Of a stretch of DNA of 34,959 nucleotides, positions 1-34,959 are shown piece by piece; positions within the stretch are counted from its first letter, which is position 1, and each line of letters opens with the position of its first letter. The notes under the pieces were generated by a model. That model ran no database searches. It had not been told where the DNA came from and saw only the letters and a list, made by a program, of their open reading frames with translations. The position numbers were made by a program, and so were the translations under genes. The DNA comes from Streptomyces rochei. GTDB lineage: Bacteria; Actinomycetota; Actinomycetes; Streptomycetales; Streptomycetaceae. The DNA is taken from positions 1 to 34,959 of the forward strand of contig MUMD01000057.1 in the NCBI GenBank assembly GCA_002155895.1, read 5' to 3'.

Positions 1-1
1 G

Positions 2-3000
2 TTCGGGGGACTCGCGGGGTTCGTGCTGCTGCGCGCGCGTGCGCACCGCCTGCTGCTCGCCGCGGCCCTGCTCACCGTCCTGCTGACCACGACGGTACTG
101 GCCACCCTCACCGCGTTCGCCGGCGCCGTCGGGGACGCGGCCCTGCGGCACGCCCTGACGGACCCGCGGGCCGCCGCCGAGGCCGACGCCGCCGTCCGGG
201 CCGGGGCCGCCAGGACCTTCGACGGCCTGCCGCACACGGTGCGGACCCTGACCCGCTCCGGACCGTACGCGCTGCCGCCCGCCGGCGACGCGCGGGCCGG
301 CCGGTCCGGTGACCCCGACCTCACGCACTTCGCGGCCCTCGACCCGACGCAGGTGCGTTTCGAGCGGGGGCGGATGCCGCGGGACCCGGCGGGCGGCGAC
401 GCCGTCGAGACGGCGCTGCCGGTGACCGCCGCCGAGCGGCTGGGCGTGCGGCCCGGCGACCGGCTCACGCTCACCGACCGCCTCGACGGTCCCGCGGTCC
501 GGGTGGTGATCACCGGCCTGTACCGCCCGGTCGACGCCGGGGCGCCGTACTGGCGGCTGGACGACCTGGAGGGGCGCGGCGTCGAGCGGGGCGGCTTCAC
601 CACGTACGGGCCGCTGCTCGCCCCGCCCGGCGTGCTGCGCGGCGGCCGGGTCAGCCCGGGCCCGTCGGGGTGGCTGGCGACGGCCGACTACGCGTCGCTG
701 ACGGCCGGCCGGACGGACGCCCTGCGGGAGGCGGCGCGGGAGGGCACGGCGTGGCTGCGCGGCCGGCCGGTGCTCAGCGGTACGACCGAGGCGGGCACCG
801 GACTGCCCGGGGTCCTGGACCGGCTCGACCGCTCGCTGGTGGTCTCCCGGTCCACCGTCCTCGTCATCGCCGTACAGCTCGTCCTGCTCGCGGGCGGCAC
901 GCTGCTGCTGGTGGCGCGGCTGCTGAGCGTCGAACGCGCCGGAGAGCTGCGGCTGTTGCGGGCGCGCGGCGCCTCCCGGTCCCGGCTCGCCGCCGTCTCC
1001 GCGCTGGAGGCCCTGCTGCTGGCCGGTCCCGCGCTGGTCTGCGCGCCGCTGCTCGCCGGGCCGCTGATCCGGCTGCTGGCCGGGCAGGGGCCGCTGGCCC
1101 GGGTCGGGCTGCGGTGGGAACCGGCGGCGCAGGGCGGCGGTGCGGTGTGGCTGGTGGCCGCCCTGGCGGCGCTCGGGTGCACCCTGGCCGTGACGTTGCC
1201 GACGCCGGCCCCCGCGACGGGTGCGGGCGGCCGGGCGAGCGCCCTGCCCGCTCCCCTGCGCGCGGGCGCGGACGTGGCACTGCTGGTGTCGGCCGCCGTC
1301 GCCTACTGGCAACTGGACCGGCAGACCTCCGGCCCGGAGACGGCCACCGCCACCGCCGGGACCGCGGCGGACTCCGGGGCCGGGACCGGGACCGGCTCGG
1401 ACCCCGGGACGCTGGGCGTCGATCCGCTGCTCGTGGTGACCCCGGCGCTGGCCCTGCTGGCGGGGACCGTGCTCGTGCTGCGGCTGTTGCCGCTGGTGGC
1501 GCGGGCGGCCGAGCGCGCGGCGGCGGGCGGGCGCGGTCTGACGGCGGCGCTGGCGGGCCGGCAGCTGAGCCGCCGGCCGATGCGCGGGGCGGGCCCGGTG
1601 CTGCTGCTGGTGCTCGCGGTCGCGCTGGGCACGATGGCGATCGGGCAGGGCGCCTCCTGGTCCCGCTCGCAGGACGACCAGGCCGACTTCCGCACGGGGG
1701 CTCCGGTACGGGTGCTCGCGGGCGAGGACAGCGCCCCCGGCCGCACCGACCGGTATGCGGCCGTCCCCGGCGTGGCGGAGGTGGCCCCGGCGGCCCGCAC
1801 CGCGCTGTCGCTGTCCGGCGACCGGACCGCCACCGTGCTGGCGCTGGACACCTCGCGGGCGGCGGACACCGTCCTGATGCGCTCCGACCTGGCCGGCGGG
1901 CCGCTGCCGCGGGTGCTGTCGGGGATGGCCCCCGATCAGCCGTCCGCGGGCGCGCCGGTGCCGGCCGGCACGTCGGCGCTGACCCTGACCGCGACCCTGG
2001 CCGGCTGGGCCTCCGACCCTCTGGACGGCCCCGAGGCCGGTCCCGAGGGCGGTCCCGCGTACGCCGTCCCCGGCTCTGGGCGCTCCCCGTCCGGGGCTGC
2101 GGCGGACGTATGGGTGACCGTGGAGGACCGCTGGGGGACCCCTTACCGGCTGCCGGCCGGCGAACTGGCCGCCGACGGGCGCGAGCGCGCGCTCACCGTG
2201 GACCTGTCGGCCGCACCGCTGACCCTCACGGGTCTGGAACTGGTCATGCCCCAGCCCGCGGGCGACGGCGAGCAGCACCGGCTGACGGTGCGTCGGGTGT
2301 CGGCGGCGGCCTCCGACGGGACCGTGCGGCGCATACCGCTGCCGCACGGCTGGTCGGGGCTGTCGGACCTGTCCGGGCCGTCGCTCGGCGAGGGCGGCGC
2401 GGGCGGCCCGTCCCCGCCGCGCGTACTGCCGACGACGCCGTTCGCCGTCGAGTACCACACCGGCCTCTCGCCCGACGACGAGCACACCGCCCCCTCGACG
2501 CTGACCGTCCGGCTGCGGGTGTCGGGGCCGGCGCCGACTGAGGTCGCCGGCGTCGCCACCGACCGGTTCCTCGCGTCGACGGGCTCCCGCACCGGCGGAC
2601 GCGTCGAGGTGACCCTGGCCGGCGAGCGGGTGCCGGTGCGGATCGCGCGCTCGGTCCGGGAGCTGCCGACCACCGCCGCGGACACCTCCCCGGCACGGTC
2701 CGGCGGTGCGCTGCTGCTCGATCTGCGGGCGGTGAACCAGCTGTTGCAGAGCCGGTACGGCGCCGCCGTCCAGCCCTCCGAGTGGTGGCTGCGGACCGCG
2801 TCCGGGCGGGCGGAGGCGGCCGTCGCCGCGCTGCGGGCCTTCCCGGACACGGCCCCGTCCCAGGTGCTGGTCCGCGACGAGGTCGCCGAGCGTCTGCGCG
2901 ACGACCCGTTCGGGGCGGGCCCCGGCGCGGCGTTCGCGGCGGCCGCCGGGGTCGCGGCGGCGCTGGCCGCGGTCGGGTTCGCGGTGAGCGCCGCCGGCTC

Positions 3001-3346
3001 GCTGCGGGAGCGGGGCACCGAGTTCGCGGTGCTGCGGGCCCTGGGCGCCTCCCGCCCGAGGCTGGCCCGCACGGTCGCCGTCGAGCAGGCCGTACTGGTC
3101 GGCCTGGCGCTGGGGACGGGGGCCGCCCTGGGCGCGTTCCTGACCCGGGCGGTGATCCCGTTGACCGTGCTGACACCGCGGGCCACCCGGCCCGTGCCGG
3201 ACGTACGGGTGACGCTGCCGGACGACCGGGTCGCGGTGCTGCTGGCCGCGACGGTCCTGGTCCCGCTGCTGGTGACGGCGGCCGTGGCGCTGCGCCGCAC
3301 GGACCCGACGGTGACGCTCAAGGAGCACGGAGGTGGCGGACGGTGA
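2..3346 (+). CDS. FtsX-type ABC transporter permease (5' end cut by window)
   Basis: Large integral-membrane permease with MacB/FtsX architecture. The frame is open from base 2, so the true start may lie upstream; the first usable in-window start is GTG at 23. Numbering from that GTG, there is an N-terminal membrane helix (about 8-33), an extracellular domain, a helix block (about 277-300, 330-355, 375-393, 416-430, 469-490, 522-542), a second large extracellular domain (about 550-960) and three final helices (about 970-990, 1020-1040, 1070-1090). The conserved FtsX phrases 'LRLLRARGASR' and 'FAVLRALGASRPRLA' follow helices in each half. At about 1107 residues it is a duplicated-FtsX protein. 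Its stop overlaps the start of the next permease (GTGA at 3343), and an ATPase gene follows, so the three should form one transporter. Substrate is unknown; lipid, lipoprotein or peptide efflux is only inference. Confidence 0.85.
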   Translation, partial: FGGLAGFVLLRARAHRLLLAAALLTVLLTTTVLATLTAFAGAVGDAALRHALTDPRAAAEADAAVRAGAARTFDGLPHTVRTLTRSGPYALPPAGDARAGRSGDPDLTHFAALDPTQVRFERGRMPRDPAGGDAVETALPVTAAERLGVRPGDRLTLTDRLDGPAVRVVITGLYRPVDAGAPYWRLDDLEGRGVERGGFTTYGPLLAPPGVLRGGRVSPGPSGWLATADYASLTAGRTDALREAAREGTAWLRGRPVLSGTTEAGTGLPGVLDRLDRSLVVSRSTVLVIAVQLVLLAGGTLLLVARLLSVERAGELRLLRARGASRSRLAAVSALEALLLAGPALVCAPLLAGPLIRLLAGQGPLARVGLRWEPAAQGGGAVWLVAALAALGCTLAVTLPTPAPATGAGGRASALPAPLRAGADVALLVSAAVAYWQLDRQTSGPETATATAGTAADSGAGTGTGSDPGTLGVDPLLVVTPALALLAGTVLVLRLLPLVARAAERAAAGGRGLTAALAGRQLSRRPMRGAGPVLLLVLAVALGTMAIGQGASWSRSQDDQADFRTGAPVRVLAGEDSAPGRTDRYAAVPGVAEVAPAARTALSLSGDRTATVLALDTSRAADTVLMRSDLAGGPLPRVLSGMAPDQPSAGAPVPAGTSALTLTATLAGWASDPLDGPEAGPEGGPAYAVPGSGRSPSGAAADVWVTVEDRWGTPYRLPAGELAADGRERALTVDLSAAPLTLTGLELVMPQPAGDGEQHRLTVRRVSAAASDGTVRRIPLPHGWSGLSDLSGPSLGEGGAGGPSPPRVLPTTPFAVEYHTGLSPDDEHTAPSTLTVRLRVSGPAPTEVAGVATDRFLASTGSRTGGRVEVTLAGERVPVRIARSVRELPTTAADTSPARSGGALLLDLRAVNQLLQSRYGAAVQPSEWWLRTASGRAEAAVAALRAFPDTAPSQVLVRDEVAERLRDDPFGAGPGAAFAAAAGVAAALAAVGFAVSAAGSLRERGTEFAVLRALGASRPRLARTVAVEQAVLVGLALGTGAALGAFLTRAVIPLTVLTPRATRPVPDVRVTLPDDRVAVLLAATVLVPLLVTAAVALRRTDPTVTLKEHGGGGR

Positions 3347-6069
3347 CCCCGGTGACCGCCCCCTGGGTGCGGACGCGGCTGCGGGCCGCCCCCGGCGCCG
3401 CGGGCGCGCTGGCGCTGCTGGTGGCGCTGACCGCGTGCCTGGCCGCCGCGTTCCCGCGGGCCCTGGACCGGTACACGGACGCCGGTCTGAGCCGGGCCGT
3501 CGAGCAGACCCACCCGGACCGGGCCGGCTTCCTGGTGTCCGCCGGTCCTGGGCCGGGCGACACCAGGGAGCACCGCGAGGACGAGTTGCGGCCCGAGGAC
3601 CTCGCCGCCCACTACGCGTCGATCGTGGCCACCGTCGAACGCCCCCTCGTCGTCGACGGGTCGCGGTCGGCGTACGGGGTGCGCACCACCTCCCCGCTCC
3701 CGGTCCGGGACGCGTGGCTGCCCCGGCCCGACGGGGTGCCCGCGCAGATGGTCCTGGCCGCGCCGAGCGCCCTCGCCGACCACGCCCGGCTGCGCTCGGG
3801 CCGGCTGCCCCGGGCCACCGGCGCGGAGGTGACCGCCTCGACCGCCCGGGTGGAGGCCGCGGTGACCGAGGAGACGGCCCGCACGCTGCGCGCCGAGATC
3901 GGCTCGGTCGTCCACGTGCCCGGACGCCCCGGGCTCGCCGTGCACGTCACCGGCATCGTCGCGCCCCGTGACCCCGACGGCGCCTACTGGTCGCTCCAGC
4001 CGGAGCTGCGCGCCCCCGCCCTGCTGCGGGAGCCAGGCTCGCAGGGCCCGGACGCCGCGACGTACTGGCGCGGCGGCCTGCTGCTGGCCCCCGAGGCGGC
4101 ACCCGCGCTGCTGGGCACGCACGGCAGCCCCGCCCGCTACTGGCACCTGGTGCCCGACACGGACGCCCTGCACGCACGCGACCTCGGCCGGCTGAGCACG
4201 GCGGTCGCCGCGCTGGAGTCCGGGCCCGGTACGGAGCGGCTGCGCGCGCTGATCAGCCCGCTGACGGACGTCGAGACCGGGCTCGACGACGTACTCACCG
4301 CCTACGACCGGCTCCGCGGGGACATCGGCCCGCTCGTCGCCGTCGCCGCCTCCGGGTCGGGCACGGTCGCCGCCGTCGTCCTGCTGATGACGGGCGGCCT
4401 GGCCGCCGGACGGCGCCACGCCGAACTCGCCCTGCTGCGGGCCCGCGGCGCCTCCCTGCGGGGCGTGGCGGGACGGCTGCTGGCGGAGACCGCGGCGGTC
4501 GCGCTGCCCGCCGGCGCCCTGGGGCTGGCCGTGGCGGTGCTCGCGCTGCCCGGCGCCCGGCTGCTGCCCGCGCTGTGGGCGGCGGGCGCGGTCACGGCCG
4601 TGGCCTGTCTCGCGCTGCCGCTGCGGGCCGCCGCCGCGCACCGTGCCGTACGGGTGCACGGCGGCCGGCGGGACGCGGCGTCGGCCCGGGCCTCCCGGCG
4701 CCGTACCGTGGCCGAGCTGACGGCCGTGGCGCTGGCGCTCGGCGCGGTGGAGACGCTGCGCCGGCGCGGGGCGACGGACGCGTCCGTGGGGCTGGTGTCC
4801 TCGGCGCCGGTGCTGGTCGGCGTGGTCGCGGCGCTGGTGCTGGTCCGTCTCCATCCGCCGGCGCTGCGCGGCCTGGCCCGGCCGGCCGGGCGGCTGCGCG
4901 GGGCGGTGGGGCACCTGGCGCTCGCCCGCGCGGGCCGGACGACCGTCTCGGCGGTACTGCCACTGCTCGCGCTGCTCACCGCGTTCACCACGGCGGCGTT
5001 CGGCGGCTCGGTCCTCGCCGGTGTCTCCGACGCCCGTGACCGGGCCGCGCTGTACGCCGTCGGCGCCCACGCCCGCGTCGAGTCGACCGGTCCGCTGCCG
5101 TCCGGTCTGTCCGACCGCCTGGCCCGGGTGCCCGGGGTGCGGTCCGAGGCCGAGGTGAGCATCGCCCACCAGGCCAAGGCCGCGGACGGCCGCCAGTCCG
5201 TGCCGGTGGCGGGCGTGCGCCCCGACGCCTACGCGGCGCTGGCGGCGCGGACCGGGCTCGGGGAGTTCGCCGGCGGGGAGCTGGCGCGGCGCGGAGGCCG
5301 TGACGGTCCGCTCCCGGCGCTGGCCTCACCGGTGGTCGCCGAGCGCTTCGGCAGCGCGCCGTTCGCGGTCCGCATGGAGGACGGCTCCTTCGTCACCCTC
5401 CGGATCGCCCTCGTCCGGGAGCGCACGCCGGCCGTGTCCGGTGAGGAGTTCCTGGTCGTGGACCGGGCCGGGCTCTCCGCCGAGGCGGCCCGGCCGACCG
5501 CGCTGCTGCTGTCCGGCGACCGCCTGGACGCGGACGCGCTGCGCCGGCAGGCGGGCGGCGGACCCTCCGTACAGCTGCGGTCCGAGGAGCGGGCCCGGTA
5601 CGTCGACTCCCCCCTGCAGTCCGGCGCGGAGCGCGTCTACACGGCGGCCGTGGCGGCCGGCGCCGGCTACGCCGCCCTGGCCCTGCTGCTGTCCCTGGCC
5701 GGCGCGGCCCCCGAACGCGCCGCGCTCCTCGCCCGCCTGCGGACCATGGGCCTCACCCCGGCCCAGGGCCGCCGCCTGCTGGTCCTGGAGTCCCTGCCGC
5801 AGGCCGTGCCGGCCGTCGCGGGCGGCGTCCTGACCGGCTGGGCGGTGGTACGGCTGCTCTCCCCCGGCATCGACCTGACCACGATCGCCCTGGCGGGGGC
5901 CTCGTCCCCGGCGGGCCGGGCCCACCTGCGCGCCGACCCGTGGTCGCTGGCCCTGCCGGCACTCGCGGTGCTGGTGCTGGTGCTGACGGTGGCGGTGGGG
6001 GTGGGACAGGCATGGTGGTCGGGCCGGCGCGGCGCGGTCCCCCAGCTACGGGCGGGGGACGGGCCGTGA
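3343..6069 (+). CDS. FtsX-type ABC transporter permease
   Basis: Second permease of the transporter, 908 residues. The GTG at 3343 is chosen because it overlaps the stop of the preceding permease (GTGA) and has GGAGG about ten bases upstream; the frame is open further upstream but that part is the antiparallel-looking shadow of the first gene. A single N-terminal helix (about 15-35) is followed by an extracellular domain of about 280 residues, a helix block with the FtsX phrase 'AELALLRARGASLRG' (around residue 363), more helices, a second extracellular domain and a C-terminal helix block ('ARLRTMGLTPAQGRRL' between helices). Sequence differs clearly from the first permease, so the pair probably forms a heterodimer. 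Confidence in family is high; substrate unknown. Confidence 0.85.
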   Translation: MTPVTAPWVRTRLRAAPGAAGALALLVALTACLAAAFPRALDRYTDAGLSRAVEQTHPDRAGFLVSAGPGPGDTREHREDELRPEDLAAHYASIVATVERPLVVDGSRSAYGVRTTSPLPVRDAWLPRPDGVPAQMVLAAPSALADHARLRSGRLPRATGAEVTASTARVEAAVTEETARTLRAEIGSVVHVPGRPGLAVHVTGIVAPRDPDGAYWSLQPELRAPALLREPGSQGPDAATYWRGGLLLAPEAAPALLGTHGSPARYWHLVPDTDALHARDLGRLSTAVAALESGPGTERLRALISPLTDVETGLDDVLTAYDRLRGDIGPLVAVAASGSGTVAAVVLLMTGGLAAGRRHAELALLRARGASLRGVAGRLLAETAAVALPAGALGLAVAVLALPGARLLPALWAAGAVTAVACLALPLRAAAAHRAVRVHGGRRDAASARASRRRTVAELTAVALALGAVETLRRRGATDASVGLVSSAPVLVGVVAALVLVRLHPPALRGLARPAGRLRGAVGHLALARAGRTTVSAVLPLLALLTAFTTAAFGGSVLAGVSDARDRAALYAVGAHARVESTGPLPSGLSDRLARVPGVRSEAEVSIAHQAKAADGRQSVPVAGVRPDAYAALAARTGLGEFAGGELARRGGRDGPLPALASPVVAERFGSAPFAVRMEDGSFVTLRIALVRERTPAVSGEEFLVVDRAGLSAEAARPTALLLSGDRLDADALRRQAGGGPSVQLRSEERARYVDSPLQSGAERVYTAAVAAGAGYAALALLLSLAGAAPERAALLARLRTMGLTPAQGRRLLVLESLPQAVPAVAGGVLTGWAVVRLLSPGIDLTTIALAGASSPAGRAHLRADPWSLALPALAVLVLVLTVAVGVGQAWWSGRRGAVPQLRAGDGP

Positions 6070-6197
6070 CGGGGCCGCCCGCGTCGCCACCACCGACGCC
6101 CGGGCCGCCGCGCCCGGGCCGGGACGGGCGTACGGACGGACGAGGAGTACGGGCGGACGGACGAGAAGTACGCGAGACGAGGAGACGGAGAGCCCCG

Positions 6198-7223
6198 ATG
6201 ACGACGACGCCCCATCCCTCCCTCGCCGAGCTGGCCGACCGCGCCACCGCGTCCCGCGACCGCCCCGCCTACGGCCACGACGCACTGATCACCTGCGACC
6301 GCCTGGTCCGCGTCTTCAGCACGGACGGCGTGGAGGTACAGGCCCTCCAGGGCCTCGACCTGCTGGTCCGCGAGGGCGAGCTGATGGCGCTGGTGGGCGC
6401 CTCGGGCAGCGGCAAGTCGACGCTGATGAACATCCTGGCCGGCCTGGACACCCCGACGGCCGGCGCCGCCCGGGTCGCGGGCCGGGACCTGCTGACGATG
6501 TCGGCGAAGGACCGGCTCGCCTACCGCCGCGGCGTCGTCGGCTTCGTCTGGCAGCAGACCTCGCGCAATCTGATGCCCTATCTGACGGCCGCCCAGAACG
6601 TCGTCCTGCCGATGCAGCTGGCCGGCACGGGGGGACGCCGCGCCGCGCGCGCCGAACGAGCCCTGCGGCTCCTGGACCTGATGGGGATCGCCGACTGTCG
6701 TGACCACCGCCCGCACCAGATGTCCGGCGGACAGCAGCAGCGGGTCGCCATCGCCGTGGCCCTGGCCAACGACCCCGCGGTGCTGCTCGCCGACGAGCCC
6801 ACGGGCGAGCTGGACTCGCAGACCGCGGAGCGGATCTTCGCCGCCTTCCGCACCGCCAACGAGCACCTGGGCACCACCGTCGTCATCGTCACCCACGACC
6901 AGGCCGTGGCCGACGAGGTCAGCCGCACGGTCGCCATCCGCGACGGCCGCACCTCCACGGAGGTGCTGCGCCGCAGCGAGGTGGACGCCGCGACGGGCGA
7001 CGAGAGGGTGGTGGCCCGCGAGTACGCGATGCTGGACCGCGCGGGCCGGCTCCAACTGCCCGCCGAGTACACACGCGCCCTCGACATGCGCGACCGGGTC
7101 GCCCTGGAACTGGAAGCCGACCACATCGCCGTACGCCGAGACGACAGCGACGGGGCCCGGCGGCCGGGCGACGGGGTTGGACGGCCGGGCGACGGGACCG
7201 CACGGCCCGGCGTCGGGGACTGA
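6198..7223 (+). CDS. ABC transporter ATP-binding protein (LolD/MacB class)
   Basis: Cytoplasmic ATPase of the transporter, 341 residues. Walker A is GASGSGKS (67-74), the signature MSGGQQQRV starts at 175, Walker B VLLADEP at 195-201 followed by TGELD, and the H-loop His is at 233. ATG 6198 is preceded by GGAGACGGAGAG, a good ribosome site; the 128-bp gap after the permease holds a short internal repeat (CGGACGGACGAG twice, 6134-6170). About 100 residues extend past the usual ATPase end; the last 22 are made of heptads of the form xxRPGDG that belong to a 21-bp minisatellite and are probably not functional sequence. The family partners FtsX-type permeases, as here. Confidence 0.9.
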   Translation: MTTTPHPSLAELADRATASRDRPAYGHDALITCDRLVRVFSTDGVEVQALQGLDLLVREGELMALVGASGSGKSTLMNILAGLDTPTAGAARVAGRDLLTMSAKDRLAYRRGVVGFVWQQTSRNLMPYLTAAQNVVLPMQLAGTGGRRAARAERALRLLDLMGIADCRDHRPHQMSGGQQQRVAIAVALANDPAVLLADEPTGELDSQTAERIFAAFRTANEHLGTTVVIVTHDQAVADEVSRTVAIRDGRTSTEVLRRSEVDAATGDERVVAREYAMLDRAGRLQLPAEYTRALDMRDRVALELEADHIAVRRDDSDGARRPGDGVGRPGDGTARPGVGD

Positions 7224-7350
7224 GCGTCCGGGCGACGGGGGCTGAGCGACCGGTGGCGGTGGCCGAGCGGACGAACAGCAGTGGCTGAGCGGCCGGGCGA
7301 CAGGACCGGGCGGCCGGACGGCAGTGGTTGAGCCCGGGCGACGGGGCCGG
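7143..7350 (+). repeat. 21-bp degenerate tandem repeat (minisatellite) across the ATPase stop codon
   Basis: CCGGGCGACGGG or close variants recur at 7164, 7185, 7206 (variant), 7228, 7250 (variant), 7293, 7314 (variant) and 7334, a period of 20-22 bases. Inside the ATPase the period is exactly 21, giving heptads RRPGDG-type; after the stop at 7223 the spacing changes to 22 and the array continues without coding. Read by eye, so copy boundaries are approximate. Confidence 0.75.
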
Positions 7351-7542
7351 GGCCGCCGGCCCGGGGAGCCGGGCGGCGGAAAGTGAGCGGCCGAGCGGGG
7401 CGCACGCCCTCGGCGGGGGGGCGTCACACGACGTCACACGCCCGCGCCCTCAGCGGCGGCAGCACCACACGCTGACCGCGCCCTCGGCGGGGTCGGGGCT
7501 CCGTCGCCCCTCGACGGGGTCGGCTCCGCGCCCTCGGTGGGA
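7351..7542. other. Convergent intergenic region, GC-rich, no gene
   Basis: This stretch lies between the 3' ends of the + strand transporter operon and the - strand group. It contains irregular copies of CGCCCTCGGCGGG (near 7405, 7445, 7479, 7529) and a direct repeat of CGTCACACG (7422-7440). No open frame here looks coding. No clear stem with a T-tract was seen, so termination of the two converging operons is not explained. Confidence 0.5.
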
Positions 7543-8235
7543 TCAGCGCACGCTGATGCCCAGCGCTCCGGTGCCGGCCCGCCGCAGGGCGACGGAGCCG
7601 TAGGGCGTGCGCAGCCGCAGCCACGCTCCCGAGGAGAAGAGCACGGGCGCGTCCTCACCGGAGCCGGACGCCCCGGAAGGCGCCCGCAGGAACCCCAGGG
7701 ACTGGGCCGCGTGCACGGCCCGCACCGGCAGCCCGGTGTCGCCGACCGTCCGGGACCATATGTCCCGCCCGATCCGGTCCAGCTCGGCCCGCGTACGGTC
7801 CCCGGGCGCCAGCTCACCGGTGCGGGAGCGGAACTCCGCCACCGCCGCGGCGACCAGGGCCCGCAGGGCGTCCGGCGCCGGCAGTCCCGGCTCGGGCCGC
7901 CAGCCGCCGCGCGGCGGCATCATCCCGGCCCAGGGAGGGCCGGTGACGGCGCCCGGGACCACGGCGGTGGCCGCCGCCTCGTCCACCGTCTCCAGCAGCT
8001 CACCGGCGGAGACGGTCACGTCCAGGGTGACGTCGAGCCCGTTCTCGTACGGCTTGGCCAGCCGCACCGCGCGCACGGCCAGCACCTCGAAGGACGGGGG
8101 CCGCCCGAAGACGGCGAGGGCCGTGCCGGCCCCCTGGAGGCGCACCGCGGCGGAACGGTCGTAGTGGAGCAGCCGGGAGAGGAAGGCCGCGAGATCGGCG
8201 GCCTCCCCCTCGTCGGCCAGGTGCAGGACCGTCAT
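7543..8235 (-). CDS. Conserved hypothetical protein downstream of thioesterase
   Basis: 230-residue protein without a recognised domain, signal peptide or membrane helix. The ATG at 8235 overlaps the stop of the thioesterase gene (ATGA, 8232-8235), implying translational coupling. The sequence has a mixed alpha/beta look, with 'AVRLQGAGTALAVFGRPPSFEVLAVRAVRLA' type strands (about 26-58), a Gly/Pro-rich middle with GMMPPRGGW (about 104-112), and a C-terminal half with 'TRAELDRIGRDIWSR' and 'AVHAAQSLGFL'. The frame is open further upstream within the thioesterase gene, but that part is shadow sequence. The position suggests a role with the thioesterase or EttA, but no function can be assigned. 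Confidence 0.75.
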   Translation of the reverse strand: MTVLHLADEGEAADLAAFLSRLLHYDRSAAVRLQGAGTALAVFGRPPSFEVLAVRAVRLAKPYENGLDVTLDVTVSAGELLETVDEAAATAVVPGAVTGPPWAGMMPPRGGWRPEPGLPAPDALRALVAAAVAEFRSRTGELAPGDRTRAELDRIGRDIWSRTVGDTGLPVRAVHAAQSLGFLRAPSGASGSGEDAPVLFSSGAWLRLRTPYGSVALRRAGTGALGISVR

Positions 8236-8642
8236 GCGGCGACGGCCCCCTCCTCGGCGTCCGTGTACTCCCTCAGGAACTCCCGTTCCTCGGCGGTCAG
8301 CCGGCGGGGCCGCTGCGCCTCGAAGTCGAACGGCACGATCACCGTGGAGGCGCGGACGTAGATCTCGTCGCCGTCCTTCACCTCGTAGGCGAGGGTGAAG
8401 GCGGCGGCCCTGATCTCGGTGACCCACAGCTCGATGTCGACCGGGTGGTGCCGGTGCACGAGCTGCCGCTTGTAGTCGATCTCATGGCGCGCCACCACCG
8501 ACCCCTGCTGGAAGTCCTTCTCCGGGCGGAACAGGAAGTCGATACGGGCCTCCTCCAGGTAGCGGAGGAAGACCACGTTGTTGACGTGGCCGTACGCGTC
8601 CATGTCCGCCCAGCGCAGCGGGCAGCGGTAGATGTGCCGCAA
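8232..8642 (-). CDS. Acyl-CoA thioesterase, 4HBT hotdog family (YbgC/FadM type)
   Basis: 136-residue single hotdog domain. The N-terminal signature W-A-D-M-D-A-Y-G-H-V-N-N (11-22) is the 4-hydroxybenzoyl-CoA thioesterase motif, with Asp15 as the expected catalytic residue; 'FLRYLEEARIDFL' and 'VVARHEIDYKRQL' follow as the central helix and strand. The family hydrolyses acyl-CoA thioesters in the cytoplasm; chain length preference cannot be read. The start is TTG at 8642, six bases after the ettA stop; no strong ribosome site is seen, which fits translation coupled to ettA. Its stop overlaps the next gene. Confidence 0.88.
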   Translation of the reverse strand: MRHIYRCPLRWADMDAYGHVNNVVFLRYLEEARIDFLFRPEKDFQQGSVVARHEIDYKRQLVHRHHPVDIELWVTEIRAAAFTLAYEVKDGDEIYVRASTVIVPFDFEAQRPRRLTAEEREFLREYTDAEEGAVAA

Positions 8643-8648
8643 GATCGA

Positions 8649-10313
<1,665 letters not shown>

Positions 10314-10352
10314 GAGAAACCGTCCGGCAGCTTGATCAGGCAGTGGGCAGAT

Positions 10353-10382
10353 ACACCCCATCTTGCCGCACCGCCACCCCTG
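10353..10382 (+). repeat. attL core (30-bp direct repeat)
   Basis: Identical, base for base, to 30787-30816; begins ACACCCCATCTTGC and ends CCACCCCTG. It lies 39 bp upstream of the ettA start codon. Similarity to the right end continues for a further 40 bases with seven mismatches (10383-10422 against 30817-30856), including an identical GAAACGCGTTCCC block. Confidence 0.9.
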
Positions 10383-10489
10383 GGAGGAAACGCGTTCCCT
10401 GCGGGGGCTCTGACCTGGCCTTTCCTGGATGCCCCCGGAGCCCCACCTGTCACTGTCGGTCGCTATCGATCGGCCTCGGGCACCCTCGC

Positions 10490-10509
10490 ACGGCCCAGAG
10501 ACGGCCCAG
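10490..10509 (+). repeat. Candidate integrase arm-type site, left (P' arm)
   Basis: ACGGCCCAG-AG-ACGGCCCAG, itself two 9-bp direct copies, is identical over 20 bases to 30693-30712 near the other end. It lies 107 bp inside the left core. Paired repeats in both arms of attP are what tyrosine integrases of the lambda/pSAM2 type bind; function here is inferred. Confidence 0.55.
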
Positions 10510-10521
10510 CCCGAGGGTTGC

Positions 10522-11208
10522 TCAGGAGGCATCGGACGGGGTTCGCGCCAGGACCCCGGTGCCAGACAGGGGGGTTTCTGCCGTCAGGGCGAGCGGGCTG
10601 ACACCCAGCAGGGCAGCGATCTCCGGCGCCATGTGCAGGGTCTCCCACGACCACTCGTCTTCATCGTCTTCTGTCTCGGTTGCCGCATCCCAGCTCGTGG
10701 CCAGCCCCAGGTCCTCTCGGCGGGAGCACTCGTACTTGAGGGGCTCTCCCAGCGTCAGGTAGTGGTCGTCTCCCTCGCCGGTCTCGCAGTAGCGGCGTAC
10801 AACCGTTCCTCGCTCTGCAACCAACCAGGCCGATCCGTCGCCCTGCGCGCCGTAGTAGTAAGCCTGCGCCTGCCCATAGCGGGCACTCAGCTCTTCGCAC
10901 ATCTGCAGCACACTGTCCGAGCGCTCACTGTTGCAGGGATCGCACCACCGCCCGATGATCAGTGTCCATCCGTCGAGTTCCGGGCTCACATACACCCGGG
11001 CAAGCCCTTCGGCGGCGGCGTGACTGTCCGCGTCGATGACCTCTTGCGCAGAGCTGAAAGAAACGGGCACGGCGTCCGTCAGCCCTAGAAGGGCCATGAC
11101 CCCGAGCTGATCCCCGGTTGGTACCGCAATCCAATGAAGCCAGCACGACGAAAGCGGCCTGGGCAGCAGATCAGGTGTGGATGTAGTCACTGCGGCACGC
11201 TTGCACAT
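10522..11208 (-). CDS. Hypothetical protein at the attL end of the element
   Basis: 228 residues (ATG 11208; GTG 11190 is an alternative giving VTTSTPDLLP). I do not recognise the family. The sequence has no signal peptide or membrane helix. The middle looks like a mixed alpha/beta fold: 'GWTLIIGRWCDP' (about 80-91), 'MCEELSARYGQAQAYYYGAQGDGSAWLVAERG' (103-134), then 'VVRRYCETGE'; the C-terminal part is acidic (ETEDDEDEWSWE). It starts 43 bp after the stop of the GntR gene on the same strand and may be co-transcribed from that autoregulated promoter. Being the gene nearest the left end, it is a typical position for accessory or immunity cargo, but no role can be assigned. Confidence 0.7.
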   Translation of the reverse strand: MCKRAAVTTSTPDLLPRPLSSCWLHWIAVPTGDQLGVMALLGLTDAVPVSFSSAQEVIDADSHAAAEGLARVYVSPELDGWTLIIGRWCDPCNSERSDSVLQMCEELSARYGQAQAYYYGAQGDGSAWLVAERGTVVRRYCETGEGDDHYLTLGEPLKYECSRREDLGLATSWDAATETEDDEDEWSWETLHMAPEIAALLGVSPLALTAETPLSGTGVLARTPSDAS

Positions 11209-11251
11209 GCTTCCGACAAGCTGAAGCCTCGGCGCAAGGAACCCTGTTTCG

Positions 11252-12007
11252 TCAGCGACTGATCGGGATCTCGTACACGATCTCGCAGTGGGCAGCGGGC
11301 ACCACGATGTCCGCCGTCTCTACGGGGCGACCGTCGTCGCTGTAGTACGTCCGCCGAATGTGCGTGACAAGGGCGGCTTTCTGGATGCCGAGTAGCGACG
11401 CCTCCTCGGCGGTCGCCTGCCTCGGCTCTGGCTGCTCCACGGCATGGCTGACCGTGATGCCGATCGTGGCCATACGGTTCACGACGCCCGTTCCAGCATG
11501 CGGCCCGCCCTCGGGGAGAACGACGAGAGTGCCGGCGGTGAGTTCGTACGGCTCCCAACTCGTCGACAGCTGCACCGGCCTGCCGTCCGCCAGGAACTCA
11601 TACGCCGTCCGCACGCACAGTTCACCCTCGTCGACCCCGAGTCGCGCTGCGATATCTGCGGGGGCCGGCACCTTGGCGTCCGTCCGACTCTCCCAGTCCC
11701 CCTGCCTACCCACGGCCTTCATGTCGGCCCGGAAGGGCGACCCGCTCGGCTGCTCGCGCGCCGACGAACGCACCACCCGCACCCGCTGTCTGGGCTCGGC
11801 GACATAGGTACCCGACCCAGCGCGGCCTTCCAGCACGCCTTGGGAAATCAGCAGCTCTTGCGCCCGACGGACCACGTTCTCGCCTACGCCGCACTCCTGG
11901 CCGATCTGCGCGCGAGAGGGCAGGCGGTCTCCCGGCTCCCACAGGTGCTCCGCGATCCGCCGCCGGAGTTCGTCGGCGACGCGGAGATAGGGCGGCTGCT
12001 CAGGCAT
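11252..12007 (-). CDS. GntR-family transcriptional regulator (HutC/UTRA type), left module
   Basis: 251 residues. An N-terminal winged helix-turn-helix of GntR type (about 8-70) has 'RLPSRAQIGQECGVGENVVRRAQELLISQGVLE' characteristics, ending with the wing 'RAGSGTYV'. The C-terminal UTRA-like ligand domain (about 110-245) includes 'LCVRTAYEFLADGRPVQLSTSWEP' and ends 'EIVYEIPISR'. No ribosome site precedes ATG 12007; instead TAGATT lies six bases before it, with TTAACT 18 bases further upstream, which suits a leaderless mRNA. Two palindromes overlap this promoter, so autorepression is likely. KorA/KorSA-type GntR repressors control transfer and copy genes in Streptomyces elements; this one faces a divergent operon of small genes. 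Confidence 0.88.
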   Translation of the reverse strand: MPEQPPYLRVADELRRRIAEHLWEPGDRLPSRAQIGQECGVGENVVRRAQELLISQGVLEGRAGSGTYVAEPRQRVRVVRSSAREQPSGSPFRADMKAVGRQGDWESRTDAKVPAPADIAARLGVDEGELCVRTAYEFLADGRPVQLSTSWEPYELTAGTLVVLPEGGPHAGTGVVNRMATIGITVSHAVEQPEPRQATAEEASLLGIQKAALVTHIRRTYYSDDGRPVETADIVVPAAHCEIVYEIPISR

Positions 12008-12013
12008 ATGGAA

Positions 12014-12049
12014 AATCTAGTCCACTAGCTCTAATCTAGTTAACTAGCT
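12014..12049. promoter_or_regulatory. Twin palindromic operators and divergent promoter of the left GntR gene
   Basis: CTAGTCCACTAG (12017-12028) and the perfect palindrome CTAGTTAACTAG (12036-12047), both within the longer shared context ATCTAGT..ACTAGCT, start 19 bp apart. On the - strand they cover the candidate -10 (TAGATT) and -35 (TTAACT) of the GntR gene. The pair sits between that gene and the divergent gene at 12087, so one repressor could silence both directions. Confidence 0.72.
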
Positions 12050-12086
12050 TCACTCAAAGTGATCGCTGGATGACGGAGGCTGCCCT

Positions 12087-12365
12087 GTGCCCGCTTCGGG
12101 AGTTAGCGCGGCGGCCATCGCCGCCCGGCTGTCCGCCCTCGGGCTTTCCACGCGAGTGGAGGAACAGCACCAGCACACATCGGTGGAAGTGGAGGTGCCG
12201 GACGCGCTCTCCGCCGAGTCATGGCGGGAGGTCCTGGACGTGGTCGCTGAGGCCGACCGATTCGGGCTCCTCGCCACCAGCTTGAACGACCGCACCTTAT
12301 GGGCGGTCGTACGCAAAGCGGCCCCCACGACGGGCGATGTCGGGGGACCGAGCCATCAGCGATAG
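12087..12365 (+). CDS. Small hypothetical AICE protein, first gene of left operon
   Basis: 92 residues. GTG at 12087 has GGAGG seven bases upstream (12075-12079), which decides the start. It is likely one compact domain: 'GVSAAAIAARLSALGLSTRVEEQHQHTSVEVEVPDALSAESW' suggests helix-strand-strand, followed by 'REVLDVVAEADRFGLLATS' and 'RTLWAVVRKA'. No known domain is recognised. It is the first gene downstream of the CTAG palindromes and 12 bp from the next gene, so it is the leading gene of a six-gene operon (12087-14164) probably repressed by the divergent GntR protein. Confidence 0.72.
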   Translation: MPASGVSAAAIAARLSALGLSTRVEEQHQHTSVEVEVPDALSAESWREVLDVVAEADRFGLLATSLNDRTLWAVVRKAAPTTGDVGGPSHQR

Positions 12366-12377
12366 GAGCTGAACAGC

Positions 12378-12695
12378 GTGCTCAACCGTATCCGCCGCGC
12401 CTTCTCCCTCACCAGGGCGCGGAACTCCCCAAGAGGCAAGCACCGCCGGCCGTTAGTGCCCACCTTTCCTCATCCGCCTCTTCCCGTCTCTCGTAGGCCC
12501 GATGACACGTCGGCCCCCGTCATGGGTCGTACAGCCGACGACGCGGCATCTCACCGAAACCTGCTCAGAGGAGAGGACGTGGCCCTGGTCCGCCCGTACG
12601 TCCTGGCGATGGAAGGACGCATCCGGACACGCGCGATGGCCATCGCCCCTCACCTCTCGGCGGACGCCTGGTCAGCGCTGACAGGGGCTTACTGA
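12378..12695 (+). CDS. Small hypothetical AICE protein
   Basis: 105 residues starting with GTG 12378, preceded by AGGAG (12364-12368). The N-terminal 45 residues are basic and Pro/Arg-rich ('RIRRAFSLTRARN', 'RPLVPTFPHPPLPVSRRPDD') and look disordered. The C-terminal half is helical: 'GEDVALVRPYVLAMEGRIRTRAMAIAPHLSADAWSALTG' pattern of a short helical bundle. I do not recognise a family. Its stop overlaps the start of the next gene (TGATG at 12693). Confidence 0.65.
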   Translation: MLNRIRRAFSLTRARNSPRGKHRRPLVPTFPHPPLPVSRRPDDTSAPVMGRTADDAASHRNLLRGEDVALVRPYVLAMEGRIRTRAMAIAPHLSADAWSALTGAY

Positions 12696-12898
12696 TGCCA
12701 CATCGTCAACAGCCGCACATCGCAGACGCAGCGTCCGCCCCCTACCGCTCGACTGCATGCCGGATCGGCACGCACCACGTCTGCGCCGACGCTTCCCCGA
12801 CGCCGGCCCCGTCCGACATCCCGGTGATCTGCGAGGCGTGCGACTGCCCGTGCCACTCGGGCGTTGACCCGTCCGCGCCCTTGGGGGTGACGCGGTGA
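12695..12898 (+). CDS. Small Cys/His-rich hypothetical protein
   Basis: 67 residues, ATG 12695 overlapping the previous stop. Cysteines and histidines cluster: Cys22, HHVCAD near 27-32, and CEACDCPCH at about 45-53. The C-x2-C-x-C-x-C-H cluster could bind zinc or another metal, but no named zinc-finger family fits. Its end overlaps the next start by four bases (GTGA at 12895). Such tiny proteins are common in AICE regulatory modules; the role is unknown. Confidence 0.6.
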   Translation: MPHRQQPHIADAASAPYRSTACRIGTHHVCADASPTPAPSDIPVICEACDCPCHSGVDPSAPLGVTR

Positions 12899-13119
12899 CG
12901 GCGTATACCCCCGGCGGCGCGCTGGTCTCCAACATCGAGGTCACCGCGACCACCGTGCAGCGCGGCGACATCATCCAACTCGGCGGCCGTGTCGTCCGGG
13001 TGAGAGACCTTTTCCAGCTCCCTAAGGGAGCGAAGCAACTGGTCTTCGAGTCGGGCGAACTGCTGACCATACATGCGCGTACCCGGCTCGTCGCCGTGCG
13101 AATGCTGAGAAGGCGGTGA
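12895..13119 (+). CDS. Small hypothetical protein, predicted beta-rich
   Basis: 74 residues from GTG 12895, overlapping the previous gene by four bases and the next by four (GTGA at 13116). The sequence alternates short hydrophobic stretches with turns ('VTATTVQRGDIIQLGGRVVRVRDLFQL', 'AKQLVFESGELLTIH', 'RLVAVRML'), which suggests a small beta barrel of SH3 or OB size. No catalytic motif is visible. Translational coupling on both sides ties it to the GntR gene that follows. Confidence 0.65.
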   Translation: MTAYTPGGALVSNIEVTATTVQRGDIIQLGGRVVRVRDLFQLPKGAKQLVFESGELLTIHARTRLVAVRMLRRR

Positions 13120-13859
13120 TCGGCTCCATGCGCTCACGCCACCACGACATCGCGGACGACCTCCGGCAGCAGATCACAGCCGGCCGCATCCTGCCGAGCG
13201 AACGCCTTCCATCCGAGGCTGCCCTCGCCGACCGCTACGGGATTAGCACGGTGACGCTGCGAAGAGCACTCGCCGTGCTCCAGAGGGAAGGCCTCGTGGA
13301 GAAGATCCACGGCAAAGGCAACTTCGTCAGCCGCCCTCACCGCAAGATCATGTACGTCGGCGGCTGGGGCACCCTGGACCCGTGGACCGCCACCGAGCCG
13401 GGCTTGCGCGTCACCATTCGCAGCACCGCAGTTCAGGCCCAAGCGCACTTGGCGACCTTGTTGAAGGTGCCCACGGGCAGCCCCGTCGTGGAGTTCACCT
13501 GCCTCAGCCGCGAGGGTGAGTCGCCTCTCGGTTTGGCGCGCGTCTACATGCCGCACGACCTGGTCCCGCCCGGAGCTCTCGACGACGCCTCCACATGCAG
13601 AGAGGCAGCCACGAGGTTCGCCTTCCTCAGCCGACCGCCGACTACTGCCCGAGAGACGGTGAGCGCTCGCTTCCCGACACCGGACGAAGCATCGGCCCTC
13701 CGGATCGGCAACGCGTCAGTCGTCCTCTCCATCACTCGCATCGCCACCGACTCCACGGGCCGCGTCGTCGAAGCCACGCTTATGGCCTTCCCGGGGGATC
13801 GAGTCGACGCCGTGTTCACCACCCACCACGTAATCGACGAAAGGCAGAGCCAAAGATGA
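13116..13859 (+). CDS. GntR-family transcriptional regulator (UTRA type), within left operon
   Basis: 247 residues from GTG 13116 (overlaps previous stop); an ATG at 13128 (MRSRHHDIADDL) is a possible alternative. The winged helix-turn-helix spans about 5-70, with 'RLPSEAALADRYGISTVTLRRALAVLQREGLVE' features and the wing 'IHGKGNFV'. A UTRA-like domain follows (about 90-240; 'SPVVEFTCLSREGESPLGLARVYMP', 'VLSITRIATDSTGRVVEATLMAFPGDRVDAVF'). It is the second of three GntR regulators in this element. It lies inside the operon of small genes rather than facing it. The next gene overlaps its stop. Confidence 0.87.
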   Translation: MIGSMRSRHHDIADDLRQQITAGRILPSERLPSEAALADRYGISTVTLRRALAVLQREGLVEKIHGKGNFVSRPHRKIMYVGGWGTLDPWTATEPGLRVTIRSTAVQAQAHLATLLKVPTGSPVVEFTCLSREGESPLGLARVYMPHDLVPPGALDDASTCREAATRFAFLSRPPTTARETVSARFPTPDEASALRIGNASVVLSITRIATDSTGRVVEATLMAFPGDRVDAVFTTHHVIDERQSQR

Positions 13860-14164
13860 CAACACCGAACGAACTGCGGCTCCTCCCCTGGTCGGGCCCG
13901 GGAGGCAAGCCTTGCTACCTGAGCACCGATGCCCAGGGCGGCTACATGTCCCGATTGGCGGACAGCATCGAATCAGCCCAACTCGACACAGCGGTTGAAC
14001 TGCTGACGCTGGCATCAGAGACTTTGAACAGCCAGGATGCTGCCCTTGGCGACGTGCGGACGCTGGCCATGGAGCTGACCGGAGCTTTGCGGGACGTACT
14101 CCGCGTCGCATCCAGCCGCGGTCACCTCCTGGCACTGCGCAACCCGGCCGTTCAAGAGAGCTAA
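13856..14164 (+). CDS. Small hypothetical protein, last gene of left operon
   Basis: 102 residues from ATG 13856, which overlaps the GntR stop (ATGA). N-terminal 35 residues include 'LLPWSGPGGKPCYLSTDAQGGYMSRLAD', resembling short conserved motifs found in many Streptomyces element proteins; the remainder is helical ('AVELLTLASETL', 'VRTLAMELTGALRDVLRVASS'). I cannot name the family. A strong stem-loop follows 90 bp later, marking the end of the operon. Confidence 0.65.
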   Translation: MTTPNELRLLPWSGPGGKPCYLSTDAQGGYMSRLADSIESAQLDTAVELLTLASETLNSQDAALGDVRTLAMELTGALRDVLRVASSRGHLLALRNPAVQES

Positions 14165-14253
14165 CCCCGCCAACTACGTCGCCATCTCTTGACCACGCCC
14201 TACGCGTCCTGTCTTCCAGGTCGGCGTATCCCTCGAACCCTACGACATCACGG

Positions 14254-14294
14254 GAAGCCCACGGCTCTGACAGGCCTCAGACGCCGTGGGCTTC
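14254..14294. terminator. Bidirectional stem-loop terminator
   Basis: GAAGCCCACGGC (14254-14265) pairs perfectly with 14283-14294; the pairing continues inward as TCTGA/TCAGA around CAGGCC with one bulged C, giving about 17 bp. It lies between the convergent ends of the + strand small-gene operon and the - strand restriction operon. Confidence 0.75.
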
Positions 14295-14309
14295 TGGCAT
14301 GAGGGCTCC

Positions 14310-14912
14310 TTACCGGGCTTCCAATGACGGCAGCATGGTGCTCAGCAGCCACGCAGCGCCGTTCGCTTGTTCACCGTCCCCGTGAGCTGCTTCTACCATC
14401 GCCATGAGCGCAGCACCCTCGCCTGTCCCGAGGCGGTACACCAGCACCACGCGATCTTGACGCTTGGGTATTTCGAACGGCACATGCCCAAGTCCGGCCG
14501 CCCGTAGGCCAGCCGAGATCTCGGCTACAACATTCTTCTTCGCCCGGGCTGCCCCCACAGCGTTGCGAAGTGTCTTGACGCTGACAGCTGCATAGCCTTT
14601 GCCTGTGTCTACGGCCTTCTCGACCTCGCTGAGATCCAACGTTCCCTCCCCTTTGGCGGGCTGTGACCCTACCCAGCACATCGGGGCTCCATCCACCCCG
14701 AGTGCCACGCCAGGAGCCCGCAGGGTGGGGTCGGCCAACGGCTCCGGAGGCCGTTGGCAAGCGGAGCAAACGCGCTGGCTGCAGCCTAGATGAGGCAAGG
14801 ACGAGACTGCGCCGTCCACAAATAGTCCACGGGCTGCGTAAATGCTGCGGGCTTGATGGACAGCGGTCTCTGCCTTACCACTAGCCGTGGCCCCTATGAC
14901 TGGTGAGCTCAA
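14310..14912 (-). CDS. Hypothetical protein, last gene of restriction-modification operon
   Basis: 200 residues if TTG 14912 is used; a later start is possible. The stop is 14310, just inside the terminator. The N-terminal 'GATASGKAETAVHQARSIYAARGLF' is helical; the middle has four Cys (GCSQRVCSACQ about 43-53, MCWVG about 78-82) that could hold a metal. The last 100 residues look like a well-folded domain ('KAVDTGKGYAAVSVKTLRNAV', 'VVAEISAGLRAAGLGHVPFEIPKRQDRVVLVYRLG'). It starts 45 bp after the metallopeptidase stop and probably shares its transcript. No family is recognised. Confidence 0.65.
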   Translation of the reverse strand: MSSPVIGATASGKAETAVHQARSIYAARGLFVDGAVSSLPHLGCSQRVCSACQRPPEPLADPTLRAPGVALGVDGAPMCWVGSQPAKGEGTLDLSEVEKAVDTGKGYAAVSVKTLRNAVGAARAKKNVVAEISAGLRAAGLGHVPFEIPKRQDRVVLVYRLGTGEGAALMAMVEAAHGDGEQANGAAWLLSTMLPSLEAR

Positions 14913-14957
14913 AACTGACTTATATACGCCTTGCGGGCAGGTTATTTTCCAGTCAAA

Positions 14958-15680
14958 TCATGGCCACTGCTCTTCTGCGAGGGGTGCATTGTTCAGCTGG
15001 GCGCGCAGGCTTCGCCAGTTCGGCATGAACTTGTCCATGAGCTTAGTGAAACGGTCGTCGTGGTGGCGCTGCAGGTAATGCGCCATTTCGTGGACGACGA
15101 TGTACTCCAAGCAGGCCGGGGGCTTCTTGGCAAGTTCGACGTTGAACCAGATGTGTCCGGTTTCGCGATTACAGGATCCCCACTTAGTCTTCATGCGCTT
15201 GATACTCCACCACGGCACTGATACATCGAGGATCGATTCCCATTTGGCGATCAGGCTCGGTAGCACATGTCGAAGCTGCTCTCGATACCAACGATCAAGC
15301 AGCTTGCGGCGCCGTTCGGCTGAGGTGCCGGCCGGAACGAACAGCACTAGTCGCTCACCGTCTAGCTCGAAGTGAGCCCGTCCAGGGCGTTCAACGACCT
15401 TCATCCGGTGTCGAACACCCCACACGTAGTGAGACTCGCCTGTCACCACCTCCCGCGTGGACTGTCGTGCAGCCGACCGAAGTTGCTCACGCTGCTCTTT
15501 GATCCACGGCAGGCGTTGGATTACGGCGAGCCTCACCTGCTCATCATCGAACTGGTGCGGCGCTGCTACTCGGACGCGTCCAAGGGGCGGATAGACGCCG
15601 ATGTGCAGGTTCTTGATGTCTTTGTAGGTGACGTCGACGTCAATACCACGGATGGTGAGATAGCCACTAGCGGTACTCAC
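14958..15680 (-). CDS. YgjP-like (DUF45/SprT-type) zinc metallopeptidase
   Basis: 240 residues. The zinc-binding motif HEMAHYLQRHH is at about 196-206 (HExxH plus a third His further on), preceded by the family phrase 'MKTKWGSC' (about 165-172) and 'EYIVVHE'. These define the YgjP/DUF45 family of intracellular putative metallopeptidases. Members frequently sit beside hsdR in type I restriction loci; their substrate is not established. The ATG at 15680 overlaps the end of hsdR by 14 bases, so translation is coupled to restriction-subunit synthesis. It may process or turn over HsdR, but this is inference from position only. Confidence 0.88.
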   Translation of the reverse strand: MSTASGYLTIRGIDVDVTYKDIKNLHIGVYPPLGRVRVAAPHQFDDEQVRLAVIQRLPWIKEQREQLRSAARQSTREVVTGESHYVWGVRHRMKVVERPGRAHFELDGERLVLFVPAGTSAERRRKLLDRWYREQLRHVLPSLIAKWESILDVSVPWWSIKRMKTKWGSCNRETGHIWFNVELAKKPPACLEYIVVHEMAHYLQRHHDDRFTKLMDKFMPNWRSLRAQLNNAPLAEEQWP

Positions 15681-18600
15681 GACGTGCCTTTACTAGTTCA
15701 AGCAGTTCATCAAGCCGGTCGAAGTCAGCAGGCAGCGCTTGAGCGAGCGCGCGCCTGACCCTCTTCTCTCTCATTGGATTGCCTACCCACGAGTCGGGTT
15801 TGGTGTGGAGGACAGTGGTGTCCACGACCGCGGCCAGCTCCGGCGCTTGACCGAAGAAGTCGATCAGGGCGCGGCGGGCACCGTTGTCAGCCCACTCAGG
15901 ATACGCGGTGTCTGATTCGCCCTTGCCGAGCTTCGACGCGTGCTCCAGCAACCTCGCCAGGTACTCCTTGTAATCCAGAGCCCCCTGCCGCCGTTCCTCG
16001 AGTATGGCGTCGAGCAGTTCCGACATCTTGTCGTAGTACTTAGGGTTCATTGGGCGCTCGTCGATGATCACCTTGCGCACGTTGTTGGTGATCGTCTCCG
16101 CCACCGCTTCGGGATCCTTTTTGATACCCGCGGGAAGCTTGTCGAGCGCGCCAGCCCCCATCTCGACGATCAACTGGACCAACCCCCTTTCCTGGAAGTT
16201 TGAGACCACCTCGGAGGGAGTGGCGCTGATGTACGTGTCGAGCAGGTGCCGCATGCCGGCCTCGTACTGTTTGAAGTCGACGTTCTCGCCAGCGCCAAGT
16301 TTGACCTCGTCGCGTACGTTGGCGTAATGGGCGATCTCGTCCTTGATCGCTGCGGCTTCGGCGTCGCTGTATCCAGCGTCCTGCATTTCGTTGGCGAGGT
16401 TACTGTACGCGCGGGTTACAGCCGCCACAGCTTTATAGAGCTCAACGCGCTTGGGTTCATTGGCCTTGAGTTGCTCGGCGTTGCCCTGCTCGCGGGCGCA
16501 GAAGTACTGCTGGTACTGAAGAGTGTTCTTCGGCGGCTCGACCAGTTCACAGAGCGCTCGGATCTTCTCCAGGGCTACATCGAGGTCGTCACAGGCTCTA
16601 TCGATCCGGTCGGACAGCAGCCCCTCGATGTCCTTCGTCTCGTAGCCTTCGAGGGCACCTCCGGTATAGTCCGTGATCGCGGATTCAAGAGAATTGAACA
16701 GGTCGCGATAGTCGACGATGTAGCCGTATTCTTTGTCCTCGCCGTCGAGGCGATTGACCCGGCAAATCGCCTGGAAGAGGCCGTGATCCTGCATCTTCTT
16801 GTCGATGTACAGGTACGTCGTGCTTGGAGCGTCAAAGCCGGTCAGGAGCTTGTCGACAACGATGAGCAGCCGCATCTGGCCCGGGTCGTTGATGAAGCGT
16901 TCCTTGACGTCCTTCTCAAACTGCTCGACCTTGCCCACTGCCTTATCGGCGGGCTCGTTGAAATGGTCCGCGAGCATCTGCCGGTAGATCTCGTACTGAC
17001 GTAGCCGCTCAGTGGCTCCGTGGCCGGAGTCCTCCTTAGAGATGTCGCTGGCCTGTGGCGTATACGACGTGACGATGGCGCACTTGCCCTTGAACCCAGC
17101 CTGAATGAATAGCTCGTAGAACTTGCATGCCTGGTAGATGCTCGAACTGACGAGGATGGCATTGCCGCGGCCGTCCGACAGGCGTGGCTTGATCTCCATG
17201 TCGAGCAAGATGTCATTGACTATCTGCCGGGCGCGCGGTTCCGAGCTGACGACCTTTTGGATAGTTCCCCAGCGCTTCTTGAGCTCAGCGCGGGACAAGT
17301 CCGTCATGCCTCGGGTCTTGGCCTCAAACCACTGGTCGACCTTTGCCGGCGAGGTCAGGTCCTGGTCGATGTTGCGAGCCTCGTACCGCAGGTCCAGCAC
17401 AACGCCGTCTGCAACGCCCTCGTCGAACTTGTATGTATGGATGAAGCTTCCGAACCGCTCGATGGTGGTCGCCTTGTCGACCTTGAGTAGGGGCGTACCA
17501 GTGAAGCCGATGAACATGGCACCCGGCATGAGCTCCTTCATGGCGTCGTGCATCTTGCCCGACTGGGTACGGTGCGCTTCGTCGACGAAGACGAAGATGT
17601 TGCCCTTGGCGTCGAAGTCCCTGGGGATGGTCGCCTTCAGCTCACGGATGAACTCGCTCTCAGCGTGGTCGCGAGCGGACTCGTCCTCCGAACTGCGGAA
17701 CTTGTGAACCAGCGAGCAGATCAGCCACTCCTCGCTCGCATTCAGTGTGGCGAGCAGGTCAGCGCTGCTCTTCGTACGATAGATAGACTCGTTGACTCCC
17801 CGGAAAACTTTCTGGATCTGATCATCCAGTTCAGTCCGGTCAGTAATGAGGAGTACACGAGCGTCCGGCTGGTTCTCGCGGATCCACTTGGCCAGCCAAA
17901 CCATCGTCAGCGACTTGCCGGAGCCCTGAGTGTGCCAAACGATGCCGCCCTCGCGCTTGCCGATCCGCTGTTGGGCCGCCTTGACGCCGAAGTACTGGTT
18001 ATGCCGACAGGTCTTCTTCTGCCCCGCGTCGAAGACCATGAAGTCGTGAACCAGCTCAAGTAGACGTTTTTTCGAACAGAGCTGAGTCAAGGCACGATCG
18101 AGCGGATCGGCAATGTCGGACGGCTCACGCCACGTCAGCCAATACTTCTCCGGCGTGTCGATAGTGCTGTAGCGAAGCCCCTCCACGTCGTTGCCGGCCA
18201 TAACGAGTTGCACCGTCGTGAAGAATGGACGAATAAACTCGGGCCGTTGGTTTCCGATGCTCTGCCGAATACCTTCGGAGACGGCGACCTTCGAGCGCTT
18301 GAGCTCGATCGTCCCGAAGGCCATGCCGTTGACGTAGAGCACGATGTCCGGACGCTTTGTGTGCTGCCCGAGGACCGTCACTTCCTCTGCTAAGGCGAAG
18401 TGATTGGTCTCGGGGCGCGCCCAGTCGATGAGCCACACCGTCTCCGTCTGCTCGCCTACGCCGGGCTTGACCTTCACCCCGTACCGCAGCAGGCCGTAGA
18501 CGTCACGGTTCGCCTCGTACAGATCGCGGCCACCACCGAGCGAAGCGTCGCTCTTCAGCTTGTCGATCGCCTTGTTGATGAGGTTGTCGCTGTAACCCCG

Positions 18601-18753
18601 GGCAAGGAGGTTCTGCGTGAGCAGCTCAACATCGATGTTGGCATTGCCCTGCCGGTACTCCCAGTTGCCCAGGTACTCGTAGCCCAACGACTCTCGGAAC
18701 AGATCGACGACACGATCTTGAGCCTTGCGCTCGGGTTGCCCGACGTTACTCAT
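15667..18753 (-). CDS. hsdR: Type I restriction enzyme R subunit (HsdR)
   Basis: 1028 residues, full length. The N-terminal nuclease domain has the PD-(D/E)xK signature RPDIVLY...GTIELKR (about 134-155). The SF2 translocase motor follows: Walker A WHTQGSGKS (about 270-279), DEAH box VFVDEAHR (about 387-394), motif III GFTGTPLL and a motif VI region 'ICRVNRLDGEDKEYG'. A helical C-terminal domain contacts HsdM. HsdR cuts unmodified DNA after ATP-driven translocation in an R2M2S complex. Its ATG overlaps the hsdS stop (ATGA, 18750). The gene has noticeably more A/T-ending codons than the neighbouring transfer genes, suggesting a different origin. Confidence 0.95.
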   Translation of the reverse strand: MSNVGQPERKAQDRVVDLFRESLGYEYLGNWEYRQGNANIDVELLTQNLLARGYSDNLINKAIDKLKSDASLGGGRDLYEANRDVYGLLRYGVKVKPGVGEQTETVWLIDWARPETNHFALAEEVTVLGQHTKRPDIVLYVNGMAFGTIELKRSKVAVSEGIRQSIGNQRPEFIRPFFTTVQLVMAGNDVEGLRYSTIDTPEKYWLTWREPSDIADPLDRALTQLCSKKRLLELVHDFMVFDAGQKKTCRHNQYFGVKAAQQRIGKREGGIVWHTQGSGKSLTMVWLAKWIRENQPDARVLLITDRTELDDQIQKVFRGVNESIYRTKSSADLLATLNASEEWLICSLVHKFRSSEDESARDHAESEFIRELKATIPRDFDAKGNIFVFVDEAHRTQSGKMHDAMKELMPGAMFIGFTGTPLLKVDKATTIERFGSFIHTYKFDEGVADGVVLDLRYEARNIDQDLTSPAKVDQWFEAKTRGMTDLSRAELKKRWGTIQKVVSSEPRARQIVNDILLDMEIKPRLSDGRGNAILVSSSIYQACKFYELFIQAGFKGKCAIVTSYTPQASDISKEDSGHGATERLRQYEIYRQMLADHFNEPADKAVGKVEQFEKDVKERFINDPGQMRLLIVVDKLLTGFDAPSTTYLYIDKKMQDHGLFQAICRVNRLDGEDKEYGYIVDYRDLFNSLESAITDYTGGALEGYETKDIEGLLSDRIDRACDDLDVALEKIRALCELVEPPKNTLQYQQYFCAREQGNAEQLKANEPKRVELYKAVAAVTRAYSNLANEMQDAGYSDAEAAAIKDEIAHYANVRDEVKLGAGENVDFKQYEAGMRHLLDTYISATPSEVVSNFQERGLVQLIVEMGAGALDKLPAGIKKDPEAVAETITNNVRKVIIDERPMNPKYYDKMSELLDAILEERRQGALDYKEYLARLLEHASKLGKGESDTAYPEWADNGARRALIDFFGQAPELAAVVDTTVLHTKPDSWVGNPMREKRVRRALAQALPADFDRLDELLELVKARREYR

Positions 18754-20000
18754 GCTGTGCCCTCCTTAGACGGAAGGCGGGTACGACCAGTGAGGAGCTG
18801 CTGCATCAATCCCTGCTTGACGCTCCGTGCTTTGGATAGGCGGTGGTTAAGGAGGACGATCGCCTGATCCATATCGTGCACCGTCTCAGCAATTCGATCT
18901 TGCTCGTGAGGTGGAGGTGTAGGAACTTCGAGAGCCAACAACTTTTCTTTGGGGATGTTCTTCATGCTGCCGCTGGTTCCCGTGGCGAGTTCACGCACCG
19001 CGCGTGAGCCGGATTCGGAGCTCAGGTAGTAGCTGAGCCAGCGCATATTTGTCTGCCTAGCTCCACTTCGTCTAGGGCGGGCCAGCCAAAGGCGATCAGG
19101 AAGGTACAAATGGCTGTAATCGCGCTCGACATATCCGACTTCGCCGACCAGGGCGGGAGTGTTCATTCGACTGATGATCAAGCTTCCCGCTACAGGGTTG
19201 CAGCGCACCCGGCCAATATCTGCAGGAAGTACCGGCTTGGCTTCGGTCGGATCGAATCGGCCATTGCTGACTGCCGATGTCTTTAGCACGGCGACTCCGT
19301 GGAAAGCGTGCTCGGACGAGCGAACACTGACACCAGCTTGTAGTCCGTCAACAAGCTCAGAGAGGCGAGAGCCAGGCCAGCCGGAAAGACGGTCACCATC
19401 GGCCAGGAGGTGCTGTATCAAGCCCTGCTTGACTGCCTTCTTCTTGGCAATCATGCGCTCCAGTGTGGCGATCAGATCATCGGTATCACGAAGCACTGTA
19501 GCGATTCGATACTGCTCAGAAACCGGAGGCATCGGCACCGCGAGCGCTTTAATCTTGGCTAGCGTCAACCGAGTAATGGCATTGCCGGCCATGGCATCTG
19601 CAATCTGCTTCTTACCAGGTGCTGAGAGCAGGTACTGAAGAATGTATCCTTCAGTCGACTTGCGAGGGTTTGTTCGGATGAAGGCGACACTGGAGAGCAA
19701 GCTGATCTCATCTGTGAAGGTATTGATCGCAGCATTGCCAGTGTTGGCGCCGTCCTTGGTGAGTAGCAGATCACCAAAGCGTACATCGCAACGTCGGTAG
19801 ATCTTCTGGTGCTCTTCCTCGGAGATCATCTCGACAGAGTCGAGACGGAGGCGTCCCGTACCGATATTTCGCGACGTGATGTAACGGTACTGATTCCCGC
19901 CGAGGGTTGGCGAGAAGTGCGTACCATCTTGGATCTTTGTACTCACCTCGTCGAGACGCTTGATCTCCCAGTCGGCAGGGAGTGCCGATGCGTCACTCAT
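18750..20000 (-). CDS. hsdS: Type I restriction-modification specificity subunit (HsdS)
   Basis: 416 residues with the two-half HsdS architecture: target-recognition domain 1 (about 5-150), a first conserved helical spacer ('PPVSEQYRIATVLRDTDDLIATLE...KAVKQGLIQHLL', about 158-200), target-recognition domain 2 (about 205-360) and a second spacer ('PPPHEQDRIAETVHDMDQAI...RSVKQGLMQQLLTG'). The recognition sequence cannot be read from the protein. The start overlaps the hsdM stop (ATGA, 19997-20000). The repeated spacers are similar in DNA too (18792-18821 and 19404-19433), which could allow domain shuffling. Confidence 0.93.
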   Translation of the reverse strand: MSDASALPADWEIKRLDEVSTKIQDGTHFSPTLGGNQYRYITSRNIGTGRLRLDSVEMISEEEHQKIYRRCDVRFGDLLLTKDGANTGNAAINTFTDEISLLSSVAFIRTNPRKSTEGYILQYLLSAPGKKQIADAMAGNAITRLTLAKIKALAVPMPPVSEQYRIATVLRDTDDLIATLERMIAKKKAVKQGLIQHLLADGDRLSGWPGSRLSELVDGLQAGVSVRSSEHAFHGVAVLKTSAVSNGRFDPTEAKPVLPADIGRVRCNPVAGSLIISRMNTPALVGEVGYVERDYSHLYLPDRLWLARPRRSGARQTNMRWLSYYLSSESGSRAVRELATGTSGSMKNIPKEKLLALEVPTPPPHEQDRIAETVHDMDQAIVLLNHRLSKARSVKQGLMQQLLTGRTRLPSKEGTA

Positions 20001-22432
20001 GATTCGACCCCCACGTCTGCCAAGTGGCTAGCAACCTTCGCTTCGAGCTTCTCGAGTTCGGCATCTAGCGCACTGACGGTCTCGGCGTACCGTTCACCGA
20101 GTTCCTGAATTCGCGCAACTAGGGAAAGCGTTAGCGAGCTGACCACGCGGGCAACGCGATCTGCGATCGTCGCATGCCACTTATCATCGAGCACAAGCTG
20201 CTTGATCTCGGGCAACGTGAGGTCGCCGTACTTTTTGAGGGTCGCCAGGCTCAGAGCGGCCTGGGCTTCCTTGGCGGCCTTTTTGGCGACGGCTTCGCCG
20301 TTGTACAGCTTGATCAGGTGTTTCAGGGCCTTGATCTCTTCCGGGTCAGCTCCTTCATGTTGGGCCTCTTTGAGCCGCATCGAAGCGAGAGCCTTGGTGA
20401 TCTTTCCGTCGTCCATCGCTTCGGCGAGCAAGCCGTCCTCGACGGCGTGTTCCTCGATGTACTCCTCGACGGCATGGCTGGCTTCCTCGACTGCCGCGTT
20501 CAGTTCGTCAACTTCGACCTGATTCGCTGCGAAGTAGCGAGCGACGATGAAAGCAGGCGGGATGAGGTCCATCTTGTACTTGGTGGCGCTACGCCCCGAG
20601 CCAACGATGAGGTCTGGCGTCTCGGAGAGCTTGCGCTCCTTGTCTTCGATGGTCCTGCGAGGCTTGGCGGCATCCAGCCATCCGTCGTTCATGACGAGGA
20701 AGACATCGTCGTGCATGACGCCGTGCCAGTACGTCATGAGCTGCTCGTAAACGTCGTACTCGTCGAGCAGCGGGGTGTCCTTGAACCGGGCAAGTAGGTC
20801 GTCGCTAATGCGAGCGATCAGATCCTTAGGGACGGTGTTGGCATCAAGGGCCTGGAGGATCGGCCGGTGGGCGGCGAACCAGTCGTTCACTTGGCCGCGT
20901 ACGTCGGTGGCGAACTTCTGAAACTCGTCGGAGTCCAGGACGGTCTGCTGCACCTCGGTCACTCCGACCGCAAGGTCGCTGTAGGCTGGGCGATTTGGTT
21001 TGAAGAGTGTGGCACGAAGGCTCGGGAACGCCTCCCAGTACCCATTGAGTGCGTCCAAGTCGCGGTCGGGGATTCCGCCGTGCAGGTGAGCGTGAAGGTC
21101 CTGGACGTCCTCTGGCTCGGAGGCATCGATGTAGCGCGGGATGTTGAGGTTGTAGTCGTTCTTCGGATCAGCGATCTCGTTAAGCGGCACCATGCGCGAG
21201 TAGCGCTCGATCTCGGTTTGCTTGTTGAAGACGTCGACGATCTTGTGGATGTCCTGGCTCCGGAGGCGGTTCTTGTTGCCGTCCTTGATGAAGCCTTTGG
21301 AGGCGTCGATCATAAAGACGCCGGTGCGCGCCTGGGCGTTCTCCTTGTCGAGGATGATGATGCAGGCCGGAATGCCGGTGCCGTAGAAGAGGTTCGCGGG
21401 CAGCCCGATGATTCCCTTGATGTAGCCGCGGCGCAGCAGCTCCTTACGAATGCTTGCTTCCGCGTGACTGCGGAAGAGCACACCGTGCGGCAGGATGACT
21501 GCGGCCTTGCCTGTGCTCTTGAGTGACTTGAGGATATGCAGCAGGAACGCGTAGTCGCCGTTCTTCTCCGGTGGCCGGCCGTACTCGAAGCGGTCGTATT
21601 CGTTCTCCAAGCCATTGCTCCACGACTTGATCGAGAACGGCGGGTTGGCGACGGCGAAGTCGAAGGTCCGCAGATGCCTCCCCGTGATGAACTGAGGGTT
21701 GGTGATCGTGTCACCTTTGAGGATGTCGGCGTCCTCGTTGCCGTGAAGGATCATGTTCATCTTGGCCAGCGCCCAGGTGGCGTTGTCTTTTTCTTGGCCG
21801 TAGATGGTAATGCCGCGCGGTGCCTCGTCAGCGACCTTGAGGAGCAGCGAGCCCGACCCGCACGTAGGGTCGTAAACCGTGTGATCCTGCCGGGTGCCCG
21901 GCCCGATGCCGACAACCTTGGCGAGTACGCGGGAGACCTCGGCTGGGGTGTAGAACTGACCCTTCGACTTGCCCGACTCCGTGGCGAAGTGGCGCATGAG
22001 ATACTCGTAGGCGTCCCCTAGCAGGTCGTCGCCTTCAGCGCGGCTACCACGGAAGTCCAGGTCACCGAAGATCGTCACCAGCTTGGAGAGGCGATCCTGC
22101 ATCTCCTTGCCCTTGCCGAGCTTCTCCTCGTCGTTGAAGTCCGCCAGGTCGATGACCTTCTCAAGTCCGTTGGCCTCGGCGAGCTTGCCGATGATCTTGT
22201 TGATCCTGTCGCCGATCTCCTTGTCGCCCTTGAGGGCGACCATGTCGTCGAAAGACCCGCCGGCGGGGACGTCGATGAGGGAGTGCGGGTCGGACTTGGC
22301 CTTGTCCGTCACGTACTTCACGAACAGCAGTGTCAGGATGTAGTCCTTGTATTGGCTAGCATCCATGCCACCGCGCAACTCGTCGCAGCTCCGCCAGAGC
22401 GAGCTGTACAGATCGGACTTCTTAAGAGCCAT
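19997..22432 (-). CDS. hsdM: Type I restriction-modification methyltransferase subunit (HsdM)
   Basis: 811 residues from ATG 22432 (MALKKSDLYSSLW), preceded by GGGGGTGG; the frame is open upstream but that part is not protein-like. An N-terminal HsdM_N helical domain (about 5-150) precedes the N6-adenine methylase domain: SAM motif DPTCGSGSLLL (about 185-195) and catalytic NPPF (about 260). The C-terminal third (about 520-811) is an extra charged, helical, partly coiled-coil region ('VDELNAAVEEASHAVEEYIEEH', 'LDAELEKLEAKVASHLA'), making it longer than the ~500-residue EcoKI-type subunit. First gene of the hsdM-hsdS-hsdR-peptidase operon. Confidence 0.95.
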   Translation of the reverse strand: MALKKSDLYSSLWRSCDELRGGMDASQYKDYILTLLFVKYVTDKAKSDPHSLIDVPAGGSFDDMVALKGDKEIGDRINKIIGKLAEANGLEKVIDLADFNDEEKLGKGKEMQDRLSKLVTIFGDLDFRGSRAEGDDLLGDAYEYLMRHFATESGKSKGQFYTPAEVSRVLAKVVGIGPGTRQDHTVYDPTCGSGSLLLKVADEAPRGITIYGQEKDNATWALAKMNMILHGNEDADILKGDTITNPQFITGRHLRTFDFAVANPPFSIKSWSNGLENEYDRFEYGRPPEKNGDYAFLLHILKSLKSTGKAAVILPHGVLFRSHAEASIRKELLRRGYIKGIIGLPANLFYGTGIPACIIILDKENAQARTGVFMIDASKGFIKDGNKNRLRSQDIHKIVDVFNKQTEIERYSRMVPLNEIADPKNDYNLNIPRYIDASEPEDVQDLHAHLHGGIPDRDLDALNGYWEAFPSLRATLFKPNRPAYSDLAVGVTEVQQTVLDSDEFQKFATDVRGQVNDWFAAHRPILQALDANTVPKDLIARISDDLLARFKDTPLLDEYDVYEQLMTYWHGVMHDDVFLVMNDGWLDAAKPRRTIEDKERKLSETPDLIVGSGRSATKYKMDLIPPAFIVARYFAANQVEVDELNAAVEEASHAVEEYIEEHAVEDGLLAEAMDDGKITKALASMRLKEAQHEGADPEEIKALKHLIKLYNGEAVAKKAAKEAQAALSLATLKKYGDLTLPEIKQLVLDDKWHATIADRVARVVSSLTLSLVARIQELGERYAETVSALDAELEKLEAKVASHLADVGVES

Positions 22433-22542
22433 TGCTACGCCACCCCCATACTGGCGCCGACACTGGGGCCTGATCGCAATCCCACGGCGAGGTGTACGTG
22501 CGACCTGTCCATCCTGCGGCGTCCATCCTTCACGTGCCATTG

Positions 22543-22590
22543 AGTGACAGAGTTGTCACTATCCGCGATGTCTAAGTTGAGCGCCTCAAC
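22543..22590. promoter_or_regulatory. Paired palindromes upstream of hsdM
   Basis: AGTGACA-GAGT-TGTCACT (22543-22560) and GTTGAG-CGC-CTCAAC (22576-22590) are perfect inverted repeats 111 and 144 bp upstream of the hsdM start. On the - strand GATAGT abuts the first palindrome and could be a -10 box. They may be regulator sites for the restriction operon; no regulator is identified. Confidence 0.4.
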
Positions 22591-22872
22591 GATAGCGCCG
22601 GGCTCTGGTGTGGGATGCCGTTAGTGCGCGACGCTCAAGGACCTGGCCTGGTGGCTGCGAGTTCGTTGAGCGCGGCAACCCTCACCCAGCATCTGCGCAA
22701 ATCCGGCCTATGATCCCAAAACGTACTGATTGTCTTACTGTGAGACGTCGGGCGCAGGTTCCGGGGGCGCCCGGGGCGCCGTGGACATGGTCAGCACCCA
22801 TACGTCGCAGGGTGGACGATCGGCCCTGCGTGACCAGGGGCAGCGGTTACAGGACGTCTATAGGTCGGTGGA

Positions 22873-23020
22873 GCGGCTTTGGGCTGGAGCTGCTTTGGCG
22901 CGAGTGATCATGGCCCCGTAAGCTTCCGGCGCGTCGGGCAGTCTGTGGACCTGCCCGGTAAAGCACGACGTTGGGGCCATGATCTTCGAGGCTCGCGCCA
23001 AAGTGGCTGCCTAAAGCCGC
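22873..23020. repeat. Large imperfect inverted repeat with nested hairpin
   Basis: The left arm (22873-22917) and right arm (22973-23020) pair over about 45 bases with small bulges: GCGGCTTT with AAAGCCGC at the outer ends, CTTTGGCGCGAG with CTCGCGCCAAAG in the middle, and ATCATGGCCCC/GGGGCCATGAT at the inner ends, separated by a 55-nt loop. The loop contains its own hairpin, CGGGCAG (22935-22941) with CTGCCCG (22951-22957). In single-stranded DNA or RNA this would be a long cruciform-like structure. Confidence 0.65.
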
Positions 23021-23122
23021 GGAGCCGACCGGCCCCAGCCACAGAGCGTTTTCCTACCTCAGCCCGCATGCACACAGCGCGCCGCCGGGCGCGGCCAGCC
23101 GGGGCGAAGACAGGAGGCAGGC

Positions 23123-23162
23123 CGCGCCGCAGAGGCGGCGCGCGCCCGCGCCGTGCGCGGGC
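23123..23162 (-). terminator. Tandem GC-rich hairpins downstream of the NUDIX gene
   Basis: CGCGCCGC-AGAG-GCGGCGCG (23123-23142) and GCCCGCGC-CGT-GCGCGGGC (23044-based phase: 23144-23151 with 23155-23162) are two perfect 8-bp stems in a row, starting 22 bp beyond the NUDIX stop. No T-tract follows, as is common for Streptomyces terminators. Confidence 0.55.
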
Positions 23163-23183
23163 CTTGATGAAGTAGGGAAAGTC

Positions 23184-23636
23184 TTATCCCGCTGGGATGA
23201 GGTGCTTGCCGTCGTGGCTTCGTACGTGGGGGCCGTTGCCGTCTAGGGCGTCCAGGAGCCTGATCGCGTAGACCTCAGCCATGCGGTCGCTGACCTCGTC
23301 GGGTGTGAGCCAGGAGACGGCCGTTGACTCGCTGGAGGTGCGTTCTGTGCCGCCGGAAGGCTTGCAGCGGAAGACCAGGGCGACGATGCCTCGGGTGGTG
23401 TTCTTGTAGACGCCGGTGAGTTCGTCGACCTCGACGTGGATGCCGGTCTCTTCCCAGACTTCGCGGGCTACGCCGGCCTCTGGGGTCTCGTTGAGTTCGA
23501 GTACGCCGCCGGGGAGTTCCCAAGTGCCGTTATCGGCTCGGCGGATCGCCAGGAGGCGGCCGTCTTCGCGCACGACGACTCCGGCTACGGATACGGAGTG
23601 CAGGGGCGTCGACGTTGCTTCCTGTGGTTGACTCAT
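23184..23636 (-). CDS. NUDIX hydrolase, Pif-like AICE protein
   Basis: 150 residues with a complete NUDIX box around residues 43-66: GG-x-x-E-L-N-E-TPEAGVA-REVWEETGI, containing the G-x5-E-x7-REV-x-EE-x-G pattern with the metal-binding glutamates. In pSAM2 a NUDIX protein (Pif) blocks redundant transfer between cells that already carry the element; the same position beside the GntR repressor suggests that role here. The start chosen, ATG 23636 (MSQPQEA), has no ribosome site; TATGCT seven bases upstream and TTCCCA 18 bases before that fit a leaderless transcript. An in-frame ATG at 23648 is an alternative. The start codon lies inside a repressor operator, so expression is probably tied to the GntR protein. 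Confidence 0.85.
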   Translation of the reverse strand: MSQPQEATSTPLHSVSVAGVVVREDGRLLAIRRADNGTWELPGGVLELNETPEAGVAREVWEETGIHVEVDELTGVYKNTTRGIVALVFRCKPSGGTERTSSESTAVSWLTPDEVSDRMAEVYAIRLLDALDGNGPHVRSHDGKHLIPAG

Positions 23637-23648
23637 GTACAGGAGCAT
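23628..23648. promoter_or_regulatory. Operator A of the transfer-module GntR repressor
   Basis: TTGACTCATGTACAGGAG (23628-23645) matches 24496-24513 exactly and is an imperfect version of the palindrome ACTCATGTACATGAGT at 24535-24550. It lies between the divergent NUDIX and GntR genes and covers the NUDIX start codon. Confidence 0.7.
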
Positions 23649-23666
23649 AGGAGGCAGAGAAGGACT

Positions 23667-24446
23667 ATGGGAACTGCGGTAGAGGGGGGCAGGTCCGGGC
23701 CTCGGTACGTGCAGATCGCGGACGAGATTGTGCAGCAGATCCGGGCGGGTGTGCTCAAGCCTGGTGACATGGTGCCGAGTGAATCGGAGCTGGTGGACCG
23801 CTACGGCGTGTCTGGGGGCACGATCCGTAAGGCCATGGTCGAGGTGCGGGCGAGTGGGCTGGTAGAGACCCGGCACGGCAAGGGCTCGATCGTGAAGGAT
23901 CGGCCGCCGGTGCGGCACCGTTCCTCCGATCGCTTCCGGCGTTCGCTCCGCCAGGGCGGCAAGGCCGCGTACCTCGCCGAGTCCGCGCAGTCCGGCGCCA
24001 CGGCCAAGGTGAGCGTCCTCTACATCGGGCCCATGGAGGCTCCCGCGGATGCCGCCCGGCGGCTCGGCGTGCCCGCCGGCACTCAGGTGCTTGCCCGGCG
24101 GCGGCTCTACTTCCGCAACGGCACCCCGGTCGAGACGGCCTCCTCCTACCTCCCGTGGGACGTCGTCAAGGACATCCCGGAGCTGTTCGCCGAGAACCCT
24201 GGCGGCGGTGGCATCTACGCCCGACTCGAAGACCATGGACATGAGTTCGCGGAGTTCGTCGAGACGTTGCAAGCGCGGCCGGCTTCCAAGGCGGAAGCCT
24301 CCGAGCTGGCGCTGAGTCCGGGTGCGCCGGTGGTTCATCTGATCCGGGAGGCCCGTACGACGGCCGGGGTCGTGGTGGAGGTCTGCGACACGCTCATGGC
24401 TGCTGACCAGTTTGTTTTCGAGTACCGGATCCCTGCCGCCGACTGA
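23667..24446 (+). CDS. GntR-family repressor, KorSA-like, controlling transfer module
   Basis: 259 residues from ATG 23667, with AGAAGGA just upstream. The winged helix-turn-helix (about 12-78) has 'MVPSESELVDRYGVSGGTIRKAMVEVRASGLVE' and the wing 'RHGKGSIV'; a linker rich in Arg ('RHRSSDRFRRSLRQGG') precedes a UTRA domain (about 105-255) ending 'FVFEYRIPAAD'. In pSAM2 the GntR protein KorSA represses its own promoter and the activator of replication and transfer. Here a shared palindromic sequence lies before this gene, before the NUDIX gene and, in two copies, before the transfer operon, which supports the same circuit. Confidence 0.9.
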   Translation: MGTAVEGGRSGPRYVQIADEIVQQIRAGVLKPGDMVPSESELVDRYGVSGGTIRKAMVEVRASGLVETRHGKGSIVKDRPPVRHRSSDRFRRSLRQGGKAAYLAESAQSGATAKVSVLYIGPMEAPADAARRLGVPAGTQVLARRRLYFRNGTPVETASSYLPWDVVKDIPELFAENPGGGGIYARLEDHGHEFAEFVETLQARPASKAEASELALSPGAPVVHLIREARTTAGVVVEVCDTLMAADQFVFEYRIPAAD

Positions 24447-24464
24447 CGCTCGCTCAACTTCTCG

Positions 24465-24498
24465 CAACCCGTCGCGACTTCGGTGTCGCGGCGGGTTG
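24465..24498 (+). terminator. Stem-loop terminator of the GntR gene
   Basis: CAACCCGTCGCGAC (24465-24478) pairs with 24485-24498 with one mismatch around the loop TTCGGT. It begins 19 bp after the GntR stop and ends exactly where operator B begins. Confidence 0.75.
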
Positions 24499-24553
24499 AC
24501 TCATGTACAGGAGTGATGCACTCTTCTTCATGTCACTCATGTACATGAGTGAC
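24496..24553. promoter_or_regulatory. Operators B and C ahead of the transfer operon
   Basis: Site B, TTGACTCATGTACAGGAGTG (24496-24515), repeats operator A. Site C (24532-24553) is a perfect 22-bp palindrome whose central 16 bases are ACTCATGTACATGAGT. They are centred about 36 bp apart and lie 33-90 bp before the first transfer gene (GTG 24586). The promoter itself should overlap them; I could not place -35 and -10 boxes with confidence. Confidence 0.75.
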
Positions 24554-24585
24554 GGAGTTCAGCATCTGTAGAGGAGTGTTCTGCT

Positions 24586-24942
24586 GTGCGTCAGATCCCC
24601 GTCGACACCTCCGCCGCGACCGTGATGGTCGCCAAGACCCCGCAGCCCAAGGTGCGTGACCGCCGTACCGGCGAGATCGCCACCGACGCCGAGACCGGCG
24701 CGAAGCTGATGACCGTGGACGTGATGTTCGCGGCCAACGACGAAGTCGAGATCCTGTCCGTCACCGTTCCGGAGACCGGCATCTCCGGGGACCTGGCCAT
24801 GGGCACCCCGGCCGCGCTCACCGGGCTCATCGCCCGGCCGTGGGAGAACGAGTTCAACGGCCAGAAGCGGCACGGCATCGCCTTCCGCGCGGTCGCCGTC
24901 ACCTCGCTGGCCACCACGGGCACGGGCTCGAAGGCGGCCTGA
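24586..24942 (+). CDS. Conserved AICE protein upstream of the translocase
   Basis: 118 residues from GTG 24586, with GAGGAG (24571-24576) upstream. The sequence looks like a single beta-rich domain: 'ATVMVAKTPQPKVRDRRTGEI', 'KLMTVDVMFAANDEVEILSVTVPET', then 'PAALTGLIARPWENEFNGQKRHGIAFRAVAVT'. A protein of this type directly precedes the FtsK-like gene in many Streptomyces elements; its strand-rich pattern recalls OB-type folds, which is only a suggestion. Three bases separate it from the translocase gene, so the two are co-translated. It is the first gene under operators B and C. Confidence 0.75.
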   Translation: MRQIPVDTSAATVMVAKTPQPKVRDRRTGEIATDAETGAKLMTVDVMFAANDEVEILSVTVPETGISGDLAMGTPAALTGLIARPWENEFNGQKRHGIAFRAVAVTSLATTGTGSKAA

Positions 24943-24945
24943 GCT

Positions 24946-26301
24946 ATGACGTGGCCGACGGTCTTACTGCTGGTGGTCGTCGCCGCTGCGGGTCTCCTGC
25001 GGTGGCGGCGCCCCGCCTGGTACTGGCTGACCTTCGGGGTCACCCTTGCTGTCGTGCGCGTCCTGGTCCGCTACGCCTCCGTCATGGAGGCCTGCGGGCT
25101 GACGGTCCCGCCCTCGCGCTGGCGCCTCATGCTGGCCCGGATGGCCAACCGTCCGGCACCGGAATCGCGCGCGCCACGCATCCTGCGGCTGCGGCCCACC
25201 CACACCGGCCTGGTCCTTCGGCTCAAACTCCGCCCGGGACAGGACGCCTTCGACGTCGCCGCCACCTCGGACCGGCTGCGCCACTCCTTCGGGATGTACG
25301 GCGTCACCTCCCGTGAGCTGCGCTCCGGTGTGGTCGAGATCCGGATGACCGGCTACGACGTGCTCAAGCGGGTGCAGATGCCGGCCAAGACCGACACCCG
25401 GCCGATGCGTGTCCCGGTCGCACTGAGGGAGGACGGCTCGGTGCACTACCGCGACTACCGCGCCGTCCCGCACGGTCTGACCCTCGGGGCTACGGAGTCC
25501 GGCAAGTCCGTCTATCAGCGCAACCTCGTCGCCGGGCTCGCCCCGCACCACGTCGCGCTGGTCGGCATCGACTGCAAGCAAGGGGTCGAGCTGTTTCCGC
25601 TGGCCCGCCGGTTCTCCGCGCTCGCCGACAACCCTGACACCGCGCTGGAACTGCTGGAGGCGCTGGTGTCCCACATGCAGGACGTGTACCAGCTCATCCG
25701 CGCCGAACAGCGGATCAGCGTTGCCGTGCCGGATGCGGAGATCGCCGCCGACATCTGGGACCTGCCCGAGGACCTGCGGCCGGTGCCGGTCGTCGTCCTG
25801 GTCGACGAGGTCGCCGAACTCGCGCTCTTCGCCAGCAAGGAGGAAGAGAAGCGCCGTGACCGGATCATCACCGCCCTGGTCCGTCTCGCCCAGCTCGGCC
25901 GCGCGGCCGGCGTCTACCTGGAGATCTGCGGGCAGCGCTTCGGATCCGAACTCGGCAAGGGCATCACCATGCTCCGCGCCCAGCTCACCGGCCGCACCGC
26001 CCACCGCGTCAACGACGAGACGTCCGCGAACATGGCCTTCGGCGACATCGCCCCGGACGCCGTCCTCGCCGCCATCCAGATTCCCGCCGAGACACGCGGA
26101 ATCGCCATCGCCGGGGACTCCACCGGCGGCTGGCACCGCATCCGCGCCCCGCACACCTCGCTGCGCCAGGCCGTGAACGTCTGCAACAAGCACGCCGACC
26201 GCACCCCCGAGCTGCCTGCCCTCGCGCCCTTCCGGCCCGCGGTCTCACCACTGCCCTCGGCCCGTGCGCCGCTGTCAAAGACAGCCCCCGCCACCGCCTG
26301 A
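24946..26301 (+). CDS. tra: FtsK/SpoIIIE-like conjugative DNA translocase (Tra)
   Basis: 451 residues. Two N-terminal membrane helices (about 4-17 and 26-43) are followed by a cytoplasmic linker domain and the motor domain: Walker A GATESGKS (about 182-189), 'GIDCKQGVELFPL' (about 206-218) and Walker B VVVLVDEVAEL (about 282-292), then 'RLAQLGRAAGVYLEICGQR'. Streptomyces elements move double-stranded DNA between mycelial cells with one hexameric FtsK-like protein, and this is the candidate. ATG 24946 follows the preceding stop by three bases. A small perfect hairpin (26317-26333) lies after the stop. Confidence 0.92.
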   Translation: MTWPTVLLLVVVAAAGLLRWRRPAWYWLTFGVTLAVVRVLVRYASVMEACGLTVPPSRWRLMLARMANRPAPESRAPRILRLRPTHTGLVLRLKLRPGQDAFDVAATSDRLRHSFGMYGVTSRELRSGVVEIRMTGYDVLKRVQMPAKTDTRPMRVPVALREDGSVHYRDYRAVPHGLTLGATESGKSVYQRNLVAGLAPHHVALVGIDCKQGVELFPLARRFSALADNPDTALELLEALVSHMQDVYQLIRAEQRISVAVPDAEIAADIWDLPEDLRPVPVVVLVDEVAELALFASKEEEKRRDRIITALVRLAQLGRAAGVYLEICGQRFGSELGKGITMLRAQLTGRTAHRVNDETSANMAFGDIAPDAVLAAIQIPAETRGIAIAGDSTGGWHRIRAPHTSLRQAVNVCNKHADRTPELPALAPFRPAVSPLPSARAPLSKTAPATA

Positions 26302-26386
26302 CACCTCCCCCCTCCCACGGTCGGCGCGACCGTCCTTCGCGCCGGGTCCCTACCCCCGCCATGCCTGATCACAGGAAGGAGCCGTG

Positions 26387-27040
26387 ATGGCCCGCCCCGC
26401 TCTCCGTATCGACGCCGTGCTCGTTCAGGCCGTCATCGCCGGGGCGCTGTCCTTCGCCCACCTGCACGACCTCGCCGCGGCTGCCGGACAGACCGGCTGG
26501 AAGGCCTGGGCCTATCCCGTCTCGGTCGACCTACTCCTGGTCGCCGCTTGGCGAAGGCTGCGCACGGACGGGCCGTCCCGGCTGGCCTGGTGCTGGTTCG
26601 TCATCGCGCTGGTCGCATCGCTCGGTGCCAACGTCGCCACCGCCGGGCTCCTCGACCTCGGCGACGTTCCGGCCTGGCTGCGGATCCTCGTCGCTGCCTG
26701 GCCCGCCCTGGCCTTCATGGGCGGCACCCTTCTCGCCCACTCACCCGCGGCCCCCTCCCCGGTTCCGCCGGCGTCCTCCGCCCCGGCTCCGGACTCCGCG
26801 CCCGATACGGCCGCCGCTGAGCCGGACTCGACGCCCGAACCTCCCGCCGTCCCGCGGGTCGAGGAAGCCCCTGCCCTGCCCACAGCCGTGCCAGTCCCGG
26901 CCGCGCTCGTCGACCACGCCCGCAAGGTCGCCGACGACCACCACGCCCGTACTGGCGCCCCGATCGACACCGACACCCTCCGCGCCCGCCTCGGCGTCCC
27001 GCCGCACCTCGCCGACGCCATCGCCGCCCAACTCACCTGA
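26387..27040 (+). CDS. spdB: SpdB-like membrane spread protein (DUF2637)
   Basis: 217 residues from ATG 26387; GGAG at 26378-26381 fits this start better than the GTG three bases earlier. The N-terminal half holds four hydrophobic helices (about 8-25, 42-57, 66-86, 94-115), with 'FAHLHDLAAAAGQTGWKAWAYPVSVDLLLVAAWR' features typical of DUF2637. A Pro/Ala-rich linker (about 118-165) leads to a C-terminal helical segment (about 168-217). Spd proteins spread transferred DNA from compartment to compartment along recipient hyphae. The gene lies 85 bp after the translocase. Confidence 0.85.
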   Translation: MARPALRIDAVLVQAVIAGALSFAHLHDLAAAAGQTGWKAWAYPVSVDLLLVAAWRRLRTDGPSRLAWCWFVIALVASLGANVATAGLLDLGDVPAWLRILVAAWPALAFMGGTLLAHSPAAPSPVPPASSAPAPDSAPDTAAAEPDSTPEPPAVPRVEEAPALPTAVPVPAALVDHARKVADDHHARTGAPIDTDTLRARLGVPPHLADAIAAQLT

Positions 27041-27072
27041 CCCGCCCGCACCCCGACAGGAGACCGGCTGAC

Positions 27073-27264
27073 ATGCCCGCCCGCGACTTCTTCCACTCCG
27101 TCATGCGGATCGGCCCCGTGCAGATCGGCACTCACCGCGACCGCCGAGGCCAGACCAAACACGCCGCCGTGTGCACCAACGACCGCTGCGGCTGGTCCGC
27201 CGACTACTCCAGCCAGTCCGCCGCACAGCTCGCCGCCCGCACCCACCGCTGCCGCGTCAGCTAG
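27073..27264 (+). CDS. Small mobile-element transfer protein
   Basis: 63 residues from ATG 27073, with CAGGAG upstream. The sequence 'IGPVQIGTHRDRRGQTKHAAVC' followed by CTNDRCGWSADY and a final THRC gives a C-x4-C...H-x-C arrangement that could hold zinc. Very similar short proteins are annotated as mobile-element transfer proteins in Streptomyces AICEs, always between SpdB-like and SpdD-like genes. It is probably soluble. Only context supports a transfer role. Confidence 0.75.
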   Translation: MPARDFFHSVMRIGPVQIGTHRDRRGQTKHAAVCTNDRCGWSADYSSQSAAQLAARTHRCRVS

Positions 27265-27275
27265 GAGGCCACCCG

Positions 27276-27431
27276 ATGGACGTTCCGCTCTGGCTCGCGC
27301 TCCTCGCCGTCGGCTACCTCGGCGTCAAGCTCATCCGTCCGCCCTGGTGGCTCATCGCCGTACTGCTCCTCGGCGGCTTCCTCATCGCCGACAGCGTGCT
27401 GGCCCCCATCGTCAACGGCTTCGTCAAGTAG
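27276..27431 (+). CDS. Tiny membrane protein of the spread cluster
   Basis: 51 residues from ATG 27276; GGAGG at 27264-27268 sets the start. Two hydrophobic helices (about 4-18 and 24-45) joined by 'KLIRPPWW' fill almost the whole protein. It lies 11 bp after the previous gene and 23 bp before the SpdD-like gene, so it is part of the same operon and probably of the same membrane complex. No family name is claimed. Confidence 0.75.
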   Translation: MDVPLWLALLAVGYLGVKLIRPPWWLIAVLLLGGFLIADSVLAPIVNGFVK

Positions 27432-27454
27432 CACGACCTGAAGGGAGAACACCG

Positions 27455-27772
27455 ATGTTCCGCCCGAAGATCCCGACCAACCCCACGCCCGCTGGCCACC
27501 TCACGCCGCCCGTGCTCGTGGAGCCGACCGCCGTCGTGCCGAGTGCGCAGGTCCCGCCTCCAGCTCCGGTCGCTGCCGCGTCGTCCCGGCCCACGGTGCA
27601 GCTCACCCCCGGCACCGCCCTCGCCCTCGTCGGCGGCGGAACGGCCGTCGTCCTGGTCGTCGGCGCAGTTCTCGTCTCGCTGCTCCTGGCCGTCGCCATC
27701 ACCGGCGCCTCGGTCGCCGTCTGCGCCCTGGTGATCCGCTCCCTCGTCCACGCCGACGCCAAGCGACGCTGA
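27455..27772 (+). CDS. spdD: SpdD-like spread protein
   Basis: 105 residues from ATG 27455, with AAGGGAG upstream. The N-terminal 48 residues are Pro/Val/Ala-rich and unstructured; the rest forms a long hydrophobic region (about 55-97, 'ALALVGGGTAVVLVVGAVLVSLLLAVAITG' type), enough for two helices, with a basic tail (DAKRR). Length, composition and position match SpdD proteins of Streptomyces plasmids and AICEs, which assist intramycelial spread. Last gene of the transfer operon before the hairpin. Confidence 0.8.
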   Translation: MFRPKIPTNPTPAGHLTPPVLVEPTAVVPSAQVPPPAPVAAASSRPTVQLTPGTALALVGGGTAVVLVVGAVLVSLLLAVAITGASVAVCALVIRSLVHADAKRR

Positions 27773-27778
27773 CCGGCC

Positions 27779-27818
27779 CCCGGGCGGCCTCGATACCGCC
27801 AAGCATCCGCCGCCCGGG
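27779..27818 (+). terminator. Hairpin between spdD and repSA
   Basis: CCCGGGCGGC (27779-27788) pairs perfectly with GCCGCCCGGG (27809-27818) around a 20-nt loop, seven bases after the spdD stop. It could terminate or attenuate transfer-operon transcripts before rep. Confidence 0.55.
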
Positions 27819-27861
27819 CGCCGTCCCCAACCGATCTCACAACCGGAAGGAAGCACCCAGC

Positions 27862-29259
27862 ATGGCGCACCGCGCCCCGACCGCGCATGCCCCGCTGCTC
27901 GACCCAACCACCCTCGGCGACCTCCTCCGCGTCGCCTCGGCTCCCGACTACACCCGCTGGGAAGACCAGATTCGCCGCACCGGCGGCTGCTCCGACCCCA
28001 TCCACCTCACCGGCTGGACCCTCCACAAGGACAAGACCACCGGCGAAACCTTGCACCACTACACGACCGCCGTTGAGCCCGGCGGACGCCTCCGTCTCGC
28101 TTGCGGCAACCGCCGCGCCTCCCGCTGCCCGTCCTGCGCCTGGACCTACGCTGGCGACACCTACCACCTCATCCGCGCGGGCCTGGCCGGAGACGACCGC
28201 CGAGACGTCCCCGCCACGGTCCGGGATCACCCGCGGGTGTTCGCCACGCTCACCGCTCCCTCCTTCGGCCCGGTCCACAACCGGCCCGACCACGGCGCCT
28301 GCCGCTGCGGCACCCAGCACGCCCCGGACGCCCCGGAACTGGGCACGGCCCTCGACCCGGCGACGTACGACTACGCGGGCGCCGTCCTGTTCAACAACCA
28401 CGCCGGACAGCTCTGGCAGCGGTTCACCACTCGCCTGCGTCGCGAACTCGCCGCGCGCGCCGGCCTCACCCGCCGGGAACTCGCGGACCGCGTTCGTGTC
28501 TCCTACGGCAAGGTCGCCGAGTTTCAGAAGCGCGGTGCCCTGCACTTCCATGCGGTGATCCGGCTCGACGGACCGGACGGACCAGGAACGCCCCCACCTG
28601 CCTGGGCAACGGTCGGCCTCCTCGCCGACGCCATCCATGCCGCTGCGGCGCACTCCTACACGTCCGTCTCCGTCCCGGCTGTGGGAGACCAACCGGCCCG
28701 GTCGTTCCACTGGGGTACACAGCTCGACGTGCGCCCAGTGAAGGCCTTCGGCGACGGCTCCGACATCACCGAACAGGCCGTCGCCTCCTACGTCGCCAAG
28801 TACTCCACCAAAGCCGCAGAGAACACCGGCACCCTCGACCGCCGCATCGGCGAACTCACCGAACTCGACCGCCACCAGGTCCCGGACCACACCCGCCGAC
28901 TCATCACCGCATGCCGGGACCTGGACCGCCTCTACCCGGACCGGCGCCTCTGGGCCTGGGCTCACATGCTCGGCTTCCGCGGCCACTTCTCCTCCAAATC
29001 TCGCCGCTACTCCACCACCCTCGGCGCTCTCCGCCAGACACGCGCCGACTACCGCGCCGCCCAAGAACAATCCGCCCTCGCTATGGACGACCGTGAGCCG
29101 GACACCGTCCTCGTCCTCACCGACTGGCAGTACGCCGGACATGGCCACACCCCCGGCGAATCCGCCCTTGCCGCCACCATCGCCCGGGACCTCGAGCTCA
29201 ACCGAGAAACCGCACGCGAAGCCCTACGCGACGAACTCGCCAACGAAGGGAAGTGCTGA
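27862..29259 (+). CDS. repSA: Rolling-circle replication initiator (RepSA-like)
   Basis: 465 residues from ATG 27862, with GGAAGGAAG upstream. The HUH-type motif appears as GALHFHAVIR (about 225-234), and the catalytic region as SYVAKYSTKA (about 309-318), where one of the two tyrosines should attack DNA. An N-terminal Cys cluster (CGNRRASRCPSC about 81-92) and a second one (CRCGTQH about 152-158) resemble the zinc-binding parts of the pIJ101/pSAM2 initiators. The protein nicks the double-strand origin, often inside its own gene, to start replication of the excised circle. Two bases separate it from xis. Confidence 0.92.
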   Translation: MAHRAPTAHAPLLDPTTLGDLLRVASAPDYTRWEDQIRRTGGCSDPIHLTGWTLHKDKTTGETLHHYTTAVEPGGRLRLACGNRRASRCPSCAWTYAGDTYHLIRAGLAGDDRRDVPATVRDHPRVFATLTAPSFGPVHNRPDHGACRCGTQHAPDAPELGTALDPATYDYAGAVLFNNHAGQLWQRFTTRLRRELAARAGLTRRELADRVRVSYGKVAEFQKRGALHFHAVIRLDGPDGPGTPPPAWATVGLLADAIHAAAAHSYTSVSVPAVGDQPARSFHWGTQLDVRPVKAFGDGSDITEQAVASYVAKYSTKAAENTGTLDRRIGELTELDRHQVPDHTRRLITACRDLDRLYPDRRLWAWAHMLGFRGHFSSKSRRYSTTLGALRQTRADYRAAQEQSALAMDDREPDTVLVLTDWQYAGHGHTPGESALAATIARDLELNRETAREALRDELANEGKC

Positions 29260-29261
29260 CC

Positions 29262-29459
29262 ATGCCCTCAGAGCTGCCGACCCGGTTCCTGACCCCTGAG
29301 GACCTGGTCGAGATGTTCGAGCTGCCCAGCGTCGAGACGGTCTACCAGTGGCGACGCAAGCGCACCGGTCCCCGCGGCTTCCGCGTCGGCCGGCATCTCC
29401 GCTTCGACCCGAACGACGTGCGGTGCTGGGTCGACTCGCAGCTCAAGGAGGCTGCCTGA
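29262..29459 (+). CDS. xis: Excisionase (Xis), helix-turn-helix of MerR/excisionase type
   Basis: 65 residues from ATG 29262. The pattern 'FLTPEDLVEMFEL..ETVYQWRRKRTGPRGFRVGRHLRFDPNDVRCWVD' is a winged helix of the excisionase family: helix-turn-helix, then the wing GRHLRF. It directs the integrase towards excision. Its stop overlaps the integrase start (TGATG at 29457), giving the usual rep-xis-int unit. Confidence 0.9.
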   Translation: MPSELPTRFLTPEDLVEMFELPSVETVYQWRRKRTGPRGFRVGRHLRFDPNDVRCWVDSQLKEAA

Positions 29460-30721
29460 TGGCCGGACACATCCAGGACCGCTGGTATCGGACCGAGGTA
29501 GGCGCTGACGGCAAGACTCGCAGGGTCAAGACCGACCGCCACGGATCGGGCATGCGCTACCGGGCCCGCTACATCGGCCCCGACGGCACCGAGAAGTCCA
29601 AGAGCTTCCCGGACAAGCAGAAGCGCTTGGCTGACGCCTGGCTGACCAACATCGAAGCTGACATGGCGCGCGGGCAGTACATCGACCCGCGGGCGGCCCG
29701 TGTCACCTTCCGCGAGTACGCGGACCGCTGGCTCGCCGCGCTTACAACCGACCTCACGAGCCGGGCCGCCGTCGAAGGCAGGCTGCGCCTCCACGCCCTG
29801 CCGTATCTCGGCACGCGTCCGATCGGCTCGTTCCAGCCCGAGCACATCCGCGACTGGAACCGTCAGCTCGAAGACGCCGTGTCGTCTGCCCAGTACCGGC
29901 GCCTCATCTTCGACGCGGTGTCCTCCGTGCTCAATGCGGCCGTGGATGACCGTCTCCTGGCCTCGAACCCCTGCCGGGCCCGATCGGTCAAGGCACCTCG
30001 TCCCGCGCCGTCACGCGTCCATCCCTGGTCGGCTGAGCAGGTCTTCGGCGTACGGGCTGGCCTCCCCGAGCGATACCAGGCCATGGTCGACCTGGGTGCC
30101 GGATGCGGACTCCGACAGGGTGAGATCTTCGGTCTGGCCGTCGACAACATCGGCGACCTCGGCTGGCTCTACGTCCGCCAGCAGGTCAAGAAGGTACGCG
30201 GCACACTCGTCTACGCCCCGCCGAAGCGAGGCAAGCTCCGTGACGTCCCCCTCGACCCGGAGGTGTCGACCGCGCTCCGCGAGCACATGGCGGCCTTCCC
30301 GCCCGTGGACGTCACCCTGCCCTGGCTGACCCCGACCGGTCCCAAGGTCACTCACCGGCTCCTCTTCACCAGTGGTATCGGCGCAGCCATCTGGAGCCAG
30401 GCGTTCAACGACCAGTCCTGGAAGCCCGCTCTCGCCTCCGCCGGCATCATCCCGGCCCCCGAGAAGGGCAAGCGCTACGCCGCCGCCCGCGAGCACGGCA
30501 TGCACGCGCTCCGGCACTTCTACGCCTCGGTCCTCTTGGACGCCGGGGAGAGCATCAAGGCCCTGAGCCAGTACCTCGGTCACAGCGACCCGGGGTTCAC
30601 CCTCCGGGTCTACACGCACCTCATGCCGTCCAGCGAGACACGGACCCGGAAAGCCATCTCCGCGATGTACCGGGCCGCCGGTCACGCTCACGACGGCCCA
30701 GAGACGGCCCAGGCTGCCTGA
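29459..30721 (+). CDS. int: Site-specific tyrosine integrase
   Basis: 420 residues from ATG 29459. An N-terminal arm-binding segment (about 1-60, 'RYRARYIGPDGTEKSKSF') and SAM-like core-binding domain (about 80-170) precede the catalytic domain. Catalytic residues: Arg219 in GCGLRQGE, His349 and Arg352 in HALRHF, the GHSD segment (about 375) and the nucleophile Tyr385 in VYTH. It should recombine attP with the chromosomal 30-bp core 65 bp downstream of its stop. The 3' end of the gene also carries a candidate arm site (30693-30712), so that DNA is both coding (HDGPETAQ) and possibly recognised by the protein. Confidence 0.95.
   Translation: MAGHIQDRWYRTEVGADGKTRRVKTDRHGSGMRYRARYIGPDGTEKSKSFPDKQKRLADAWLTNIEADMARGQYIDPRAARVTFREYADRWLAALTTDLTSRAAVEGRLRLHALPYLGTRPIGSFQPEHIRDWNRQLEDAVSSAQYRRLIFDAVSSVLNAAVDDRLLASNPCRARSVKAPRPAPSRVHPWSAEQVFGVRAGLPERYQAMVDLGAGCGLRQGEIFGLAVDNIGDLGWLYVRQQVKKVRGTLVYAPPKRGKLRDVPLDPEVSTALREHMAAFPPVDVTLPWLTPTGPKVTHRLLFTSGIGAAIWSQAFNDQSWKPALASAGIIPAPEKGKRYAAAREHGMHALRHFYASVLLDAGESIKALSQYLGHSDPGFTLRVYTHLMPSSETRTRKAISAMYRAAGHAHDGPETAQAA
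30693..30712 (+). repeat. Candidate integrase arm-type site, right (P arm)
   Basis: Identical over 20 bases to 10490-10509. A further partial copy, AGACGGCCCC, follows at 30721-30730. It lies 74 bp inside the right core, at the 3' end of int. Confidence 0.55.
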
Positions 30722-30724
30722 GAC

Positions 30725-30765
30725 GGCCCCTCATCGGCGAGAAAACCGCTGGTGAGGGGCCTTTT
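30725..30765 (+). terminator. Intrinsic terminator of int
   Basis: GGCCCCTCATC (30725-30735) pairs with GGTGAGGGGCC (30751-30761), with one T-G wobble, followed by TTTT (30762-30765). This is the only stem in the window with a clear T-tract. It isolates int from attR and the chromosome. Confidence 0.88.
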
Positions 30766-30786
30766 CATGCCCTCTCGCGGTAAGTG

Positions 30787-30816
30787 ACACCCCATCTTGC
30801 CGCACCGCCACCCCTG
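30787..30816 (+). repeat. attR core (30-bp direct repeat)
   Basis: Perfect copy of 10353-10382. It lies 65 bp beyond the int stop and 67 bp from the stop of the surface-protein gene. The chromosomal side (30817-30856) shows 33 of 40 identities with the element-side sequence next to attL. Confidence 0.9.
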
Positions 30817-30883
30817 CGCGGAAACGCGTTCCCGACGGAGCCTCTGACCTGGGCTTACGCCGGGTCGGCTCCGGGGGTGTGGG

Positions 30884-32296
30884 TCAGGGGCGTTCTTCGC
30901 GGCGGCGGAGGAGCAGGAGGACGGTGCCGCCGATGGCGACCAGGCCTATGGCCGTGCCGCCGATCAGGGGGGTGACGCCGGAGCTGCCGGTGTCGGCGAG
31001 GTTGGTGCTGGGGCCGGGAGTGACGACCGGGGTGGAGGGGGCCGGCTCGGTCAGGGTGTGGGTGGTGTCGGCGAGGGCGGCGCTGCGGGTGCGGCAGTCG
31101 AGGACACCGGCGAAGCGCTGCTCGAAGCCGGCCGGGCCGCGGACGGTGAAGTCGTAGGGCCGGTCCTCCGGCAGCGGGACGGACAGGGTCCGGGCCTCGC
31201 CCGCCGCGATGGTGTACTCGGTGTCCAGCAGCTCGAAGGTGAAGTCCTCGTCGCCCTTGTTGGAGGCGGTGATGTCGAGGGCGCCCTCGGCGCAGTTCTT
31301 CCGGGCGGACAGGGCCGGTATGGGGCCCTGGTCGGCCCAGGTGGCGGTCGCCGTCGCCGTGACCGTCGACTCGCTGGAGCCGGCCAGGATCTGGGTCTGG
31401 CTGCGGCTCTCGGAGGCGAAGGCCCGGCCGACCGGCACGGTGGTCGAGGCCTGGACGGTCAGTCCCGCGGTGCCCGGTTCCGCGTCCTTCGGCACGTCGA
31501 AGTAGATCTGCGTGCCGTCGGTGACGGAGGTGACGGGGGCGCCGTCCTTGTCGACGATCCGCACGCCGCCCGCGGTGGCGTCGACCGGCGGGGTCACCGT
31601 CGCGCCGCCCGCGTCGGTGCGTACCGTCACCGGGCCGAGTCGCTCTCCGGGGCGGCCCGCGACGGCGGGCGGGTCCAGGGAGAGCGACGCGGCGGGCTCC
31701 GCGAGGTGGCGGGCCTTCTCCTCCAGGTAGTCGGCGAGCCGCTCCGCCTGGGGGTCGGTCGCCTCGACGTCGGTGTCGTCCGAGTAGCGCCAGATGGCCA
31801 CCTGGGTGCCGGCCGCCGCGTCCTGCTCGGTGAGCCCGCCGCGGACACCGGCCTTCTTCGCGAGCGCGGCCAGGTCGTTGACCTGGGGGTAGGAGTTCTG
31901 CAGGATCCAACGGACCCGCCCGGCGTCGTCGTTGGTGCCCAGCGAGGTGCCGCTCCACGGCGTCTCGCGGTACTTGGCGTCCTGCTGGGTGGGGTTCTGG
32001 ATGTCGACGCAGTACGTCTGCAGCATGCCGCCGCCGTCGACGGACATCTCGAACAGGCCGGCCGGCACCTCCTGGTCGCCGTCGGCGCCGTGGATGACGG
32101 CGGTGCCGTGCGTCTTGAGGCCGCCTATGGTCGCCGTCGCCCCGCCCTGTCCCCGCGACACCCCGTCCTGCGCGGCCGCGGCCGGGCCGGCGCCGGTGAC
32201 CACCCCGGCTGCGGCGACCGCCGACACCAGCGCCGCGGCGGCGAGTCGGGTGGCTCCTCGACCGGGCAGGGACAGCGCAGTGAACGAAGAAAACAC
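30884..32296 (-). CDS. Cell-wall-anchored thioester-domain (TQXA) surface protein with LAXTG signal
   Basis: 470 residues. The start is GTG 32296 (AGGGGA five bases upstream; TTG 32299 is an alternative). A signal peptide (about 1-43, hydrophobic core then GPAAAAQ) leads to a TQXA domain with Cys in YCVDIQNPT (about 95) and Gln in TQVAIWRYSDD (about 163), the pair that forms an internal Cys-Gln thioester used for covalent adhesion. Beta-sandwich regions follow. The C terminus has NLADTG (about 431-436), a membrane helix (about 442-462) and RRREERP, a substrate signal of class E sortases common in Streptomyces. Without the element this gene would lie about 140 bp upstream of ettA. Confidence 0.9.
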   Translation of the reverse strand: MFSSFTALSLPGRGATRLAAAALVSAVAAAGVVTGAGPAAAAQDGVSRGQGGATATIGGLKTHGTAVIHGADGDQEVPAGLFEMSVDGGGMLQTYCVDIQNPTQQDAKYRETPWSGTSLGTNDDAGRVRWILQNSYPQVNDLAALAKKAGVRGGLTEQDAAAGTQVAIWRYSDDTDVEATDPQAERLADYLEEKARHLAEPAASLSLDPPAVAGRPGERLGPVTVRTDAGGATVTPPVDATAGGVRIVDKDGAPVTSVTDGTQIYFDVPKDAEPGTAGLTVQASTTVPVGRAFASESRSQTQILAGSSESTVTATATATWADQGPIPALSARKNCAEGALDITASNKGDEDFTFELLDTEYTIAAGEARTLSVPLPEDRPYDFTVRGPAGFEQRFAGVLDCRTRSAALADTTHTLTEPAPSTPVVTPGPSTNLADTGSSGVTPLIGGTAIGLVAIGGTVLLLLRRREERP

Positions 32297-32473
32297 CAAA
32301 TTCCCCTTCGAGCAGGACCCGTTGGCGTGGGGGGCACGGTCCCACCAGCAGAATCAGCAGCCCCGCAGGGCTCGTTCGGCATCCTAAGGACATGACCGAC
32401 CGCGCCCGCCGGGGATGCTCTCTCCCGCGGTGATCCGAATCGGAATCGTTATCGCGGACAGGGGCGTGAGCAG

Positions 32474-32526
32474 GGCTTATCGACAAATCAACGCAGGGGC
32501 GTTCACGGCGCTTCCGTCGATAAGCC
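32474..32526 (-). terminator. Stem-loop downstream of ssb
   Basis: GGCTTATCGAC (32474-32484) and GTCGATAAGCC (32516-32526) form a perfect 11-bp stem around a 31-nt loop that contains a smaller hairpin (AACGC-AGGG-GCGTT). It lies 32 bp after the ssb stop on the - strand. Confidence 0.6.
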
Positions 32527-32558
32527 GTACTTCGGTCACCGCCGGCGGGACGTCCGCG

Positions 32559-33035
32559 TCATCCCACGGGTGCGGGCTCCGGCCGCTGCCCGGCCGCTCC
32601 TTCCGCCGCTTCCGCCGGTTCCGCCGCCGGTGTCTCCCATTGGGGCTCCGGCTGCGGCGGGGACGCCGCCGGCTCCGCCCTGCCCGCGCGCCGGAACGCG
32701 GCCGTGCCGCGCGCCAGATCGTGGCCGATCGCCACCGCGTCGATGTCCGCCGAGGTCCAGTTCTGCCCCTCGCGCGTGTCCGTGCGCACCTTCAGCCGGC
32801 CCTGCACCACCACGGGGTCGCCCACCGCCAGCGACGACGACGCGTTGGTGGCGAGCTGCCGGTTGGCCCACACCGTGAAGAAGTTGGTGTGGCCGTCCGT
32901 CCAGGCGCTCTTCTCCCGGTCCCAGTAGCGCGCGGTGACCGCCAGCCGGAACCGCGCCGAAGGTCCGCCGGCCAGCTCCCGGTACACCGGCTGCGTCGCC
33001 ACGTTGCCCACCGCGCAGATCATCGTCTCGTTCAT
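32559..33035 (-). CDS. ssbB: Single-stranded DNA-binding protein, SsbB-like paralogue
   Basis: 158 residues from ATG 33035, with GGAGGACT seven bases upstream; the frame is open far upstream, but that part overlaps the GTPase gene antisense-like and is not real. The OB fold spans about 1-110 ('MICAVGNVATQPVYREL', 'ARFRLAVTARYWD', 'WTDGHTNFFTVWANRQLATNASSSLAVGDPVVVQGRLKV'). The tail is Pro/Glu/Ala-rich and ends APVG, lacking the acidic DDDIPF-type tip used to recruit partners. This is the character of the second SSB of Streptomyces, SsbB, which acts in chromosome segregation during sporulation. Confidence 0.85.
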   Translation of the reverse strand: MNETMICAVGNVATQPVYRELAGGPSARFRLAVTARYWDREKSAWTDGHTNFFTVWANRQLATNASSSLAVGDPVVVQGRLKVRTDTREGQNWTSADIDAVAIGHDLARGTAAFRRAGRAEPAASPPQPEPQWETPAAEPAEAAEGAAGQRPEPAPVG

Positions 33036-33078
33036 CGCGAGTCCTCCCTCCCGTACGGGTGCGTCCCGTACGGCTGCT

Positions 33079-33109
33079 CCGGGCGACCGCGTCCGTCGCG
33101 GTCGCCCGG
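33079..33109 (-). terminator. Hairpin between GTPase gene and ssbB
   Basis: CCGGGCGACCGCG (33079-33091) pairs perfectly with 33097-33109 around TCCGT. It may end the GTPase transcript or sit in the ssbB leader. CCCGTACGG is repeated just before ssbB (33050 and 33065), one copy a full palindrome CCGTACGG. Confidence 0.5.
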
Positions 33110-33217
33110 GGTCAGACTGCCTCCGTCCGGGCCGGCCCGCCGCGGGCTGTGGACGGCCTCCGGGACTGTGGAGAACTCCGTCACTCGCGCGGGCGACGGA
33201 CCTGACCCGCAGGCGCG

Positions 33218-34959
33218 CTACCTCGCGGCGGCCCCCACGCCGGTGACCCGTCCGTACTGCTCCCGCACCTCCCGGTACCGCAGCAACTCCGCCGCCAGCG
33301 GGTCCAGCACCATGGCCCGCCCGCACCCGGCGGCGGCCTCCCGCAGCAGGCGTTCCGCCTCGTGGCCGTAGCGGCGTGCCGGGCCGCGTGCCGCGACGCG
33401 GCAGCTCCACTCGATGAGCGGACCGCCGATGATCCCGGCCAGCATCAGCAGCACGGGCACGCCCAGGTTCGGGGGCACGAACCCGATGATCTGGCCCAGC
33501 AGCCACAGCCCGCCCACCACCTGGAGCAGGGTCATGGACGCCTGGGCCAGCACCGCCACCGGCCACCAGCCCGGCCGCGGCGGGCGTCCGGGCGGCAGCC
33601 CCGTGCGCACCGCCAGTTCGTCGAGCGCCTCGGGCAGTCCCTGGGCTCCGCGCACGGCGGCCTCGCGCATCGCCTGCGCCCACGGCGCCGGCAGCCCGGC
33701 CGACGCCCGCTCGGACACCGTACGCACCGCCTGTTCGACGCGCTGCCGGGCCGTGGCCTCCTCGTCCTCCGGGGTGCGCAGCGAGAGCCGACCCGTGGCA
33801 GGTTCGCGCCGGTCGTGGTACCAGCGCCACAGCCGCAGCCAGGGGGTGCCGCACGCGCGGTTGGCGTTGCGCAGCCAGGCGCGCTCGGCCGCCTCGCCCG
33901 CCGCGGTGGCGCCCACCGCGTCCGCGAGCCGGTCGGCGAACTCCTCCCGGGCCTCCTCGCTGAGCCCGGTGCGCCGCCCGGTGACGTACACGGGCCGCAG
34001 GTCGCGGGCCGCGGCGTCCACGTCGGCGGCGATGCGGCGGGCAGGTGCCTGCCGCTCGGCGACGAACTGGCCGAGGCTCTCGCGCAGTTCGCCGATGCCC
34101 TCGCCGGTCAGCGCGGACAGCGAGAGCACGGTGGCACCGGGTTCCCCGTGCTCCCCCAGGGCGATGCCGTCCTCGTCGAGCAGGCGTCGCAGATCGTCCA
34201 GGACCTGCTCGGCGGCCTCCCCGGGGAGCCGGTCGACCTGGTTGAGGACGACGAAGGTGACCTCGGCGTGGCCGGCCATCGGCCGCAGGTAGCGCTCGTG
34301 CAGCACCGCGTCGGCGTACTTCTCCGGGTCGACGACCCAGATCACGGCGTCGACCAGCCGCAGGATGCGGTCCACCTGCTCGCGGTGCTGCACGGCCGCC
34401 GAGTCGTGGTCCGGCAGGTCGATCAGTACCAGTCCGCGCAGCGGAGACTCGGAGTCCGGGTGCTGGATCGGGCGGCGGCGCAGACGGCCCGGAATGCCGA
34501 GCCGGTCCAGGAGACTGGCCGCGCCGTCGCTCCAACTGCAGGCGATGGGGGCCGCGGTGGTCGGCCGGCGTACGCCCGTTTCGGAGATCGTCACCCCGGC
34601 GAGCGTGTTGAACAGCTGCGACTTGCCGCTGCCGGTGGCGCCCGCGATGGCGACGACGGTGTGCTGCCCGGAGAGCCGGCGTCGTGCGGCCGCCTCGTCG
34701 AGGACCCGGCCCGCCTCGGCGAGCGTGCCGGTGTCGAGCCGGGTGCGGGACAGGCCCACCAGCTCGCGCAGGGCGTCCAGCCGCGACCTGAGGTTCCCGT
34801 CGTAGGCCAGCGGCATCAGCGCGGCCGACGACGAGCCCGCGGGCCTGCTCGGCACGACGGCGTACGGGTCCGGTCCACCGCCCTTCTCGTCGACCCGCCG
34901 CGCGATCAGTCCGTCGCCCCAGGCGCCTTCCCCGCCGTCACCGGAGCGGGACGTCCCGC
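33218..34959 (-). CDS. Era/dynamin-like membrane-associated GTPase (5' end beyond window)
   Basis: At least 545 residues; the reading frame stays open to the window edge with protein-like sequence (GAWGDGLIARRVDEKG), so the true start is probably outside and GTG 34855 is only an internal candidate. G1/Walker A GATGSGKSQ lies at about 34617-34645, followed by G2 region 'TGVRRPTTAAP', G3 DLPD, and G4 NQVD. The C-terminal part has two or three membrane helices ('WWPVAVLAQASMTLLQVVGG', 'GVPVLLMLAGIIGGPLIEW'). The YfjP-type GTPase family is meant; partner and process are unknown. The gene precedes ssbB by 182 bp. Confidence 0.85.
   Translation of the reverse strand, partial: GTSRSGDGGEGAWGDGLIARRVDEKGGGPDPYAVVPSRPAGSSSAALMPLAYDGNLRSRLDALRELVGLSRTRLDTGTLAEAGRVLDEAAARRRLSGQHTVVAIAGATGSGKSQLFNTLAGVTISETGVRRPTTAAPIACSWSDGAASLLDRLGIPGRLRRRPIQHPDSESPLRGLVLIDLPDHDSAAVQHREQVDRILRLVDAVIWVVDPEKYADAVLHERYLRPMAGHAEVTFVVLNQVDRLPGEAAEQVLDDLRRLLDEDGIALGEHGEPGATVLSLSALTGEGIGELRESLGQFVAERQAPARRIAADVDAAARDLRPVYVTGRRTGLSEEAREEFADRLADAVGATAAGEAAERAWLRNANRACGTPWLRLWRWYHDRREPATGRLSLRTPEDEEATARQRVEQAVRTVSERASAGLPAPWAQAMREAAVRGAQGLPEALDELAVRTGLPPGRPPRPGWWPVAVLAQASMTLLQVVGGLWLLGQIIGFVPPNLGVPVLLMLAGIIGGPLIEWSCRVAARGPARRYGHEAERLLREAAAGCGRAMVLDPLAAELLRYREVREQYGRVTGVGAAAR

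Follow-up and report, generated by a model that had tools for sequence, protein, structure and literature searches.

Genes of the element and its neighbours

The stretch of DNA analysed here (34,959 nucleotides of Streptomyces rochei, contig MUMD01000057.1, referred to as the window) contains a 20.4-kb element of the AICE type, which is bounded by attL (overlap at 10353) and attR (overlap at 30787). The element codes for a GntR/UTRA regulator, type I restriction-modification cargo, an FtsK-type Tra, RepSA and a tyrosine integrase. The relevant genes are the following.

8649..10313, minus strand: ettA, TTG start at 10313 (NCBIfam NF008775, 936 bits; TIGR03719, 906.6 bits; both above the cut-off); the gene whose upstream DNA is exchanged
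11252..12007, minus strand: GntR/UTRA regulator of the element (PF00392, PF07702)
24946..26301, plus strand: FtsK/SpoIIIE-type transfer protein, Tra (PF01580)
27862..29259, plus strand: RepSA replication initiator (PF20199; NF041486, 864 bits)
29348..30721, plus strand: tyrosine integrase (PF00589), with relatives about 65-94% identical at the same site in other genomes
30884..32299, minus strand: neighbour gene, a LAETG-anchored surface protein (TIGR03934, NF041528), which adjoins ettA in element-free genomes

The restriction-modification cargo is made up of HsdM, HsdS and HsdR (15667-22540, all on the minus strand). Judged from its genes, the element is best read as a pSAM2-type AICE: both the FtsK/SpoIIIE-domain Tra (PF01580) and the RepSA initiator (PF20199, NF041486) are present, and the integrase, which ends at 30721, adjoins one of the two att sites (attR). 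Excision, replication and transfer are putative functions. A GntR-type regulator is found in pSAM2 as well. The closest named relatives of the integrase are from Streptomyces, and among plasmid records the top relatives are 88% and 62% identical. No tRNA or tmRNA gene was found in the window, which does not fit an element that restores the 3' end of a tRNA gene.

Recombination site and crossover point

Offsets are counted from the first base of the overlap (0, which is 10353 at attL), and positive offsets run outward from ettA. The features around the two att sites are listed below.

10345..10352, plus strand: left core-type site B, GGGCAGAT, on the host side; inverted repeat with 10360-10367; attL and attR differ at -1 in 19/19 pairs
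10353..10359, plus strand: 7-bp overlap ACACCCC at the centre of the inverted repeat, the probable site of strand exchange; attL and attR the same in 19/19 pairs
10360..10367, plus strand: right core-type site, ATCTTGCC, whose sense strand holds the -10-like CAAGAT (10360-10365); attL and attR the same in 19/19 pairs; 95-100% conserved per column in 55 element-free sites
10368..10398, minus strand: putative element-supplied version of the conserved ettA block, comprising the spacer and a -35-like region with GGAAAC at 10386-10391 (sense GTTTCC); assigned by column conservation (r 0.61) and attL/attR identity
10410..10418, plus strand: mark D1, CTGACCTGG, at +57 in the P' arm of the element; found with at most 1 mismatch at +56/+57 in 57/143 placed sites, and in 1/56 of those with the neighbour gene within 330 bp
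10449..10462, plus strand: mark D2, GTCACTGTCGGTCG, at +96 in the P' arm; found with at most 3 mismatches at +95..+97 in 38/143 placed sites
10490..10509, plus strand: P' arm-type direct repeats, ACGGCCCAG twice, 11 bp apart (mark D3); a similar pair lies at +137/+138 in many occupied sites
30692..30712, plus strand: P arm-type direct repeats, with equivalents at other occupied loci
30787..30801, plus strand: attR overlap and right core-type site, identical to 10353-10367
30802..30856, plus strand: stretch beyond attR with the conserved ettA block and D1 (30844-30852, at +57); D2 and D3 absent

The plus strand from 10345 to 10367 thus reads GGGCAGAT-ACACCCC-ATCTTGCC, that is, inverted core-type sites flanking a 7-bp overlap, which from general knowledge of tyrosine recombinases we take to be the recombination site of the integrase. 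Pairs of arm-type repeats flank attP on both sides (10490-10509 and 30692-30712). As a lone 10-mer ACGGCCCAG is not rare, with 14 matches of at most one mismatch in the window and as many in 6/100 shuffles. In another genome (L123, G049) a second, degenerate pair of arm repeats lies about 137 bp beyond attR and about 15119 bp from the ettA core, and is probably a stacked arm relic.

The comparison with other genomes was based on two samples. A genus sample comprised 150 genomes including the window's own; G001 and G050 gave no match, G067 and G105 were left out, and 145 were carried forward. A further two (G038, G014) had no recognisable core by the rule of the script, giving 143 placed sites, most of which span 1-2.5 kb upstream. 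The surface protein gene lies within 330 bp of the ettA site in 56 of them. Sites with the neighbour gene at that distance and no element mark were called element-free (55); 25 have full arms (D1 and D3), 32 have D1 without D3 and 31 have neither. Conservation profiles were drawn from the 55 and the 25 only. In addition 31 of 80 named integrase loci were examined. An attR core follows the integrase in 15 of these, one of which (L005) came without an attL sequence and was left out of the pairs; among the 16 loci that lack such a core L008 lies near ettA and the rest appear to be at other targets. For L016, and probably L012, the paired attL and attR come from separate contigs of the same assembly. 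By their coordinates L006 and L007 correspond to G049 and G133 in the genus sample.

It was found that identity between attL and attR is complete from 0 to +14 and is broken at -1 in all 19 pairs, and the pair of G184 behaves alike (20 pairs). Strand exchange would then fall within 10353-10367 and most likely within 10353-10359. From +15 onward attL and attR differ in several genomes, so once the element has integrated this outer DNA is its own. The stretch +7..+14, which includes the -10-like hexamer, is identical on both sides and may come from element or host. The original prediction, that the element supplies a substitute for the DNA upstream of ettA, is partly supported; the replaced part begins near 10360, given a probable exchange in 10353-10359, and not at 10383. 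The gene is EttA (NF008775) and its start codon lies 39 bp from 10353, both as predicted. Insertion is therefore at the 5' side of the host gene; the start codon remains in host DNA, and the element does not supply a new N-terminus.

Similarity of the two sides of the element

Within the window 10353-10382 and 30787-30816 are identical at 30/30 positions and 10383-10422 matches 30817-30856 at 33/40, including GGAAACGCGTTCCC, exactly as had been described. The best other placement of the 40-mer reaches 23/40, and 11/40 is the commonest score when it is placed without gaps along either strand of the window. Identity starts abruptly at 10353, its left edge. The 30-bp core holds for the window, but just 15 bp are identical in every pair compared. 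The first mismatch to the right of the core varies from +15 to +68; since some pairs differ at +15 already, 15 identical bp are enough for any pair.

Beyond these 15 bp the likeness is continued on one side only. Over the 19 pairs attL and attR are 82% identical at +15..+32, 89% at +33..+42 and 58% at +43..+56, and on the host side of the core, at -40..-9, identity is 25%. A second rise to 73% at +57..+65 is seen because many far sides (the stretches beyond attR) carry D1 too. Shifted comparisons gave a background with a mean of 0.283 and a maximum of 0.531 (n=980). The window is GC-rich (69% G+C), which could favour a chance or compositional match, but a score of 33/40 against 23/40 elsewhere and an identity of 82-89% over 19 pairs against 28% in the background refute this explanation, and its probability is negligible.

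A third copy of the block was not found in the own genome, the only extra match being on contig 23 and spanning 10444-10507 of the query. This stretch (7854-7917 of the contig) resembles the distal P' arm, with arm-repeat-like and D2-like sequence and a D1-like sequence nearby, and it may be what is left of a related element.

The conserved block upstream of ettA

In the 55 element-free sites the positions +5..+14 (CCATCTTGCC) and +33..+38 (GGAAAC) are nearly invariant and their spacing is fixed; A35, A36, A37 and C38 are each present in 100%. The columns 0..+4 are partly conserved (commonest base 53-84%) and those from +43 onward are at most weakly so. In the sense direction the sequence of the block is GTTTCC-N20-CAAGATGG, and in 115/143 sites a leader of 33-42 bases comes next. 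The two att copies are the only places in the own genome with GTTTCC-N19..21-CAAGATGG. Among 35 further sites of the family CCATCTTGCC is present in 22, from ten other genera, and it is followed at a nearly equal distance by a GGAAAC-, GCGAAC- or GGTCAC-like motif; the block is absent from the other 13 (mostly genera g2, g3, g4, g5, g11 and g14).

The element arms keep the same pattern. Column conservation in the 25 arms correlates with that in element-free hosts at +15..+46 (r 0.61) and not at +57..+69 (r -0.04), and mean information at +15..+46 is 1.29 bits in the arms against 1.01 bits in the hosts. Loss of the similarity in related elements would have spoken against the original prediction; it was observed instead that A36 and C38 are kept in all 25 arms and A37 in 24. 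Thus, on the side of ettA and on that side only, the element carries a version of the block that is conserved before ettA in element-free genomes.

The match of an arm to its own host

Far sides carry D1 in 12/19 pairs. Eight pairs, G184 included, lack it there, although L012 and L015 have a D1-like sequence with more mismatches. The two sides of these eight pairs match over +15..+46 at 32/32 positions in L012, 30/32 in G074 and in G184, 27/32 in G098, 24/32 in L016, 23/32 in L015, 17/32 in L013 and 13/32 in G058, and over +47..+65 at between 3/19 and 13/19. L013 equals the maximum of the background and G058 lies within it; as neither is clear of the background, the supplied version can differ much from the one that it replaces. 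Far sides without element marks lose the similarity near +42. This restricts the earlier proposal that the whole 40 bp restores a promoter or leader, as 10396-10422 is mostly element arm.

The clearest example is G184, which belongs to another genus and whose integrase is 83% identical to that of the window. Its element matches the own host over 43 bp and then at 4/14 and 1/9 positions, and both sides carry the variant of its own genus, GCGAATGGGT in place of GGAAACGCGT. Over +15..+46 (n=20) element arms match their own far side better (0.828) than the far sides of other hosts (0.660), a difference reached in 0/10000 permutations; over +47..+65 the values are 0.608 and 0.545 (55/10000 permutations). 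The closer match to the own host may come from a shared host lineage or from exchange of the block by crossover, as both are able to produce it.

The stretch beyond attR

The original prediction treated 30817-30856 as the original chromosomal sequence. This stretch carries CTGACCTGG at +57, which is absent from 55 of the 56 sites whose neighbour gene lies nearby; the lone exception has D2 and D3 as well. It is thus unlikely that 30817-30883, D1 included, is native host sequence. The stretch does run right up to the end of the neighbour gene as in element-free sites, L010 and L014 are laid out alike, with D1 and about 140 bp to the neighbour gene, and the presence of D1 tracks host relatedness to some degree. 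Against this D1 is found on the element side only in L013, L016, G098 and G074, and in G184 a shifted D1-like sequence, CTGACCTGC at about +67, is likewise confined to the element side. Moreover, three close relatives (G230, G118, G136) have arm-like sequence at ettA, with the neighbour gene set off from the ettA site by roughly 0.9 to 4.5 kb of additional DNA, and lack an integrase of this type: the best matches elsewhere are 40% and 56% identical, and G118 has none (E 1e-60). CGC at the start of the block is common to G118, G136 and the far side of the window. In G230 (L314) the extra DNA by the solo arm relic, about 1 kb, contains long open frames in several frames (at most 303 codons).

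The neighbour gene lies within 2 kb in 18 of the 57 D1 sites, which is too little room for an element, so these 18 are apparent relics that now stand where the promoter of ettA would be. A weak tree, built on 142 rows and about 214 bp of ettA, gives 19 changes among the sites that have D1 or are element-free. Five supported independent pairs for D1 versus neighbour distance were obtained, of which a mean of 3.2 went in the expected direction and 0 in the opposite one, and the sign test is not significant. The use of D1 as an element mark is therefore partly confounded with host relatedness. Taken as a truncated P' relic of an earlier element, which it probably is, 30802..30856 would make the 33/40 match a comparison between a new arm and, probably, the stump of an older one.

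Possible functions of the block

The block reads as putative -35/-10-like elements of a promoter. The spacing of 20 bp between GTTTCC and CAAGAT is long, a search of 10250-10700 for the sigma-70 consensus found 0 promoters (shuffles 0.1), and a scan for intrinsic terminators returned nothing.

The block up to about +42 could be kept for binding of the integrase or an accessory protein, in which case its likeness to the host would reflect target matching and not restoration. Its place in the attP arm beside the core, and a conservation in the arms that is at least as high as in the hosts, fit such a role. Yet the core-type inverted repeat stops at +14, attL and attR differ at +15 in 4/19 pairs (L009, L013, L014, G058), 6 others show their first difference at +16..+20, and at least part of the block is kept in element-free genomes and in the ten other genera, where no element calls for it. 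We regard binding as an improbable reason for the conservation.

Similarly improbable is that the block acts as an RNA leader or leader peptide of ettA and that the element restores a post-transcriptional signal. An ATG is present within the block in 80/80 sites (55 element-free, 25 arms), which speaks for a leader; no Rfam family was found in the window, which speaks against it. A peptide read from the conserved ATG was considered and rejected, as frames 0, 1 and 2 all occur and the examples compared do not share a conserved peptide. A conserved RNA fold was rejected also: for 36 element-free and 24 arm leaders column shuffles were as low in 14/100 and 11/100.

Proposed mechanism

The best explanation of the whole is that the attL arm of an AICE carries a replacement promoter for ettA, and we give it a probability of about three in four; the promoter activity is read from sequence conservation. 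The integrase would exchange strands in the overlap, probably 10353-10359. The host gene would retain its leader of about 39 bp and lose its own DNA from about 10360 outward, and the attP arm would supply, directly beside the overlap, a substitute for the block of about 40 bp conserved before ettA, in which the sense GTTTCC-N20-CAAGATGG is probably the -35/-10 region. Integration would thus swap one version of the promoter for another without destroying it. Outside the block would follow features that belong to the element arm only (D1, D2 and the arm-type repeats), and the stretch beyond attR would most likely be the stump of an earlier element's arm. The central idea put forward before, that the element makes up for the upstream DNA lost on integration, stands in this corrected form, but the supply starts at the crossover, likeness to a promoter extends to about +42 only, and what was taken for the original copy is probably second-hand.

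Serial replacement of the upstream DNA is likely, confounded as it is with host relatedness. A broader and tentative possibility, to which we give somewhat less than even odds, is that the promoter of ettA is an exchangeable module in the genus. AICEs would overwrite it repeatedly and decay, and strains then free of the element would use the arm left behind as their promoter. A crossover at any point of the shared block could now and then give an element the version of its host and keep the arms host-matched.

Relation to known systems

That an element at a 5' end can bring a promoter is established. IMEVchUSA3 in dusA brings a promoter, as described with a lacZ fusion, and SXT in prfC is cited alongside it (PMC8409611); for dusA islands promoters were predicted in both states (PMC4482086). 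As is proposed for the ettA element, SXT/R391 in prfC and the dusA islands bring a new promoter to a translation-related housekeeping gene by occupying its 5' end (PMC8409611, PMC4482086). They also replace the first codons, whereas the ettA element brings a promoter-like block only and no coding sequence, its exchange point adjoins the predicted transcription start, and its class (AICE) and host phylum are different. The bare promoter block in an AICE is best read as a new variant of the strategy of SXT/prfC and the dusA islands.

With pSAM2-type AICEs as surveyed in PMC3218068 the ettA element shares RepSA, an FtsK-type Tra and a tyrosine integrase beside one att site. The great majority of AICEs with a tyrosine integrase in that survey lie in the 3' ends of tRNA genes, except for the pSLS subfamily; the ettA element in contrast lies upstream of a protein gene and would replace a promoter-like block and not a tRNA end. 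AICEs outside tRNA genes do exist (PMC3218068, PMC9513070), and among the open-licence papers surveyed no AICE at ettA was found. Accretion and decay of AICEs have been described (PMC9513070), and as in the present case successive elements use one site and leave traces of former ones. The word promoter does not occur in the main text of that paper, while at ettA each round would leave a different promoter-like block.

If this reading is true, the rule of restoring what is broken, known for tRNA ends and 5' coding ends, would also cover a bare promoter block, and this in a widespread AICE lineage. Mobile elements could then, as the reading suggests, put a new promoter before a conserved translation gene with its conserved features retained. 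Many natural versions, matched pairs of host and element, and relics without an element are available, and the strength and cost of each version would be directly measurable.

A related observation concerns the choice of target. Integrases 64-69% identical to that of the window (L024, L026, L032, L034, L035, L042) adjoin the apparent 3' end of another gene, which we take to be glutamine synthetase. The integrase family appears to have switched targets, with such glutamine synthetase-like 3' ends lying beside some of its members.
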